Positions 1-64,000 of a DNA stretch of 64,000 nucleotides are shown here, piece after piece. The translations under genes and the position numbers were made by a program. Each line of letters begins with the position of its first letter. Position 1 is the first letter of the stretch. A model generated the notes under the pieces. That model saw nothing but the letters and a program-made list of their open reading frames with translations. It did no database searches and was not told the DNA's origin. The stretch is taken from assembly GCF_000010805.1 (NCBI RefSeq), contig NC_012522.1, positions 1,674,001 through 1,738,000 of the forward strand. The letters are read 5' to 3'. This DNA is from Rhodococcus opacus B4. GTDB lineage: Bacteria > Actinomycetota > Actinomycetes > Mycobacteriales > Mycobacteriaceae.

Positions 1-122
1 CCGCCCGACCGGTACACAACCCCGGCGGCACCCACCTCATCGACCTGGGCACCCCGACCGGGCACCACTACCGCTCGGCCGCGCCGCCGCTCCCGGACCC
101 GGCGCATCTGCGCGCGTCATGA
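1..122 (+). CDS. C-terminal fragment of a probable DUF222/HNH endonuclease-family protein (partial)
   Basis: An open frame runs from the left edge (frame of base 3) to a TGA at 120-122. The visible 39 residues include the stretch TPTGHHYRSAAPPLPDP. A tail of the type 'TPTGH.Y...PPPL' after a GGTH-like element is common at the C terminus of actinobacterial 13E12-repeat/DUF222 proteins with an HNH nuclease domain. The catalytic part lies outside the window, so the assignment rests on tail similarity only. Its stop codon overlaps the stop of the convergent gene on the other strand in the palindrome TCATGA (117-122). Confidence 0.5.
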   Translation, partial: ARPVHNPGGTHLIDLGTPTGHHYRSAAPPLPDPAHLRAS

Positions 123-530
123 GGTGGTGGGGGTTACCCTCTCGGTCACCGGGGTGATCCGCAACAGCACACGTGGCTTCTGCCGACGCGCGAGGACGCG
201 TTCGACGAACATGACGATCCGGTATTCCAGTCCGTACGCGTCCCGGATCGTGCCGGCCATCCTTCGGCTGATGGACTCGTCGGTGACGATCTCGGCCACT
301 GCGGCAACCGGGTCGACCCCAGCGTCCACCTTTCCTCGCCGAGAGCACGGGCGAAGTTCGACGCTCCCGTTGTTGCGTAGCCGCTTCACCTTTCCACTTT
401 CCTCCGGAGTGGTGACGATGAGAGCGTCGCCGTCACGCGCGATCCACACCGGCGTCGACACGGGCTCCCCGGACCGGCGGAACGTGGTGAGGGAGACGAA
501 CGATTCGTCTCCCAGCGCAGTGAATGTCAC
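117..530 (-). CDS. PPOX-class, probably F420-dependent oxidoreductase (Rv2061c-like)
   Basis: A 137-residue protein of the split-barrel flavin/F420-binding fold. The N-terminal part (SFVSLTTFRRSGEPVSTPVW, then DGDALIVTTPEESGKVKRLR) is the usual signature of small actinobacterial pyridoxamine-phosphate-oxidase-like proteins of the Rv2061c type. These bind F420 or flavin and reduce or sequester small molecules. The actual substrate cannot be read from sequence. It shares an ATGA overlap (527-530) with the upstream 391-residue gene, so the two are translationally coupled. Length is normal for the family. Confidence 0.8.
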   Translation of the reverse strand: MTFTALGDESFVSLTTFRRSGEPVSTPVWIARDGDALIVTTPEESGKVKRLRNNGSVELRPCSRRGKVDAGVDPVAAVAEIVTDESISRRMAGTIRDAYGLEYRIVMFVERVLARRQKPRVLLRITPVTERVTPTTS

Positions 531-1702
531 TTGTTTCCACCCGACCAGGCTGTGAGTTCGGCGATGTCTCCGTACAGCGCCGACTGGTAGGTGAGCATCA
601 GCTCCTCCACCCCGCCGAACTGATCGCCGACGTGATGGGTGTTCTCCGCCGACAGCTCACGGTCGCCGGAACGTGAGATGAGTTCGTCGATGCGGCTGTC
701 GAGGCTCATCGCCCGGTTGACTGCCAGCACGGACCGCAGCTGCACCTCGGCTCGGGACAGCAGGTCGCCGATTCGTGCGAGTGCGGCGACGCGGTCGACC
801 AGTTGATCCCATACCGGCTTCAGCGCGTTCTGCCGGGCCTCGACCTGTTGACGGGCCGTGTCGGAATGGGTGGCGCGCAGCGCTTCGTCGAGTTCGATTC
901 GGATTCCGCGCAGCGCAACGGTGTCGACGGCGATCTGCGTCAGCTCTTCGGCGAGGTCGAGTTGGTAACGCTGGACCGCGAAGTGCTCCGAGTGCCACAC
1001 CTCGGAACCGTCGATCCTGTCGTAGAGCATCCCCGCAAGGTAGAGGAGGGTGTCGTACGAGTCGGCGAATCTGTCGTTGTCGAGATCGGCACCTCTGCCG
1101 ATGGCGTCGGCGACGCGTCGTCCGACCGCGGCCATCGGGGTGTTCTCGGCCACCTGGCCGAGGCGTTCCGCTGCGGTGCCGCGGGCATAGTTGCCGGCCC
1201 GTTCGAGAGCGGTGCCCGCGATCGGCGCCGGCGTGCGTTGCAGTGCCCGGAACAGTGCCTCACGCTGTTCGAGATCCAGGTGAACACCCTCGCGTCGATC
1301 CCGGCGCATGGCCCGGACTCCGTTGCCGTAGTGCGCCGGCGACATCACCACCGCGGACCGATACGACTGCACCTTGCGGCCCAGTTCGGTGGCACGGTAT
1401 TTGAACAGCAGTTGCGCCGGTCCGGGACGCAGGCTGGCGGCGCGGCGCGCCACCTGGGTGTACTCGTCCGTCAGCAGGCGCAGCGCCCCGAAGCCGCCGA
1501 TCGACGGGATCGTGCGCCCCGCGCGACGTCGGTTCGTGAGTGTCTGCCGAGTGGGGGCGTCGAGACTCCCGGCGGCGATCAGCACGGCGGCGGCGTCCGA
1601 CAGCGGGGCGTGTGTGCCCGTGATCATGGACCGTTCGCACCAGTTGCGGACCTGGAAGGAGATGTGGGCACGACGCTCCTCGTACTGGGCGCTTTCCGAC
1701 AT
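527..1702 (-). CDS. Conserved hypothetical protein, mainly alpha-helical
   Basis: A 391-residue soluble protein with no signal peptide, membrane segment or motif that I recognise. It is rich in Arg, Ala and Leu and looks helical throughout, with long amphipathic stretches between about residues 230 and 330. The ATG at 1702 has a strong Shine-Dalgarno sequence (AGGAGG) a few bases upstream. The 3' end overlaps the start of the PPOX/F420-type gene by 4 bases, so the two probably form an operon and may act together, but no function can be assigned. Confidence 0.75.
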   Translation of the reverse strand: MSESAQYEERRAHISFQVRNWCERSMITGTHAPLSDAAAVLIAAGSLDAPTRQTLTNRRRAGRTIPSIGGFGALRLLTDEYTQVARRAASLRPGPAQLLFKYRATELGRKVQSYRSAVVMSPAHYGNGVRAMRRDRREGVHLDLEQREALFRALQRTPAPIAGTALERAGNYARGTAAERLGQVAENTPMAAVGRRVADAIGRGADLDNDRFADSYDTLLYLAGMLYDRIDGSEVWHSEHFAVQRYQLDLAEELTQIAVDTVALRGIRIELDEALRATHSDTARQQVEARQNALKPVWDQLVDRVAALARIGDLLSRAEVQLRSVLAVNRAMSLDSRIDELISRSGDRELSAENTHHVGDQFGGVEELMLTYQSALYGDIAELTAWSGGNK

Positions 1703-1760
1703 CGGGACCTCCTGGCAACCGGCTGATCACCACTGTCCCAGAATTTCGACCGGCGCGCTC

Positions 1761-1773
1761 TAAGCTCTCCCCC
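1761..1773 (+). promoter_or_regulatory. Putative -10 element for leaderless transcription of the lipoprotein gene
   Basis: TAAGCT (1761-1766) fits the actinobacterial TANNNT -10 consensus and lies 7 bases before the ATG at 1774. No Shine-Dalgarno sequence is present (the spacer is CTCCCCC), so a leaderless mRNA starting at the ATG is likely. Confidence 0.4.
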
Positions 1774-2403
1774 ATGACCCCGACGGTGCGTGCGGTGCTC
1801 CTGTTCGCGACGGCGTTGCTGGTGGCCGGTTGCGGTCGCGCGGTCGACGGATCCCCCCAGAACGGTGCCGTCGCCGGACCCGCCACCACATCTGCGGTGA
1901 CGACCGCACCGATGTCACCCGCGCCTTCGGTGACGACCGCACCGAGAACGACCACCACGACGACCACGACAACAACAACAACAACAACCCCGGCCCCGGC
2001 CGACCCGCAGGCGTTCGCCGGCAGCGCGGCGGGGAGTTATTACTTCACGACGCCGAGCACCAAGTTCCACTGTGCGATCCTGACGGGCGGCGACCTCCCG
2101 ACCGCCGGCTGTCACGGCCCGATGCCGGAGTCGGCGCCGAAGGTCCCGGGGGCAGGCGCGTCCGGTACCGCAGTGACTCCTAACGCGATCGAGGTCACCG
2201 GCGGCCGCCCCGGTCAGTTCGCCAGCGCCGGCGACCCGCGGTTCTACCCCCTCGACGGATCGGCCGCGCCCGCACTGTCGTACGGACGGGAGTTGCAGGT
2301 GAACGACCTGACGTGCCTCGTCGACGAGTCGGCCGGGGTGACGTGCCGCAGCGAGGCCGGTCACGGATTCACGCTCTCGGACAGCGTGTTCCGGGTGTGG
2401 TGA
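1774..2403 (+). CDS. Secreted lipoprotein with Thr-rich linker
   Basis: A 209-residue lipoprotein. The signal peptide ends in lipobox LVAGC, giving lipidated Cys20. Residues of roughly 30-75 form a low-complexity Ala/Thr/Pro linker with 14 consecutive threonines at about residues 59-72. The C-terminal domain (about 80-209) has four cysteines (FHC, AGC, LTC, VTC) that could form two disulfides, and ends in GHGFTLSDSVFRVW. This C-terminal pattern occurs in actinobacterial exported proteins of unknown function. It is probably anchored in the membrane with the domain spaced out towards the cell wall. Confidence 0.75.
   Translation: MTPTVRAVLLFATALLVAGCGRAVDGSPQNGAVAGPATTSAVTTAPMSPAPSVTTAPRTTTTTTTTTTTTTTPAPADPQAFAGSAAGSYYFTTPSTKFHCAILTGGDLPTAGCHGPMPESAPKVPGAGASGTAVTPNAIEVTGGRPGQFASAGDPRFYPLDGSAAPALSYGRELQVNDLTCLVDESAGVTCRSEAGHGFTLSDSVFRVW
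1948..1989 (+). repeat. Threonine-codon tandem repeat with (ACA)6
   Basis: Fourteen consecutive Thr codons inside the lipoprotein gene. The last part (1969-1986) is six perfect ACA triplets, codons otherwise rare in this GC-rich window. Slippage would change linker length by whole residues without a frameshift. Confidence 0.8.
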
Positions 2404-2409
2404 GCCGAC

Positions 2410-3645
2410 TCAGCCCAGTTCGTCCGAGCGTCGTTCCATCAGTGTGCGCAGCAGCGTGGTCCCCTTGGCGGTGAAGCCGATCGACTCGATCTCCCCGAGG
2501 CCGCGCCCGATGCCCTTGCGGACGCCGTCGAGCATTCTGGTGACGGCACGTTCGGGAACACCGAGCCGTCCCCCGGATTCGACGAAGTGCCTGCGGTTCA
2601 GCTTGTTCGCCTTGCCGTAGAAGTCGAGGGCCATCGGGTCGCGCCACCCGAGGTACGGCTGGGTGCAGAGCAGGTCGTACGCGGGTGTGACGCTCCACAA
2701 CCCCGATTCGGCGAGTTGGACCGAGAAGTTCTTGCCGTGCAGGTCGCCGTTGCCGATCGCGTACGAATAGGCCACCAGCCGAAGCAGTTCCAGGGTGGCC
2801 ACCCGTGCCGATCCGCCGCCGCGCTCACACACGCCGGCGAGTGCGGTGATCACACCCTCGGTCTTCAGCCGGTATTTGGCGGCGGGGAACATCCCCATCA
2901 CCTGGCACGCATCCTCCTGTGGTGTGCGGATGACCCGGCCGGACGAATCGACCCTGCGGTCGAAACGCGCGACGAGCAGGCCGGCATTTCCCTTGCCGTC
3001 GTGCACCAGCTGGTGGTCGGCGACGGGCAAACCGCACTGCGCGGCGAGCCCCATGAAGAAGTGCTCGTTCTCGACCAATTGCGGGTAGCCCTGTGGGGGT
3101 GAGAGTTTGAGAATGGCGGGGCCCTTCTCGGTCGCGATCGGCGTCGAGTACATCTGGGCCGACACCTTCGCCTGCACCCCGGGTAGCGACGTGGGGTCCA
3201 GTTTCACGGCCTCGTGCCCCGACATGTGCTCGAACAGTGCCCGCAGGTCCGAACGCTCGATCGCGTCGGGGTCGAACACGGGTGCGGTTTCGGGCGGCGG
3301 TACTCCTGCGGGCAGGACGCGCACGTCCCCGATCGTGTCGGCTCCGACCGCCATCAGGATCGTGAGGTGATCGTCCTCGGACGTCTTGGTGGCCGCGACC
3401 GCGCCCCGCAACCGGATCCCCTCGGGGAGCAGACCGGCGAAGAACGGCGGGACGCTGCCCCCGCTGGCGCGCACTTCGGTCGAGGAGGTGGGGATCGTCC
3501 ACGCGACCTGCGGGGCGCCGGGATCCTGCAGGTACGCGGCGTCGTAGCGGAAGACGACGTCCCCTCCCTCCCGCACGAGGCTGCCGGCGAGGCGGTCCCC
3601 TTTGTAGACGTCGGCCCGGTCGACGCCGCTGAGGTTCTCGACCAT
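2410..3645 (-). CDS. hipA: HipA-family serine/threonine kinase toxin
   Basis: A 411-residue HipA-like kinase. The N-terminal Couple_hipA subdomain is followed by a Gly-rich ATP loop (SLPGVQAKVS) and the catalytic segment NGDLHGKNF, with predicted catalytic Asp301 and Mg-binding Asn306. E. coli HipA phosphorylates a tRNA synthetase (GltX) and causes dormancy; the target here is unknown. The ATG at 3645 shares one base with the hipB stop (TGATG), so the toxin is coupled to its antitoxin. The length is close to that of E. coli HipA (440). An upstream in-frame start would run into hipB and is not supported. Confidence 0.88.
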   Translation of the reverse strand: MVENLSGVDRADVYKGDRLAGSLVREGGDVVFRYDAAYLQDPGAPQVAWTIPTSSTEVRASGGSVPPFFAGLLPEGIRLRGAVAATKTSEDDHLTILMAVGADTIGDVRVLPAGVPPPETAPVFDPDAIERSDLRALFEHMSGHEAVKLDPTSLPGVQAKVSAQMYSTPIATEKGPAILKLSPPQGYPQLVENEHFFMGLAAQCGLPVADHQLVHDGKGNAGLLVARFDRRVDSSGRVIRTPQEDACQVMGMFPAAKYRLKTEGVITALAGVCERGGGSARVATLELLRLVAYSYAIGNGDLHGKNFSVQLAESGLWSVTPAYDLLCTQPYLGWRDPMALDFYGKANKLNRRHFVESGGRLGVPERAVTRMLDGVRKGIGRGLGEIESIGFTAKGTTLLRTLMERRSDELG

Positions 3646-3893
3646 CAGGGCACCACTTCCACGCCCGAGCGAGTGAGCAGCGCCAGACGGCATCCCATCG
3701 CGTCCGCGACGGCGTCGACGAGGTCCAGTTGGACGGTGCCCCGGCCCGATTCGATCGACTGCACACTCGACCTCGACACCCCGGCCAGGTCGGCGAGCTC
3801 CGCCTGCGTCAGCCCGAGTTGGTGTCGCCGAGCGACGAACCCGTCGGAGATCCCGCCGGTCTCGGTCCGCTCGCGACGGCGTGGGGTCGCCAT
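3645..3893 (-). CDS. hipB: HipB-like XRE-family antitoxin and autorepressor
   Basis: An 82-residue helix-turn-helix protein (TQAELADLAGVSRSSVQSIE, about residues 29-48) of the XRE/HipB type. It should neutralise HipA and repress the operon. I chose the ATG at 3893 because AAGGAGG (complement of 3899-3905) lies at ideal spacing. A longer frame starting at 3995 would translate through a likely operator and has no ribosome-binding site. hipB precedes hipA, the usual order for this toxin-antitoxin type. Confidence 0.85.
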   Translation of the reverse strand: MATPRRRERTETGGISDGFVARRHQLGLTQAELADLAGVSRSSVQSIESGRGTVQLDLVDAVADAMGCRLALLTRSGVEVVP

Positions 3894-3970
3894 GGAAGCC
3901 TCCTTGATCGTCTCAAAGCTTGTCGACGGATGCTTAACGCCAGTGTGCGCCGATTCTGCTTCGAAGTCCA

Positions 3971-4060
3971 CCCCTATGACTGCGAACGCAAGCATAGAGG
4001 CTCGAGTTGATGGAGGGAGAGGAAATCACCCCCTTACGCCTGCGATCGCAAGCACAGACA
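3971..4060. promoter_or_regulatory. Two related dyads exactly 60 bp apart, candidate HipB operators
   Basis: Copy 1 (core 3981-3990, TGCGAACGCA) sits in a 24-bp dyad with outer arms CTATG/CATAG at 3974-3978 and 3993-3997. Copy 2 (core 4041-4050, TGCGATCGCA) is a perfect 10-bp palindrome. Both are followed by AAGCA-(T/C)-AGA. They lie between the divergent hipB and nfo genes, the expected location for HipB operators. The assignment to HipB is inference. Confidence 0.55.
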
Positions 4061-4080
4061 ACGTCACGGCACCCACCCCC

Positions 4081-4092
4081 TACCCTGGGAAC
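4081..4092 (+). promoter_or_regulatory. Putative -10 element for leaderless nfo mRNA
   Basis: TACCCT (4081-4086) followed by 6 bases and ATG at 4093. No ribosome-binding site is visible. This fits a leaderless transcript; a weak -35-like GACAAC lies near 4057-4062. Confidence 0.45.
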
Positions 4093-4863
4093 ATGCGTAT
4101 AGGAGCACACGTCCGCCAGGACGAAGATCCGATCGGATACGGCGAACGGCTCGGCGCCGACGTCATTCAGATGTTCCTCACGGACCCGCAGAAATGGGAG
4201 AAGCCCCCGACGCATCCGCGGACGGACGAGATCCGCGACAGCCCGATCGACGTCGTCGTGCACTCGTCGTACGTGATCAACGTGGCCAGCCTCAACAACC
4301 GGCTCCGGATGCCCTCCCGCAACGCCGTCGCGCAGCAGGCCCAGGCCGCCGCCGACATCGGCGCGATCGGGCTGGTGGTCCACGGCGGGCACGTCCGCGA
4401 CGGCGAGGACGTGAACGCGGGGATCGTCAACTGGCGCAAACTGTTCGAACGCCAGGCCGACAAGGGCGGATTCCCCGTCCCCATCCTCATCGAGAACACC
4501 GCCGGCGGCGACTTCGCGATGGCACGGCACTTCGACGCCATCGACCGGCTGTGGCAGGAGGTCGGCGACTTCGGCGCCGGCTTCTGCCTCGACACCTGCC
4601 ATGCCTGGGCGGGCGGCGAGGATCTGGTGGGGGTCGTCGAACGCATCAAGGCCATCACCGGCCGCATCGACCTGGTGCACCTCAACAACTCCCGCGACGA
4701 GTTCGACTCGGCCCGCGACCGGCACGCCAACCTCGCCGACGGAACCATCGACCCCGAACTGCTCGCCGAGGTCGTGCGGACCGCCGGCGCGCCCGTCGTC
4801 CTCGAGACGCCGGCGGAAGGGCTGGCCGACGACCTCGCGTATCTCCGGGAGACGGTCGGCTAG
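4093..4863 (+). CDS. nfo: Endonuclease IV (deoxyribonuclease IV, AP endonuclease)
   Basis: A 256-residue TIM-barrel AP endonuclease of the Nfo/End family, which cleaves abasic sites in base-excision repair. Metal-ligand motifs are present in order: VVHSSY and VVHGGH (His), IENTAGG (Glu), CLDTCHAWAGG (Asp, His), LVHLNNS (His), DRHANLADG (Asp, His) and VLETP (Glu), enough for the trinuclear Zn site. Length matches the mycobacterial enzyme better than E. coli Nfo (285). The start at 4093 is supported by MRIGAHV at the family's usual N terminus. The TAG stop overlaps the stop of the convergent transporter gene. Confidence 0.92.
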   Translation: MRIGAHVRQDEDPIGYGERLGADVIQMFLTDPQKWEKPPTHPRTDEIRDSPIDVVVHSSYVINVASLNNRLRMPSRNAVAQQAQAAADIGAIGLVVHGGHVRDGEDVNAGIVNWRKLFERQADKGGFPVPILIENTAGGDFAMARHFDAIDRLWQEVGDFGAGFCLDTCHAWAGGEDLVGVVERIKAITGRIDLVHLNNSRDEFDSARDRHANLADGTIDPELLAEVVRTAGAPVVLETPAEGLADDLAYLRETVG

Positions 4864-6323
4864 TCGCCCAGCCGGCCGGTCAGCCTGCGGTACCGCTCCT
4901 CGCTGACCGGGTTCAGACCCTCCACGGTGACGTCGGTGCCGCGGCTCGCGTACTTCGTGGTGATGCCGTCGAGTGCGGCCACGGTGGAGGCGTCCCAGAT
5001 GGTGGCGCCCGACAGATCGATGACCACGCGACCCGGGTCGTCGGCGTAGTCGAACGAGAACACGAGGTCGTTGGACGAGGCGAAGAAGAGCTGGCCGCTC
5101 ACCCGGTACGTCTTCACGTCGCCGTCGCGTTCGCCGCGCACGTCCACCATGTGTGCCACCCGGCGCGCGAACAGCACCATCGCAACGAGTACCCCGACAC
5201 CCACACCGATCGCGAGATTGTCCGTCGCGAGGGTGCCCGCGACGGTACTGAGCATCACCAGAGTCTCGCTCAGCGGCATCCGCCGGAGTGTGCGGACGCT
5301 GTGCCAGTCGAAGGTCGTGGCGGCCACCAGCACCATCACGGCGACGAGCGCCGCCATCGGAATGGTTCCCACCACGTCGCCGAGACCGACCACGAGAATC
5401 AGCAGAAACGCACCCGACAGGAACGTCGACAACCGGGTTCGAGCCCCACCGGTCTTGACGTTGATGATGGTCTGCCCGATCAGGGCGCACCCGCCCATCC
5501 CGCCGAACAGTCCCGTCACGATGTTCGCGACGCCCTGCCCCCACGACTCCCGCGTCTTGTCCGAATGCGTGTCGGTGACGGAGTCCACCAGTTTGGCGCT
5601 CATCAACGATTCGAGGAGTCCGACGACGGCCATCGCCAGCGCGAACGGGGCGATGATCCGCAGGGTGTCGACCGTGAGCGGAACGTCCGGCAACCCGATC
5701 AGGGACGGCAGGCCGTCGGGCAGTTCGCCCTGATCCCCGACGGTGGGCACCGCGACACCGGCGAGGACGGTGAACGCGGTGAGACCGACGATCACGAGCA
5801 GCGGGGCGGGCACCGCCGTGGTCAGCTTCGGGATCCACACGAGCAGCACGAGACCGGCGGCGAGGAGCGCGTACACCGCCCACGGCACGTTCGTCAGATA
5901 CGGGAACTGGTGCACGAAGATGAGGATTCCCAGTGCGTTGCAGAAGCCGACCATCACGCTGCGGGGCAGGAACCGCATGAGCCGCGCCACCCCGAGGACG
6001 GCGAGGAGGATCTGCATCGCACCGCCGAGGAAGACGGCCGCGATGAGGTACTGCAACCCGTGGGACGCCATGAGCGGGGCCAGCACCAGCGACACCGAGC
6101 CGGTGGCCGCGGAGATCATCGCCGGGCGGCCGCCGGTGAACGCGATGGTCATCGCCATGATCGCGGCGGTGAACAGGCCCACCCGCGGATCGACACCCAC
6201 GATGATGGAGAACGACAACGCCTCCGGGATGAGGGCCATCGCCACGACGAGCGCGGACAACGACTCGATACGAAACACTTTCGGATGCAGCCATACCGGC
6301 CGTCGGAGAGCGAGAGAGGGCAC
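4860..6323 (-). CDS. SulP-family inorganic anion transporter with STAS domain
   Basis: A 487-residue integral membrane protein with about 11-12 hydrophobic segments (residues about 15-390) and a cytoplasmic STAS domain (about 400-487, with VVIDLSGATIWDASTVAALD). SulP proteins move sulfate, bicarbonate or dicarboxylates, often with Na+ or H+. The substrate is not evident, and no cysteine-synthesis or carbonic-anhydrase gene lies beside it. It starts with GTG at 6323 behind AGGAAGAAGGA. The stop overlaps the nfo stop in CTAG (4860-4863), leaving no space for a separate terminator. Confidence 0.88.
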   Translation of the reverse strand: MPSLALRRPVWLHPKVFRIESLSALVVAMALIPEALSFSIIVGVDPRVGLFTAAIMAMTIAFTGGRPAMISAATGSVSLVLAPLMASHGLQYLIAAVFLGGAMQILLAVLGVARLMRFLPRSVMVGFCNALGILIFVHQFPYLTNVPWAVYALLAAGLVLLVWIPKLTTAVPAPLLVIVGLTAFTVLAGVAVPTVGDQGELPDGLPSLIGLPDVPLTVDTLRIIAPFALAMAVVGLLESLMSAKLVDSVTDTHSDKTRESWGQGVANIVTGLFGGMGGCALIGQTIINVKTGGARTRLSTFLSGAFLLILVVGLGDVVGTIPMAALVAVMVLVAATTFDWHSVRTLRRMPLSETLVMLSTVAGTLATDNLAIGVGVGVLVAMVLFARRVAHMVDVRGERDGDVKTYRVSGQLFFASSNDLVFSFDYADDPGRVVIDLSGATIWDASTVAALDGITTKYASRGTDVTVEGLNPVSEERYRRLTGRLGD

Positions 6324-6421
6324 GGGCTGACGATCCTTCTTCCTGAACGGGACCCGAAGATCCTATCCGGGGCGCGTTCGACCAGTACGGTTAGCTGATC
6401 CGCCGAACGAGGAGGAACGCC

Positions 6422-7210
6422 GTGCGACGCACACTTCCGGCCGCCCTGATCGCCGTCCTGACCGCACTGTCGCTGGCCGGGTGCGGGAACTCCGATTCGG
6501 GTCCGGTGATCGACCAGGTACGCGAATCGGGCGTCCTGAAGGTCGGCACCGAGGGCACGTACACACCGTTCAGCTACCAGGGTCCCGACGGTCAGCTCAC
6601 CGGGTACGACGTCGATGTCATCCGCGCGGTCGGGGACAAACTCGGCGTGTCCGTCGAGTTCACGCAGACCCCGTGGGACTCCATCTTCGCGGGCCTCGAG
6701 GCGAAACGTTACGACCTCGTCGCCAACCAGGTGACCGTCAACGACGAACGCACCCAGAAGTACGACCTGTCGACGCCGTACACCTACTCCGAGGGTGTGA
6801 TCGTCACCCGGGCCGACGACAACGCGATCACCTCGCTCGCCGACCTGAACGGCAAGACGACGGCGCAGTCGGCGACGAGCAACTGGGCGCAGGTGGCCAG
6901 GGACGCGGGCGCGAACGTCGAATCCGTCGAGGGCTTCGTGCAGGCCATCACCCTGTTGAAGGACGGCCGGGTCGATGCGACCGTCAACGACAATCTGGCC
7001 GTCGCCGAATATCAGAAGCAGACCGGTGACACCGGGGTGAAGATCGCCGCCGAGACCGGTGACACGAGCGAGCAGGCGTTCGCCGCCCGCAAGGACAGCG
7101 GCCTGATGCCCGACATCGACAAGGCCCTGGACGAACTGCGCGCCGACGGCACACTCGCGCAGATCTCGCAGAAGTACTTCGGCACCGACGTGTCGGCACC
7201 GACCAACTGA
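6422..7210 (+). CDS. Polar amino-acid (cystine-like) ABC transporter substrate-binding lipoprotein
   Basis: A 262-residue family-3 solute-binding lipoprotein. The signal peptide ends in LAGC (Cys21 lipidated). The mature part opens with GVLKVGTEGTYTPFSYQ and continues TGYDVDVIRAVGDKLG, typical of TcyA/FliY-type cystine and polar amino-acid receptors. The GTG start follows GAGGAGG. It lies first in a three-gene importer with permease (10-base gap) and ATPase downstream. The exact ligand cannot be read; cystine or another polar amino acid is the family expectation. Confidence 0.9.
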   Translation: MRRTLPAALIAVLTALSLAGCGNSDSGPVIDQVRESGVLKVGTEGTYTPFSYQGPDGQLTGYDVDVIRAVGDKLGVSVEFTQTPWDSIFAGLEAKRYDLVANQVTVNDERTQKYDLSTPYTYSEGVIVTRADDNAITSLADLNGKTTAQSATSNWAQVARDAGANVESVEGFVQAITLLKDGRVDATVNDNLAVAEYQKQTGDTGVKIAAETGDTSEQAFAARKDSGLMPDIDKALDELRADGTLAQISQKYFGTDVSAPTN

Positions 7211-7220
7211 GAGCCCGCCC

Positions 7221-7889
7221 GTGGACGACGCAACGGTCCAGCTGATCCTGGACAACCTGTGGCCGATGCTGAAGGCCACGATCACCATGACGATTCCGCT
7301 GACGATCATCAGCTTCACCATCGGTCTGGTGATCGCGTTGCTGGTCGCGCTCGCCCGGATCTCGTCGATCAGACCGCTGTCGGTGCTGGCCCGCTTCTAC
7401 GTCTCCATCATCCGCGGCACCCCGCTGCTGGTGCAGTTGTTCATCGTGTTCTACGCGCTGCCGCAGTTCGGCGTGACGCTCGAACCGTTCCCGGCCGCGG
7501 TGATCGCGTTCAGCCTCAACGTCGGCGGCTACGCGGCCGAGGTGATCCGCGCGGCGATCCTGTCGATTCCGAAGGGACAGTGGGAAGCCGCGCAGACCAT
7601 CGGCATGGGCTACACCACCACCCTGCAGCGGATCGTGCTGCCGCAGGCCACGCGGGTGGCCGTCCCTCCGCTGTCCAACACGCTGATCTCCCTGGTGAAG
7701 GACACGTCGCTGGCGTCGACGATACTGGTGACCGAACTGCTGCGCGTCGCCCAGCTCGCCGCCGCACCGACGTTCGACTTCTTCGCCCTCTACGGCGTCG
7801 CCGCGCTGTACTACTGGGTGATCTGCATCTTCCTGTCGGCCGTCCAGGTCCGGCTCGAAGCCCGACTCGACAGGTATGTGGCCAGATGA
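7221..7889 (+). CDS. Polar amino-acid ABC transporter permease
   Basis: A 222-residue His/Glu/Gln/Arg-type inner-membrane permease with about five transmembrane segments. The EAA-type loop that contacts the ATPase is visible at GQWEAAQTIGMGYTTTLQRI. SIIRGTPLLVQLF is a family hallmark. It starts with GTG and ends in a 4-base overlap with the ATPase gene, so the two are translationally coupled. It probably works as a homodimer because only one permease gene is present. Confidence 0.9.
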   Translation: MDDATVQLILDNLWPMLKATITMTIPLTIISFTIGLVIALLVALARISSIRPLSVLARFYVSIIRGTPLLVQLFIVFYALPQFGVTLEPFPAAVIAFSLNVGGYAAEVIRAAILSIPKGQWEAAQTIGMGYTTTLQRIVLPQATRVAVPPLSNTLISLVKDTSLASTILVTELLRVAQLAAAPTFDFFALYGVAALYYWVICIFLSAVQVRLEARLDRYVAR

Positions 7890-8647
7890 CCGACACCCCT
7901 CCCCTCCTGCAGGTATCCGGCGTCGAGAAGTCGTTCGGCGACCATCAGGTTCTGCGCGACATCAGCTTCGACGTCGGGGCGGGCACGGTGACCGTCATCA
8001 TCGGACCGTCGGGCTCCGGCAAGACGACGGTGTTGCGCACCCTCAACGCCCTCGACGTGGCGGACCGCGGGGTGATCTCCATCGGCGACGTGTCGGTGGA
8101 TTTCGGCGCCGAGGTGAGCCGGTCGGCGCAGGCCCGGTTCCGCGCGCAGAGCGGGATGGTGTTCCAGGCCCACAACCTGTTTCCGCACAAGACCGTGATC
8201 CAGAACGTCACCGAGGGCCCTGTCGTGGTGCAGAAGCGGCCCAAGGACGAGGCGCGCGCGGACGCGATGCGGTTGCTGACGCAGGTGGGCCTGGCGGAGA
8301 AGGCGGACCAATATCCGTACCAGTTGTCGGGCGGTCAGCAGCAGCGGGTCGGTATCGCCAGGGCGCTCGCGCTGAAACCGAAGCTGATGCTGTTCGACGA
8401 GCCGACGTCCGCGCTCGACCCCGAACTGGTCGGGGAGGTGTTGCGGGTGATCCGGGATCTCGCGACCGAGGGCTGGACGATGGTGATCGTGACCCACGAG
8501 ATCCGATTCGCGCAGCAGGTGGCCGACCAGGTGCTGTTCGTCGACAACGGTGTCGTGCTCGAACGCGGCACCCCGAAAGACGTGCTGACCAACCCGGCCG
8601 GGCCGCGACTACGGCAGTTCCTGCACCGGATCCTCGACCCGCTGTGA
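7886..8647 (+). CDS. Polar amino-acid ABC transporter ATP-binding protein
   Basis: A 253-residue ABC ATPase. Walker A GPSGSGKT (residues about 38-45), Q-loop near FQAHNLFPH, signature LSGGQQQRVGIARAL, Walker B LMLFDEPTSALDP and switch His in VTHEIRFA are all intact. It energises the preceding permease and lipoprotein. The gene overlaps the permease by ATGA and closes the operon. The next gene is convergent and only 4 bases away, so no terminator hairpin fits between them. Confidence 0.92.
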   Translation: MTDTPPLLQVSGVEKSFGDHQVLRDISFDVGAGTVTVIIGPSGSGKTTVLRTLNALDVADRGVISIGDVSVDFGAEVSRSAQARFRAQSGMVFQAHNLFPHKTVIQNVTEGPVVVQKRPKDEARADAMRLLTQVGLAEKADQYPYQLSGGQQQRVGIARALALKPKLMLFDEPTSALDPELVGEVLRVIRDLATEGWTMVIVTHEIRFAQQVADQVLFVDNGVVLERGTPKDVLTNPAGPRLRQFLHRILDPL

Positions 8648-8651
8648 ACCG

Positions 8652-9146
8652 TCAGCGCAGCGACTTCTCCATGAGCACGACGCTCGGCCACTCCACGTCG
8701 AAGTCCCGGCGGCCCACCGGGAAGAAGCCCTGCTCCTCGTAGTAGTCGCGGAGCCGGGAGTTGGTTTCGACGCACTCGACCCGCACGACGGACGCGTCCT
8801 CGTTGCGGGCATGCTCGTCGACCCACCGCAGCAACTGGGCGCCGAGGCCGGCGCTGGCGTGCCTGCGGTCGGTCATGACCCTGGCTACGTACGCGGCCGG
8901 AATGTCGTCCTCGGTCCACACGTCCGGATCGGATCGCAGCACCCGGAGCGCCCCCACCACGATCCCCGCGAACAGCGCGACACGCCATTCCCCGAACTCG
9001 ATCTGCTCGCGCACGTCGGCGAGCGACACCTCACCGCGGGCGGGCGGATCGATCTCCCTGGCCAGGAGCCAATCCTCTGCGTCCCAGTGCATCTGAACGA
9101 TGTCCTCAGCCTGCTCGAGTTCTGCCCGCTCCACGGTGACCGCCAT
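8652..9146 (-). CDS. GNAT-family N-acetyltransferase
   Basis: A 164-residue GNAT acetyltransferase. The acetyl-CoA binding region is VARVMTDRRHASAGLGAQLL (variant of the Q/R-x-x-G-x-G/A motif), followed by VVRVECVETNSRLRDYYEEQ, where family members place the cofactor-contacting helix. The acceptor substrate is unknown. The gene stands alone and is convergent with the ABC operon. ATG at 9146 gives the usual domain start (MAVTVERA). Confidence 0.85.
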   Translation of the reverse strand: MAVTVERAELEQAEDIVQMHWDAEDWLLAREIDPPARGEVSLADVREQIEFGEWRVALFAGIVVGALRVLRSDPDVWTEDDIPAAYVARVMTDRRHASAGLGAQLLRWVDEHARNEDASVVRVECVETNSRLRDYYEEQGFFPVGRRDFDVEWPSVVLMEKSLR

Positions 9147-9220
9147 GCACACACAGTAACCACCGCGCTGCGAAAACAAACCACCGCTGCAGCCGTGTCT
9201 ATCTGCGACGATGTGACTGG

Positions 9221-9248
9221 AGTTACAGTTACATCCTGGGACAGTTAC
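9221..9248. promoter_or_regulatory. Triple AGTTAC direct repeats upstream of the lipase gene
   Basis: AGTTAC occurs at 9221-9226, 9227-9232 and 9243-9248, just upstream of the lipase ATG (9267). Adjacent copies are 6 and 16 bases apart. A regulator-binding site is plausible; no protein can be named. Confidence 0.3.
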
Positions 9249-9266
9249 CTCAGGGCGGTGGTAGCG

Positions 9267-10514
9267 ATGAACCTGTTTCGTGCGGTGGTCCTGATGACAC
9301 TGTCCACCTGTGCGGCCGCGTATGTGTGCGCCCACCCGCCGCGGGCGGCCGCCCAGCCCCTCGGACCCGAATCCATTCTCCCGTCCCCCATCCTGGACGA
9401 CGACTTCTTCGGGTGGCCGCCGAACGTCGCGGACTTCGAGGCCGGCGAGATCATCCGCTCGCGGGAAGTGACGCTCCGGGCGATGCCGAACCCGCTGGTG
9501 CCGCACCGGGCCCACCAGATCATGGTGCGGTCCAACGATTCCAAGGACCGTCCCGTGCCGGTGACCGCAACGGTGCTGGTGCCCGCGGCGGAGTGGACTG
9601 CGCCGGGTCCGCGACCGGTGGTCGACTACAACATGCCCATCGACTCGCTGGGCGCCCGCTGCACCCCGTCCTACAAGATGGTGCACGACTGGCAGACCCT
9701 CGACCTGGACATCCCGCCGGTGCTGTCGCTGTTCCTCGCGAAGAACTACGCGGTACTCGTGCCCGATCACCAGGGCCCCCGGATGGCGTACAGCGCGGGA
9801 CGGATGGCGGGTCATGCCGTGCTCGACAGCATCCGCGGCATGAGGCAGCTTCCCGGACTCGGGCTGTCGGACAGCCCGGTTCTCGCGACGGGATACAGCG
9901 GTGGCGCGATCGCCACCGGCTGGGCGGCGCAACTGCAGCCGACGTACGCGCCGGACGTCGCACTCGCCGGCGCCGCCGCCGGCGGAACACCCGCCGACTT
10001 CGGATTGCTCCGTCGGACGATGAACGGCCAGATCGGTTCCGGTCTGTACCTGTCCGCCGTCCTCGGGCTCGCCCGCGAATACCCGGAGATGCTGATGCTG
10101 GCGAATCCGCTCGGTGTGGCACTGGCGACGTCGCCGCTGAAGGACCAGTGCATCCTGGCCCTCGCACCTGCCGGGGTCGCCTCGCTGCCCGCCGAACTGT
10201 TCGCGGCCGTCCCCGACCCGTTCGGCACTCCCACGGCCCGCGCGGTGGTCGCCGAGAACCGGATGGGCGCGCTCACCCCGGCCGCGCCGGTGCTGCTCTA
10301 TCACGGATCGTCGCGAGTGTTCCTCGGCGACGAGTGGATTCCGGAGGAAGGGGTGATCACCTTGCAGCAGGAGTGGTGCCGCGGCGGTGCCGACGTCACC
10401 TACGCCCCGCAGTTCGGCGAGCACCTCACGGCCGCCGTACTCGCGCTGCCCGAGATGGTGCACTGGATCGACGACCGGCTGGCCGGGGTGCCCGCGCCCG
10501 CGGGGTGCCGCTGA
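9267..10514 (+). CDS. Secretory lipase (LIP family, CalA-like)
   Basis: A 415-residue exported alpha/beta hydrolase of the secretory-lipase family (PF03583 type). An N-terminal signal peptide runs to about AAAQ at residue 30. The nucleophile elbow GYSGG gives Ser211, GDEWIP gives the likely acid Asp355 and GEHLTA gives His386. In relatives the acid follows HG-x-x directly; here a short insertion separates HGSS from DEWIP. It should hydrolyse acylglycerols or other esters outside the membrane. It stands alone; the convergent patatin gene ends 3 bases away. A longer N terminus would bury the signal peptide, so ATG 9267 is preferred. Confidence 0.86.
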   Translation: MNLFRAVVLMTLSTCAAAYVCAHPPRAAAQPLGPESILPSPILDDDFFGWPPNVADFEAGEIIRSREVTLRAMPNPLVPHRAHQIMVRSNDSKDRPVPVTATVLVPAAEWTAPGPRPVVDYNMPIDSLGARCTPSYKMVHDWQTLDLDIPPVLSLFLAKNYAVLVPDHQGPRMAYSAGRMAGHAVLDSIRGMRQLPGLGLSDSPVLATGYSGGAIATGWAAQLQPTYAPDVALAGAAAGGTPADFGLLRRTMNGQIGSGLYLSAVLGLAREYPEMLMLANPLGVALATSPLKDQCILALAPAGVASLPAELFAAVPDPFGTPTARAVVAENRMGALTPAAPVLLYHGSSRVFLGDEWIPEEGVITLQQEWCRGGADVTYAPQFGEHLTAAVLALPEMVHWIDDRLAGVPAPAGCR

Positions 10515-10517
10515 CCG

Positions 10518-11369
10518 CTACCCGTGCACGTGCGGCAGCAGCAGATCGGCCTGGCCCACCCCGGCGGCACGCGCCTCGTCGAGCCACTTCGCGGTCTGCT
10601 CGCGCGCCCGCGTGATCAACTCGTCGGCGTCCCCGAAATCGGCGGGACTCGTGTCCAACGGGCACAGCGGGGGTACCACCCGGATGTCCGCGACGCTCTC
10701 GTACCGCTCGATGTCGAGGGCGAGCCGCTGATTGATCGCGAGCGTCACGCCGAGCAACCCCATGCCCAGCGCACTTCCGGGGACCGTCGACAGAGTGCAG
10801 GCATATCCGGTGGGAAGCACCCACACGGTCGTCGCACCCAATTCGATCGCATGCGAGATCGGAGTGTTGTTGACGACCCCGCCGTCCATCAGCGCCCGGC
10901 CGTCGATCACCACGGGCGGGAGGATGCCGGGCAGCGACGCGCTGGCGGTGACGGCGTCGACGGCAGGCCCCGTCGACAGCCGGACGTCCTTGCCGGTCAG
11001 CACGTCGACGGCGATGACGTGCAACGGGATCGGCGCATCCTCCATCCGTTCGAACCGCAGATGCTGCGCCAGCAACTTCCTGATGGCGCGGTTGGAGACC
11101 AGATGGTTGCGGAGCCCGACGAACCCGGTGAATCCGGTGAGCAATCCGGCGGGAAACACCGCGCTGCGGGTGAGACCGCGCCACAGGTCGGCCAGTTCGC
11201 GCAGATCCGCGTCGGACGAACCCCCGGCCAGCCACGCACCGTTGAGCGCACCGACGGACGTGCCGACGATGAGGTCCGGCCGAATGCCCCTGCCGATCAG
11301 AGTCTGCAACATTCCGACCTCGATCGCCCCGAGGCTCGCCCCACCCGACAGAACGAAAGCTGTTGTCAT
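10518..11369 (-). CDS. Patatin-like phospholipase
   Basis: A 283-residue patatin-family acyl hydrolase with a Ser-Asp dyad. The oxyanion-type Gly-rich loop is SGGASLGAIEVG (residues 8-19), the nucleophile is Ser38 in GTSVG and the Asp is Asp162 in DGG. Such enzymes release fatty acids from phospholipids or neutral lipids. The gene follows fadD by 17 bases in the same direction, so freed fatty acids could be activated by the neighbouring acyl-CoA synthetase. No signal peptide is seen, so it is probably intracellular. Confidence 0.88.
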   Translation of the reverse strand: MTTAFVLSGGASLGAIEVGMLQTLIGRGIRPDLIVGTSVGALNGAWLAGGSSDADLRELADLWRGLTRSAVFPAGLLTGFTGFVGLRNHLVSNRAIRKLLAQHLRFERMEDAPIPLHVIAVDVLTGKDVRLSTGPAVDAVTASASLPGILPPVVIDGRALMDGGVVNNTPISHAIELGATTVWVLPTGYACTLSTVPGSALGMGLLGVTLAINQRLALDIERYESVADIRVVPPLCPLDTSPADFGDADELITRAREQTAKWLDEARAAGVGQADLLLPHVHG

Positions 11370-11386
11370 GCCGCCACCGTAGCCGG

Positions 11387-13186
11387 TCAGCCCCGGCGGT
11401 ACAGGCTCGCGATGTCGGCCGCGAAGCGCTCGGTCACCACGGGACGCTTGATCTTCAGGGTGGCGGTCAGTTCCCCGTCCGCCTCCGTGAGGTCGCGGTC
11501 CAGGACGACGAACCGCTTGATCGACTCCGTGTGCGAGACGGTGGTGTTCGCGTCGTCCACGGCGTCCTGCAGGTCTCCGCGCAGTTCCTCGTCGTCGCGC
11601 AGGTCCGCCACCGTGGCATCGGACGACTTGCCGTGCGCGGCCTTCCACTTGCCGAACTCCTGCGGATCCACGGTCAGCAGGGCACCGATGAACGGGCGGG
11701 CGTCGCCCACCACCACCGCCTGCGAGACGAGGGGGTGCGAGCGCAGCCGGTCCTCGAGAGGACCCGGCGACACGTTCTTGCCGCCGGCGGTGATCAGCAG
11801 ATCCTTCTTGCGGCCGGTGATGGTGAGATAGCCGCTCTCGTCCAGGTCGCCGAGGTCGCCGGTGCGAAACCAGCCGTCGTCCAGCACTTCCCGGGTGGCG
11901 TGTTCGTTGCGCCAGTAGCCACCGAACACGACGCCGCCGCGCAGTTCGATCTCGCCGTCCTCGGCGATGCGCACACTGTTGCCGCCCAGCGGCCGGCCGA
12001 CCGTCCCGATCTGCTGGGCGCCGGGGACGTTCACGCAGTGCGCGGCCGTCGATTCGGTGAGTCCGTAGCCCTCGTAGACCGGCACTCCGATGCCGCGGAA
12101 GAAATGGCCGAGCCGGGGCATGAGCGCCCCGCCACCCGAGATCGCCCACCAGCAGTCGCCACCCAGGGCGGCACGGAGTTTCGCGTAGACGAGCCTGTCG
12201 GCGAGCGCGTGCTCGAGCCGGAGCCGCAGGGGTGCACCGCCCGTGTCCTGGGCCTCGCTGTACGCCACCGCCGTGGCCTCGGCGAAGTCGAAGATCCGTT
12301 TCTGCAGGCCACCACCCGACGCCGCCTTGCGGGCCGCACCGTCGCGCACCTTCTCGAACACGCGGGGAACACCGAGGATGGTGTTGGGCCGGAACCGTGC
12401 GAATTCACCCGTGACCGTACCGAAGTCGGACCAGTGCGCCTGTGTCGCGCCGCCTTCGAACATCGCCAGCGACACCGCGCGCGCCAGCACGTGCGCCAGC
12501 GGAAGGAACGTCAGCACGCGGTTGCCCGGCCGGGCGACGTCGCCGATCGGCGCCGCGAGCAACGACCGCACCTCCGACAGGAAGTTCCGGTGGGTGAGGA
12601 TGCAGCCCTTGGGACGGCCCGTGGTGCCGGACGTGTACACGAGCGAGGCGAGATCGTTGGCGGTCAGCGCCACGACCCGTTTGAACACCTCGGAATCGTC
12701 GATCGACAACCCGTCCTTGATGAGCGTGCCCACCGCGTCCTCGTCGATGGTGAGGATCCGCTTCAGCGTGTAGGGGATGCCGTCACCCTCGAAACTCGAC
12801 GCGTGGGCCGGGGTCTCCACGAGCGCGGCCACGGCCCCCGAATCCTCGATGATCCACCGGATCTGGTCGTGCGAGGAGGAGTCGTAGATCGGGACGGACG
12901 CCGCGCCCGCCGCCCAGATCGCGTAGTCGAGCAGCGACCATTCGAATCGGGTCGACGACAGCAGTGCCACGCGGTCGCCGGGCCGTACCCCGTTGGCGAT
13001 CAGGCCCTTCGCGACCCCGGTGACGAGTGCGCCGAAGTCCTTGGCCGTCACGTCGACCCACCCGCCGGTCTCCGGTCGCGTGTACATCACCCGGTCCGGG
13101 TAGCTCTCGGCATGGGCGAACACCCGGAGTACGGCGTTCTCGTGGTCCGACACGGTGAACGTCGGGGCGCTGGTGTACTCACGCAC
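11387..13186 (-). CDS. Long-chain fatty-acid-CoA ligase (FadD15-type)
   Basis: A 599-residue AMP-forming synthetase. The P-loop-like motif YTSGTTGRPKG (about 190-200), GYGLTES and the hinge region TGRKKDLLITAGGKNV are intact, as is the late KIKR lysine region. It should activate fatty acids as acyl-AMP and then acyl-CoA. The closest recalled type is mycobacterial FadD15 (about 600 residues). The gene overlaps the upstream MarR gene by 8 bases and precedes the patatin gene, giving a three-gene lipid operon. Confidence 0.9.
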   Translation of the reverse strand: MREYTSAPTFTVSDHENAVLRVFAHAESYPDRVMYTRPETGGWVDVTAKDFGALVTGVAKGLIANGVRPGDRVALLSSTRFEWSLLDYAIWAAGAASVPIYDSSSHDQIRWIIEDSGAVAALVETPAHASSFEGDGIPYTLKRILTIDEDAVGTLIKDGLSIDDSEVFKRVVALTANDLASLVYTSGTTGRPKGCILTHRNFLSEVRSLLAAPIGDVARPGNRVLTFLPLAHVLARAVSLAMFEGGATQAHWSDFGTVTGEFARFRPNTILGVPRVFEKVRDGAARKAASGGGLQKRIFDFAEATAVAYSEAQDTGGAPLRLRLEHALADRLVYAKLRAALGGDCWWAISGGGALMPRLGHFFRGIGVPVYEGYGLTESTAAHCVNVPGAQQIGTVGRPLGGNSVRIAEDGEIELRGGVVFGGYWRNEHATREVLDDGWFRTGDLGDLDESGYLTITGRKKDLLITAGGKNVSPGPLEDRLRSHPLVSQAVVVGDARPFIGALLTVDPQEFGKWKAAHGKSSDATVADLRDDEELRGDLQDAVDDANTTVSHTESIKRFVVLDRDLTEADGELTATLKIKRPVVTERFAADIASLYRRG

Positions 13187-13658
13187 GGGCGTCGTCTCCG
13201 ATGCTGCCGTCTGTGTCGCCGCCCTGGCGGAACTTGCGGAGGTGCCGGGCGAAGGCGGCGATCTCGCCGTCCGACCACGAGGCCACTCGGTCGCGGACTT
13301 CCTCCACCCGGCGGGCGTCCGCGCCGGCCAGCACCGCGACGCCGCCGTCGGTGAGGCTCAACGGGTGACCGCTGCGGAGCGGTCCCGGCTCGGCGTGTAC
13401 CCAGCCCTCGTCGATGCAGCCCCGGAGTTGACGCGACACTGTGGATCGGTGCACGCCGAACGCGTCGGAGATCTGAGTGGCCCGGCATCCCGGATTGCGG
13501 GCGACGAACGAGAGCAGCGAATGTTGAGCGAACGTCGGGGATCCGACGGGAGGGCGGTCACCGGCGACCAGTTGACGGACGAGGCGGACGAGTTCGTCAT
13601 GGACGGCCACCACGCCCGACGCGGGCGTTTCCTCCGGCTCGACCTCGTTGTGTTGCAC
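13179..13658 (-). CDS. MarR-family transcriptional regulator of the fadD-patatin operon
   Basis: A 159-residue winged-helix regulator. CRATQISDAFGVHRSTVSRQ (about residues 56-75) is the recognition helix region, followed by a wing with SGHPLSLTDGG. I chose the GTG at 13658 because a TATAGT hexamer sits exactly 6 bases upstream, fitting a leaderless start. The stop lies inside the start of fadD, so it is the first gene of the operon and probably its acyl-CoA- or fatty-acid-responsive autoregulator (inference). Confidence 0.85.
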   Translation of the reverse strand: MQHNEVEPEETPASGVVAVHDELVRLVRQLVAGDRPPVGSPTFAQHSLLSFVARNPGCRATQISDAFGVHRSTVSRQLRGCIDEGWVHAEPGPLRSGHPLSLTDGGVAVLAGADARRVEEVRDRVASWSDGEIAAFARHLRKFRQGGDTDGSIGDDARA

Positions 13659-13670
13659 ACCGCAACTATA
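13659..13670 (-). promoter_or_regulatory. Putative leaderless promoter (-10 TATAGT) for the marR-fadD-patatin operon
   Basis: On the minus strand TATAGT (13670 to 13665) is followed by TGCGGT and GTG at 13658. This is a near-consensus -10 and puts the transcript start at the start codon. Confidence 0.55.
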
Positions 13671-13893
13671 TCCGACCACCTTGGCGTCGACCACCCGCAC
13701 CCCCGATTCCCGTTGTCCTTCGCTCGACTCACGTTCTGCCCATACTGCTACCGAAGCGCCGGAAATTCATTCGGCCGCAAACGTCACACGGTTACAATTG
13801 GAGAACGCTTTTCGCGCACCGCTACCGGCCGGACAACGGGCGGCGCCGGAAAATCCGTTGCGACCGGCGGCCCGGCCGATGCACTGTGTGCGC

Positions 13894-14397
13894 ATGCTGA
13901 TCAGACGCGAGAACGCAGGCGACGTCGACGCCGTGGCCGAGGTGCACCGGCAGGCGTTCGACGGCAACGCTCCCGTCGAGGTCGAACTCGTGACCCGGTT
14001 GCGGTCGAGCGACGACTGGATTCCGCAACTGGCTCTCGTCGCCGAAATCGACGGAACCGTCGTCGGCCACGTCTGCCTGACCCGTGCGACCGTAGACGCC
14101 ACCGATGTACTCGCACTCGGCCCGATCGGCGTCCTCCCCGGTCACCAGCGCGACGGGGTGGGTTCGGCGCTGATGCACGCCGTGCTCGGCGGCGCCGACG
14201 CCAGGGACGAACCGCTCGTCGCACTGCTCGGTCACCTCGACTACTACCCGCGCTTCGGCTTCGTCTCCGGAACGTCGGTCGGGATCGAGCCGGATCAGCC
14301 GTCGTGGTCGTCCCACTTCCAGGTCCGCCGGCTCGCATGCTGGGATCCGGCCGTCACCGGCACGTTCCGGTACGCGACGCCCTTCTACGACCTGTGA
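13894..14397 (+). CDS. GNAT-family N-acetyltransferase (YhbS-type)
   Basis: A 167-residue GNAT protein. The acetyl-CoA site GVLPGHQRDGVGSALM and the later HLDYYPRFGF segment are those of the YhbS/predicted N-acetyltransferase branch. The start is the ATG at 13894; there is no strong ribosome-binding site. It is divergent from the marR-fadD-patatin operon across a 235-bp gap that holds a TACAAT -10-like element near 13792. Substrate unknown. Confidence 0.82.
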   Translation: MLIRRENAGDVDAVAEVHRQAFDGNAPVEVELVTRLRSSDDWIPQLALVAEIDGTVVGHVCLTRATVDATDVLALGPIGVLPGHQRDGVGSALMHAVLGGADARDEPLVALLGHLDYYPRFGFVSGTSVGIEPDQPSWSSHFQVRRLACWDPAVTGTFRYATPFYDL

Positions 14398-14467
14398 CGG
14401 CGAATCCGCTGGTAGTTTGAGGTGGAACATGTCACGGGGGTGAAGCGGGAACCGAGGTAGGGAAACG

Positions 14468-14824
14468 ATGGAGAACGCGGCCGAGGACGCCAGGGCAGGG
14501 GAGGCTGTGGATGCGTCCGTCACGACGACCATCGTCCGCCGCGTCCTCCGCGGCTGCGACGAGGAGTTCGCCGACTGGATTCAGACCGGGCTCGGACTCG
14601 CCCGGCTGTTCCCCGGGTTCCTCGGCGGCGGGTGGCTCAAGGAGAGCAGCACCTCCGATGTCTGCGTGATCGTCCTGAAGTTCGAAACCCAAGCCGCACT
14701 CGACAACTGGTTGACGTCCTCGCTGCGGAACGGGTGGCTCAGGACCGGTGGCAACATCGCGGTCGAGGCGCCGGACGAGCCGGCGTCGAACGTGGAGAGC
14801 CTGTTCGAGCGTCCCCGGATCTGA
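14468..14824 (+). CDS. Small antibiotic-biosynthesis-monooxygenase-like (ABM) protein
   Basis: A 118-residue protein resembling dimeric alpha/beta ABM-fold proteins: TTTIVRRVLRGCDEEFADWI at the start, then FPGFLGGGWL and VIVLKFETQAALDNWL in the usual order. ABM-like proteins include heme-degrading enzymes and cofactor-free monooxygenases, but many are uncharacterised. GAGGTAGGGA precedes the ATG. The next gene is convergent, 7 bases away. Function beyond the fold is not evident. Confidence 0.65.
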   Translation: MENAAEDARAGEAVDASVTTTIVRRVLRGCDEEFADWIQTGLGLARLFPGFLGGGWLKESSTSDVCVIVLKFETQAALDNWLTSSLRNGWLRTGGNIAVEAPDEPASNVESLFERPRI

Positions 14825-14831
14825 CGCACCG

Positions 14832-15347
14832 TCAGGCGGACTCCCCGGGGATCGGGGCGCCCGACGGCATTCCCTCCCCCAGATAGGTCTGATAGAAGGG
14901 CCGCCAGTCCGCGGACGCATCGCGGCGGTGACCGGGAGTGTCCGCACCGTCGAGGTGCCGGTCGAGGTCGGCGAGACAGACACTCCACCCGGCGGCGTTC
15001 CTGGCAGCCGTGTTGCGGACCTCGAGAACGTTCACCAGCGTCAGTGCGCATCCCTCCGCGGTCGGCTCGACCTCGAAGTGGATCTCGTCCCCACCCCAGG
15101 TGAACGCCAGGGTGTAGGGCGCGCCGTAGACGAGGACCGTCCCCGTCTCGGGGTCGCTGTGCGGTTCCGGGAAGAATTCGATGTCGCCGCCGGCATAGGT
15201 GTCCAGGCGGACCCGGGACGGAAACCAGCGCTCGAGCTCGTCCGGCTCGGACACGGCCTCCCACAGCCGCTGGACGGCGAACGGGTACGTGCACCGGAAC
15301 CGCACGGCGGGACGACCCTTGAACTCGAAATACCTTCCGTGAATCAC
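14832..15347 (-). CDS. SRPBCC/AHSA1-like domain protein
   Basis: A 171-residue protein of the START/Bet v1-like (SRPBCC) superfamily: PFAVQRLWEAVSEPDELERW, then GGDIEFFPEP and LAFTWGGDEIHFEVEPTAEG, as in AHSA1/CalC-type ligand-binding proteins. The GTG start at 15347 has GAGGAG upstream and gives a normal family start. C-terminal residues 110-171 hold a helix and a Pro-rich tail. It probably binds a hydrophobic ligand; the ligand is unknown. Confidence 0.8.
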   Translation of the reverse strand: MIHGRYFEFKGRPAVRFRCTYPFAVQRLWEAVSEPDELERWFPSRVRLDTYAGGDIEFFPEPHSDPETGTVLVYGAPYTLAFTWGGDEIHFEVEPTAEGCALTLVNVLEVRNTAARNAAGWSVCLADLDRHLDGADTPGHRRDASADWRPFYQTYLGEGMPSGAPIPGESA

Positions 15348-15449
15348 CGGCCCACTCCTCGCTGTCGCACCTGACGACAGCTTGACACGGGAGACCGGCG
15401 TGCACACCGAAGTTGGCGGACATTTCCGAGCGCCACCCTCCTCCCGTCC

Positions 15450-15478
15450 TTGTCGGACAACTCCCCTACGGTGGCGGT
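15450..15478 (+). promoter_or_regulatory. Putative promoter and palindrome for the SWIM-MoxR-VWA operon
   Basis: TACGGT (15467-15472) followed by GGCGGT and GTG at 15479 fits a leaderless -10. Just upstream, 15450-15460 is the palindrome TTGTC-G-GACAA, 6 bases from the -10, in a position to act as an operator. No good -35 is seen. Confidence 0.45.
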
Positions 15479-16813
15479 GTGACGTCGCCTTGGTCGGAGG
15501 GACAGGTCGCATCGGTCGCCCCCGATGCCGGCTCGCTCGCTGCCGCCGCAAAGCTGTCGGCCGCGTGGTCGCAGACGGGCAGCAACGGCCACGCACTCTG
15601 GGGTCTGTGCCAGGGCAGCGGCAAGAGCCCCTACCGGTCGGTCGTCGACCTCTCCGGGCCTGCCTACAACTGCTCGTGTCCGAGCCGGAAATTTCCCTGC
15701 AAGCATGCGCTCGGCCTGCTGCTGATCTGGTCGCAGGGCAGGGTCCCGGAGCAGAGCGAGCCCCCGTCGTTCGCGAACGACTGGCTCGGCCTGCGGGCCG
15801 GGCGGGCGGCCGCAGCGCGTACTGCGCCGCCGGCCACGACGTCCGCCGGCGCGAAGTCCGCGGAACGCCGGGCCGAGCGGGTGGCGGCGGGACTCGACGA
15901 ACTCGACCTGTGGCTCACCGATCAGATCCGGGGCGGACTCGGCGCGGCCGACATCTCGGCCTCCGCGTTCGACGCCGTCGCGGCCCGGATGGTCGACGCG
16001 CAGGCGCCCGGAATCGCGTCCGCCCTGCGCCGCCTCCCGATCGTCGTGGCCACCCGGGCCGACTGGCCCGGCCGATTGCTCCGCGAATACGCCAGGCTGC
16101 ACCTTCTCGTCGTCGCCCATCGGCGCCTGAGCGAGCTGCCGGAACCGTTGCAGGCGACGGTGCGCTCGCACGTCGGCTATCCGGTGGCCACCGACAGCGT
16201 GCGCGGCGAGCCGGGAATCCGCGACCGGTGGATGGTCCTGGGCATGCAGACCACCGAGGAGAAGCGCCTCTTCACCCGCAAGGTGTGGTTGCTCGGCCGT
16301 GACCACGGTCGCCGCGCGATCCTCCTGGACTTCGCGCACGGCTCCGCCCACTTCCCGACGGTGATCCCGCCGCTCGGCTCGCTCGTCGACGCCACCCTGC
16401 ACTTCTACCCGGGCGCCGCGCCGCTGCGCGCCCAGTTCGGCGACACCCACGAGGCGCCCGAACCGTTCACCACGGTCGCACCGGGCGACATCGACACCGC
16501 ACTCGACGACTTCGCCGCTGCGGTCGGCGCCGACCCGTGGATCCGCTCGTGGCCCGCCCTGCTCACCGGTGTCACCCCGGCATTCGACGGCGGGCACTGG
16601 TTCGTCGTCGACGCGCAGGGACGCGCGCTGCCGCTGTCCGGCGAGGACCCGGTCCTGTGGCGGCTGCTCGGAATGTCCGGGGGCAGTCCCGTCACCGTGT
16701 TCGGGGAGTGGACCAGCGACTCCCTCGTTCCCGTGTCGGTGTTCGATCGCGGCGACGTGTACCCGCTCGTGGCCGGCACACCGTCGACCGCGACGGCGAG
16801 GAGCCGGCGATGA
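15479..16813 (+). CDS. SWIM zinc-finger protein of a MoxR/VWA operon (YehQ-like)
   Basis: A 444-residue protein with a SWIM-type zinc motif CxC-x6-CxH at Cys65, Cys67, Cys74 and His76. SWIM fingers bind nucleic acid or proteins. The rest (about 100-444) has no recognised domain; residues 110-145 are a low-complexity Ala/Arg linker. The GTG at 15479 was chosen for the -10 element 6 bases upstream; a start at 15413 would add 22 unsupported residues. It is the first of five overlapping genes. By memory, the E. coli counterpart is YehQ, also uncharacterised. Confidence 0.85.
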   Translation: MTSPWSEGQVASVAPDAGSLAAAAKLSAAWSQTGSNGHALWGLCQGSGKSPYRSVVDLSGPAYNCSCPSRKFPCKHALGLLLIWSQGRVPEQSEPPSFANDWLGLRAGRAAAARTAPPATTSAGAKSAERRAERVAAGLDELDLWLTDQIRGGLGAADISASAFDAVAARMVDAQAPGIASALRRLPIVVATRADWPGRLLREYARLHLLVVAHRRLSELPEPLQATVRSHVGYPVATDSVRGEPGIRDRWMVLGMQTTEEKRLFTRKVWLLGRDHGRRAILLDFAHGSAHFPTVIPPLGSLVDATLHFYPGAAPLRAQFGDTHEAPEPFTTVAPGDIDTALDDFAAAVGADPWIRSWPALLTGVTPAFDGGHWFVVDAQGRALPLSGEDPVLWRLLGMSGGSPVTVFGEWTSDSLVPVSVFDRGDVYPLVAGTPSTATARSRR

Positions 16814-18285
16814 GCGAACTCCTGTCCGCCGCCCTGCTCGGCACGGCACGATCGGCCCCCTCGTTCGAGGGTCTGGCCACCGGCGCACTGGCACAGTCGG
16901 TCGGCGGTGACCCGGCGGAGACCTTGCTCGGCGCCGCGGCGCTCGAAAACGCGTACCGCGACGGCGGCGTCGCCGCCTCCACCCGCGTGCTGCCGGCGCC
17001 CGCCGAGGACGATCCGCGGGTGCAGTTGCCGCCCGCGTCCGCCGCGCACCTGATGCAGTTGCTCGCCGCCAAGTCGTGGACGCTCACCGAGTGGTTCGCG
17101 GTGGTCGCCGAGCGGGGTTACCGCGCGCCGGACCACCTCGTCGCCGACCTGATGGCGGTGGCGCGCACGAACGACACCCACCGCGAGAGCATCCTGCGAC
17201 TGGCGGGCCCCCGCGGTCAGTGGCTCGCCGCGCAGAACCCGGACTGGTCGATGCTGATCCGTCGGTCCGACCGCACCGACGTGTGGACGCACGGCGCGCA
17301 CCAGGAACGACTGCTGTGGCTCACGACGATGCGGGCGGTGAACCCGGCGATCGCGATGGCCGAACTGCGCCGCACCTGGGATGCCGAACGCGGCGAGCAC
17401 CGGGCGGCGTTCATCGCGGTCCTGGGGACGGGGCTCGGCGACGCGGACGCCGGCCTGCTCGAACACGCACTCGACGACCGGCGGAAAGAGGTGCGTCAGC
17501 AGGCGGTCCAGTTGCTGCGGCAGCTGCCCAACTCCGCGTACGCCGAGCGGATGGCCGCCCGTGCCCGCGCGTGGGTGCGGGTGGAGGCAAAGCCGCTGCG
17601 CACCCGTCTCGTGGTGAACATGCCCGGTTCCCTGGATGATTCGGCCCGTCGCGACGGAATCGAGGACGTCCACTTCAAGAACAAGGGCATCCGCAGCTGG
17701 TGGTTGCGGATGGTGGTCACCGCCGCCCCGTTGTCGGTGTGGGAAGGCATGATCGGCTCGGCCTCCAGCGCGTTGGAGATCCGGATCGAAGACCAGTGGC
17801 GGGAGGTGATGACGGAGGCGTGGACCAACGCCACCGTGCTCCAGCGCAATCCGCGCTGGGCGTCCGCCCTGCTGCACCGGGAGGGGCGGAAGACCGAACG
17901 TCGCGTGGTGCCGATCGTTCCCGCCCGCGAACGGCTCGCCTATATCCTGTCGGGCCACGCCGACAGCTACCTGCTGGGCGTGGACGGCGCCGCACTGTTC
18001 GAGGGGCTGCCCCACCCGTGGCCGCTCGACCTCGCCGCGCGGGTGATCGCCCGCCTCGAGGACGTGGCCGGGCGGCACGCCGAGACCGGCAAGGACCTCG
18101 GGCAGTTCTCCCGGCACAGCCACTACTCCACCCTCCGGAGCGCGGAGACGCATTTCCCGTTCACCGCGGCGCCGCTGTTCCGGGCGGCCGCCGAACGCAC
18201 CCGCGACCCGGGCTGGCAGCAGGCGTTCGCCTCTGTCGCCGCCAACATCGACCATCGCAGAACAGTCCTGAAGGAGCTCGAGTGA
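16810..18285 (+). CDS. DUF5691-type protein of the MoxR/VWA operon
   Basis: A 491-residue soluble, largely helical protein starting MSELLSAALLGTARSAP. This N terminus and its place between a SWIM gene and a MoxR gene match the DUF5691 family. The middle (about 170-260) has helical-repeat character, with DDRRKEVRQQAVQLLRQLPN resembling a HEAT-like unit; such proteins often serve as scaffolds. It overlaps the SWIM gene by ATGA and the AAA+ gene by GTGA. No catalytic motif is visible. Confidence 0.8.
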   Translation: MSELLSAALLGTARSAPSFEGLATGALAQSVGGDPAETLLGAAALENAYRDGGVAASTRVLPAPAEDDPRVQLPPASAAHLMQLLAAKSWTLTEWFAVVAERGYRAPDHLVADLMAVARTNDTHRESILRLAGPRGQWLAAQNPDWSMLIRRSDRTDVWTHGAHQERLLWLTTMRAVNPAIAMAELRRTWDAERGEHRAAFIAVLGTGLGDADAGLLEHALDDRRKEVRQQAVQLLRQLPNSAYAERMAARARAWVRVEAKPLRTRLVVNMPGSLDDSARRDGIEDVHFKNKGIRSWWLRMVVTAAPLSVWEGMIGSASSALEIRIEDQWREVMTEAWTNATVLQRNPRWASALLHREGRKTERRVVPIVPARERLAYILSGHADSYLLGVDGAALFEGLPHPWPLDLAARVIARLEDVAGRHAETGKDLGQFSRHSHYSTLRSAETHFPFTAAPLFRAAAERTRDPGWQQAFASVAANIDHRRTVLKELE

Positions 18286-19385
18286 CCGAGATCGCGGCCG
18301 GCCCGGCCGACCTGCTACGACCCCACGCCGAGCAGGCCTACGCCGACGAACTCGCCGCCCTCGCCGCGCAGGACACCCGGCCCCGGCCACCGTCGTGGAA
18401 GTTGTCCCCGTGGGCGGTCGTGACGTACCTGCTCGGCGGCGAACTCGACGACGGCACCGCCATCACTCCCAAGTACGTCGGTCCCCGGCGGCTGATCGAG
18501 GTCGCCGTCGCGACGCTCGCCACCGACCGTGCGCTGCTTCTGCTCGGTGTGCCCGGAACCGCCAAGACGTGGGTGTCCGAACACCTGTCGGCGGCGGTGT
18601 CCGGCGAGTCGACCCTGCTCGTCCAGGGAACGTCGGGCACCCCGGAGGAGGCCATCCGATACGGCTGGAACTACGCGAGACTCCTCGCCGAGGGCCCGAC
18701 CGCGGGCGCACTCGTTCCGTCCCCGGTCATGACGGCCATGCAAGGTGGACGGATCGCGCGGGTCGAGGAACTGACCCGCATTCCCGCCGACGTGCAGGAC
18801 GCGCTCATCACCGTGCTGTCGGAGAAGACGCTGCCGATCCCCGAACTGGGCACCGAGGTGCAGGCCGCCCGGGGTTTCAACCTGATCGCCACCGCCAACG
18901 ACCGCGACCGCGGCGTCAACGAACTGTCCTCCGCGCTGCGAAGGCGTTTCAACACGGTCGTCCTGCCCCTGCCCGCCAGCGAGGAGGACGAGGTCGCCAT
19001 CGTCGCGCGGCGGGTCGAGGAACTCGGGTCCTCGCTGGAACTGCCGGAGGTCCCCGCGACGGACGACGAGATCCGGCGTGTGGTCACCGTGTTCCGGGAA
19101 TTGCGGTCCGGCGCCACCGGCGACGGCCGCACCAAGCTGAAGTCGCCGTCCGGAACCTTGTCGACGGCGGAGGCGATCTCCGTCGTCACCAACGGACTCG
19201 CCCTCGCCGCGCACTTCGGGGACGGCGTGCTCCGTCCCTCCGACGTCGCCGCAGGCATCCTCGGATCCGTACTGAAGGATCCGGTGGCCGACCGGGTGGT
19301 GTGGACGGAATACCTCGAGGCCGTGGTCCGCGAACGGGAGGGCTGGGCCGACTTCTACCGGGCGTGCCGCGAGGTCACCGGGTGA
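18282..19385 (+). CDS. MoxR-family AAA+ ATPase (YehL-like)
   Basis: A 367-residue AAA+ ATPase of the MoxR clade. Walker A is GVPGTAKTW with Lys95. The Walker B region reads RIARVEELTR, with Glu-Glu where most MoxR proteins have Asp-Glu. Sensor 1 lies in NLIATANDRDRGVNELS and the Arg finger in SALRRRFN. MoxR ATPases act with VWA proteins as chaperone-like or metal-insertion machines. Its VWA partner is the fifth gene. GTG overlaps the previous stop, with AAGGAG upstream. Confidence 0.9.
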   Translation: MTEIAAGPADLLRPHAEQAYADELAALAAQDTRPRPPSWKLSPWAVVTYLLGGELDDGTAITPKYVGPRRLIEVAVATLATDRALLLLGVPGTAKTWVSEHLSAAVSGESTLLVQGTSGTPEEAIRYGWNYARLLAEGPTAGALVPSPVMTAMQGGRIARVEELTRIPADVQDALITVLSEKTLPIPELGTEVQAARGFNLIATANDRDRGVNELSSALRRRFNTVVLPLPASEEDEVAIVARRVEELGSSLELPEVPATDDEIRRVVTVFRELRSGATGDGRTKLKSPSGTLSTAEAISVVTNGLALAAHFGDGVLRPSDVAAGILGSVLKDPVADRVVWTEYLEAVVREREGWADFYRACREVTG

Positions 19386-21550
19386 GTTCGGACATCCGTG
19401 TCTTCGGCATCCGCCACCACGGGCCCGGTTCGGCACGATCGGTGCGTCGCGCGCTCGACGAGTTCGCTCCCGACGCCGTCCTGATCGAAGGGCCCGCGGA
19501 CGCCGATCCGCTGGTCGCGTTGACCGCGTCCGACACCATGGAACCCCCGGTGGCGTTGCTCGCGTATGCCACCGGCGAACCCCGGACGGCGGCGTTCTGG
19601 CCGTTCGCCGTGTTCTCGCCGGAGTGGCAGGCGCTGTCGTGGGCGGCCGGACACGGCGTCGACGTGCGCTTCTGCGACCTCCCGGCCGCCAACACCCTCG
19701 CCGCCGACCGCGCCGAGTCCCGTTCCGAGGATCCGCTGACAGCGTTGGCCGCGGCGGCCGGCTACGACGACACCGAACGCTGGTGGGACGCCGTCATCGA
19801 ATCCGGTTCGGGGGCCGACGCGTTCGATGCGATCACCGACGCCATGACCGCACTGCGGGACACCGTCGACCTCGACGAGCCGACCAGCAGGCGCGAGGCG
19901 TACATGCGCCAGACCCTGCGGAAGGTGATCAAGGGCGGTGCCGAGCGGATCGCGGTGGTGTGCGGCGCCTGGCACGCCCCGGCGCTCGCGGGCCCCCTCG
20001 GACCGGCCACCGCGGACGCGCGAATCCTCAAGGGAATCCCCAAGATCAAGACCTCACTGACATGGGTGCCGTGGACGCATTCACGGCTGTCCACGGCGTC
20101 CGGATACGGCGCCGGCATCACCTCCCCCGGCTGGTATCACCACCTGTTCACCGCCCCGGACCGCACGATCACCCGATGGCTCACGAAGGTCGCGGGGGTA
20201 CTGCGGGACGAGGACCTTCCGGTGTCGAGTGCGCACGTCATCGAATCCGTCCGTCTCGCAGACACGTTGGCCGCATTGCGGGCGCGGCCGCTGGCCGGTC
20301 TCTCCGAGGTCACCGAGGCCACCCGCGCCGTGATGTGCGACGGGGACGACGTCCTGCTCGACCTGATCACGCGTCGCCTCGTCGTCGGCGAATCCCTCGG
20401 CGCCGTCCCGGACGACACCCCGACGGTTCCTCTCGACGCCGACCTGCGGGCCCGGGCGAAGTCCCTGCGCCTGAAACAGCAGTCCACCGAGAAGACCATC
20501 GACCTCGACCTCCGCCGGGACAACGACGTCGCGCGGTCCCGGCTCCTGCATCGCCTGCAGATCCTCGGTGTCGGCTGGGGCACCCCGGCCGACAGCGACG
20601 TCCGCGGCACCGGCACGTTCCGTGAGACGTGGTCGCTGACCTGGCACCCCGAACTGGCGGTGTCGATCATCGAGGCGTCGCTGTGGGGCACCACCGTCGA
20701 GGCCGCGGCCACGGCGAAGGTGCGGGAGGAGGCGGCGGCCGGCGACGTCTCGCTTGCCCGGCTCACCGGGCTGCTCGAGCAGGCGCTGCTGTCGGATCTC
20801 GGCGACGCCCTGGCCGAACTGTTGCGCGGGCTGGAGACCGCGGCCACGCTCGACCACGACGTCATGCACCTGATGGACGCGCTGCCCGCGCTCACCCGCA
20901 CCCTGCGGTACGGCGACGTCCGCGGAACCGACGTCTCGTCCTTCGTCCGCGTCACCGACAGCCTGCTCGTCCGCATCTGCGCGGGACTGCCGTCGGCGAT
21001 GTCCGGTCTGGACGACGACAGCGCCCTCGACCTGCGCCGCGCCGTCGACGACGTCCACGCGGCGGTGATGTTGCGCGACGACGACCGCGCGTCGGCGCGG
21101 TGGCTCGGCACCCTCACCGGCCTCGTCGACCGCAGCGACGTGAACGGCCTCGTGATCGGGCGCATGGTCCGACTGCTTCGCGACGCGGGCGCCGTCGGCG
21201 AAACCGAGGCCGCCACCCGGCTGTCGCGGGCGCTGTCCGTCGGCGCCGACCCGTCCGCCAAGGCGGGGTGGGTCGACGGCTTCCTCGGCGGCGGCGGGCT
21301 GCTGCTGGTTCACGACCGGCAACTGTTACGACTGCTCGACGGGTGGGTGTCGGGGCTGCGCGAGCAGGATTTCGTCGACGTGCTGCCACTGCTGCGGCGC
21401 ACGTTCGGCAGCTTCGAGACCGGGGAACGCCGGGCCATCGGACAGTCCGTGGAGGGTGGCTCCACAGCCGATGCTCCCGCCGGAGTCGATGCCCGGCGCG
21501 GCACCGTGGCGATCCGGACCGTCGCCGACATCCTGGGAGTGACGTCGTGA
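19382..21550 (+). CDS. DUF5682 protein with TraB/EreA-ChaN-like N-terminal domain
   Basis: A 722-residue soluble protein. Residues 1-205 show the ordered signature of the TIKI/TraB/EreA-ChaN superfamily: GIRHHGPGS (9-17), IEGPAD (35-40), RREAYM (170-175) and VVCGAWH (192-198). These positions hold the G-x-x-H pair and Glu that bind metal in that fold. The remaining 500 residues are helical, with charged segments and Gly-rich FLGGGGLLLV near 640, and have no known motif. By position this corresponds to E. coli YehM. The activity is unknown; metal-dependent hydrolysis is inference. It overlaps both neighbours by GTGA. Confidence 0.82.
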   Translation: MSSDIRVFGIRHHGPGSARSVRRALDEFAPDAVLIEGPADADPLVALTASDTMEPPVALLAYATGEPRTAAFWPFAVFSPEWQALSWAAGHGVDVRFCDLPAANTLAADRAESRSEDPLTALAAAAGYDDTERWWDAVIESGSGADAFDAITDAMTALRDTVDLDEPTSRREAYMRQTLRKVIKGGAERIAVVCGAWHAPALAGPLGPATADARILKGIPKIKTSLTWVPWTHSRLSTASGYGAGITSPGWYHHLFTAPDRTITRWLTKVAGVLRDEDLPVSSAHVIESVRLADTLAALRARPLAGLSEVTEATRAVMCDGDDVLLDLITRRLVVGESLGAVPDDTPTVPLDADLRARAKSLRLKQQSTEKTIDLDLRRDNDVARSRLLHRLQILGVGWGTPADSDVRGTGTFRETWSLTWHPELAVSIIEASLWGTTVEAAATAKVREEAAAGDVSLARLTGLLEQALLSDLGDALAELLRGLETAATLDHDVMHLMDALPALTRTLRYGDVRGTDVSSFVRVTDSLLVRICAGLPSAMSGLDDDSALDLRRAVDDVHAAVMLRDDDRASARWLGTLTGLVDRSDVNGLVIGRMVRLLRDAGAVGETEAATRLSRALSVGADPSAKAGWVDGFLGGGGLLLVHDRQLLRLLDGWVSGLREQDFVDVLPLLRRTFGSFETGERRAIGQSVEGGSTADAPAGVDARRGTVAIRTVADILGVTS

Positions 21551-22707
21551 CCAAGGACGCGGAACGGCTGCGACGGTGGCGGCTGCTGCTCGGCAACGCC
21601 GCCGAGGAATCCACCGGCGGACTGACGTCCAGGACGGACGCGGCGATGGACGGCGCACTGGCCGCGCTGTACGACACCGGCAGCGAGGGGTCGAAGAGCC
21701 GCCGCCGGGGTGCGGGTCTCGGCGGATCGGCACCGAAGGTCGCGCGCTGGCTCGGCGACATCCGCACCTATTTCCCGAGCAGCGTCGTGCAGGTGATGCA
21801 GAAGGACGCCATCGACCGGCTCGGCCTCACCCAACTGCTCCTCGAACCCGAACTGCTCGACGCCGTCGAACCGGACGTCCACCTCGTCGGCACCCTGCTG
21901 AGCCTGAACCGGGTGATGCCCGAGACCAGCAAGGCCACCGCCCGGATGGTCGTCGAGAAGGTGGTCCGGGAGGTGGAGGACCGGATCGCGCAGAAGACCA
22001 GAACCGCTGTCACCGGTTCCCTCAACCGCGCGGCCCGCACCACCAATCCCAAGTACCGCGACATCGACTGGCATCGCACCATCCGCGCCAACCTCGCGCA
22101 CTACCTGCCCGAGCACAAGACGGTGGTACCCGAACGGCTCCTCGGCTACGGCCGACGGTCGCAGGCCGTGCACCGCGACGTCGTCCTCGCGATCGACCAG
22201 TCCGGCTCGATGGCGTCGAGCGTCGTGTACGCGTCCGTGTTCGGGGCGGTGCTCGCGTCGATGCGCGCGCTGAAGACGTCGCTGGTCGTGTTCGACACGG
22301 CGGTCGTCGATCTCACCGACAAGCTGTCCGATCCCGTCGACGTGCTGTTCGGCACGCAACTCGGCGGCGGCACCGACATCAACCGGGCCATCGCCTACAG
22401 CCAGTCGCTGATCGACAGACCGGCGGAATCGTTGTTCGTGCTGATCTCGGACCTGTACGAGGGCGGGATCCGCGCGGAGATGCTCCGCCGGATGGCGGCG
22501 ATGAAGAACGCCGGGGTGCAGGTGGTGGTGCTGCTGGCGCTGTCCGACGACGGCGCGCCGTCGTTCGATCACGACAACGCGGCGGCCCTCGGCGCGCTCG
22601 GCATCCCAGCGTTCGCCTGCACCCCGGACAAGTTCCCGGAACTGCTGGCGCTCGCCCTGGAACGCGGCGACATCGGCAGGTGGGCGGACGGTCTCCAGCA
22701 GGGGTGA
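21547..22707 (+). CDS. VWA-domain (CoxE-like) partner of the MoxR ATPase
   Basis: A 386-residue protein. Residues 1-205 are a helical N-terminal domain. Residues 210-370 form a von Willebrand A domain with a complete MIDAS: Asp217-x-Ser219-x-Ser221 (DQSGS), Thr276 (GGGTDI) and Asp302 (SDLYEGG). It should bind a divalent metal and a client and dock on the MoxR hexamer. It is the last gene of the operon, overlapping DUF5682 by GTGA. E. coli YehP is the recalled counterpart. The next gene is convergent, 7 bases away. Confidence 0.88.
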   Translation: MTKDAERLRRWRLLLGNAAEESTGGLTSRTDAAMDGALAALYDTGSEGSKSRRRGAGLGGSAPKVARWLGDIRTYFPSSVVQVMQKDAIDRLGLTQLLLEPELLDAVEPDVHLVGTLLSLNRVMPETSKATARMVVEKVVREVEDRIAQKTRTAVTGSLNRAARTTNPKYRDIDWHRTIRANLAHYLPEHKTVVPERLLGYGRRSQAVHRDVVLAIDQSGSMASSVVYASVFGAVLASMRALKTSLVVFDTAVVDLTDKLSDPVDVLFGTQLGGGTDINRAIAYSQSLIDRPAESLFVLISDLYEGGIRAEMLRRMAAMKNAGVQVVVLLALSDDGAPSFDHDNAAALGALGIPAFACTPDKFPELLALALERGDIGRWADGLQQG

Positions 22708-22714
22708 CGGCGGG

Positions 22715-22918
22715 TCAGCCGGCAGCCATCCGGCGCTCGCTGTGCAGTTCGGGGTGCGCGTCGGCGCGGATCCTGAGCAGGACCAGGCCGGACACCGACG
22801 CGACGATCAACGACGCGACCGTCCACGGGACGTGCAGTTCGGAGATCCCGACTCCCGCACCGACGAGTCCCACGACGAGCAGGCTCCACATGATCGCTTT
22901 GACTGGACCGGACCCCAT
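22715..22918 (-). CDS. Small two-helix membrane protein
   Basis: A 67-residue protein with two hydrophobic segments (about residues 8-26 and 32-50, WSLLVVGLVGAGVGI and VASLIVASVSGLVLL) and a charged C-terminal tail. AAGGAG lies upstream of the ATG. No family is recognised. The AT-rich region before it (22919-23040) is likely its promoter. It is convergent with the VWA operon. Confidence 0.6.
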   Translation of the reverse strand: MGSGPVKAIMWSLLVVGLVGAGVGISELHVPWTVASLIVASVSGLVLLRIRADAHPELHSERRMAAG

Positions 22919-23052
22919 GACAACGCTCCTTCACCGAGATACGTACATCCCCCGTGAGTTCTGATGTGCGCGCAGAACGTTAGCTGCGTCACACGGGGGT
23001 CCTCGTGCGACACGTCGAAAACGCTCTTTCCGATACCAATCCGAGACCTGGA

Positions 23053-23098
23053 CCCGTGAGTACTTGTCAACCGCGGGCGGTTGACAAGTACTCACGGG
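23053..23098. repeat. 46-bp palindromic element, copy 1 (REP-like, possible terminator)
   Basis: Perfect 22-base arms (23053-23074 and 23077-23098) separated by GG, beginning CCCGTGAGTACTTGTCAACC. The same element, with a few changes, recurs at 27990-28035. It lies 5 bases beyond the end of the acyl-CoA dehydrogenase operon and could end its transcription. There is no T-tract. Confidence 0.85.
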
Positions 23099-23103
23099 CG
23101 CAG

Positions 23104-24231
23104 CTAGATGATGCTGATGACCCCCTGCGTGGTTGCCGCCGCGAGCACCCGCAGGTGGTCGTCGGAGCCGCCGAGGGTGTGCTCGATGGCGGTCAGCCGG
23201 CTCACGTAATGCCCGACAGGGTACTCGGCGGTCATGCCGATGCCGCCGTGCATCTGGATCGCTTCCTGCCCGATCGTCCGGGCCGACCGGCCGATCTGCA
23301 GCTTGGCACGGGACGCGACCACCGGGTCCACGGTTCCGTCGGCCAGCGACATCGTCGCGTAGAGACTCATGCTGCGGGCCAGTTCCAGCAGCACATACAT
23401 GTCGGCCGCACGGTGAGTGAGCGTCTGGAACTTCGCGATCGGGACGCCGAACTGCTTGCGGGTCTTCAGGTACTCGGTCGTCAGCCGCAACGCCTCCTCC
23501 ATCGCGCCGACGGCCTCCGCACACAGTGCGGCCTGCGCCCGGATGTGTGCGCCCTCGATCGCCGCGGACGCGTCGCCGCCCTCACCGAGGGGCTCCGCCG
23601 GGGTGCCGGACAGTTCCACCTGCGCGGCCCGCAGCCCGTCGTGGGTCGCGTACGGGGTGCGGGTCAGACCGGTCGCGTCGCCGTCGACGAGGAACAGTCC
23701 GACCCCACCGTCCGGGAGTGCCGCGGTGACGACCAGCGTGTTCGCGCTGCCGCCGTGCGGAACGGGATTCTTCGTGCCCGTCAGGGTCCACGCGCCGCCG
23801 TCCCTCGTCGCGGTCGTGGACACCCGGGCCGACGGCCAGCGCACACCCGGTTCCCGATCGGCGAAGGCCAGCAGGAGGTTGCCCTCGGACACGTCCGGGA
23901 GAATCCGGCGACGCTGCTCCGTGCTGCCGGCGGCGGCGATCAGGCCGCCCGGCACGAGCACGGCGTCGAGGACCGGTTCGGGCGCGAGGCGGCGGCCGAT
24001 CTCGGTCATCACCGATGCCACCTCGACCGGTCCGGCGCCCATTCCACCGTCTTCCTCGTCGAAGCTCAGACCCAGCAGCCCCACCTCGGCGAGTTGCTTC
24101 CACACCTGCGGGCTCCACCCCTGCTCGGTGTCGGTGACGGCGTTGCGCTTCTCCGCGTCGTAGCTACGGCCGAGCAGTTCCCGGGTGGTGTCGCGCAGCA
24201 GTTTCTGTTCGTCGGTCAGTTCGAAGTCCAT
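23104..24231 (-). CDS. Acyl-CoA dehydrogenase (FadE), second subunit of a pair
   Basis: A 375-residue acyl-CoA dehydrogenase-fold protein. It has the N-terminal helical domain (MDFELTDEQKLLRDTTREL), a beta domain and a C-terminal helical domain with QMHGGIGMTAEYPVGHY. The usual EGT-x-E segment near the end is altered (TLGGSDDHLR). It follows the 391-residue FadE gene by 9 bases. Such unequal tandem pairs often form alpha2beta2 heterotetramers (as ChsE enzymes do in sterol side-chain oxidation); which subunit is catalytic is not certain. Substrate unknown. Confidence 0.85.
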   Translation of the reverse strand: MDFELTDEQKLLRDTTRELLGRSYDAEKRNAVTDTEQGWSPQVWKQLAEVGLLGLSFDEEDGGMGAGPVEVASVMTEIGRRLAPEPVLDAVLVPGGLIAAAGSTEQRRRILPDVSEGNLLLAFADREPGVRWPSARVSTTATRDGGAWTLTGTKNPVPHGGSANTLVVTAALPDGGVGLFLVDGDATGLTRTPYATHDGLRAAQVELSGTPAEPLGEGGDASAAIEGAHIRAQAALCAEAVGAMEEALRLTTEYLKTRKQFGVPIAKFQTLTHRAADMYVLLELARSMSLYATMSLADGTVDPVVASRAKLQIGRSARTIGQEAIQMHGGIGMTAEYPVGHYVSRLTAIEHTLGGSDDHLRVLAAATTQGVISII

Positions 24232-24240
24232 GTCACGCCC

Positions 24241-25416
24241 TCACAATCCGAGGATCGAGGAGGCGATGATGCTGCGCTGCACTTCGCTCGATCCGCTGTA
24301 GATGGAAACCTTGCGGTAGTTCAGATAGGTCGGTGCCGTTCGCTGCGCCCAGAGCGGTGAGGAGATGCCGTCACCGGCGGCGAAGGGAAGGGAGTCGGGT
24401 CCGGCGACGTCGGTGAGCAGTTCGAGCGTCGCCTGCTGCAGTTCGGACCCGCGGAGCTTCAGCAGCGACGACGCCGGGTTCGGCTTGCCGTCGGCCGAAC
24501 TGGCGACCACCCGCAACTGGGTGAGCTCGAGCGCGATGATCTCGTTCTCCAGTTCCGCGATGCGGGCGGCGAACAGCGGGTCGTCGAGCAGTGCCCCCTC
24601 GCCGACCGAGATCTCCGCGGCGCGCTTCTTCGCCTGCGCGAGCCGGACCTTCGAGAATCCCAGGCGGGTGACGCCGGCGCGCTCGTTGCCGAGCAGGAAC
24701 TTGGCGTAGCTCCAGCCCTGGTTCTCCTCGCCCACGAGATTCTCGGCGGGCACTCGCACGTCCTCGAAGAAGACCTCGTTGACCTCGTAGCCTCCGTCGA
24801 TCAGCTTGATCGGGCGCACCGTGACACCCGGCGTCTTCAGGTCGACGAGGATGAACGAGATGCCGGCCTGCTTCTTGGGGGCATCCGGATTGGTGCGGGC
24901 GAGGACGAAGATCCAGTCGGCGTGCTGCGCGAGCGTGGTCCACGTCTTCTGGCCGTTGATGACGTAGTCGTCGCCGTCGCGGACCGCGCGGGTCTTCAGC
25001 GACGCGAGGTCGGAACCGGCCTCGGGTTCGGAGAATCCCTGGCACCACCAGATGTCGAGGTTCGCGGTCGCGGGAAGGAACTTCTCCTTCTGCTCCTGCG
25101 AACCGAAAGCCGCGATGACGGGGCCGACCATGCTGGTGTTGAATGCGAGCGGCTCGGGCACCGACGCGAGTTGCAACTCGTCGAGCCAGATGTGCTTCTG
25201 AACCGGCGTCCAGTCGCGGCCGCCCCATTCGACCGGCCAGTGCGGCGTCGCGAGCCCGTTGGCGTTCAGAATCCGCTGAGACTCGATGAAGCCTTCTTTC
25301 CCGACTTCTTCGCCACGCGCGTACCGCTCGCGGATCTCCGCCGGAATCTGCGTGGTGAAGAACGTTCGCATCTCTTCGCGGAACGCCAGCTCCTCGTCGG
25401 TCAAGGCCAGATTCAT
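24241..25416 (-). CDS. Acyl-CoA dehydrogenase (FadE), first subunit of a pair
   Basis: A 391-residue acyl-CoA dehydrogenase. FAD- and substrate-binding segments are evident: WWCQGFSEPEAGSDLASLKT, INGQKTWTTLAQHADW and the C-terminal IYSGSSEVQRSII. The ATG at 25416 follows GAAGGAA; upstream in-frame starts reach into the promoter region. It is the first gene of a two-gene operon and is divergent from pnuC. The pair probably oxidises a bulky or branched acyl-CoA, judged from similarity to heteromeric actinobacterial FadE pairs. Confidence 0.88.
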   Translation of the reverse strand: MNLALTDEELAFREEMRTFFTTQIPAEIRERYARGEEVGKEGFIESQRILNANGLATPHWPVEWGGRDWTPVQKHIWLDELQLASVPEPLAFNTSMVGPVIAAFGSQEQKEKFLPATANLDIWWCQGFSEPEAGSDLASLKTRAVRDGDDYVINGQKTWTTLAQHADWIFVLARTNPDAPKKQAGISFILVDLKTPGVTVRPIKLIDGGYEVNEVFFEDVRVPAENLVGEENQGWSYAKFLLGNERAGVTRLGFSKVRLAQAKKRAAEISVGEGALLDDPLFAARIAELENEIIALELTQLRVVASSADGKPNPASSLLKLRGSELQQATLELLTDVAGPDSLPFAAGDGISSPLWAQRTAPTYLNYRKVSIYSGSSEVQRSIIASSILGL

Positions 25417-25500
25417 CGGAATTCCTTCGCACTCGAGGTCGGATTCATGTTCTGGTCCCGACCGTACCCCCACCTCCCGCGGAGCACCACGACCAACCCG

Positions 25501-25556
25501 GTTGTAGTCATATCGACTACAACAGTGCTACGGTTTTGTAGTCACTACGACTACAA
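25501..25556 (+). promoter_or_regulatory. Twin 21-bp NrtR-type operators around the pnuC promoter
   Basis: Two copies of TTGTAGTC-N5-GACTACAA (25502-25522 and 25536-25556), 34 bp apart centre to centre. An extended -10, TGC-TACGGT (25526-25534), lies between them, so bound protein would block initiation. The palindrome form and the Nudix-type regulator at the end of the operon point to NrtR autoregulation of NAD salvage; this link is inference. Confidence 0.75.
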
Positions 25557-25565
25557 GGAGTTCCC

Positions 25566-26207
25566 GTGATCGCACCACTCGTCGACTGGCTGAATTCGGC
25601 CGCGGTGACATCGTTCGGAACCACGACGAGCTGGGCCGAAGTCCTCGGGTTCGCGTCGGGCGCGGTGTGCGTCTGGCTCGTCGCCCGGCAATCCGCCTGG
25701 AACTGGCCGATCGGAATCGCGAACAACCTGGTCTGGATCCTGCTGTTCTACGCAGCCGGACTCTTCGCCGACTCGGCCCTCCAACTGGTCTACATCGCGC
25801 TCGCCGTGGCCGGGTGGACCCGGTGGATCCGCGGCCGTGCCGGAAACCCGTTGCCCGTCACCGGAACGTCGCCGGAAGAATGGAGGTGGCTCGCCGGAGC
25901 CGGCGTCGTCGGCACTGCCGCCTTGACCGTGCTTCTGCACACGGCGACGTCGTCCACGGTCCCGTTCTGGGACGCCGTCACCACAGCCCTGTCGCTGCTG
26001 GCCACCTGGGGACAGGTGAACAAGCGCTGGGAATCGTGGGTGCTGTGGATTGCGGCCGATCTCGTCTACGTCCCGCTGTACCTGCACAAGGGCCTGACGC
26101 TGACGGCCCTGCTGTACGTCGGCTTCCTCGCGCTCTGCGTCCGCGGGCTCCTCGCGTGGCGCAGGTCTTCGGAACTCCCCGCCCCCGCGACGACCGCGGG
26201 CAGGTGA
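25566..26207 (+). CDS. pnuC: Nicotinamide riboside transporter PnuC
   Basis: A 213-residue membrane protein with about seven hydrophobic helices. The PnuC signature is visible: WNWPIGIANNLVWILLFYA and QVNKRWESWVLWIAADLVYV, where Trp/Asn residues bind nicotinamide riboside in known structures. It imports the riboside by facilitated diffusion, trapped by phosphorylation. The GTG start has AAGGAG 6 bases upstream. It is the first gene of pnuC-nadR-nrtR and sits directly behind the twin operators. Confidence 0.9.
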   Translation: MIAPLVDWLNSAAVTSFGTTTSWAEVLGFASGAVCVWLVARQSAWNWPIGIANNLVWILLFYAAGLFADSALQLVYIALAVAGWTRWIRGRAGNPLPVTGTSPEEWRWLAGAGVVGTAALTVLLHTATSSTVPFWDAVTTALSLLATWGQVNKRWESWVLWIAADLVYVPLYLHKGLTLTALLYVGFLALCVRGLLAWRRSSELPAPATTAGR

Positions 26208-27298
26208 CCGACATGCACGACAACGCACTCGTGATCGGAAAGTTCTATCCCCCGCACGCCGGGCACCACCTGCTGATCCGGGAGGCGGCGCGGGTCGCCG
26301 CCCGGGTCACGGTGGTGGTGATGGCGTCCCGGGTCGAGTCGATTCCCTTGGCGGACAGAGTGTCCTGCCTCGCCGAGTCGCATGCGCGGGACCGCACGGT
26401 GACCGTGACCGGCATCGCGTGCGACGCCCCGATGGACCTCGCTTCGCGACCGGTGTGGGCCGCCCAGGTGGCGTGCATGCGCGCCGCGGTGCGACAGGTC
26501 ACCGGCATTGCCGTCGACGTGGTCGTGTCGAGCGAGAAGTACGGCGACGAACTCGCCCGCTGGTTCGACGCCGTCCACGTCCCCGTCGACCCCGAGCGGG
26601 TCCGGTTTCCGATCTCGGGAACCGCCTGCCGAGGTGACCTCGCCGGCAACTGGGAACACCTCGACGCGCCTGCACAAGCGCTGCTGACCACCCGGATCGT
26701 GGTACTCGGCGCAGAATCTACCGGCACCACCACCGTCAGTCACGCACTGGCGCAGCACTTCCGGTCCCGGGGCGGGATCTGGCAGCGCACGCACTGGGTT
26801 CCGGAATACGGTCGAACGGCAACTGCGGACAAACTGGCGAGAGCCCGCGCCACCGACACGGCCGCCGGCGTCGACGACCTCGTGTGGACCGGGCAGGATT
26901 TCGCCGACATCGCCCGCATCCAGAACGAGTGGGAGGAAGCGGCGGCGCGATCGGGGTCGCCCGTGACGATCTGCGACACCGATGCCGAAGCGACCACCGT
27001 GTGGGAGCGGCGCTACCTCGGCCCCGACAGCACCCGGGCGGAAGAGCACCGACCGGGACGCCACGCCTTGTACCTCGTTACCGACCACGTCGGTGTCCCC
27101 TTCGTGCAGGATGGGTTGCGTGACGGAGAGTCGATCCGGGAGGAGATGACTGGGTGGTTCGTCGATGCACTCACCACCGCCGGGCGGTCGTGGGTGATGC
27201 TGACCGGGAGCCGGGCAGAGCGCCTCCACCTCGCGACGCAGGTCACCGAACAGGCACTCGCCCACCGATCGACGTTCGCCGCACCACTGGAAGGTTGA
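26204..27298 (+). CDS. nadR: NadR-like NMN adenylyltransferase / ribosylnicotinamide kinase
   Basis: A 364-residue bifunctional protein. Residues 8-21 (ALVIGKFYPPHAGH) are the nucleotidyltransferase HxGH site, which makes NAD from NMN. The second half, from about residue 160, is the P-loop kinase that would phosphorylate nicotinamide riboside. Its loop reads GAESTGTTT, lacking the usual Lys (GK[ST]). There is no HTH domain, unlike the enterobacterial repressor form. The GTG at 26204 overlaps the pnuC stop; ATG 26213 with AGGTGA upstream is an alternative start. Confidence 0.88.
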   Translation: MTDMHDNALVIGKFYPPHAGHHLLIREAARVAARVTVVVMASRVESIPLADRVSCLAESHARDRTVTVTGIACDAPMDLASRPVWAAQVACMRAAVRQVTGIAVDVVVSSEKYGDELARWFDAVHVPVDPERVRFPISGTACRGDLAGNWEHLDAPAQALLTTRIVVLGAESTGTTTVSHALAQHFRSRGGIWQRTHWVPEYGRTATADKLARARATDTAAGVDDLVWTGQDFADIARIQNEWEEAAARSGSPVTICDTDAEATTVWERRYLGPDSTRAEEHRPGRHALYLVTDHVGVPFVQDGLRDGESIREEMTGWFVDALTTAGRSWVMLTGSRAERLHLATQVTEQALAHRSTFAAPLEG

Positions 27299-27300
27299 CA

Positions 27301-27996
27301 GTGTACGACGCAACCGAATATCCACCGTTCGCCGTGACCGTCGATCTCGCGATGTTCACGCTGCGCGGCCCCTCGCTGTCCGTCCTGCTGGTCCGGCGCG
27401 GCGAGGAACCGTTCCAGGGGATGCCCGCGCTGCCCGGGGGTTTCGTTCACGCGGACGAGTCGGCGGAGGTCGCGGCGCGGCGCGAACTGGCGGAGGAGAC
27501 CGGGCTCGACAGCTTTCCCGGTCACCTCGAGCAGTTGGCGACGTACAGCGAGCCCGGCCGCGACCCGCGCATGCGGGTCGTCTCGGTGGTGTTCGTGGCA
27601 TTCGCGCCGAATCTGCCGGAGCCGTCCGCCGGCTCCGACGCCGCCGACGCCTTCTGGATTCCGATCGGGGACGCCCTACGCGAGTCGCTGGCGTTCGACC
27701 ACGCGCAGATTCTCGCCGACGCCCTCGAGCGGGTGCGCTCGAAGCTCGAATACACGACTTTGGCAACCCATTTCGTGGAGTCCCCGTTCTCGATCCGGGA
27801 CCTCCAGACGGTGTACGAGGCCGTGTGGGACATGACGTGGGACCGCGCGAACTTCCGCCGCAAGGTCCTGGGAACGCGAGGGTTCGTCGAACCCGTCGAG
27901 GGGGTGGCCGACGCCGCGTCCACGGGCGGCAGGCGCGCCCAGCTGTACCGGCCGGGCGACGCCACTACCCTGCACCCGCCGATCCCCCGCCCGTGA
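27301..27996 (+). CDS. nrtR: NrtR-type Nudix-related regulator of NAD metabolism
   Basis: A 231-residue protein. An N-terminal Nudix domain carries an intact box GX5EX7REUXEEXGU at residues 47-69. The C-terminal winged-helix region (FVESPFSIRDLQTVYEAVW, then NFRRKVLGTRGFVEP) is the DNA-binding part of NrtR. NrtR senses ADP-ribose and represses NAD genes. It follows nadR by 2 bases, with GGAAGG before the GTG. It is probably the protein that binds the two palindromes upstream of pnuC. Its stop codon lies inside a palindromic repeat. Confidence 0.87.
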   Translation: MYDATEYPPFAVTVDLAMFTLRGPSLSVLLVRRGEEPFQGMPALPGGFVHADESAEVAARRELAEETGLDSFPGHLEQLATYSEPGRDPRMRVVSVVFVAFAPNLPEPSAGSDAADAFWIPIGDALRESLAFDHAQILADALERVRSKLEYTTLATHFVESPFSIRDLQTVYEAVWDMTWDRANFRRKVLGTRGFVEPVEGVADAASTGGRRAQLYRPGDATTLHPPIPRP

Positions 27997-28035
27997 GTAC
28001 TTGTTAACCGCCGGCGGTTAAGAAGTACTCACGGG
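27990..28035. repeat. 46-bp palindromic element, copy 2, holding the stop codons of both convergent genes
   Basis: Arms 27990-28011 and 28014-28035 with centre CG and one mismatch, beginning CCCGTGAGTACTTGTTAACC. Both arms contain the TGAGTAC block. The nrtR stop (27994-27996) and the stop of the minus-strand gene (28029-28031) are the two mirror TGA triplets of the element. It probably also forms a bidirectional terminator hairpin. Confidence 0.85.
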
Positions 28036-28478
28036 TGGCGGAGCCGCACCACGAGCAGGAACGCGCCCCCGGCCGCGTCGATCTGCGTCTCGACGTTCAG
28101 TTCCGGTGCGAGACGGGACAACCGGTCGAGCAACCATTCCGACGCATCCTCGGCGTCCGATCTGCCCGGGCACCGCGCCACCGCCACCCGCCCACCCTTA
28201 CGGCCGAGTTGTTCGACGACACCGATGATCGGGGCGGGATCGACGACGAACAACCGGTCGGGCCACGGCACGACCGGTTTGACGGCGCCCTTCTTGGTGT
28301 TGCACGCACGGTGAGCGAGGCGTTCGACGCCGCCCTTCGCCTTGGCCTTCTTCGCGGTGACGACACTGTCGATGCTGGGGCCGCGCGGGTCGTTGACCGA
28401 CATGTCGGGATCTACCGGTTCGTCACACAACCAACAGCGCCACGATTCGCGGTCGCCGACCTCTCGAAGAGTGCTCAT
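28029..28478 (-). CDS. HNH-like zinc-binding protein
   Basis: A 149-residue protein. The N-terminal half has CWLC, then about 35 residues later HRACNTKKG, the CxxC...HxxxCN pattern of HNH endonuclease-type zinc sites. The expected HNH catalytic His may be replaced; the segment between reads DPRGPSIDSVVTAKK. The C-terminal half (about 75-149) has no known domain. ATG 28478 (MSTLREV) was chosen over an upstream TTG. It is convergent with nrtR, and its stop lies within the palindromic repeat. Function uncertain. Confidence 0.6.
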   Translation of the reverse strand: MSTLREVGDRESWRCWLCDEPVDPDMSVNDPRGPSIDSVVTAKKAKAKGGVERLAHRACNTKKGAVKPVVPWPDRLFVVDPAPIIGVVEQLGRKGGRVAVARCPGRSDAEDASEWLLDRLSRLAPELNVETQIDAAGGAFLLVVRLRHP

Positions 28479-28489
28479 GGGCGCCAACG

Positions 28490-29005
28490 CTACCCGTGGG
28501 CTTGGACGGGATCGAAGCCGGAGATCAGCCAGTCGTCACCGGACTTGGTCAGTTCGACGGCGATGCTCGTCTGCGTCACCGCCGGTTCCGGCTTCGCGGC
28601 GCTGGTGGTGGTTTGGTCGACGAACAGCAGCACCGTGGCTGTGTCGGCCGCCACCTCGACCGGACCGGACGCTGCCACCGTGGCCTGCGTGGCGACCCGA
28701 CTCTCCTTCGCCGCCGGGACGACGACGTCCGTCGTGAACTGCGTGTAATAGTCGAGGAACTCCCCGGTCAGGCGTGCCTTCGCGGCGCCGACGTCGTTCT
28801 CCACCGTGTCCGGCCCGTACGACAGCAGGGCGACCGCGCCCTGCGACGCGGTGTCGGTGACGGCGGCGCGAACGGTGTCGTCGACACGCTGGTCGGGCCG
28901 GTACAGCGTGACGTACAGCACCCCGGCGAGCACCGCCGTGACGACGGTGAGCGCGCCGAGGATCAGGAGGAGCCTGCGCGACTTCGGCGCTGCGTCGGTA
29001 CTCAC
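28490..29005 (-). CDS. Mce-associated membrane protein (orphan pair, second gene)
   Basis: A 171-residue single-pass protein: short cytoplasmic N terminus, one membrane segment (about residues 11-32, LLLILGALTVVTAVLAGVLY) and an extracytoplasmic alpha/beta domain with TVEND and DWLISGFDPV near the end. This is the Mas/Omam type, which stabilises or aids Mce lipid importers in mycobacteria. No mce operon lies nearby. GTG at 29005 overlaps the upstream paralogue's stop by 4 bases. Confidence 0.75.
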   Translation of the reverse strand: MSTDAAPKSRRLLLILGALTVVTAVLAGVLYVTLYRPDQRVDDTVRAAVTDTASQGAVALLSYGPDTVENDVGAAKARLTGEFLDYYTQFTTDVVVPAAKESRVATQATVAASGPVEVAADTATVLLFVDQTTTSAAKPEPAVTQTSIAVELTKSGDDWLISGFDPVQAHG

Positions 29006-29529
29006 TGCACGAACCCCGCCTTCACGATCTTGTACGTGCCGTCCTCGAGTTGCATCGTGACCCGCATCCTCTGACCACGGGGCTCTTCGGCGGCCCCACC
29101 CGCATTCGACACCTTCTGGGCGACCGCGACGAGCACGTCGGCGGAGTCGCCGTCCTGCCTCTCGATCGCGGCCTGGCGCACCTCCCCCACCGATTTGACC
29201 CGAGCCTCCTGCATGACCGCGATGAGATCCTTCGAGCGGGCTTCGAACTCGTCGCGGAATTCGCCGGCCGAGCCGTCGAGCACCTTCTGCACGTCTTCGT
29301 CGGCCCGCTCGAAATCCATCGTCGTCAGATTCACGACGCCCTGGCGCGCGGCGTCCACGATCTCGGACCGCTGCTGCGCCTCCTGCTCCGCCTGCCGGTG
29401 CGTGTAACCGAAGTAGCCGCTCACCGCGAGGAACGCGAGCGCGAGAACGGACAGAATCGCCACACCTGCGGTGACGGCGGGCGTCCGGGGCTCGGGGGCA
29501 GCGTCCTCGTCGGGGGCCACTTCCACCAT
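29002..29529 (-). CDS. Mce-associated membrane protein (orphan pair, first gene)
   Basis: A 175-residue membrane protein of the same type as the gene it precedes: acidic cytoplasmic N terminus, a membrane segment (about 26-47, AGVAILSVLALAFLAVSGYF) and an extracytoplasmic domain ending in YKIVKAGFVQ. Residues 55-110 form helices with NLTTMDFERADEDV, characteristic of the family. ATG 29529 follows AAAGGAA; the longer frame to 29571 lacks a ribosome-binding site. It probably works with the overlapping paralogue as an accessory of an Mce lipid transporter encoded elsewhere. Confidence 0.77.
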   Translation of the reverse strand: MVEVAPDEDAAPEPRTPAVTAGVAILSVLALAFLAVSGYFGYTHRQAEQEAQQRSEIVDAARQGVVNLTTMDFERADEDVQKVLDGSAGEFRDEFEARSKDLIAVMQEARVKSVGEVRQAAIERQDGDSADVLVAVAQKVSNAGGAAEEPRGQRMRVTMQLEDGTYKIVKAGFVQ

Positions 29530-29716
29530 GGGGTTCCTTTCGTCGCGCCTTACCTCTGTTACCTGGATCACGTCATGCTACCGGGTAGTCATATCAAATA
29601 TTTTTCGCATCGGCACCTCGGCAGATCCGTGGGCGGAAAGGCGCGTGGGAGACCCCGCGTACCGCCCGTGATCATTACTGTTGAGGAGAAGGCAGGCGAC
29701 TCGAAGGGGATCCACG

Positions 29717-30178
29717 ATGACCAGCGATTCAGGCGCACGCAGCCGCGTGCAGTTCGGTGCCGGGGCGACTCCGGAACTCGTCAGTTCCGAGGGACGGACC
29801 ATCATCGCGGACGCCGTCGTCGCCAAGATCGCCGGCATCGCCACACGTGAGATCAACGGCGTCTACGACGTGGGCGGCGGCACCGCGCGTGCCGTCGGCG
29901 CCCTCCGGGACCGGATACCCGGTGCCCGCGTCAACCACGCCCAGGGCGTCGCCGTCGAAGTCGGGGAGAAACAGGCCGCCATCGACATCGGTATCGTCGC
30001 CGAATACGGCGTCGCACTGCACGAACTCGCGGTCGGCATCCGGCGCAACGTCATTGCGGCCGTCGAGCGCATGACCGGACTCGAAGTGACCGAAGTGAAC
30101 ATCACCGTCTTCGATGTCATGCTTTTCGACGAATCCGAGGCCGCGTCCGAGCTCGACGGCAAACCGAGGGTGCAGTGA
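29717..30178 (+). CDS. Asp23/Gls24-family envelope stress protein
   Basis: A 153-residue Asp23/Gls24-domain protein (EGRTIIADAVVAKIAGIATR, then VEVGEKQAAIDIGIVAEYGV and VTEVNITVFDV). These alkaline-shock proteins are cytoplasmic but are tethered to the membrane by AmaP-like anchors. AAGGGGA precedes the ATG. It heads a five-gene cluster with GTGA, ATGA or short overlaps throughout. An AT-rich stretch near 29589-29606 and TACTGT near 29677 are the likely promoter region. Confidence 0.88.
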   Translation: MTSDSGARSRVQFGAGATPELVSSEGRTIIADAVVAKIAGIATREINGVYDVGGGTARAVGALRDRIPGARVNHAQGVAVEVGEKQAAIDIGIVAEYGVALHELAVGIRRNVIAAVERMTGLEVTEVNITVFDVMLFDESEAASELDGKPRVQ

Positions 30179-30489
30179 CCGGACCGCTCGCACCGGACAC
30201 CCACGCGGAGGACATCTCCGAACGCATCGTCGCCGCCGTCCTCGCGACCCCCGGAGTGGCAGCGATGCACGGCGGCGCATTCGGCGAAGTCGCGACATAC
30301 CTGCCCGGACGCCGGGTGACCGGGGTGACCGTGGGCCCCACGTCCTGTGCCGTCCATGTCGCGGCGCGCTACCCCGCCAACGTCGTCGACACCGCCGACA
30401 GGGTGCGGGCCGCAGTGGAAGCGCTGGTGGACGTCCCCGTCGACGTGATCATCGAAGATCTCCTGACAGAGACAGGACAAGCTCAATGA
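30175..30489 (+). CDS. Small Asp23-like companion protein
   Basis: A 104-residue protein that starts by a GTGA overlap with the Asp23 gene. The order of elements (ISERIVAAVLATPGVAAMHG, then VTVGPTSCAVHVAARYPANV and VPVDVIIEDL) follows the Asp23 fold in shortened form. It is probably a paralogous partner rather than an enzyme. It has no signal peptide or membrane segment and overlaps the next gene by ATGA. Confidence 0.65.
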   Translation: MTGPLAPDTHAEDISERIVAAVLATPGVAAMHGGAFGEVATYLPGRRVTGVTVGPTSCAVHVAARYPANVVDTADRVRAAVEALVDVPVDVIIEDLLTETGQAQ

Positions 30490-30665
30490 ACAGCACAATC
30501 ACAGGCCTGATCGTCGGATTGCTCCTCGCCATCGCCGGTATCCTCGGCGGTTTCAGCGGATTCGTCTTCGCCGTCCTGCTCGGCGCGCTGGGTATGGCCG
30601 TCGGCGCGCACCGCGACGGGCACCTCGATCTCGGTGCCATCCTCCGAAGCCGCGGCCGTGGCTGA
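30486..30665 (+). CDS. Small membrane protein, DUF2273-like
   Basis: A 59-residue protein with two closely spaced hydrophobic segments (about residues 4-22 and 24-42, LIVGLLLAIAGILGG and FVFAVLLGALGMAVG) and a basic tail RSRGRG. Small DUF2273 proteins of this size accompany Asp23 and AmaP in Firmicutes and Actinobacteria and are thought to help anchor the Asp23 layer. It overlaps its upstream neighbour by ATGA and the downstream gene by about 8 bases. Confidence 0.7.
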   Translation: MNSTITGLIVGLLLAIAGILGGFSGFVFAVLLGALGMAVGAHRDGHLDLGAILRSRGRG

Positions 30666-31638
30666 ACCGTCCACCGCGCCCCCCGCCGGCCCCCGGGACG
30701 ACGCGGCGCTCGACGACACCGCCCAGCGCGGCGAGTTGGTCATCAAGGAACGCGCCGTCGTGAAGATCGCCGTCGCCGCGGCGCTCCAGGTGCCCGGCGT
30801 CGTCAAGCAGTCCGGCGGACTGTCGCGGCTGACGGGCCGGGAACTCCCCCGCGCCGACGTCTCGACGGGAGCGGACGCCGTCGCGATCAACCTGTACATC
30901 GCGGTGCAGTGGCCGTGCCACCTCGATCTGCTGGGTCGCAGGCTCCGCGCGCAGGTCCACCGCCAGGTCGCGCAGATGACCGGCATGCCGGTCATCGAAC
31001 TCAACATCGTGGTCGTCGGAACGGAATCCACGTCGCCCGAAGACAGCGGGGCCGACAGCCTCTACTCCGAACAGGGCGATCCGACGGTGCCGCCCGCACC
31101 GGTGGCGCCGATCCGGCCACGCACGCCGCGCGCGACGCCCGCCGCCGTGCCCGCCGCGATCGTCGTCGCGGTCGCCGCCCTCGGTCTCGCAGTCGTCGCC
31201 GCGCGCGAACTGCTCATCATGCGCGGCACCTTCGCCAACGCGCCATGGATCCGCAACACCGCGCAATGGCTGGGCCGGCTGCACTGGTCCGACTGGATCG
31301 TCCCCGTCGCCGTCGGCGCGATCGTGCTGGGAATCGTGTTCATCGTCGCCGCCCTCAAACCGCGGCCGCGCACCCACCTGCCCCTCGCGGTGGGTGACAC
31401 CCCGATCGTCTGGCTGCGCCCCACCGACCTCGCCCGCAATTCCAGTAGTCACGCCAACACCGTCCCCGGGGTGCTGTCGGCGCACACGACAGTCGACCGC
31501 AAGCACGTCACCGTCCGCGTGGTGCGCACCGAGTCGACACCCGCCGCAGATGTGGCCATCTCCGTCCGCGAGGCCGTGGAGCCGACGCTGTCGCTGCTCG
31601 GCACGTCCCCCGAACTCCGAGTGCAGGTGAAGCCGTGA
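30658..31638 (+). CDS. Asp23-domain membrane protein with DUF6286-like C terminus
   Basis: A fusion-type protein of about 326 residues. The first part (to about 135) is an Asp23/Gls24 domain (KERAVVKIAVAAALQVPGVV, then INLYIAVQWPCHLDLLG). A Pro-rich linker follows, then two membrane segments (about 158-176 and 212-236) and a cytoplasmic C-terminal domain similar to that of the next gene. It would tie the Asp23 layer to the membrane. GTG 30658 gives an 8-base overlap; GTG 30634 is an alternative. Confidence 0.72.
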   Translation: MAEPSTAPPAGPRDDAALDDTAQRGELVIKERAVVKIAVAAALQVPGVVKQSGGLSRLTGRELPRADVSTGADAVAINLYIAVQWPCHLDLLGRRLRAQVHRQVAQMTGMPVIELNIVVVGTESTSPEDSGADSLYSEQGDPTVPPAPVAPIRPRTPRATPAAVPAAIVVAVAALGLAVVAARELLIMRGTFANAPWIRNTAQWLGRLHWSDWIVPVAVGAIVLGIVFIVAALKPRPRTHLPLAVGDTPIVWLRPTDLARNSSSHANTVPGVLSAHTTVDRKHVTVRVVRTESTPAADVAISVREAVEPTLSLLGTSPELRVQVKP

Positions 31639-32210
31639 CGCATCGGACCGCCGCAGTCAACCGGCTGATCGTCCTGCTCGTCGGGCTCGCGCTCCTCGGA
31701 TTCGGCGCGTACGCCATCGCCTGGGACCTGCAGGTTCCGATCGTCCGGGAGTGGGTGTCGCGGTACGACCGCGCACGCGTCACCGCGCTTCCCGACCAGG
31801 ACTGGTGGGGCTGGGCCCTCGCCGCGACAGTTGTCGTGGGACTGGTCTTCGGGATCGTGCTCCTCGCACTCGACCTCACCCGACGGCGCACGTCCCCCGT
31901 CGCCGTACCGGATCGCGAATCGGGCACCTACGTCACTGTCGACCTGGGCTCCCTTGCGGGCGGGGTCGCCGCCGAACTCGGCCAGTACCCCGGGGTCCGG
32001 CAGACGCGGGCCCGCGCCGTCGTCGAACGTGGGCTCCCCACCCTGTCGATCGTCGTGACCGCCGACCCGACCCTCGACATCCACGACTTCACCCGCAAGT
32101 CGGAGGACGTCGCATCGTGGGTCGCGTCGACACTCGGCAGTGAACCGGTCGCCACCCAGGTGCTGCTCCACCTCGATCGCGCCGACCAGCCGGTACACAC
32201 CGAAAGCTGA
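31635..32210 (+). CDS. AmaP/DUF6286-like membrane anchor of the Asp23 cluster
   Basis: A 191-residue protein with two membrane segments (about residues 8-30 and 60-82) and a C-terminal cytoplasmic domain (about 95-191) related to the C-terminal part of the preceding protein. The topology matches AmaP, which anchors Asp23 to the membrane in Staphylococcus. GTG overlaps the previous stop by 4 bases. It is the last gene of the cluster; a 33-bp gap with its own -10 element separates it from the next gene. Confidence 0.72.
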   Translation: MTHRTAAVNRLIVLLVGLALLGFGAYAIAWDLQVPIVREWVSRYDRARVTALPDQDWWGWALAATVVVGLVFGIVLLALDLTRRRTSPVAVPDRESGTYVTVDLGSLAGGVAAELGQYPGVRQTRARAVVERGLPTLSIVVTADPTLDIHDFTRKSEDVASWVASTLGSEPVATQVLLHLDRADQPVHTES

Positions 32211-32231
32211 TACGGGACGGTCCGGGCTCGG

Positions 32232-32243
32232 TAGGTTCTCGCC
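32232..32243 (+). promoter_or_regulatory. Putative leaderless -10 for the YciI-like gene
   Basis: TAGGTT (32232-32237) followed by CTCGCC and ATG at 32244. No Shine-Dalgarno sequence is present. Confidence 0.4.
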
Positions 32244-32516
32244 ATGGAGTATGTGGTGTTCTACGCAACCGATCGCGCCGCCGCCGACCGGATTCCAGAG
32301 GTGTATCCACGGCACCGGGAGTACCTCGACGCATTCGCCGCGGACGGCGGGATCCTCGGGATCGGACCGTTCGACGACCCGGCGAGCAACGGCTCGATGG
32401 CCGTGTTCAGCAGCCGCGAACGGGCGGCACAGTTCATCGCACACGACCCGTTCGTCCTCGAAGGGATCGCCCATCCCAGCGACATCCGGGAGTGGGACGC
32501 GCTGAACTACCGCTGA
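32244..32516 (+). CDS. YciI-family protein
   Basis: A 90-residue YciI/YCII-fold protein: VVFYATDRA at the start, HREYLDAFAADGGILGIGPF in the middle and FVLEGIAHPSDIREW at the end. The central His-Asp region is where family members place their putative active site. YciI proteins resemble muconolactone isomerases and chlorite dismutase-related folds, but most have no known reaction. It is a single gene, convergent with tuf, with a shared hairpin between them. Confidence 0.8.
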   Translation: MEYVVFYATDRAAADRIPEVYPRHREYLDAFAADGGILGIGPFDDPASNGSMAVFSSRERAAQFIAHDPFVLEGIAHPSDIREWDALNYR

Positions 32517-32560
32517 AACGCCGATGGCGCCCACCCCGGAGGGTGAGCGCCATCGGCGTT
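32517..32560. terminator. Strong hairpin terminator of tuf, bidirectional
   Basis: A perfect 14-bp stem (AACGCCGATGGCGC at 32517-32530 with its complement at 32547-32560), continued after a one-base mismatch by CACCC/GGGTG around a CGGA loop. It lies 12 bases beyond the tuf stop and 1 base beyond the YciI-like gene, so it can serve both convergent transcripts. Confidence 0.85.
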
Positions 32561-32572
32561 GGTGAAGCTAGA

Positions 32573-33763
32573 TCACTTGTTGATCTTCGTGACCTTGCCG
32601 GCGCCGACCGTACGGCCGCCTTCGCGGATCGCGAAGCGCAGGCCCTCGTCCATGGCGACGGGCTGGATCAGCTTGACGGACATCTCGGTGTTGTCACCGG
32701 GCATGACCATCTCGGTGCCCTCGGGCAGCGTCACAACGCCCGTCACGTCCGTGGTACGGAAGTAGAACTGCGGACGGTAGTTGTTGAAGAACGGCGTGTG
32801 GCGGCCGCCCTCGTCCTTGGACAGGATGTACGCCTGGCCCTCGAACTCGGTGTGCGGGGTGGTGGTGCCGGGCTTGACGACAACCTGTCCACGCTCGACA
32901 TCTTCGCGCTTGATACCACGAACCAGCAGACCGACGTTGTCGCCCGCCTGGCCCGAGTCGAGGAGCTTGCGGAACATCTCGATACCCGTGACCGTGGTCT
33001 TGGTCTTGGTTTCCTTGATGCCGACGATCTCGACGTCCTCGTTGACGTTGATCACGCCACGCTCGATACGACCGGTGACGACGGTGCCACGACCGGTGAT
33101 CGTGAAGACGTCCTCGACGGGCATGAGGAAGGGCTTCTCGGTCTCGCGAACCGGGTCCGGGATGGACTCGTCGACCGCAGCCATGAGCTCGAGGATGTTC
33201 TTGGTCCACTCCGGGTCGCCCTCGAGCGCCTTGAGTGCGGAGACCTTGACGACCGGAGCGTCCTCGTCGAACTCCTGCGCAGCGAGGAGCTCACGGACCT
33301 CCATCTCGACGAGCTCGATGATCTCGTCGTCGTCCACCATGTCGGCCTTGTTCAAGGCGACGAGGATGTACGGCACGCCGACCTGGCGGGCGAGCAGCAC
33401 GTGCTCACGCGTCTGGGGCATCGGGCCGTCGGTGGCCGCGACCACGAGGATGGCGCCGTCCATCTGCGCCGCACCGGTGATCATGTTCTTGATGTAGTCG
33501 GCGTGACCGGGAGCATCGACGTGCGCGTAGTGGCGCTTCTCGGTCTGGTACTCAACATGCGAGATGTTGATCGTGATACCGCGAGCCTTCTCCTCAGGAG
33601 CCTTGTCGATCTCGTCGAAGGCCGAGGCCTCGTTGAGATCCGGGTACGCGTCATGCAGAACCTTGGTGATGGCCGCGGTCAGCGTGGTCTTGCCGTGGTC
33701 GACGTGACCGATGGTGCCGATGTTCACGTGCGGCTTCGTCCGCTCGAACTTCGCCTTCGCCAC
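32573..33763 (-). CDS. tuf: Elongation factor Tu
   Basis: A 396-residue EF-Tu. G1 GHVDHGKT (residues 19-26), the G2-region segment [14 protein letters not shown]3 DAPGHADY, G4 NKAD and the C-terminal aminoacyl-tRNA-binding barrels are all intact. It delivers aminoacyl-tRNA to the ribosome. It is the last gene of the rpsL-rpsG-fusA-tuf order and follows fusA by 89 bases, enough for an additional promoter. The length is normal for the family. Confidence 0.98.
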
Positions 33764-33852
33764 TGTGTGTCCTCCTGGACTGATTGATGCTTGCGGTATG
33801 CAGCAGTGCGGTTGTTATTACTGGGTCGTGCTTCGGCCGGCTGGAACCGAGG

Positions 33853-35955
<2,103 letters not shown>

Positions 35956-36079
35956 AGGATTCTTCCCCGCTCGTAGCTCGTGTATCGGGTGTCGGCCTCC
36001 CCGGTGTTCCACCAGCGGGGCCATTGTCTCGAGTTGTAGATCAGCCGGTCCCCGGTAGGGGCCCGACGTGCGACGACGC

Positions 36080-36108
36080 CGGAGCAGTCACGGTAGGTGA
36101 CTGCTCCG
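36080..36108 (-). terminator. Hairpin between rpsG and fusA (attenuator or partial terminator)
   Basis: A perfect 12-bp stem (CGGAGCAGTCAC at 36080-36091 with its complement at 36097-36108) and a 5-base loop, 8 bases beyond the rpsG stop. There is no T-tract, so read-through into fusA is likely. Confidence 0.6.
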
Positions 36109-36116
36109 ACGTGACG

Positions 36117-36587
36117 TCACCAGCGGTAGTGGGCGAATGCCTTGTTGGCTTCGGCCATCTTGTGGGTGTCCTCGCGACGCTTCACAGCGGCACCCAGGCC
36201 GTTGCTGGCGTCGAGCAGCTCGTTCGCGAGACGCTCGACCATCGTCTTCTCACGGCGCTGCCGCGAGAAGGTGACCAGCCAACGGAGTGCGAGGGTGGTG
36301 GAGCGACCCGGACGAACCTCGACCGGCACCTGGTAGGTGGCGCCACCGACACGGCGGCTGCGCACCTCGAGGGCGGGCTTGACGTTGTCCAGGGCGCGCT
36401 TGAGCGTGACGACCGGGTCGGTGCCGGTCTTCTCACGCGCGACCTCGAGCGCTTCGTACACGATGCGCTCGGCGGTGGACTTCTTGCCGTCCAGGAGAAT
36501 CTTGTTGACGAGCTGCGTCACCAGGGGCGAACCGTAGACCGGGTCGTTGATGAGCGGACGCTTCGGAGCGGGGCCCTTACGTGGCAT
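36117..36587 (-). CDS. rpsG: 30S ribosomal protein S7
   Basis: A 156-residue S7 ([10 protein letters not shown], then [20 protein letters not shown] and [15 protein letters not shown]). S7 nucleates assembly of the 30S head and contacts the tRNA E-site. In other bacteria it can feed back on its own mRNA. Its ATG overlaps the rpsL TAA by one base (TAATG), so the two are translated together. The length equals that of mycobacterial S7. Confidence 0.98.
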
Positions 36588-36961
36588 TAGCTCTTCTCCT
36601 TCTTGGCGCCGTAGCGGCTGCGGGCCTGCTTGCGGCCCTTGACACCCTGGGTGTCGAGGGAGCCGCGGATGATCTTGTAGCGCACACCGGGGAGGTCCTT
36701 CACACGACCACCGCGGACGAGCACCATCGAGTGCTCCTGCAGGTTGTGGCCCTCGCCCGGGATGTAAGCGGTGACCTCGACGGAGCTGGTCAAGCGCACA
36801 CGCGCGACCTTACGGAGCGCCGAGTTCGGCTTCTTCGGGGTGGTGGTGTACACGCGGGTGCACACGCCACGACGCTGCGGGCTGCCCTTGAGGGCTGCCG
36901 TCTTGACCTTCGCGGTCTTGTCGCGGCGGCCCTTGCGGACCAGCTGGTTGATGGTTGGCAT
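36587..36961 (-). CDS. rpsL: 30S ribosomal protein S12
   Basis: A 124-residue S12. The decoding-centre loops [12 protein letters not shown] and [13 protein letters not shown] keep the lysines whose substitution gives streptomycin resistance, so the gene looks wild type for that trait. The gene is first in the str-type order rpsL-rpsG-fusA-tuf. It has a long upstream region with a possible promoter and several dyads. Confidence 0.98.
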
Positions 36962-37323
36962 TTACCGGCTTTCTTCGTGTTGAACAGACTGCTCTGGACA
37001 AGCAACCTTGGCTGTTCTGAAATTAGGGATCTAGCAGTTGGGGCAAGAGAGCTGCTGCCCCTCACCCGCACCTCGAGCTGCACCCGAGGTCGGGTGTGTC
37101 GCATACCCCCACACAGGCAGCCGGATGCTCGTTCCATGCAGAAATCTGCACGAACGCGCGCACGGCAATACCTCGCTAGGCACACAGATCGGCCCGGGCA
37201 TGCCGGACACGACCCACAACGATACCCGGCGGCGCGCCGGAAGGTCAAAGTGGGCGGACAATGGTAAAGGCTGACCTGCGATGTCGGGAACTGCTCGGAG
37301 CTGTCGGTACGGGCAAGGGCACA
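36962..37323 (-). promoter_or_regulatory. rpsL upstream region: candidate promoter and structured leader
   Basis: A 362-bp gene-free stretch. On the minus strand TTGACC (37248-37243) and TATCGT (37224-37219) are spaced by 18 bp, a candidate sigma-70-type promoter giving a leader of about 250 nt. The leader contains dyads at 37131-37155 (core TGCAGA-AA-TCTGCA), 37081-37096 (CACCCGA-GG-TCGGGTG) and 37040-37061 (GGGGCA...TGCCCC). The last competes with AGCAG/CTGCT pairing at 37033-37056. No open frame in it looks coding. Confidence 0.5.
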
Positions 37324-37863
37324 TCAACTACTCAGATTGAGCGTCAGATCGGCTAGCGTCGATGCCGCCTGGCACGGGTCTGCCGCCCCCGTCTGGAACT
37401 GTACCCACCAGCCGACGATCCCCGCGGAGGGCGACCCGACCGTCACTCCGCACGCCCCCGGATCGCTGGGCGGACGCATCACGACGGCCCTGCGCCCCTG
37501 GATGGTGGACGCTTCCACCGTGTAGCCGAGCTTTTCCGCGGTCGACTTCTCCGTGTCGAGGGAGCCCGTCTCGAACCAGTTGAACGTCACCTTCACGGGA
37601 CCGTTCGCCCCGACCGCGTCCCAGCGGCAGATCGCACCGAAGAAGCCCCGTTCGATGGCGTCGGCGCCGACGGTCTGCGCGATCTGTTCGTCGGCGACCG
37701 CGTTGCACTCCTCGAGCAAGGCCGTGAACTGTTCGGTGTTCCCCGAGGAGGAAGCACCCTCCACCGTCGGTGAGCCCTCGATCGTCGACCCGCACCCCGC
37801 GATCAGCCCGACCACGGTGGCCGCGGTCAGCACCCGCGCGGCGCGCCACGTCCGCCTGCCCAT
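37324..37863 (-). CDS. DUF3558-type lipoprotein 1
   Basis: A 179-residue lipoprotein. The lipobox IAGC gives Cys24; mature residues begin GSTIEGSPTVEG. The domain has the DUF3558 layout: LLEECNAVADEQIAQTVGAD, CRWD, then VKVTFNWFETGSL and a final Cys-containing stretch DPCQAASTLADLTL. DUF3558 proteins are exported actinobacterial lipoproteins of unknown role. A paralogue lies 11 bases upstream. ATG 37863 has GGGGGAG in front. Confidence 0.82.
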   Translation of the reverse strand: MGRRTWRAARVLTAATVVGLIAGCGSTIEGSPTVEGASSSGNTEQFTALLEECNAVADEQIAQTVGADAIERGFFGAICRWDAVGANGPVKVTFNWFETGSLDTEKSTAEKLGYTVEASTIQGRRAVVMRPPSDPGACGVTVGSPSAGIVGWWVQFQTGAADPCQAASTLADLTLNLSS

Positions 37864-37874
37864 CACTCCCCCGC

Positions 37875-38399
37875 TCACTTTGCCCTCGACACGCTGAGTT
37901 CGGCGAGGTCGCGCGCCACCTTGCACGGATCCGCCGCGGGTTGAGCGTCCGCATACATCACCGACCAGTGCACGAAGTCACCGCCGAATTCCACGCCGAG
38001 TTCACACAGAATTCCTTCGGACGAGGCGATGAAGCCGGGATGTCCTTGGATGTCGATGTCGGTGGCCGGCCTGCCGATCAGCTCGGAACCCGCCCGCTCG
38101 CGGCCGATCGGACTGCCGCGGTACCACGAGAACGTGACGCTGGGACCGCCGATTCCCGCGGTTTCCCATTCACAGCCGACGGAATTGCGCGTCACCCCGG
38201 TGAAGGGAGGCATCCCGAACGCCTTCGCCACCTCGTCGTCGGTGACCGAACCGCACTGGCCGAAAAACGGGCCCGGATCGGTCACCTGCGGAAGACTCTG
38301 CGCGGCGGGTGCGGTACCGGAATCGTCTCCGTCTCCCCCACAGCCGGCCAGACCGGCCGCGACGGTGATCAGGACGAGCGCTCCCCATTTCCGGCCCAT
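37875..38399 (-). CDS. DUF3558-type lipoprotein 2
   Basis: A 174-residue lipoprotein. The lipobox LAGC gives Cys20, followed by a Gly/Asp-rich linker. The domain shows the DUF3558 pattern: FFGQCGSVTDDEVAKAFGMP, GCEWET, VTFSWYRGSPIG and DPCKVARDLAELSV, with four cysteines as in its neighbour. A tandem DUF3558 pair beside rpsL recalls Rv0679c-Rv0680c of M. tuberculosis. It is transcribed ahead of lipoprotein 1, probably as one unit. Confidence 0.82.
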   Translation of the reverse strand: MGRKWGALVLITVAAGLAGCGGDGDDSGTAPAAQSLPQVTDPGPFFGQCGSVTDDEVAKAFGMPPFTGVTRNSVGCEWETAGIGGPSVTFSWYRGSPIGRERAGSELIGRPATDIDIQGHPGFIASSEGILCELGVEFGGDFVHWSVMYADAQPAADPCKVARDLAELSVSRAK

Positions 38400-38437
38400 G
38401 GTCGGTGACTCTACCGATCCCCGCGATCTTTGCCCGG

Positions 38438-39079
38438 TCAGTCGAGGACGGCCGCGTCGAGGCTCCACGGCTCCGCCAACTCACCGTTCCGCGGCAATGC
38501 CGCATCCAGCTGCGCCGCCCACTGCCGCACGATCTCCGCGCGTCTCTTGGAGTCGTCGGTGAGCACGTCGGCCAGGCCGAGTCCGCGGGCGAGATCGAGG
38601 GTGGCCTGGACCAGCCGGTGCGCCACCGGATCGGCGTCGTCGAACCCGAAGTGTTCGACCGCCGTGCGGTGCGCGACCCGGCCGAACCGTTCCTCGAGCG
38701 GCACGATCCGGGCCCGGAGTTCGGGGTCGGCGGCGGCCGCCGTCCACACCTGCAGCGCCGCCTTGAACAGGGTGCCGGTGTAGTAGTCGACGAGCCGCGA
38801 CACCACCGCCTCGGTGCGCCCCTCCCCGGTCGGCAGATCGGTGGCCTCGCGCCGGGCCTGTTCCATCCGGGCGTCGAACATGACCTCGAGCGCCGCGGTG
38901 ATGAGGTCTTCGCGGGTGGGGAAATGGTGCTGGGTCGCGCCGCGGGACACGCCGGCGCGCTGCGCGACGAGGCTCACCGTCGTCGCGCCCCAGCCCAGTT
39001 CGGCGAGGCAGTCGATGGTGACCTCGAGGAGGTGCCCGCGCGTGACCCGGCTACGGTCCTGCTTCGGTTCGCGGGTCAT
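38438..39079 (-). CDS. TetR-family transcriptional regulator
   Basis: A 213-residue TetR protein. The HTH lies at about residues 28-50 (ATTVSLVAQRAGVSRGATQH followed by HFPTREDLI). The C-terminal ligand domain is helical. It lies 59 bases downstream of the carboxylase operon in the same direction and could report on an acyl-CoA intermediate, but a short hairpin separates it, so it may have its own promoter. The divergent-operator arrangement usual for autoregulated TetR genes is absent. Confidence 0.85.
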   Translation of the reverse strand: MTREPKQDRSRVTRGHLLEVTIDCLAELGWGATTVSLVAQRAGVSRGATQHHFPTREDLITAALEVMFDARMEQARREATDLPTGEGRTEAVVSRLVDYYTGTLFKAALQVWTAAAADPELRARIVPLEERFGRVAHRTAVEHFGFDDADPVAHRLVQATLDLARGLGLADVLTDDSKRRAEIVRQWAAQLDAALPRNGELAEPWSLDAAVLD

Positions 39080-39122
39080 GTGTCACTTCCTCTCGTCGCG
39101 CTGCGCGCCCGTGCGCGGTGAG

Positions 39123-39138
39123 CGAGTCCTGAGACTCG
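39123..39138 (-). terminator. Short hairpin after echA7
   Basis: CGAGTC-CTGA-GACTCG, directly beyond the echA7 stop. A 6-bp stem with a 4-base loop, no T-tract; at most a weak terminator before the TetR gene. Confidence 0.35.
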
Positions 39139-39939
39139 TCAACCACGCACGGGGCCGGACGCCCATCTCGGCGGCCGCTTCTGCAGAAACGCCATCATGC
39201 CTTCCCGCGCCTCCTCGGATTCGAACAGCCTCGCCGACTGGGCGGTCAGCTCGTCGGTATAGCGGTCGAAGTCGGCGAGAACTGCGCGCGTCGTCAACGT
39301 CTTCGATTCGGCCATGCCCTGCGGCGACGCCTGCCGCAGCTGGTCCAGCAACTCCTCGACGGTGTCCGCCGGATCCTCGGCGGACTCACTGATCAGCCCG
39401 ATCGCCTCCGCCTCGTGGGCCCCGAACTTCTCACCCGTCAGCAGGTAGCGGCTCGCGGCGCGCGAATCGATCCGGGGCAGCACGGTCAACGAGATGATCG
39501 ACGCCGCGAGTCCGAGCCGGACCTCGGTGAGCGCGAACGTGCTGCGCGGCCCGGCGACGGCGAGGTCGCACGCCCCGACCAGGCCCATGCCCCCGGCCCT
39601 GACGTGACCGTCGATCCGGGCGATCACTGGTTTCGGCAGTTCCACGATGGCCCGCAGCAGTTCGGCCATCTGCCGAGTGCGCGAGCCGACGTCGCCGGAC
39701 GTCTCGCTCAGATCCGCCCCGGCGCAGAACGTGCCGCCGGTGTGGGTGAGGACGACGCCGCGGACGTCGTTGTCCGCGGCGGCGTCCCGCAATCCCTGCA
39801 GCAGTTCGTCCACGAGCCTGCCGGAGATCGCGTTCCTGTTGTGCGGCGAGTCGAGGGTGAGTGTGGCAAACCCCCGGTTCACCTCGTACCGGACGTACCG
39901 GTCGGCTTCCACATCGGTCATGGGCTGTCCGTTCGACAT
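39139..39939 (-). CDS. echA7: Enoyl-CoA hydratase/methylglutaconyl-CoA hydratase-like (EchA7 type)
   Basis: A 266-residue crotonase. The oxyanion segments GTFCAGADL and VRAGGMGLVGACDLAVAG are clear, and one catalytic Glu is kept in FALTEVRLG; the second Glu position of true hydratases appears replaced (AASII). In the setting of a biotin carboxylase it best fits hydration of a glutaconyl-CoA-type product. It is the last structural gene of the operon, with TGATG overlap to fadE12. The symbol comes from synteny with the M. tuberculosis accA2-accD2 locus. Confidence 0.8.
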   Translation of the reverse strand: MSNGQPMTDVEADRYVRYEVNRGFATLTLDSPHNRNAISGRLVDELLQGLRDAAADNDVRGVVLTHTGGTFCAGADLSETSGDVGSRTRQMAELLRAIVELPKPVIARIDGHVRAGGMGLVGACDLAVAGPRSTFALTEVRLGLAASIISLTVLPRIDSRAASRYLLTGEKFGAHEAEAIGLISESAEDPADTVEELLDQLRQASPQGMAESKTLTTRAVLADFDRYTDELTAQSARLFESEEAREGMMAFLQKRPPRWASGPVRG

Positions 39940-41099
39940 CAGTACGACTTCGGCAGCCCCAGCGAATGCTGGGAGACGAAGTTCAGGACCATTTCCCGGC
40001 TCACCGGGGCGACGCGGGCGATGCGTGCCGCACCGAGCATGGCCGCGAGACCGTATTCCTTGGTCAGGCCGGCGCCGCCGTGCGTCTGGACGGCCTGGTC
40101 GAGCGCCTTGATGCTGGCCTCGGCGGCGGCGTACTTGGCCATGTTGGCGGCCTCGGCGGCACCGAAGTCGTCGCCGCTGTCGTAGAGGACCGCGGCCTTC
40201 TGCATCATCAGCTTGGCGAGTTCCAGTTCGATCTTGATCTGTGCCAGCGGATGCGAGATGCCCTGGTGCGCGCCGATCGGCTCCTTCCACACCGTGCGCT
40301 CCTTCGCGAACCGGACCGCGGCGTCCAGCGCGTACCGGCCCATGCCGATCGCCATGGCGGCGCCGAGGATGCGTTCGGGATTGAGACCCGCGAACAGCTG
40401 CATCAGGGCCGCGTCGTCCTCGCCGACGAGCGCGTCGGCGGGCAACCGGACGTCGTCGAGGAACAGCATGAACTGGTGGTCGGGCTCGACGATGTCCATC
40501 TCCATCGGCGTCTTCACGAAGTTCTCGGCGTCGGTGGGGACGATGAACAGCGCAGGCTTCAGCTTGCCGGTCTTCGAGTCCTCGGTCCGCGCGACGATCA
40601 GCACGGCGTCGGCCTGGTCGACGCCGGAGATGTAGATCTTGTTCCCGGTCAGCAGCCAGTCCTCGCCGTCTCGGCGAGCGGTGGTCGTGATCTGGTGCGA
40701 GTTGGACCCCGCGTCGGCCTCGGTGATGCCGAACGCCATGATCTTCGAACCGTCGGCGAGCGCGGGGAGCCAGGTCTGCTTCTGTTCGAGTGTGCCGTAC
40801 TTGCCGATGATCGTGCCGCAGATGGCGGGCGAGACGACCACCAGCAGGAGGCCGGCTCCGTGGGCGGCGAGTTCTTCCTGGACGAGGGCCAATTCGTAGA
40901 TGCCTGCGCCGCCGCCCCCGTATTCCTCGGGAAGGTTGACGCCGAGGAAGCCGAGTTTCCCGGCCTCGTTCCACAGTTCGGTCAGCGGTTCGCCGCGTCG
41001 CGCCCGGGGCAGCACGTAGTCGACGTAGTTGAAGCGCTCCCCGAGCCTCGACACGGAGGCGCGCAGTTCCTTCTGTTCTTCGGTCTCGATGAAGCTCAT
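39939..41099 (-). CDS. fadE12: Acyl-CoA dehydrogenase (FadE12 type)
   Basis: A 386-residue acyl-CoA dehydrogenase: N-terminal MSFIETEEQKELRASVSRLG, flavin segment FGITEADAGSNSHQITT, and a C-terminal domain with QTHGGAGLTKEYGLAAM. It ends RIARVAPVSREMVLNFV rather than with the common EGT-x-E ending. It should introduce a double bond into an acyl-CoA that the operon's carboxylase then uses. It overlaps accA2 by 4 bases and shares one base with echA7. Confidence 0.86.
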   Translation of the reverse strand: MSFIETEEQKELRASVSRLGERFNYVDYVLPRARRGEPLTELWNEAGKLGFLGVNLPEEYGGGGAGIYELALVQEELAAHGAGLLLVVVSPAICGTIIGKYGTLEQKQTWLPALADGSKIMAFGITEADAGSNSHQITTTARRDGEDWLLTGNKIYISGVDQADAVLIVARTEDSKTGKLKPALFIVPTDAENFVKTPMEMDIVEPDHQFMLFLDDVRLPADALVGEDDAALMQLFAGLNPERILGAAMAIGMGRYALDAAVRFAKERTVWKEPIGAHQGISHPLAQIKIELELAKLMMQKAAVLYDSGDDFGAAEAANMAKYAAAEASIKALDQAVQTHGGAGLTKEYGLAAMLGAARIARVAPVSREMVLNFVSQHSLGLPKSY

Positions 41100-43075
41100 G
41101 ACTCTCCTTCAGCGTGCGCTGCTTCGACAACTGCCAGAACCGTTCCCACGTCGACCTGCTGACCGGCGGTCACGGACAGTTCGGTGAGGACACCGGACGC
41201 CGGTGCCTTGATCGTGTGTTCCATCTTCATCGCCTCGAGCCACACGATCGGCTGACCGGCGGTCACCGAATCACCGGCCTCGGCCCCGACGCGGATGACC
41301 GAGCCCGGCATCGGCGCGAGCAGCGACCCCTCGGCGACGACGGCACTCGGATCGGTGAAACGCGGTGCGGCGTGCAGGCTCACCGGGCCCAGTGCGGAAT
41401 CGACGAAGACGTCGTTCCCGTACCGGGACACCGCGAACGACCGGCGCAGCCCCGCCACATCGAGTGCGACGTGCCGTGCCGTCGCCGACACGAGTGCGAC
41501 GTCGTCGAAGCCCTCGGCCTTCAGCCCGTACCGGGTGTGCCGGTACCGGATCTCGAGGTCTCCGCCGGTGCCGGTGAACGTCTTGCTCTGCGGCACGGAG
41601 GGAAGGTTTCGCCACCCGCTGGGCAGCGAGGGATTCACCGTCGCGACGTCGCGGTTGTGCGCGGCGTCGGCGAGCGCGGCGGCCAGCGCCGACAGTCGCT
41701 CCGCCTCCGCCGAGGCCAGCGGCGACGACAGCACGTCCAGGTCGTGGGTGTCGAAGAAGGCGGTGTCCGTGTCGCCGGCCAGGAAGGCCGGGTGGCGGAG
41801 CACGTTGACCAGGAGGTCGCGGTTGGTGCGCAGACCGTGGATCTGCGCGCGGCCCAGCGCCGTCGCCAGCCGGGTCGCGGCTTGCGTCCTGGTGGGCGCG
41901 AACGAAATGACCTTCGCGAGCATCGGGTCGTAGTGCACGCCGACGGCCGATCCGTCGACCACCCCGGAGTCCAGCCGGATTCCCGGCGAGCGGAGAACGT
42001 CGAATTCGACCGCATTGCCCGGCAATTCGAGGTGATGGACCGGACCGCTCTGTGGCTGCCAGTTCTGCGCGGGATCCTCCGCGTACAACCGGACCTCGAT
42101 GGAGTGGCCGGACACGGCGGGCGACTCGGCGCCCAGCGCCAGCCCGTTCGCGACCTGCAACTGCAGGTCCACGAGGTCGAGTCCGGTGGTGCATTCGGTG
42201 ACGGGATGCTCCACCTGCAGGCGGGTGTTCATCTCGAGGAAGTAGAAGTCGCCCGCATGGTCGGCCAGGAACTCGACCGTTCCCGCCCCCTCGTAGTCGA
42301 TGGCCTTCGCCGCGAGCCGGGCGGCCTCGAACAGCCGCTCACGCATCCCGGGGACGGTCTCGACCAGTGGCGACGGCGCCTCTTCCACCACCTTCTGGTG
42401 CCGGCGCTGGATGGAGCATTCGCGCTCCCCCACCGCCCAGACGGTTCCGTGCCGGTCGGCCATCACCTGGACCTCGATGTGCCTGCCCGTTTCGAGGTAG
42501 CGCTCGCAGAACACGGTCGGGTCGCCGAACGCCGATTGCGCCTCGCGTCGGGCGCCTTCCAGCTGTTCGGGCAGGTCCGCGAGTGCCCGCACGACGCGCA
42601 TGCCGCGCCCGCCGCCGCCGGCGGACGCCTTGACGAGAACCGGCAGATCGGCTTCGGTGACGGCGTCCGGGTCGAGTTCGGCGAGCACCGGGACCCCGGC
42701 GGCGGCCATCAACTTCTTGGACTCCACCTTGGAGCCCATCATCTCGATGGCCGGCGCGGGCGGTCCGATCCACGTCAGCCCCGCGTTGTGGACGGCGCGC
42801 GCGAAAGCCGCGTTCTCGGAGAGGAACCCGTAGCCGGGGTGGACGGCGTCGGCGCCGGCTAGCAGCGCCGCCTCGATGACGAGGTCACCGCGCAGGTAGG
42901 TGTCGCCGGGACTGTTGCCCGGCAGCCGGACCGCGGCGTCGGCCTCGGTGACGTGCGGGCCGAGTGCATCGGCGTCCGAGAACACCGCGACGGTCCCGAT
43001 GCCTGCCCGGCGGCAGGTGGCGAAGACGCGGCGGGCGATCTCACCGCGGTTGGCAACCAATACGGACTCGATCAT
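41096..43075 (-). CDS. accA2: Acyl-CoA carboxylase alpha subunit (biotin carboxylase + biotin carrier)
   Basis: A 659-residue protein with an N-terminal biotin carboxylase (LVANRGEIARRVFATC, ATP-grasp loop GGGGRGMRVV, then ECSIQRRHQKVVEEAPSP and EMNTRLQVEHPVTE) and a C-terminal carrier domain with EAMKMEH, biotinyl-Lys617. The size and layout are those of methylcrotonyl-CoA/geranyl-CoA carboxylase alpha subunits. It carboxylates biotin with ATP and bicarbonate for the neighbouring beta subunit. The gene lies 9 bases after accD2. Confidence 0.92.
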   Translation of the reverse strand: MIESVLVANRGEIARRVFATCRRAGIGTVAVFSDADALGPHVTEADAAVRLPGNSPGDTYLRGDLVIEAALLAGADAVHPGYGFLSENAAFARAVHNAGLTWIGPPAPAIEMMGSKVESKKLMAAAGVPVLAELDPDAVTEADLPVLVKASAGGGGRGMRVVRALADLPEQLEGARREAQSAFGDPTVFCERYLETGRHIEVQVMADRHGTVWAVGERECSIQRRHQKVVEEAPSPLVETVPGMRERLFEAARLAAKAIDYEGAGTVEFLADHAGDFYFLEMNTRLQVEHPVTECTTGLDLVDLQLQVANGLALGAESPAVSGHSIEVRLYAEDPAQNWQPQSGPVHHLELPGNAVEFDVLRSPGIRLDSGVVDGSAVGVHYDPMLAKVISFAPTRTQAATRLATALGRAQIHGLRTNRDLLVNVLRHPAFLAGDTDTAFFDTHDLDVLSSPLASAEAERLSALAAALADAAHNRDVATVNPSLPSGWRNLPSVPQSKTFTGTGGDLEIRYRHTRYGLKAEGFDDVALVSATARHVALDVAGLRRSFAVSRYGNDVFVDSALGPVSLHAAPRFTDPSAVVAEGSLLAPMPGSVIRVGAEAGDSVTAGQPIVWLEAMKMEHTIKAPASGVLTELSVTAGQQVDVGTVLAVVEAAHAEGES

Positions 43076-43084
43076 GTTCGTGCC

Positions 43085-44679
<1,595 letters not shown>

Positions 44680-44683
<4 letters not shown>

Positions 44684-45828
44684 GACTGATACCCCAATCG
44701 CTTTGCCGCGAGCCCCGTCAGGATCTCGGTGGTCCCGCCACCGATTCCGAGGATGCGCATGTCGCGGTACTGCCGTTCCACTTCGCTCTCCCGCATGTAG
44801 CCGAGACCGCCGAACAGCTGGACGGCCTGGTTGGCCACCCACTCGCCGGCCTCGACGGCGGTGTTCTTCGCGAAACAGACCTCCGCGATGAAGTCCTCGT
44901 TCGACACGAGCGATCGCTCCACCAGCGCCCGGGTGTAGACGCGGGCCACGTCCGTTCGCCGCGCCATCTCGGTGACGGTGTTCTGCACCGACTGCCTGCT
45001 GATCAGTGGCCGGCCGAACGTCTCGCGGTCGCGCACCCACTGCAATGTCAGGTCGAGGCACCGCTGCGCGCTCGAATACGCCTGGGCCGCGAGGGCGATG
45101 CGCTCGGTGAGGAACGCCTGGGCGATCTGCGCGAATCCGCTGTTCTCCTCGCCGACCAGGTTGGCCGCGGGGACCCGTGCGTCGACGAACGACAGCTCGG
45201 CGGTATCGGACGCCCGCCAGCCCATCTTGTCGAGTTTTCGGGCCACCTCGAATCCCGGTGTGCCCTTCTCGATCACGAGGAGGGACACCCCGGCCGCCCC
45301 GGCGCCGCCGGTCCGGACGGCGGTGACCACGAAGTCGGCGCGGACGGCGGACGTGATGAACGTCTTGGCGCCGTTGACGACGAAGTGGTCGCCGTCGCGG
45401 ACCGCGGCGGTCCGCAGGTGCCCGACGTCGGAACCGCCGCCGGGTTCGGTGATGGCGAGCGAGCCGATGAGCTCTCCGCGCAGCGTGGGGCGGACCCACT
45501 TCTCGATCTGCTCGGGGTTCCCGGCCGCGGCGAGATGCGGCAGCGCGATGCCGGAGGTGAACAGGGAGGCGAACACGCCGCCCGACGCACCTGCCTGGTG
45601 GAATTCCTCGCAGATCAGCACCGCGTCGACGAGGTCGCCGCCCTCGCCGCCGACGGATTCGGGGAAGCCGGCGCCCAGCAGTCCCAGCTCGGCGGCGTCA
45701 CGGTGGAGAGTGCGGGGCAGTTCACCGTCGCGCTCCCACTCGTCCAGGTTGGGCAGTACCTGTCGTTCGACGAAGCTGCGCACCGTCTTGCGCAGCTCCT
45801 GCCGCTCCGGTGTGTCCCACACGCTCAC
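44680..45828 (-). CDS. fadE13: Acyl-CoA dehydrogenase (FadE13 type)
   Basis: A 382-residue acyl-CoA dehydrogenase. GSLAITEPGGGSDVGHLRTA and NGAKTFITSAVRADF bind flavin and substrate; QLFGGLGYMRESEVERQYRD and ILGIGGGTTEIL close the protein. The last motif has Gly where medium-chain enzymes keep catalytic Glu, as in isovaleryl-CoA-type enzymes that use a Glu from an earlier helix. This suggests branched substrates. It shares one base with the AtuA gene and 4 with accD2. Confidence 0.87.
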
Positions 45829-47531
45829 TACGTTGTCCCTTCGGGGAGGAGTGCCTTCGGTATGTCGAGGTGCCGGGATCTCAGCCATTCGCCGAGCCCC
45901 TTGGCCTGCGGGTCGAACCGGGCCTGGGACGCGACGCCCTGCCCGAGGATTCCCTCGATCACGAAGTTGACGGCGCGCAGTTCCGGCAGCACGTACCTCG
46001 TGACGGTGAGGTCGGCGGCCTCCGGGAGGAGGTGCTTCGCCTCGTCGACGGTCAGCGCGTGGACCAGCCATCGCCACTGTTCGTCGGTGCGCACCCACAC
46101 GCCGACGTTCGCGTTGCCGCCCTTGTCGCCGCTGCGCGCCCCGGCGATGGTGCCGAGCGCGGCGCGGACGGTGGGCTCTGCCGCACGCGGCTCCGGGAGT
46201 GCGGGCTCGTCGACGTCCGCGAGTTCCCGGACGTCGGTGGCCGGTTCGATGTCGACGCGGGTTCCGTCCGGCAGCACCGCGACGTGCGGGACCTCCTTGG
46301 CGTACACGTATCCGGGGGTGAACACGCCGTAGGGCTGCCCCTGACCGGGCGGCGCCGTCAGCGTGAAGCCCGGGTAGCTCGCGAGTGCCATTTCGACTGC
46401 GACCGAGGAGAATCCGCGACCGACGGCGTTGGCGTCGGGGTCCCGGACGACGCAGCGGAGCAGCGCACTGGCCGCCTCCTCGGTGTCGGCGTCCGGGTGG
46501 TCGGTGCGGGCGAGCGACCAGTCGAGCTCGGCGGGCCGGACGGGCAGCCAGCCTTCGAGTTGCCGCTTCACCAGCGCCGCCTTGGCCTCGATGTCGAGGC
46601 CGGTGAGCACGAACACGGCCTCGTTGCGGAAGCCGGCGAGACTGTTCAGCGACACCTTGAGCTGCGGCGGCGGCGCCTCCCCGGTGACGCCGCTGATCCG
46701 GACCCGGTCGGGGCCGTCCTGGGTCAGGGCGGCGGTGTCGATTCGTGCGGTCACGTCGGGGCCGGCGTACCGGCCGCCCGTTACCTCGTACAGCAACTGC
46801 GCGGTGACGGTGCCGACGGTCACGGCGCCGCCCGTGCCGGGGTGCTTGGTGATGACGGACGAGCCGTCCGAGTCGATCTCGGCGATCGGGAACCCGGGAC
46901 GGTCGAGGTCGTCGATCTCGGTGAAGAAGGCGTAGTTGCCGCCCGTCGCCTGGGTGCCGCACTCGATGACGTGGCCGGCGACCACGGCGCCGGCGAGCTG
47001 GTCGAAATCGTCTCGCTGCCAGCCGAAGTGCGCGGCCGCCGGGCCCACGATCACGGACGCGTCGGTGACCCGTCCGGTGACGACGACGTCGGCACCGGCG
47101 TTCAGGCACCGGGCGATGCCCCACGCGCCGAGGTAGGCGTTGGCGGTCAGCGGGCTGCCCAGCCCCAGTTCCGCGGCCCGGCCGATCAGGTCGTCGCCTT
47201 CGACGTGGGCGATCTTCGCCTGCAGCCCCAGCTTGTCGTTCACCTCCCGCAACGCGTCCGCGAGCCCAGCCGGATTGAGCCCGCCCGCGTTCGCGACGAT
47301 GCGGACACCGCGGTCCAGGGCCAGACCCAGGCAGTCCTCCGCCTGACGGAGGAACGTCTTGGCGTAGCCGCGGTTCGGGTCCTTCATGCGATCGCGGCCG
47401 AGGATCAGCATGGTGAGTTCGGCGAGGTAGTCGCCGGTCAGGTAGTCGAGTTCGCCGCCCTCGAGCATCTCGCGCATCGCCGACAGGCGGTCGCCGTAGA
47501 AGCCGGAGCAGTTGCCGATCCGCACGCTCAT
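45828..47531 (-). CDS. AtuA-family (DUF1446) acyclic terpene utilisation-like protein
   Basis: A 567-residue DUF1446/AtuA protein: [20 protein letters not shown] at the start, then [27 protein letters not shown] and [17 protein letters not shown]. AtuA is essential for citronellol/geraniol catabolism in Pseudomonas, but its reaction is not established. Here it sits between a TIGR03084 gene and fadE13; M. tuberculosis Rv0976c holds the same place from memory. It is probably an acyl-CoA-processing accessory of the carboxylase pathway. Confidence 0.84.
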
Positions 47532-48319
47532 CGGGTTCCCGCCTCCCGGCCGCCGCCCGCGGGGCCGGCGAAGGCCTGAGCGATGTTCAGCCACGCGTCG
47601 GCGTCCGCGCCGGTGGCCTCGAGGGCGAGGTCGGCGCGGTTCGCGCGCTGGGTGACGAGGAGACAGAAGTCTTCCGCGGGACCGGTGACCTTCTGCGCGG
47701 CGTCCTCGGGGCCCCAGGTCCAGACGGACACTCCGTCGGGGGCGGTGAGTTCGACGCGGAACTCGTCCGCGGGTGGGGCGAGTTCGTTGACGGCGTAGGC
47801 GAAGTCGCGGGTGCGGACTCCGAGATGGGCGATGCTCTTCAACCGCTCGGTGGGTTTGCGGGGCACCCCGAGTGTGTCGGCGACGTCCTGGCCGTGCGCC
47901 CACGTCTCCATCAACCGGGCCGTGGCCATCGACGCCGCCTTCATCGGCGGCCCGTACCAGAGGATCTTCTGCCCGGGCGGCACCGCCAGGAGCGCCTCCG
48001 CGAGCCGGGTCCGGGCCGAGCGCCAGGCCGCGAGCAATTCTGCGGGCGAGCGCCGGGCGTGTTCGGCGGCGCCGGCGTCGACGAAGCCGCCGGGATTGGA
48101 AGCGGCCACCGTCAGTTGCTCGGTGAAGCCGTCGGGGTCGGTGATCGCGAGCAGCGCGGCCTCGTCGGTCCACAGCAGATGTCCGATCTGGTGGGCGATG
48201 GTCCAGCCCGCGGCCGGTGTCGGATCGGCCCAGCGGGAGTCGGGGAGTTCGGCGACCAGGGCGTCCAGGGAATCGCTCTCGGCGCACAAATCATCGATGA
48301 ACCTCTGCAGTTCAGCCAT
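47528..48319 (-). CDS. TIGR03084-family DinB/mycothiol-dependent-type metal-binding protein
   Basis: A 263-residue protein of the DinB/maleylpyruvate isomerase N-terminal type: helical bundle with [20 protein letters not shown] (His ligands) and [20 protein letters not shown] (second His). These place three histidines for a divalent metal, as in mycothiol-dependent enzymes. The C-terminal half (about 170-263) resembles an SCP2-like domain. It is the first gene of the carboxylase operon, with a good -35/-10 pair immediately upstream. Confidence 0.85.
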
Positions 48320-48354
48320 GCGACCAGCATCACACCGGACCGAGAAAAAAGCAA
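48320..48354 (-). promoter_or_regulatory. Promoter of the TIGR03084-atuA-fadE13-accD2-accA2-fadE12-echA7 operon
   Basis: On the minus strand TTGCTT (48354-48349), a 17-bp spacer and GATGCT (48331-48326), then 6 bases to ATG 48319. This fits a leaderless sigma-70-type promoter for the operon. Confidence 0.5.
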
Positions 48355-48399
48355 GCACGCCTGATTGTTATTCGATCGGCGAGCTGACATCCTGGTCAG

Positions 48400-49254
48400 G
48401 TGATCCGACAGATGCTCACCCAGGCCGCGCTCAACCCACTTCCCTCCCCGCGCGCCCTGGCGGCGCGATTGGTCCCGGGATCCGGCCACCGTGTCGCCGG
48501 CAAGAGAATCCTCGTCACCGGCGGTTCCTCGGGGGTCGGCGAGGCCGCCGCACGCCGGTTGGCCGCGCTCGGCGCGGAGGTCGTCCTCGTCGCCCGCGGA
48601 GCCGACGCACTCGAGGCCGTGCGCAACGACATCCTCCGGTCCGGCTGCGACGCGCACGCCGTCCCCTGCGACCTCACGGACCCCGAGTCCGTCGACGCTC
48701 TCGCCGCGCGGGTGCTCGGGGAGATCGGCCCCGTCGACGTTCTCGTCAACAACGCCGGACGGTCGATCCGGCGGACCGTCGAGGACTCACTGGACCGGTT
48801 CCACGACTTCGAACGCACCATGGCCGTCAACTACTTCGGCTCGACGCGGCTGACCCTGGCCTTCCTGCCGTCGATGATCGAGCGGGGCGAGGGCCACGTG
48901 ATCAACGTCGCGACGTGGGGCGTGCCCGCCGGGGTCATGCCCAAGTTCTCCGCCTACCACGCGTCCAAGGCAGCCGTCGGCGCGTTCGGCCGGAGCCTCG
49001 GCGCCGAACTGCGCGACCGCGGAATCTCGGTGACCACCCTCGACTTCCCGTTGGTCCGGACGCCGATGATCGCGCCCACCACGGACTACGACGCGATGGC
49101 GGCCCTGACTCCCGAGCAGGCAGCGGAATGGTTCGTCACAGCCGTGCGCACCCGGCCGATCGAACTGCTGCCCAGTTACGCCGAATTGTTCCGGCTGCTC
49201 GGCACGTTCGCGCCGTCCGCCACCGACGCTCTGGTGCGGCGCACCGGTATCTGA
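48400..49254 (+). CDS. Short-chain dehydrogenase/reductase
   Basis: A 284-residue classical SDR. The cofactor motif is TGGSSGVG (about 41-48), then LVNNAG and the catalytic YHASK. The residue 13 positions before the Tyr, normally the catalytic Ser, appears to be Trp in NVATWG, with Thr next to it; some actinobacterial SDRs have this arrangement. It starts at GTG 48400, directly after a CTGAC-N6-GTCAG dyad (48384-48399). It is divergent from the carboxylase operon and may share its pathway. Substrate unknown. Confidence 0.83.
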   Translation: MIRQMLTQAALNPLPSPRALAARLVPGSGHRVAGKRILVTGGSSGVGEAAARRLAALGAEVVLVARGADALEAVRNDILRSGCDAHAVPCDLTDPESVDALAARVLGEIGPVDVLVNNAGRSIRRTVEDSLDRFHDFERTMAVNYFGSTRLTLAFLPSMIERGEGHVINVATWGVPAGVMPKFSAYHASKAAVGAFGRSLGAELRDRGISVTTLDFPLVRTPMIAPTTDYDAMAALTPEQAAEWFVTAVRTRPIELLPSYAELFRLLGTFAPSATDALVRRTGI

Positions 49255-49309
49255 GCGGGATGACAGACTGGGACGGTCTCGAATCCGCGCTCACCCGAGG
49301 GAGTCGTCC

Positions 49310-50110
49310 ATGACCGACGCCGTGCTCACCACCCGCGATGGCGACATCGTCACCTGGACGCTCAACCGCCCGGAGGCCCGCAATCCCATCTCCGAGCCGG
49401 ACGTGATCGAGGCGCTCGAGAATGCGGTGGCCGATGTCAACGGTGACCCCAGCGTGCGCGCCGCGATCGTCACCGGTGCAGGTTCGGCGTTCTCCTCCGG
49501 CGGCAACGTCAAACACATGCGCGACCGCGCAGGAATGTTCGGCGGCTCGCCCGCCGATCTGCGGCAGGGCTACCGGCACGGCATCCAGCGCATTCCGCTC
49601 GCCCTCTACCACTGCGAGGTGCCGACCATCGCCGCCGTCAACGGGCCCGCGATCGGCGCCGGCTGCGATCTGTCGCTGATGTGCGACATGCGGATCGCCT
49701 CCACGGCCGCCGTGTTCGCCGAGAGCTTCGTCAAGGTCGGGCTCGTTCCCGGTGACGGCGGCGCCTGGTTCCTGCCGCAGTCCGTCGGGATGGCACGGGC
49801 CAGCGAGATGGCGTTCACCGGCGACGCGATCGACGCCGCGAAGGCCCTCGAGTGGGGACTCGTCTCGCAGGTCGTCGAACCCGGGGAACTCCTCGGCGCG
49901 GCGCGGGCGCTCGCCGACCGGGTAGCGGTCAACCCGCCGCAGGTGCTGCGGATGACCAAGAAACTGCTGCGCGAGGGCCGTCACCAGAGCCTCGAAAGTC
50001 TCCTCGAACTGTCGGCGGCCATGCAGTCGCTCGCCCACCACACCGAGGACCACCACGAGGCGGTCGGCGCGATGCTCGACCGGCGCTCCCCGACCTTCAC
50101 CGGCCGCTGA
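49310..50110 (+). CDS. Enoyl-CoA hydratase/isomerase family protein
   Basis: A 266-residue crotonase-fold protein: TWTLNRPEARNPISEP at the start, AFSSGGNVKHM and PAIGAGCDLSLMCDMRIAS for the oxyanion hole, and FAESFVKVGLVPGDGG with a Glu and an Asp at the catalytic positions. GAGGGAG lies before the ATG. It follows the SDR by 55 bases in the same direction, so the two may work on the same acyl-CoA. The exact reaction (hydratase, isomerase or other) is not determined. Confidence 0.86.
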   Translation: MTDAVLTTRDGDIVTWTLNRPEARNPISEPDVIEALENAVADVNGDPSVRAAIVTGAGSAFSSGGNVKHMRDRAGMFGGSPADLRQGYRHGIQRIPLALYHCEVPTIAAVNGPAIGAGCDLSLMCDMRIASTAAVFAESFVKVGLVPGDGGAWFLPQSVGMARASEMAFTGDAIDAAKALEWGLVSQVVEPGELLGAARALADRVAVNPPQVLRMTKKLLREGRHQSLESLLELSAAMQSLAHHTEDHHEAVGAMLDRRSPTFTGR

Positions 50111-50120
50111 CAGCACCCCG

Positions 50121-50975
50121 GTGACAGCCGAACCCCGGAGCCAGCTTCTTCCCGTCGTCTCGGTCCTCGGGTCGGTGCTGTCCGTCCAGTTCGGTGCGGC
50201 GTTCGCGAGCACCCTGTTCGACGCGGTCGGCGCCGGCGGCGCCGTGTCCCTGCGCCTGACGATCGCGGCGATCATCCTCGGGGTGATCGTGCGGCCGCGG
50301 TGGCGACGGTGGACACGAACCCAGAGGCAGGGAATTCTCGCCCTCGGAGTGGCACTCGCCGTGATGAACTCGGCGTTCTACGAGGCCCTCGCGCGGCTCC
50401 CGCTCGGCACCGCCGTCACCATCGAATTCCTGGGTCCGCTCACCCTCGCCGCCGTGCTGTCGCGAAGGCTGCAGGACGGCGTGTGGGTGCTCGCGGCGCT
50501 GACCGGCGTGGTGCTGCTCGGGCTGCGCGAGAACTCGGGCGCCGACTCCCTGGACCTCGTGGGGGTGGGGTTCGCACTCGTCGCCGGCACGGCGTGGGCC
50601 GGTTACATCGTCGCCGGCTCCCACCTCGCCGCGAGGGTGCCCAGCGCGGACGGCCTCGCCGGAGCGAGCATCGTCGCAGCGGCGCTGACGATTCCGCTCG
50701 GCGCGGCGTCCGGCGGCACCGCACTGTTCGACCCCCGGATCCTGGCCGTCGGCGCGGCGGTGGCCCTGCTGTCCTCGGTGATTCCGTACTCGCTCGAACT
50801 GCGGGCGCTGCAGGTGATGAGCAAGAAGGTGTTCGCCGTGCTCATCGCGCTGGAACCGGCGGCCGCCACCCTCGCCGGGGTGATCGTGCTCGGGCAGGTC
50901 CTCGGGCTGCAGTCGCTCGCCGCGATCGCGCTCGTCGTCGCGGCGGGCGTCGGATCCGTGCTGAGCAACCGGTAG
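50121..50975 (+). CDS. EamA/RhtA-family exporter
   Basis: A 284-residue membrane protein with ten hydrophobic helices in two EamA repeats (about 10-140 and 150-280). The ends resemble RhtA, a threonine/homoserine exporter: NSAFYEALARLPLGTAVTIE and FAVLIALEPAAATLAGVIVL. It starts with GTG 50121, 10 bases after the crotonase. The substrate is not evident; amino acids or small metabolites are the family expectation. Confidence 0.85.
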   Translation: MTAEPRSQLLPVVSVLGSVLSVQFGAAFASTLFDAVGAGGAVSLRLTIAAIILGVIVRPRWRRWTRTQRQGILALGVALAVMNSAFYEALARLPLGTAVTIEFLGPLTLAAVLSRRLQDGVWVLAALTGVVLLGLRENSGADSLDLVGVGFALVAGTAWAGYIVAGSHLAARVPSADGLAGASIVAAALTIPLGAASGGTALFDPRILAVGAAVALLSSVIPYSLELRALQVMSKKVFAVLIALEPAAATLAGVIVLGQVLGLQSLAAIALVVAAGVGSVLSNR

Positions 50976-51012
50976 CGGCCCGTGTGACGGGCCCGGCTGG
51001 CAGGATCGACAC

Positions 51013-53520
51013 GTGAGCACCGCGAACCTGACCCGAGCCGAAACCGCCGAACGTTCCCGCGCGATCGAGGTTCTCGGTTATCGGGTGGAACTGGACGTCC
51101 TCGGCGCAATCGATCCGGACGTCGGGACGTTCGCGACCACGACCACCGTCGAGTTCACCGCGAGAACGTCCACGACCTGGCTCGACTTCCTCGGCGCCGG
51201 CGTGGACTCGGTGACGGTCAACGGCGCCGGCGTTCCCGTCGACTACGACGGCGCCCGCATCGCGCTGGCCGGGCTGCGGGAGTCGAACGTCGTGACCGTC
51301 ACCGCCCGGGGCGAGTACAGCCGTTCCGGTGAGGGACTGCACCGCTTCCTCGACCCGGCCGACGGCCGGACGTACCTCTACACACAGTACGAACCGGCGG
51401 ACGCGCGGCGGGTGTTCGCGTGCTTCGAGCAGCCGGACCTGAAGGCGCCGTTCACGTTCGTCGTCACCGCGCCGCAGGAGTGGGAGGTGATCTCCAACCA
51501 GCAGGTCGCCGAGCGCGACGACACCGCGGGCGGGCAGGTCGTCACGTTCGCGCCGACCCTGCCGATCTCGACGTACATCACCGCGGTCGTGGCCGGGCCC
51601 TACCACCGGGTGGACGCGGAGTGGAGCGGCGGCGACCTCACGATCCCACTGGGCGTGCTCTGCCGGGCGTCGCTCGCGCAGTACCTCGACGCCGACACGA
51701 TCTTCGAGATCACCCGGCAGGGGCTGGGCTTCTTCGCCGAGGGCTTCGACTACCCGTACCCGTTCGGCAAGTACGACCAGGTGTTCGTCCCCGAGTACAA
51801 CCTCGGGGCCATGGAGAACCCGGGCTGCGTGACGTTCACCGAGGCGTACGTGTTCCGCGGGGCCGCCACCGATTCCCAGTACGAGGGCCGCGCGAACACG
51901 ATCCTCCACGAGATGGCCCACATGTGGTTCGGCGACCTCGTCACGATGGTGTGGTGGGACGACCTGTGGCTCAAGGAATCGTTCGCCGACTACATGGGCG
52001 CACTGGCGAACGCGGAAGCCACCCGGTGGACCGACGCGTGGGTCGCCTTCGCCAACCGCCGCAAGGCGTGGGCGTACCTGCAGGACCAGTTGCCGACGAC
52101 GCATCCGATCGTGGCGGACATCGTCGACCTCGAGGCCGCGAAACTGAACTTCGACGGCATCACGTACGCGAAGGGCGCCAGCGTCCTCAAACAACTCGTC
52201 GCGTACGCCGGGCGGGAGGCGTTCTTCGAGGGGGCGCGCCGCTATTTCCGCGCCCACGCGTTCGGGAACACCACCCTCACGGATCTGCTGACGGAACTGT
52301 CGGCGACGTCAGGCCGGGACCTGACGAGCTGGGCACGCGCCTGGTTGCAGACCACCGGGGTGTCGGCGCTGAGCCTGGAACGGGACGCCGACGGGCGCGC
52401 CGCGATCGTGCAGACCGACCCCCGGCCACATCGGCTCGGCGTGGGTCGCTTCGACTTCGACGGGGCCGGCGATCTCGTGTGCGTGCAGCGCATCGAGGTC
52501 GACCTCGCCGACCCGAGCACCCCGATCGACCTCGGCGACGCACCGCTCGTGGTGCTCAACGACGCCGACCTGACGTACGCGAAGGTGCGGCTCGACGACC
52601 GCTCGCTGAGCACCACCGAGCAGTCCCTCGACCGCGTGCGGGACCCGCTGGCGCGCGGCCTGATCTGGTCGTCGCTGTGGAACACGACCCGCGACAGCGA
52701 ACTGGGCGCGCAACGGTATCTGTCGATGGCCCAGCGGTTCTCCCCGGCGGAGTCGCATCTGACGCTCCTCTCGTCCGTGCTGGCCAACGCCCCGTACGCG
52801 ATCGAGCACTACCTGCCCGAGCCTTCTCGCGTCGCCGCCCGCCGCGAGTGGCTCGACCACACGTGGCGTGCGTTGTGGGACGCCCCGCCGGCGTCGGGGA
52901 GCCAACTCGCCTGGGCACGTGCGGTGGCGGCCGCCGCCGAGGTGGACGACAGTCGCGCGGTGAACATCCGTTCGCTGCTCGACACCGACGGGCAGGCACC
53001 GACGGGATTGTCGCTCGACCCGGACCTGCGGTGGGCGTTCCGGGGCGCGCTCGCCGCCACCGGGCACGCCGACGACGCGGACCTCGACGGTGAACTGCGC
53101 CGCGACGACACCGGTTCCGGCCGCACCGCGTACCTGCGGGCGACGTTCTCGCGACCGGAACCGGACGTGAAGGCGAAGGCCTGGGAATCGATCTTCCACG
53201 ACCACACACTGTCCAACGACCATCTCGGCGCGATCATCGCCGGGTTCCGCGCAGGCGCCCGGCACGACCTCGTCGCGGGATTCGCCGCCGAATACTTCGC
53301 GTCGATCCGCTCGGTGTGGGAGTCGCGCAGCATCGAGATCGCCCGGCGGATCGTGGTCGGGCTGTTTCCGTCCGAGACGAATCTCGACGCCGCGGACGGA
53401 TGGCTCGCCGGCCACACCGATGCACCCGCTGCGCTGCGCCGACTGGTGGTCGAGCAGCGGGATCACCTCGCCCGGGACCTGCGAGCGCAGGCGTTCAACA
53501 GCCCAGACGTCACCGGCTGA
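51013..53520 (+). CDS. pepN: Aminopeptidase N (M1 family)
   Basis: An 835-residue M1 metallopeptidase. The exopeptidase motif GAMENPG (about 259-265) and the zinc site HExxH-x18-E (His299, Glu300, His303, Glu322) are intact. The C-terminal ERAP1-like helical domain fills residues about 530-835. It trims N-terminal residues from peptides in the cytoplasm (no signal peptide). The gene overlaps the convergent FAD monooxygenase gene by 11 bases. The length is normal for actinobacterial PepN. Confidence 0.94.
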   Translation: MSTANLTRAETAERSRAIEVLGYRVELDVLGAIDPDVGTFATTTTVEFTARTSTTWLDFLGAGVDSVTVNGAGVPVDYDGARIALAGLRESNVVTVTARGEYSRSGEGLHRFLDPADGRTYLYTQYEPADARRVFACFEQPDLKAPFTFVVTAPQEWEVISNQQVAERDDTAGGQVVTFAPTLPISTYITAVVAGPYHRVDAEWSGGDLTIPLGVLCRASLAQYLDADTIFEITRQGLGFFAEGFDYPYPFGKYDQVFVPEYNLGAMENPGCVTFTEAYVFRGAATDSQYEGRANTILHEMAHMWFGDLVTMVWWDDLWLKESFADYMGALANAEATRWTDAWVAFANRRKAWAYLQDQLPTTHPIVADIVDLEAAKLNFDGITYAKGASVLKQLVAYAGREAFFEGARRYFRAHAFGNTTLTDLLTELSATSGRDLTSWARAWLQTTGVSALSLERDADGRAAIVQTDPRPHRLGVGRFDFDGAGDLVCVQRIEVDLADPSTPIDLGDAPLVVLNDADLTYAKVRLDDRSLSTTEQSLDRVRDPLARGLIWSSLWNTTRDSELGAQRYLSMAQRFSPAESHLTLLSSVLANAPYAIEHYLPEPSRVAARREWLDHTWRALWDAPPASGSQLAWARAVAAAAEVDDSRAVNIRSLLDTDGQAPTGLSLDPDLRWAFRGALAATGHADDADLDGELRRDDTGSGRTAYLRATFSRPEPDVKAKAWESIFHDHTLSNDHLGAIIAGFRAGARHDLVAGFAAEYFASIRSVWESRSIEIARRIVVGLFPSETNLDAADGWLAGHTDAPAALRRLVVEQRDHLARDLRAQAFNSPDVTG

Positions 53521-54949
53521 CCGCGCGGGCGCCGTTGGTCGTTGCAGTCCACCGTTTCAGGACGCCTCGCCACTCGCCCGACGCGCTGTCGCCGGCCCAG
53601 GCGATGTAGCCGTCGGGACGGACGAGCAGCGCGGGTCCGTCCGCGGTCCGGGTCACCGCGGGAAGATCGCCGGGAACCGGCGCCCCCGGCTCGACGACCA
53701 GGACGAACCCGCCCGAGCGCAGCACCTCGTACAGCCGGCCGGCGTCGGTGGCCAGATCTTCGGCGCGCCGGCCCACCAGGGCGCTCTCCCCGGCGTCGCG
53801 GCCGTAGCCGATACCGATGCCCGAGAACATCCGCGCGACCGCGTCACCGATCGGCGGGAATCCGAGAAGCGCCGCCACTGCGCCGTTCCGGAGCTTCCGC
53901 AGAATCCACGGCCGAACGGTCATCATGCGCATCGTGACTCCGCTCGACCGCAGTACCAGCCGCCCCACCGGGTGCCTCTCCGAGTGATACGTGTCGAGCA
54001 CCGCGTCGTCCGCGCCACCCAGGACGGCCGCGAGTTTCCAGCCGAGATTCATCGCGTCGTGGATGCCGGTGTTCATCCCCTGACCGCCCGCCGGTGAATG
54101 CACGTGGGCCGCATCGCCTGCAAGGAACACCCGGCCCGTCCGGTATTGCGGGACCTGCCGTTCGTCGCTGTGGAATCGCGACTGCCACCGCACGTCGCCG
54201 AGTCCGTAGTCGGTGCCCATCGCGGTCCGGATGGTGGCGCGCAGTTCCTCCCGGTCCACGGGGGCACTGTCGTCCACCTGATGCCTGCGGTTCCAGGCGA
54301 TCACACGAAACAGGTTGTCGCCGTAAGGCGCGATGAAGGCGAATCCGTCGCGGACGGCGTTGACGGTCACGAGGTTGTCCGGTGGATTCTCGAGTTCGAC
54401 GTCAGCGAGCATGATCGACCGCAGCACGGCCTTGCCCGGGAACGGTTGCCCGATCATCGTGCGCACCCCGCTGTGCGCGCCGTCGGCACCGACCGCATAC
54501 GTCGCGTGGAAGGTGCCGGCGCGGCCCGAGCCGTCGTGGCCGTGAACGCGGACGCCGTCGCCGTCCTGCTCCACCCCGGTGACGGTGAATCCCCGCACGA
54601 AGTCGGCGCCGCGCTCCCGGGCGTGCGCCTCGAGGAGAGCGTCGACGTTCTGCTGCGGGGTGACGAGGACGTACGGGAAGCGGGACCGCAGGCGCCCGAG
54701 GTTCAGCGCTGCGCCGCGCCACAGTTTCAGACCCGGCGAGGCGGCGCCGGTAGCCACGAGACGGTCGGCGAGTCCGCGGGCGTCGAGCAGTTCGAGAGTG
54801 CGGGCGTGGACGCCGAACGCGCGACTGAGGGTCGACGGCGCCGCGCGCTTGTCGAGCACCGTCACGGATCGGCCCGCCGTCGCCAACTCGGCCGCGAGCA
54901 TGCATCCGGTGGGTCCCGCGCCGATCACCACCACGTCGATGTGCTTCAT
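53510..54949 (-). CDS. FAD-dependent aromatic monooxygenase (class A)
   Basis: A 479-residue flavoprotein hydroxylase. The Rossmann motif VIGAGPTGCMLAAELA (residues 8-23), middle DG-type segment YAVGADGAHSGVR and GD motif FLAGDAAHVHSPAGGQGMN are intact. The C-terminal thioredoxin-like domain (about 390-479) places it with PgaE/MhpA/rifampicin-monooxygenase-like proteins. It should hydroxylate an aromatic or polyketide compound with NAD(P)H and O2. A divergent TetR gene with twin operators controls it. It lacks a linked degradative cluster, so detoxification is possible. Confidence 0.88.
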   Translation of the reverse strand: MKHIDVVVIGAGPTGCMLAAELATAGRSVTVLDKRAAPSTLSRAFGVHARTLELLDARGLADRLVATGAASPGLKLWRGAALNLGRLRSRFPYVLVTPQQNVDALLEAHARERGADFVRGFTVTGVEQDGDGVRVHGHDGSGRAGTFHATYAVGADGAHSGVRTMIGQPFPGKAVLRSIMLADVELENPPDNLVTVNAVRDGFAFIAPYGDNLFRVIAWNRRHQVDDSAPVDREELRATIRTAMGTDYGLGDVRWQSRFHSDERQVPQYRTGRVFLAGDAAHVHSPAGGQGMNTGIHDAMNLGWKLAAVLGGADDAVLDTYHSERHPVGRLVLRSSGVTMRMMTVRPWILRKLRNGAVAALLGFPPIGDAVARMFSGIGIGYGRDAGESALVGRRAEDLATDAGRLYEVLRSGGFVLVVEPGAPVPGDLPAVTRTADGPALLVRPDGYIAWAGDSASGEWRGVLKRWTATTNGARAVSR

Positions 54950-54980
54950 GATGCTGCCTCCGATCGAAAGGTTCCCAGCA

Positions 54981-55047
54981 AGTCAACAACTGTTGACTTC
55001 GACGTTAGACGCGTCCCGACGCCAGGTCAACAGTTGTTGACTACACT
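54981..55047. promoter_or_regulatory. Twin TetR operators and leaderless tetR promoter
   Basis: Operator 1 at 54981-54998 is AGTCAACA-AC-TGTTGACT. Operator 2 at 55026-55041 is GTCAACA-GT-TGTTGAC. The second abuts the -10 TACACT (55042-55047), which lies 6 bases before the tetR ATG. Bound TetR would repress both divergent genes. Confidence 0.78.
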
Positions 55048-55053
55048 GCGGGA

Positions 55054-55614
55054 ATGCCTGAACGCCGCGCCCGCTCCGCCGTCACCACCCGCGCCGCGAT
55101 CCTCGACGCGGCCCGCGCCCGGTTCGGCACCGACGGCTACGAACGCACGACGATGCGCGCCGTCGCGTCGGACGTGGGCGTCGACCCCGCACTCGTGGTC
55201 CGGTACTTCACCAACAAGGAGTCACTGTTCGCCGAGGCCGCCGAATTCGAACTGCACCTACCCGACCTCCACGACGTTCCGGTGCAGGAACTCGCGACCG
55301 TGCTGATGCCGCGCTTCTTCGCGGTATGGGAGAACGACGGCGCGTTCCTCCCCCTGCTCCGCGCCGCGGCCAGCAGCCCACGGGCCGCCGAAGCGATGTT
55401 GCAGGTCTTCGCCCGCCAGGTGGCGCCCGCACTCGCAGCGGTCGCGGTCGATCACGCCGACGAGCGCGCGGCCCTCGTCGGGTCGCAGGTCCTCGGACTC
55501 GCCTTCTCCCGCTACGTACTCCGGGTACCGCCCCTCGCGGACATGACGCACGAACAGCTGATGCGGTGGGTCGGGCCCGTGCTCGAGTACTACCTCACCA
55601 CGGAAACCCGGTAG
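55054..55614 (+). CDS. TetR-family regulator of the FAD monooxygenase
   Basis: A 186-residue TetR protein. Residues about 26-55 form the HTH (TTMRAVASDVGVDPALVVRY then FTNKESLF). The C-terminal domain is of the TetR_C_17-like type. The gene is divergent from the monooxygenase gene, and both operators contain the same 16-bp core, so autoregulation and control of the neighbour are likely. The ligand is probably the monooxygenase substrate (inference). The transcript appears leaderless. Confidence 0.88.
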   Translation: MPERRARSAVTTRAAILDAARARFGTDGYERTTMRAVASDVGVDPALVVRYFTNKESLFAEAAEFELHLPDLHDVPVQELATVLMPRFFAVWENDGAFLPLLRAAASSPRAAEAMLQVFARQVAPALAAVAVDHADERAALVGSQVLGLAFSRYVLRVPPLADMTHEQLMRWVGPVLEYYLTTETR

Positions 55615-55616
55615 CC

Positions 55617-55961
55617 CTACCGGTGATGCCTGCCGCCGTTCAGCATCCAGCGGGCATCGAGTTCACTCGTGCTGCGCCGGTGTCGCCGGATGGTGAACGA
55701 CGTGATCGGCAGCCGCTCGACGATTCTCGCGTCGGCTCGCGGATCGCCCGCGATCCCTTGTTCGAGAACCGAATACGCGGTGTGGTTGACCGAATGGACG
55801 GCCAGCCTGAGGGCGTCGAGCGCCGTCGGCCTCGGCCCGAACGCGGCGAGCGTGTGACCGCCGTCCACCGCGGTCTCCACCACCGCGTAGAAATGCCAGT
55901 CTGCGCCCGGATCGCCAGTCATGTTGCGCCTCGCTCGTTGTGCTTCTGTGAGCTGTGCCAT
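55617..55961 (-). CDS. Small hypothetical protein
   Basis: A 114-residue soluble protein beginning MAQLTEAQRARRNMTGDPGA. It has a central helical part (GPRPTALDALRLAVHSVNHT) and a basic C terminus rich in Arg and His. No family is recognised. ATG 55961 was taken as start, with weak support; a GTG at 55985 is the alternative. It ends 2 bases after the convergent tetR gene and follows the cyclase gene by 42 bases in the same direction, so it may be co-transcribed with it. Confidence 0.5.
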   Translation of the reverse strand: MAQLTEAQRARRNMTGDPGADWHFYAVVETAVDGGHTLAAFGPRPTALDALRLAVHSVNHTAYSVLEQGIAGDPRADARIVERLPITSFTIRRHRRSTSELDARWMLNGGRHHR

Positions 55962-56003
55962 GACGGTATCGCGAGGGTACGACACGTTTCGGCGCCGCGC
56001 CGG

Positions 56004-57206
56004 TCAGGCCACGGACCGGCGGCCGATCCCGAAAAGCTTCTGGGGGGCGTCGATTCCCTCGAGCTGGTGACTGCCCGCGGGTTCGCCCCAGAACTCGTCG
56101 CTGTCCAACTCGTCGTAGAACTCTCCCGTCACCACCACCTCCTGGGACGGCGCGACCGCGACGACGCGACCGGCCGTGCCGACCGGCCTGCCGAACCAGT
56201 CGCCTGCGCTCGGAACCGCGGTGCCCCAGGCGATCCCGGCCCGCAACTGCGGAAGCCCCTCGGTACGCGCGGCCTGCACGAGGTCGAGCGCGACGTGGGC
56301 CAGCGCGTTGGGATCGGGCGAGACCATCATGACGGCGTCCCCGATCGTCTTCACCAGACGCACCGGGGGCGACACCAGATCGGTGGCCACCCGGTCGAGG
56401 CGCTCGGCCACCCGGCCCAGATCGGCGGGCGCCGCCTGCTCCCCGAGCAGCGTGAATCCGACGAGGTCCGCGAAACAGACCCCGACCTCCTGCGCTCCCC
56501 GCACCCGCAGGTTCGAGTCGCCCGCGATCCCCACCGCATCGGACCGCAATTGGTGGCGCAGAGCGGTCGCGATGAGATGAGCCAGGATCTGCGCCTCGAA
56601 ATCCACGATGCGACGCACCTCCACCGCATACCGCAAAGCCACCTCGGGGTGCTCCCGCGTCGCCTCGAGCCGCTCCTGCAGGAGCGAATCGGCCGCGCCG
56701 GCGACCGTCCAGAGGTTGCGGCCGAGAACCCGGGCGGCAGCGAAGATGGCGCTCTCGTCGAGACCCAGGTCCCGGTACTGCTCGAGTCCGCGCGCGAGAT
56801 CGAGGTCGCCGTCGTCGTAGAACGTGCCGTCCGACGACGCACCCCGGCCGATGGCCCGGAACCACCGGCGGGCGTCGTCGACCGTCACACCCACCTTCCG
56901 GGCGATGTCGTCGATGCTGTACCTGCCTTTCGGCGACAGCGCGTGCTCGAGCAGCAGGTGGGCGAGGCGATCGCCCCGCGCGGCACCGCGGAGGTCGTCG
57001 ATGGACGCCCCGTCCTCGATCAGGGTGTTCAGCACCCCCATGCGCGCGGACCGGTCCGGCCCGCTGAGCCCGTCGAGGAGGCCGGCGCGTTCGAACTCGT
57101 GGAGTAGCGACGGCGGCGGGCCCGGGCGTCGCAGCGGGCGGGTCGGCGGGGACACCAGACGCCCCGTCCGGGGCGTGATCCGTCGGGGCTGTCGCGGAGT
57201 GCGCAC
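56004..57206 (-). CDS. Class III adenylate/guanylate cyclase-like protein with regulatory N-terminal domain
   Basis: A 400-residue protein. Residues about 33-225 form a helical regulatory module of the mycobacterial Rv1264/Rv2212 type. The catalytic domain has metal Asp247 (FADLVGFT) and the KTIGD segment (Lys286, Asp290). At the position of the usual transition-state motif VN-x-A-x-R it reads VGTAGR (342-347): Arg347 is present but Asn is replaced by Gly343. ATP cyclisation may therefore be weak or altered. It starts at GTG 57206 with GATGAGGA upstream. Confidence 0.82.
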   Translation of the reverse strand: MRTPRQPRRITPRTGRLVSPPTRPLRRPGPPPSLLHEFERAGLLDGLSGPDRSARMGVLNTLIEDGASIDDLRGAARGDRLAHLLLEHALSPKGRYSIDDIARKVGVTVDDARRWFRAIGRGASSDGTFYDDGDLDLARGLEQYRDLGLDESAIFAAARVLGRNLWTVAGAADSLLQERLEATREHPEVALRYAVEVRRIVDFEAQILAHLIATALRHQLRSDAVGIAGDSNLRVRGAQEVGVCFADLVGFTLLGEQAAPADLGRVAERLDRVATDLVSPPVRLVKTIGDAVMMVSPDPNALAHVALDLVQAARTEGLPQLRAGIAWGTAVPSAGDWFGRPVGTAGRVVAVAPSQEVVVTGEFYDELDSDEFWGEPAGSHQLEGIDAPQKLFGIGRRSVA

Positions 57207-57317
57207 GTCCTCATCGTCTCAGGAACGTGGTCGCACTTCGCCGTAATCCTCCGAACTCGCTGTCGCCGTGACCGGAACGGGGCTGGCGCGCGCCGCCTGG
57301 GGTGGAACGATGAGATC

Positions 57318-58262
57318 ATGGCTGACTCCGTCGATCGCGCATCCGTGGACAGGGCGCGTGAGCGCATCACCGGCCTGATCCGCCGGACACCCACGTTCCG
57401 CACCACCGTGCCCACCGTCCACGGCGCCGTGCCGGTGATCTTCAAACTCGAGTTCCTGCAGTACGGCGGCTCGTTCAAGGTCCGGGGCAGCCTCAACGCG
57501 CTGCTGCACGCCGAGGAGGACGGGCGGCTCGACGACGCAGGCGTCGTCATCGCGTCCGGCGGCAACGCCGCCATCGGAGCGGCCTGGGCGTCGCGGCTCA
57601 GGGGTGTGAAGTGCACGGTGGTCGTCCCGGTCACGGCGCCGGACGTCAAGATCGACAAGCTGATCGCACTCGGCGCGGACGTGCGCAAGGTCGGCGACCG
57701 GTACGCCGAGGCGGCCGAGTATGCGAAGGAACTCGCCGCGTCGTCGAACGCCCTCGCCCTGCACGCCTACGATCTCCCCGACATCGTCGCCGGGGCCGGC
57801 ACCATCGCACTCGAGATCCAGGACGACGTCGACGAGCCGCTGTCCTACGTGATCGCGGTCGGCGGCGGCGGACTGCTGTCCGGCGTCATCGCCGGCAGCG
57901 GCGAGGACGATGCCATCTTCGGCGTGGAGCCGAGCGGAGCGGCGACGCTGCACTCGGCGGTCGCCGCCCGGCAACCCGCGGACATCGACATCGACAGCAT
58001 CGCCGGCGACTCCCTCGGCGCCACCAGGATCGGCTCCATCGCCTGGGAGACGGTCCGCGCGCGGCCCGTCTCCAGCCTGATCGTCGACGACGACGCCCTG
58101 ATCGACGCCCGAACGCTGCTGTGGGAGGAATTCCGGATCGTCGTCGAACACGGCACCGCGGCCGCGCTCGCCGCGATCGTCACCGGCCAACTCCGCCCCA
58201 CCGGCGACAAACCGCTCTGCGTGGTGCTGTGCGGCGCCAACACGTCGCTGACCAGCTACTGA
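57318..58262 (+). CDS. Serine/threonine dehydratase-family PLP enzyme
   Basis: A 314-residue fold-type II PLP enzyme. Lys54 in GGSFKVRGSLNA binds PLP; ASGGNAAIGAAWAS and the Gly-rich phosphate loop VGGGGLLSG follow in order. Family members deaminate serine or threonine or racemise serine. The length and lack of an ACT domain fit a catabolic threonine/serine dehydratase-like enzyme. It stands alone, convergent with the pirin gene 12 bases on. Confidence 0.85.
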   Translation: MADSVDRASVDRARERITGLIRRTPTFRTTVPTVHGAVPVIFKLEFLQYGGSFKVRGSLNALLHAEEDGRLDDAGVVIASGGNAAIGAAWASRLRGVKCTVVVPVTAPDVKIDKLIALGADVRKVGDRYAEAAEYAKELAASSNALALHAYDLPDIVAGAGTIALEIQDDVDEPLSYVIAVGGGGLLSGVIAGSGEDDAIFGVEPSGAATLHSAVAARQPADIDIDSIAGDSLGATRIGSIAWETVRARPVSSLIVDDDALIDARTLLWEEFRIVVEHGTAAALAAIVTGQLRPTGDKPLCVVLCGANTSLTSY

Positions 58263-58274
58263 TCCGGCCGCCCG

Positions 58275-59252
58275 TCAGCTGCGCGGTTTCAGGCGGCTGT
58301 TCGGCAGTTCGGGGGCGGGCAGCGGATCGCCGTCGTAGCCCTCGACCGCGCCGAACCGGGGGTCGGCGGGCGCCGCGCCGCGGAGTTCGGACTGCCACTC
58401 GCGGCGGTAGCCGACGATGTCCTCGTGGCTGCGGCCGAGGAAGTTCCACCACATGATCACCTGCTCGCCGAGCGGCTCGCCGCCGAGCACCAGCAGCCGC
58501 GCCCGGGTTCCGCCCGTGTTGCGCAGCGCGACCAGCGACTCGCCGGGCGGCTGATAGCCCAGTTCCGCCCACCGCAGCGTGGTCCCGCGCAGCTGCACCT
58601 CGCCCTCGTCGACGAGCACCCCGACCTCGAATCCGCGCTCGATGTCGAGGGTGATGTCGGCACCCGGTTCCAGCAGGATCTCCGCACCGAGCAGCGGCGT
58701 GAACGTGCGCACCGGCGACGTGGAGCCCACCGTGCTTCCGAGGAACACTCGCACGGTCGCCCCGCCCCGGACGACCGGGTCGGGCGCGTACGTCTCGAAG
58801 GCCGGCTCCGCGTCCTGCGCCGACGCCGGCAACGCCACCCACAGCTGCGCGCCGTGCAGGATGCGCGTCTGCGGTGTCGAAACCTCGGAATGCGCGATCC
58901 CCCGCCCCGCGGTCATCAGGTTGACCTCACCGGGCCTCACCATCGCGTGCGAGCCGATGCTGTCGCGGTGCTCGATCTCGCCGGTGAACAGCCAGCTCAC
59001 CGTCTGCAGTCCCGTGTGCGGGTGCGGCGGCACGTTCATCCCGCCCGTCTTCGCGACGTCGTCCGGACCGTAGTGGTCGGCGAAGCACCAGGCACCGATC
59101 AGCGATCGGTCGCGTTGCGGCAGGGTGCGCCGGACCGGCATCGCGCGGGGGCCTCCGAGCGGGACCTCGCGCGCGCCGAGCACCTGGATGCCGCCGCCGT
59201 CGGGGTGCGACTCGCACCGCTCTTCCACCGTGTTCGTCTCCAGATTGCTCAC
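58275..59252 (-). CDS. Pirin-family protein (bicupin)
   Basis: A 325-residue bicupin. The four metal ligands of pirins are in place: His77 and His79 (PPHPHTG), His121 and Glu123 (AHSE). Pirins bind Fe; some act as quercetinases, others as redox-linked regulators. GTG 59252 with GGAG upstream gives the usual start. It lies 19 bases downstream of a MarR gene and is third in the LLM-MarR-pirin unit, so it is likely part of a redox or aromatic-stress response. Confidence 0.87.
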   Translation of the reverse strand: MSNLETNTVEERCESHPDGGGIQVLGAREVPLGGPRAMPVRRTLPQRDRSLIGAWCFADHYGPDDVAKTGGMNVPPHPHTGLQTVSWLFTGEIEHRDSIGSHAMVRPGEVNLMTAGRGIAHSEVSTPQTRILHGAQLWVALPASAQDAEPAFETYAPDPVVRGGATVRVFLGSTVGSTSPVRTFTPLLGAEILLEPGADITLDIERGFEVGVLVDEGEVQLRGTTLRWAELGYQPPGESLVALRNTGGTRARLLVLGGEPLGEQVIMWWNFLGRSHEDIVGYRREWQSELRGAAPADPRFGAVEGYDGDPLPAPELPNSRLKPRS

Positions 59253-59271
59253 TGCTCCATCGTGCCTTTCG

Positions 59272-59718
59272 TCAGTCCTGTGCGCCGCGCAGTTTCGCGC
59301 AGAGTTCGCTGAGCGTGTCGAGTTCGTCCTCGGACAGTGCCGGCCCGACGTGCCGCCGGATGCTCGCCGCGTGCCTGCGTCCGACGGACTTCTGCACCCG
59401 CGCACCCTCCGCGGTCAGCACGACGACGGTCCCCCGGCGGTCGCCGGGATCGCCCTCCCTGGTGACGTACCCGGAGCCGGCCAGCCGCTCGACGAGCCTG
59501 CTCAGCGACGGCTGGCTGAGCAGGATCTCCCGATTCAAATCGTGCAGGCGCAATCTGCGCTCGGGTGCCCGGCCGAGGGTGAACAGCACGTCGTACTCGC
59601 GCATGCTCAGCTCGTCCCACACGTCGTCGGCTGCGAGGTTCCGCATCACCGCGACCTGCGCGCGGAACAGCGACTCCCACGCCGCGGCCGCCCGTTCGGT
59701 CCTACTGACGGGCGGCAT
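59272..59718 (-). CDS. MarR-family regulator between LLM oxidoreductase and pirin genes
   Basis: A 148-residue MarR protein. The winged helix is RLHDLNREILLSQPSLSRLV (about 57-76) followed by REGDPGDRRGTVVVLT, the standard wing. It overlaps the upstream LLM gene by 17 bases and is followed by the pirin gene, so the three are likely one transcript. The palindrome upstream of the LLM gene (60825-60838) is its probable operator. Confidence 0.85.
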   Translation of the reverse strand: MPPVSRTERAAAAWESLFRAQVAVMRNLAADDVWDELSMREYDVLFTLGRAPERRLRLHDLNREILLSQPSLSRLVERLAGSGYVTREGDPGDRRGTVVVLTAEGARVQKSVGRRHAASIRRHVGPALSEDELDTLSELCAKLRGAQD

Positions 59719-60799
59719 CGACCGGCTCGCGATCGGACTTCATCGACGCGTGCGTCGGCGGGTTGTCCGGCACCCCGGCGGGCCTGCGGGCGGCGAACTC
59801 CTCGCGCAGCACGGGCACGACCTCGCCGCCGAGCAGGTCGAGCTGTTCGAGCACTGTCTTCAGGGGAAGTCCCGCGTGGTCGACGAGGAACAACTGCCGT
59901 TGGTAGTCGCCGAAGAAGTCGGCGAACGTCAGGGTTTTCTCGATCACCTGCTCCGGCGTGCCGACGGTCAGCGGGGTCTGATCGGTGAAGTCCTCGAGGC
60001 TCGGCCCGTGGCCGTAGACCGGGGCGTTGTCGAAGTAGGGCCGGAATTCGTCGACGGCGTCCTTGGCGTTGCGGCGCATGAACACCTGCCCGCCCAGACC
60101 GACGATCGCCTGATCCGCGCGGCCGTGACCGTAGTGCTCGTACCGCTCCCGGTAGAGGTTGATCAGGGCGATGTAGTGCTCCTTGGGCCAGAAGATGTTG
60201 TTGGCGAAGAAGCCGTCGCCGTGGAACGCCGCGATCTCGGCGATCTCGGGGCTGCGGATCGACCCGTGCCAGACGAACGGCGGGATGCCGTCGAGCGGCC
60301 GCGGCGTGGAGGTGAACCCCTGCAGCGGGGTGCGGAACTGCCCCTGCCAGTCCACGACGTCCTCGTCCCACAGCCGGCGCAGCAGCCGGTAGTGCTCGAG
60401 TGCCAGCGGGATGCCCTGCCGGATGTCCTGACCGAACCACGGATAGACGGGGGCCGTGTTTCCGCGGCCCATCATCAGATCCACCCGGCCGTCCGCGAGG
60501 TGCTGCAGCATCGCGTAGTCCTCGGCGATCTTCACCGGGTCGTTGGTGGTGATCAGCGTCGTGGACGTGGACAGGATGATCTTCTCGGTCTGGGCGGCGA
60601 GGTAGCCCAGCATGGTGGTGGGTGACGAAGGCACGAACGGCGGGTTGTGATGCTCGCCGGTGGCGAACACGTCGAGCCCGACGTCCTCGGCGTGCTTGGC
60701 GATGGTCGTCATCGCCTTGATGCGCTCGTGCTCGGTGGGGGTGCGGCCGGTGGTGGGATCTGCCGTGACGTCGCCGACGGTGAAGATTCCGAACTGCAT
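59702..60799 (-). CDS. LLM-class FMN-dependent oxidoreductase (CE1758-type)
   Basis: A 365-residue luciferase-like TIM-barrel oxidoreductase: MQFGIFTVGDVTADPTTGRT, then VFATGEHHNPPFVPSSPTTM and VDLMMGRGNTAPVYPWFGQD, the layout of CE1758-type FMN enzymes (from memory). These oxidise small molecules with reduced flavin; the substrate is unknown. The ATG has AGAGGAA upstream. It is the first gene of the LLM-MarR-pirin unit and starts behind a CATGCA-TT-TGCATG palindrome. Confidence 0.87.
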   Translation of the reverse strand: MQFGIFTVGDVTADPTTGRTPTEHERIKAMTTIAKHAEDVGLDVFATGEHHNPPFVPSSPTTMLGYLAAQTEKIILSTSTTLITTNDPVKIAEDYAMLQHLADGRVDLMMGRGNTAPVYPWFGQDIRQGIPLALEHYRLLRRLWDEDVVDWQGQFRTPLQGFTSTPRPLDGIPPFVWHGSIRSPEIAEIAAFHGDGFFANNIFWPKEHYIALINLYRERYEHYGHGRADQAIVGLGGQVFMRRNAKDAVDEFRPYFDNAPVYGHGPSLEDFTDQTPLTVGTPEQVIEKTLTFADFFGDYQRQLFLVDHAGLPLKTVLEQLDLLGGEVVPVLREEFAARRPAGVPDNPPTHASMKSDREPVDAARQ

Positions 60800-60824
60800 A
60801 GCTGTTCCTCTCGCGTCAGAACTC

Positions 60825-60838
60825 CATGCATTTGCATG
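60825..60838. promoter_or_regulatory. Palindrome upstream of the LLM gene, likely MarR operator
   Basis: CATGCA-TT-TGCATG, a perfect 14-bp dyad 26 bases before the LLM start codon. Size and place fit a MarR site. Confidence 0.55.
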
Positions 60839-60881
60839 AACCTATTCCAACATTCAACCACTTCGGCCTATTCCGGAAACG

Positions 60882-60920
60882 GCCGAGGGCGGCAAGCGCA
60901 GTGCGCTTGCCGCCCTCGGC
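60882..60920 (-). terminator. Terminator hairpin of the MarR-MFS operon
   Basis: Perfect 19-base arms (60882-60900 and 60902-60920) around a single central G; a very stable GC-rich stem 24 bases beyond the MFS stop codon. No T-tract. Confidence 0.8.
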
Positions 60921-60944
60921 GACGTTCGGACCGGACGAACCCGA

Positions 60945-62474
60945 TCAGTGCATCATGACCGTCGGGGCGCCTTCGGCCTCGAGGTGCGGGTTGACCGACT
61001 TCTTCCGCGGCAGCAGGAACGCCGGGATGAACGTCAACGCGATCAGCACGGCGGCGACCAGGAACGTGTTGCCGAATGCATCGGCGGCCTGACTCAGGAC
61101 CTGGTCCACCATTCCGGGAGGCTCCTGCGCGGCGACCTCGGGCACGTGCTGCATCGCGACGGTCTGGCTGTCCAGACCACGATCGAGCAGCTGGTTGGTC
61201 AGCACCACCGACATGACGGCGGTACCGATCGAGCCCGCGGTCTGCTGGACGATGTTCATCAGGGTCGAACCACGCGCAACCTGATCGTTGGACAGCGTCA
61301 CGATCGCCGCGGTCATCAGCGGCATCATCGTGCAGCCCATACCCATGCCCATCACGAACAGGGCACCCATCAGCAGCCACGTCGGCGAGTCCGACGCAAC
61401 CTGGGTGAAGACGCCGATGCCGATCAGGATCAGCGGCAGACCCGTCAGCACGATCTTGCCGGGGCCCATCTTGTCGACCAGACGTCCGGCCACGGGCATC
61501 GTCAGCATCGCACCGATGCCCTGGGGAGCCATCAGCAGACCGGCCGCGAGCGTGGTGTGCCCGCCGACCTGGATGAAATAGCTCGGGAACAGCAGACCGG
61601 CACCCATGAACGCGACGATGAACAGCGAAGTCGTGATGACCGCGACCGACAGCTGCCGGTTCTTGAACAGGTGCAGGTCGATCAGCGGGTGGTCCTTACG
61701 CAGCGCGTGGAAGATGAACGCGACGATCAGGACCAGGCCGATCACACCGGGCACCAGCACGCGGGCCGAGGCGACGGTGCCCACCTCCGGAATGGACGAC
61801 ACACCGAACAGGAACAGTGCCAGACCCGGCGACAGCAGCAGCATGCCGAGGAAGTCGAAGGACTCGGACGGCGAGGCGTTGTCGGACGGCAGGATGACGA
61901 ACGCGGCCGCCAGGGCGATGACGCCGATGGGCAGGTTGATCAGGAAGATCCAGTGCCAGCTCGCCGCCTCGATCAGCCAGCCACCGAGGATCGGGCCGCC
62001 GATGGGACCGAGCAGCATGGGGATACCGAGAACCGCCATGACCCGGCCGACGCGGTCGGGTCCTGCCGCCTTGGTCATGATCGTCATGCCGAGCGGCATC
62101 AGCATGCCGCCGCCGAGCCCCTGCAGGACGCGGAAGCCGATCAGCGACGTGATGTCCCACGCGAAACTGCACAGCACCGAGCCGAGGACGAACAGCACGA
62201 GGGCCGTCATGTAGAGGCGTTTGGTGCCGAAGCGGTCGGCCGCCCACCCGGTGACGGGGATGACCGTCGCCAGGGCGAGGGTGTACGCGGTCATCGTCCA
62301 TGCGACGGTGGCGTAGGTGGTGTCGAACTCGGTGGCGAACGTCGGCAGCGCGACGCTGACGACGGTCACGTCGAGGATCGACATGATGGCACCGAGCACC
62401 ACCACGGACGCGATCTTGAGGACCGTGCCGTCGAGCTTGTCGGGCGCCGCGTCCGCGGCGGTCGGCGATGTCAT
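60945..62474 (-). CDS. MFS drug transporter, DHA2 family (EmrB/QacA-like)
   Basis: A 509-residue transporter with 14 hydrophobic helices. The DHA2 motifs are visible: SILDVTVVSVALPTFATEF in helix 1, GWAADRFGTKRLY (motif A) and GIPMLLGPIGGPILGGWLIE (motif C, antiporter motif). It should expel drugs or hydrophobic compounds in exchange for protons. It overlaps the upstream MarR gene by 4 bases, so efflux is probably induced when the regulator binds a compound. Confidence 0.9.
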   Translation of the reverse strand: MTSPTAADAAPDKLDGTVLKIASVVVLGAIMSILDVTVVSVALPTFATEFDTTYATVAWTMTAYTLALATVIPVTGWAADRFGTKRLYMTALVLFVLGSVLCSFAWDITSLIGFRVLQGLGGGMLMPLGMTIMTKAAGPDRVGRVMAVLGIPMLLGPIGGPILGGWLIEAASWHWIFLINLPIGVIALAAAFVILPSDNASPSESFDFLGMLLLSPGLALFLFGVSSIPEVGTVASARVLVPGVIGLVLIVAFIFHALRKDHPLIDLHLFKNRQLSVAVITTSLFIVAFMGAGLLFPSYFIQVGGHTTLAAGLLMAPQGIGAMLTMPVAGRLVDKMGPGKIVLTGLPLILIGIGVFTQVASDSPTWLLMGALFVMGMGMGCTMMPLMTAAIVTLSNDQVARGSTLMNIVQQTAGSIGTAVMSVVLTNQLLDRGLDSQTVAMQHVPEVAAQEPPGMVDQVLSQAADAFGNTFLVAAVLIALTFIPAFLLPRKKSVNPHLEAEGAPTVMMH

Positions 62475-62941
62475 CCGAATATCTCCTGGTTGAGTTCTCG
62501 CAGGGACTCCCCCGCGAGGATCGGTTGTAGTGCCTCGATCAGCCGAGTCCGCTCACTCTCCGGAACCCGCCATGCGAACCGTCGCAACTGATCACGCTTG
62601 CATTCGATGTGCTGGTTCGTGACCTTATGTCCGGCCTCCGACAAGGAGACCCGCTTGACCCGCCGGTCGCGCTCGTCCTCCCGGCGAACGACCAGACCCA
62701 GCTTCACGAGTTGATCGACGTTTCGACCGGCCGCGGCAACCGAGAGCCGCAGCCGCTCGGCCACTTCGTTGATCGGAAGTGGCTCACCGTGCTGGCCGAG
62801 CGCGAAGAGCATCCGCACCTGCGAAAACGTGAGGTCCAGCTCGATGAGGTTGTCCATCGACTCCGACTCCCCCGCACTCAACAGTTGGGTGAAGAAGTCG
62901 TTGAGTAGTTCGAAGAGAAGGTCAGGAGAATTGTCGGACAC
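62471..62941 (-). CDS. MarR-family regulator of the MFS pump
   Basis: A 156-residue MarR protein. INEVAERLRLSVAAAGRNVD (about 58-77) is the recognition-helix region and REDERDRRVKRVSLSEAGHK the wing. GTG 62941 is preceded by TAGCAT and 6 bases, a leaderless start. The operator-like palindrome CTATTG-CC-CAATAG (62966-62979) overlaps the likely -35 region. It overlaps the MFS gene by ATGA. Confidence 0.88.
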   Translation of the reverse strand: MSDNSPDLLFELLNDFFTQLLSAGESESMDNLIELDLTFSQVRMLFALGQHGEPLPINEVAERLRLSVAAAGRNVDQLVKLGLVVRREDERDRRVKRVSLSEAGHKVTNQHIECKRDQLRRFAWRVPESERTRLIEALQPILAGESLRELNQEIFG

Positions 62942-62979
62942 CCTCGAATGCTAGCGCTCATGCAACTATTGCCCAATAG
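62942..62979 (-). promoter_or_regulatory. Promoter and operator of the MarR-MFS operon
   Basis: Minus strand: -35 TTGGGC (62976-62971), 17-bp spacer, -10 TAGCAT (62953-62948), 6 bases, GTG. The dyad CTATTG-CC-CAATAG (62966-62979) covers the -35, so the regulator should shut off its own promoter. Confidence 0.65.
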
Positions 62980-63010
62980 CAACTAAGGCGCAACCGAATT
63001 AATGGTGTCA

Positions 63011-63037
63011 GGTATCACACTCGCCGACGGTGATACC
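63011..63037 (-). terminator. Possible hairpin terminator after fprA
   Basis: GGTATCAC (63011-63018) pairs with GTGATACC (63030-63037) around an 11-base loop, 7 bases beyond the fprA stop codon. No T-tract. Confidence 0.55.
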
Positions 63038-63044
63038 CGGCAAC

Positions 63045-64000
63045 TCAACGAGCGAACAGCCGCTTCCGCCTGCGGGCGACGGTCACCATCTCGACCGTGT
63101 CGGTCATCTTCACGCGCGGACGGGCCGACCCTGCCGCACGTGCGGTCTCCGCCTTGTCGATGGCGCGCCACCCGGAGAAGCCGATCTGCTCGGGCCGGCG
63201 CCGCTCGACGAGCTTCTTCACGTCCTTGCGGGTGCCGACCGAACCGAGGAGTTTGCCGGCCTCGAAATCCGCGAGCAGCGCGGACACGGTCTCTTTCGCA
63301 CACGCCTTGTTCGTGCCGATGACGCCGCTGGGACCGCGCTTGATCCACCCGGTGACGTACACCCGGTCGGTGACCCGGCCGTGCTCGTTGGGGATCACGC
63401 CGCGCTTGTCGTCGAAGGCGACGCCGCCGACGGGATTGCCGCGGTACCCGATGGAGCGCAGCACGAGCGAGGCGTCCAGCGAACCCTCCTCGCCGCAGGC
63501 CCGGGCGGACAGCGCGCCCGATTCGTCGGCCACGAGTTCGTTGCGCCCGTAGCGCAGAGCCTCGGCCTTGCCGGTACCGGTGACCTCGATCGGAGACGTC
63601 AGGTAGCGGAACACGATGCGCTTGGAACCGGGGCGGGGCGCGCGCTGCGCGAACTCCCGCGCCAGCCGGACCTTCATCGCGACGGCAGGATCGTCGAGCA
63701 GCGCCGCGCTGGCCGGGTCGAGGTCCAGGTCCGCGTCGTCGATGACGACGTCCACGTTCTCGAGGTCGCCGAGCGCCAGGAACTCGGGGTTGCTGTAGGC
63801 GGCCTGCGCCGGCCCGCGGCGGCCGAGGAGCACGACCTCCTCGATGTTGCTGCGCCGCAGCGCGGCGAGGGCGTGATCGGCGATGTCCGTCCGCTCCAGC
63901 TCCTCGACGTTCATCGTGAGGATGCGGGCCACGTCGAGCGCGACGTTGCCGTTGCCGACGATCACCGCCCGCTTCGCGGACAGGTCGAACGTGCGCCCCG
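63045..64000 (-). CDS. fprA: NADPH-ferredoxin reductase FprA, C-terminal part (partial)
   Basis: The frame runs off the right edge; about 318 C-terminal residues are present. VIVGNGNVALDVARIL is the NADP-binding Rossmann motif, and YVTGWIKRGPSGVIGTNKA is the FAD-contacting C-terminal motif of adrenodoxin-reductase-like FprA. It transfers electrons from NADPH to ferredoxins, for example for cytochromes P450. The N-terminal FAD domain lies outside the window. The gene points the same way as the MarR-MFS operon, whose promoter lies downstream of it. Confidence 0.88.
   Translation of the reverse strand, partial: GRTFDLSAKRAVIVGNGNVALDVARILTMNVEELERTDIADHALAALRRSNIEEVVLLGRRGPAQAAYSNPEFLALGDLENVDVVIDDADLDLDPASAALLDDPAVAMKVRLAREFAQRAPRPGSKRIVFRYLTSPIEVTGTGKAEALRYGRNELVADESGALSARACGEEGSLDASLVLRSIGYRGNPVGGVAFDDKRGVIPNEHGRVTDRVYVTGWIKRGPSGVIGTNKACAKETVSALLADFEAGKLLGSVGTRKDVKKLVERRRPEQIGFSGWRAIDKAETARAAGSARPRVKMTDTVEMVTVARRRKRLFAR

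Follow-up and report, generated by a model that had tools for sequence, protein, structure and literature searches.

A five-gene SWIM-DUF5691-MoxR-DUF5682-VWA operon in Rhodococcus opacus B4 with a putative DNA-damage-type promoter

The operon and its relatives

The window, by which we mean the whole 64-kb stretch of Rhodococcus opacus B4 DNA analyzed here, carries at positions 15479-22707 five genes (SWIM, DUF5691, MoxR, DUF5682, and VWA) connected by four 4-base overlaps and preceded by a promoter-like element:

15450..15472, + strand: RecA-NDp/PafBC-type promoter, TTGTCR-N11-TANNNT; pattern match TTGTCGGAC-AACTCCCC-TACGGT, 6 nt ahead of the SWIM start codon
15479..16813, + strand: SWIM zinc-finger protein, 444 aa, GTG start; Pfam PF04434, E = 1.8e-6; putative nucleic-acid/protein recognition subunit
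16810..18285, + strand: DUF5691 protein; PF18944, E = 3.2e-120; ATGA overlap
18282..19385, + strand: MoxR AAA+ ATPase, YehL type; AAA_5, E = 1.2e-37; YehL, 3.9e-89; GTGA overlap
19382..21550, + strand: DUF5682 protein, YehM homologue; PF18934, E = 8.8e-269; GTGA overlap
21547..22707, + strand: CoxE-like VWA protein with complete MIDAS, YehP homologue, MoxR adaptor; VWA_CoxE PF05762, E = 6.1e-52; YehP, 7e-94; GTGA overlap

Open reading frames read directly, together with their Pfam matches, bear out the overlapping five-gene set with ATGA/GTGA junctions described in the initial annotation. The motifs named there are present in the translations: the SWIM finger CSCPSRKFPCKH (CxC-x6-CxH), whose three cysteines and histidine are conserved in all 22 of the SWIM proteins aligned, the Walker A sequence GVPGTAKT, and the MIDAS elements DQSGS/GGGTD/SD. 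The arrangement goes beyond chance and beyond this genome, since all five genes occur together in 69 of 80 named loci and MoxR, DUF5682, and VWA in 73; the 11 incomplete loci are mostly short contigs or truncated by a contig end. Of 296 genomes surveyed in the phylum, 18 have DUF5691 above the cut-off and all of these fall within the 21 that carry DUF5682, and MoxR is accompanied by DUF5682 in every locus read. Such conserved co-occurrence, together with the natural gene fusions DUF5682::VWA and SWIM::DUF5691, lends weight to the earlier idea of a single multi-protein machine.

The initial annotation named the E. coli relatives correctly: yehL-yehM-yehP-yehQ are contiguous in MG1655, the first three are homologous to the genes described here (profile E-values of 3.9e-89 for YehL, 1.3e-74 for YehM, and 7e-94 for YehP), and yehQ has only the SWIM motif in common with the SWIM protein. 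Judged by sequence, MoxR-DUF5682-VWA is the core of the system, homologous to E. coli YehL-YehM-YehP. The E. coli cluster differs in having DUF4132/WGR-type neighbors where this operon has DUF5691, and none of the seven yeh proteins tested matched DUF5691; in the loci inspected, DUF4132 travels with the E. coli-type core. A kinship of DUF5691 with DUF4132 was considered and rejected, the hhalign score (E = 0.18, against 0.49-0.87 for controls) being insignificant. The core is widespread: E. coli K-12 has it, as do 382 of the 392 Streptomyces genomes searched, yet we found no function assigned to it in the literature searched, where DUF5682 goes unmentioned.

A MoxR AAA+ protein paired with a VWA adaptor recalls RavA-ViaA, CoxD-CoxE, and NorQ-NorD, and the VWA protein belongs to the CoxE family. 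By analogy, MoxR-VWA could be a maturation chaperone that activates one dedicated client, either a metal enzyme or DUF5682 itself, whose domain would then be a metal-binding client and no protease. Maturation of specific complexes is the role ascribed to MoxR proteins (PMC3893208), and the constant pairing of DUF5682 with MoxR in the loci read, at times as a fusion to VWA, is what a dedicated client would produce. We nevertheless regard this explanation as unlikely. The operon departs from those systems in its five genes, its DNA-damage-type promoter, and its predicted hydrolase-like third subunit; that promoter and the response to TopA depletion taken up below would be unexpected for a metabolic client; and the flanks of the 80 loci hold no metabolic client gene that recurs beside the operon across genera. 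Nor did these flanks supply a sixth operon gene, the largest flank cluster covering 18 of the 80 loci (10 cluster representatives were identified). The bigger flank clusters are mostly confined to Nocardia or Streptomycetaceae, and one MFS transporter cluster (13 loci) crosses several genera.

A predicted damage-type promoter ahead of the operon

The element ahead of the SWIM gene matches the RecA-NDp consensus, which we take to be a -35 hexamer TTGTCR(GTG), an 8-nt gap, and a -10 TANNNT; core and spacing fit, and TTGTCG is followed by GAC instead of GTG. Across both strands of the window the pattern occurs twice, with 0.11 matches expected, and the single match on the + strand is the site before SWIM. 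Because this site ends 6 nt before the start codon, transcription may be leaderless.

When each of 69 actinobacterial loci was tested once, the strict pattern preceded SWIM in 37, representing 20 named genera, and a strict or relaxed form in 59; the other 10 had neither. The chance expectation per 100-nt window is 0.0020 for the strict and 0.0085 for the relaxed form. A reversed-pattern control gave 0 of 65 (four of the 69 loci were omitted), and of 4 non-actinobacterial loci, 0 carried the pattern ahead of SWIM. For the other genes of the operon, the loose pattern was found upstream of MoxR in 0 of 75 windows, DUF5682 in 0 of 79, VWA in 0 of 75, and DUF5691 in 1 of 53. Streptomycetaceae have divergent promoters: of 28 loci, 26 were counted (L101 and L198 were omitted, as their SWIM and MoxR matches overlap), and the full motif faces SWIM in 26/26, and a -35 element with [TC]A at -10 faces MoxR in 26/26. 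Other Streptomyces regulators were sought before the operon and set aside: LexA boxes in 0/26 loci, HrcA and HspR heat-shock boxes in 0/26, and sigR and ECF promoter forms in 1/26 each.

By sequence, these matches lend good support to the prediction that a promoter of DNA-damage type, upstream of the operon, is conserved throughout Actinomycetota, a result that is new and was unforeseen in the initial annotation. RecA-NDp/PafBC is the DNA-damage promoter of actinobacteria, its name and role having support in PMC8223512, PMC6789036, and PMC5087735. The operon resembles members of the PafBC regulon in motif and position, and in this same genome the pattern precedes recA by 28 nt, uvrB by 6 nt, and sbcD by 8 nt; the whole-genome total is 18 against 22 for the reversed control, that is, without enrichment. 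We propose that PafBC switches the operon on along with recA and other repair genes. We found no report of the operon in a published PafBC regulon, and neither SWIM nor MoxR is mentioned in PMC8223512 (as available) or PMC9380542; the latter, a study of S. venezuelae, states that an initial search did not show the M. smegmatis PafBC motif to be conserved there.

Outside Actinomycetota, a DdrO-type operator ends 20 nt ahead of SWIM in Deinococcus taeanensis, the one site in 20.2 kb that comes within two mismatches of the DdrO consensus, and in D. radiodurans the proteins with DUF4132 and WGR belong to the DdrO damage regulon (PMC8533742). In the loci checked from E. coli, Thiofilum, rhizobia, Methylosinus, Iodobacter, and cyanobacteria, no LexA-type box was found ahead of the operon, nor did yehF, yehH, yehI, or yehL have an SOS box upstream, so that damage-type control sites are limited here to Actinomycetota and one Deinococcus.

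Topological stress and phage conflict

In S. coelicolor, SCO4803-4805 have been published as induced by TopA depletion, with roughly eightfold induction of the sco4804 region (PMC8120823). These genes are probably orthologous to the operon, with SCO4804 corresponding to DUF5682, on the grounds of synteny with sucCD, length, and composition; the assignment rests on those features because intergenic gaps vary, and the S. coelicolor fingerprint of gaps and length (103 nt, 815 aa, 171 nt) had no exact match among the loci tested. The published view is of a transcription-coupled regulator, in which the chief task of SCO4804/DUF5682, together with VWA, is to set the expression of topoisomerase genes, the remaining genes having accessory roles. 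A transposon insertion in sco4804 does reduce topA transcript to roughly 70% and TopA protein to roughly 50%, and overexpression briefly raises topA and gyrB (PMC8120823). In that report, however, SCO4804 left plasmid supercoiling unchanged, its DNA binding by EMSA was non-specific, and TopA interaction was lacking, so that the effect is indirect, as its authors also infer. DUF5682, moreover, has no DNA-binding family match in Pfam and does have invariant enzyme-like residues, and we think it very unlikely that regulation of this kind is the operon's main role.

The initial annotation had suggested a chaperone-like or conflict system. In Kaur et al. 2020 (PMC7159879), MoxR-vWA ternary systems consist, as here, of an adjacent MoxR-vWA pair and a conserved third protein, which in those systems is VMAP, iSTAND, FtsH, or a beta-propeller and here is DUF5682 (Pfam gives DUF5682 alone, with bpMoxR under the cut-off). 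If this operon were an anti-phage system of that type, damage from infection would trigger it, SWIM would recognize foreign nucleic acid, and DUF5682 would be the effector. The patchy distribution in the phylum (21 of 296 genomes) fits such a role, as do plasmid-borne copies, one of which lies 500 nt away from type I restriction genes on a plasmid of 77 kb. The system occurs in 36 plasmid records, some of which are evidently chromosomes, and in 1 of 50,697 phage records, an unverified fecal scaffold; the E. coli plasmid matches inspected are the chromosomal yeh segment between IS26 copies, so that neither these nor the phage scaffold support mobility of the system as such. Against conflict stand the near-universal presence of the core protein in Streptomyces (382/392 genomes) and its one conserved chromosomal site beside sucCD (28 of 28 loci inspected), together with the lack of any variable effector recurring in the flanks of the 80 loci, features that set the operon apart from the systems of Kaur et al. 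PADLOC returned no family at E < 0.02; the ATPase drew IetA alone, at E = 0.023-0.027, and the other four proteins were matchless. An anti-phage system thus appears quite unlikely, and we rank a phage-conflict role as less likely than one in damage or topological stress; of the earlier interpretation, our results support the gene set, its domain motifs, its relatives in E. coli, and the idea of a single machine, and do not support the conflict system as it was put.

DUF5682 and a possible mechanism

In the predicted structure of DUF5682, residues 1 to about 260 form an alpha/beta domain with a central beta-sheet and residues 390-720, approximately, a helical solenoid. Among 128-129 sequences the N-terminal domain has invariant residues H12, E36, D99, E140, R159, R171-E172, and G195xxH198, with H12 and E36 kept in 128/128 sequences having a residue there and H198 in 121/121. 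These residues are ordered as in the TraB/Tiki superfamily (TraB, ChaN, erythromycin esterase, Tiki), GxxH - E - R(N/E)xxM/W - GxxH: G9-I-R-H12 follows strand 1, E36 follows strand 2, and G195-A-W-H198 follows a later strand. The model also has a central sheet; sequence similarity is very low and DUF5682 has some 460 extra solenoid residues. Aligned with TraB by hhalign, DUF5682 scores E = 0.0015 at a probability of only 17%, the two GxxH motifs being collinear, and four controls score E = 0.23-0.46; PF01963 (TraB) occurs in 0 of 60 genomes of the class, and nine TraB sequences were therefore drawn from E. coli and plasmid records. Pfam gives ChaN (E = 0.13) and TraB (E = 0.18) for one of 34 members each, far from the cut-off and below unrelated families. 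PDB fold searches with the whole model matched the helical part (residues 390-720) only. For the DUF5682 and DUF5691 models, Foldseek listed generic helical repeats with no match at E <= 0.001 and no TraB-fold protein, and a sequence search of the PDB found no relative, as it found none for the TraB protein YbaP. The order of the N-terminal H/E/D/R/H residues is suggestive of a putative hydrolase. The earlier proposal that DUF5682 acts on a target is compatible with such a domain, the homology being suggestive, though unproven.

We consider it probable that the five genes encode one remodeling machine induced by DNA damage or topological stress. The actinobacterial operon would, with good support from the motif, be transcribed from the RecA-NDp promoter. 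The SWIM protein, on a DUF5691 scaffold whose model is a HEAT-like solenoid, helical throughout apart from a single beta-hairpin, would recognize a target that is most likely a nucleoprotein complex. By analogy with the MoxR-VWA family, the MoxR ring, to which the MIDAS of the VWA protein would provide the coupling, would pull on or remodel this target; and DUF5682, tied to VWA, would use its TraB/Tiki-like domain to hydrolyze a bond in the remodeled target, most likely a peptide bond. Both the hydrolase activity and the target are ones that we infer. Placement in a DNA-damage regulon connects an orphan hit for topA control in S. coelicolor, the damage-induced DUF4132 proteins of Deinococcus, and the silent yeh cluster, and a widespread uncharacterized system gains its first testable job from what appears to be a joint switch-on by DNA damage. 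If DUF5682 is a MoxR-VWA-driven hydrolase, it would represent a new type of enzyme for repair or quality control, one coupled to an AAA+ protein.

More speculatively, and we would give this narrower version little credence as yet, the machine could be a bacterial equivalent of p97-SPRTN, a protease induced by DNA damage, powered by MoxR-VWA, and acting on DNA-trapped proteins, for example topoisomerases that have stalled or become cross-linked: SWIM/DUF5691 would recognize them, MoxR-VWA extract them, and the Tiki-like domain of DUF5682 cleave them. If true, this would account for the shared PafBC or DdrO control and for the TopA-depletion phenotype. In the E. coli-type variant, WGR/DUF4132 would take the recognition role.

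The five-gene set and its variants

The initial annotation described five overlapping genes, SWIM-DUF5691-MoxR-DUF5682-VWA, and reading the ORFs directly bore out both their positions and their overlapping ends. Pfam assigns them to SWIM (PF04434), DUF5691 (PF18944), AAA_5/MoxR, DUF5682 (PF18934), and VWA_CoxE (PF05762); no NCBIfam model scored above its cut-off on any of the five proteins. The operon and its upstream features are as follows.

14835-15596, - strand, AHSA1/SRPBCC gene (Pfam AHSA1, 2.5e-11), divergent from the operon
15450-15472, + strand, RecA-NDp-type promoter match, the one + strand match in the window, 6 nt before the SWIM GTG
15479-16813, + strand, SWIM
16810-18285, + strand, DUF5691
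18282-19385, + strand, MoxR
19382-21550, + strand, DUF5682
21547-22707, + strand, VWA

A search for the five families together elsewhere, proposed with that annotation, found the full set in 69 of 80 named loci and MoxR, DUF5682, and VWA in 73 (the best 80 of at least 587, mostly actinobacterial, plus cyanobacterial, planctomycete, and gammaproteobacterial); among the 69, all genes share one strand in 61, and SWIM-DUF5691 is divergent in 8. DUF5682 is single copy in the window's 8.83-Mb genome, and the nearest named relatives are Rhodococcus. The family occurs in 21 of 28 genomes of the genus and in 21 of 296 in a phylum sample; DUF5691 is above cut-off in 18 of those 296, all 18 within the 21 with DUF5682. 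In a full-length cyanobacterial locus from Mastigocoleus (L093), DUF5682 stands without MoxR, VWA, SWIM, or DUF5691 in the 10 kb to each side.

Three other arrangements retain the MoxR-DUF5682-VWA core: DUF4132 and SWIM replace DUF5691 in E. coli, Agrobacterium, Sinorhizobium, and Iodobacter (the one DUF4132 protein scanned carries a WGR domain); DUF5682 is fused to VWA in Streptomyces and relatives; and the order is VWA-MoxR-DUF5682 at three loci (L142, L143, L148). SWIM is fused to DUF5691 in Hymenobacter. These natural fusions argue that SWIM would pair with DUF5691, and VWA with DUF5682.

Plasmids of Rhizobium, Methylosinus, Deinococcus, and Hymenobacter carry the five genes or a near-identical set, the annotation covering four of the five in Methylosinus. 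A short ORF lies between MoxR and DUF5682 in the Hymenobacter copy (L120, 11377-11985; 203 aa, no Pfam match) and in the Deinococcus copy (L130, 8765-9001; 78 aa). A 77-kb Iodobacter plasmid (L121, 7192-20840) carries DUF4132-MoxR-DUF5682-VWA-SWIM, followed about 500 nt on by type I restriction genes, and on a resistance plasmid (L119) the yeh cluster sits in a chromosomal E. coli segment flanked by IS26.

A DNA-damage-type promoter

The RecA-NDp promoter has the consensus TTGTCRGTG-N8-TANNNT. The divergent SWIM/MoxR promoter of Streptomycetaceae contains TTGTCAGTG-like boxes (26 loci), which correspond to the -35 of this promoter. All 26 loci have the pattern with an 8-nt gap on the SWIM side, and all 26 also show the -35 with [TC]A on the MoxR side. 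RecA-NDp is described as an actinobacterial DNA-damage promoter that depends on PafBC (PMC8223512, PMC6789036), and in S. coelicolor it is reported upstream of recA and the UV-inducible SCO6735 (PMC5087735).

With one test per named locus that has a SWIM gene, the strict form lies within 100 nt before SWIM in 37 of 69 actinobacterial loci and in 0 of 4 other named loci; with the relaxed form included the actinobacterial count is 59, and 10 of the 69 have neither form. Chance rates per window in this before-SWIM test were 0.0020 and 0.0085, and reversed patterns were found at 0 of 65 loci. In same-strand 280-nt windows, the pattern was absent before MoxR, DUF5682, and VWA, and it preceded DUF5691 in 1 of 53.

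Since the whole-genome count is 18 versus 22 for the reversed control, the pattern by itself is no evidence in the window's genome; its position and conservation are. Among the 18, sites just before start codons include those of recA (28 nt), uvrB (6), sbcD (8), and the operon (6). In S. venezuelae, an initial search is described as finding the M. smegmatis PafBC motif not conserved (PMC9380542). Two more of the 18 sites in the window's genome lie 8 nt ahead of an IS605 OrfB/TnpB-type gene (L202, 356-1492) and 26 nt ahead of a gene for TY-Chap, a peptide-binding chaperone (L210, 1550-2800), the latter a possible further member of the damage regulon. A second match in the window (62622-62644, - strand), 147 nt upstream of an ORF for a transporter-like protein of 451 aa, is probably chance.

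Deinococcus taeanensis belongs to a group that uses a damage regulator other than PafBC. A site matching TATGYYHTTARCRKA, given as the DdrO consensus in PMC8533742, ends 20 nt before its SWIM start and is the only one within 2 mismatches in 20.2 kb; this predicted site would be independent support for damage control of the operon. In the same source, the DUF4132 protein DRA0166 and the WGR protein DR2173 belong to the DdrO/IrrE regulon and increase after mitomycin C; both are related to the E. coli-type neighbours, not to the core. The remaining non-actinobacterial loci that were checked yielded no LexA-type box.

The Streptomyces locus and a probable link to TopA depletion

DUF5682, counting any paralogue, occurs in 382 of 392 Streptomyces genomes. 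The order DUF5691 (-), SWIM (-), MoxR (+), DUF5682 (+), VWA (+), sucC (+) holds in 28 of 28 Streptomycetaceae loci (20 picked among the best matches listed, plus 8 named). SCO4809 is given as sucD and SCO4808 as a succinyl-CoA synthetase subunit (PMC3293853, PMC8981147); SCO4804 is described as a Gly/Pro-rich protein of 815 aa and 86.04 kDa, with homologues in Alphaproteobacteria, Bacteroidetes, and Cyanobacteria (PMC8120823). Because SCO4804 agrees with Streptomyces DUF5682 in length, composition, and synteny with sucCD, SCO4803, SCO4804, and SCO4805 are probably MoxR, DUF5682, and VWA.

According to PMC8120823, genes of the sco4804 region rise about eightfold on TopA depletion; with an insertion in sco4804 the topA transcript falls to about 70% and the TopA protein to about 50%. 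Overexpression causes a brief increase in topA and gyrB. That account has SCO4804 binding DNA without specificity, making no contact with TopA, and leaving plasmid supercoiling unaltered. The terms MoxR, SWIM, and AAA have 0 counts each in its text. The published phenotype seems to belong to the five-gene system.

Protein features, a proposed mechanism, and neighbouring genes

An N-domain alignment of 129 non-independent DUF5682 sequences, among them relatives and the copy in the window, shows these residues to be invariant: H12, E36, S79, E81, and D99 (all 128 sequences that have a residue at the position), E140 and R159 (129 of 129), R171, E172, and G195 (120 of 120), and H198 (121 of 121). 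The motifs follow the TraB order (GxxH, E, R(N/E)xxM/W, GxxH), and active TIKI proteins are described as having in common a His-Glu catalytic pair and a core formed by a parallel beta-sheet (PMC6254334). Against nine TraB proteins, hhalign gave E=0.0015, score 31, and probability 17%, with collinear motifs; four control families scored 14-17 (E 0.23-0.46). Single-sequence Pfam matches were weak (ChaN 0.13, TraB 0.18), and unrelated families scored higher. In the DUF5682 model (pLDDT 84), an alpha/beta N-domain is followed by a helical C-domain; residues 11-19 are poorly modelled, as most alignment rows started near residue 21. Searched whole against the PDB, this model aligned through its helical part alone. 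On these grounds we term DUF5682 TraB/Tiki-like, not a proven member. For DUF5691 the model (pLDDT 86) shows an alpha-solenoid with a general likeness to HEAT proteins; its residues 1-31 are unreliable.

A damage-induced remodelling machine is the best reading of the five genes; a conflict system and a metabolic chaperone are its rivals. In such a remodelling machine SWIM and DUF5691 would recognize the target, MoxR would supply force through VWA, and DUF5682 would perform the chemistry.

As far as seen, the AHSA1/SRPBCC neighbour is not conserved beside the operon. On the other side, a protein kinase/ADP-ribosylglycohydrolase fusion ORF (L047, 13037-16078, and a cluster of 17 loci, mainly Nocardia) lies directly downstream of VWA, at a median of 88 nt, and may be a local partner; the cluster may be held together by the kinase domain alone.
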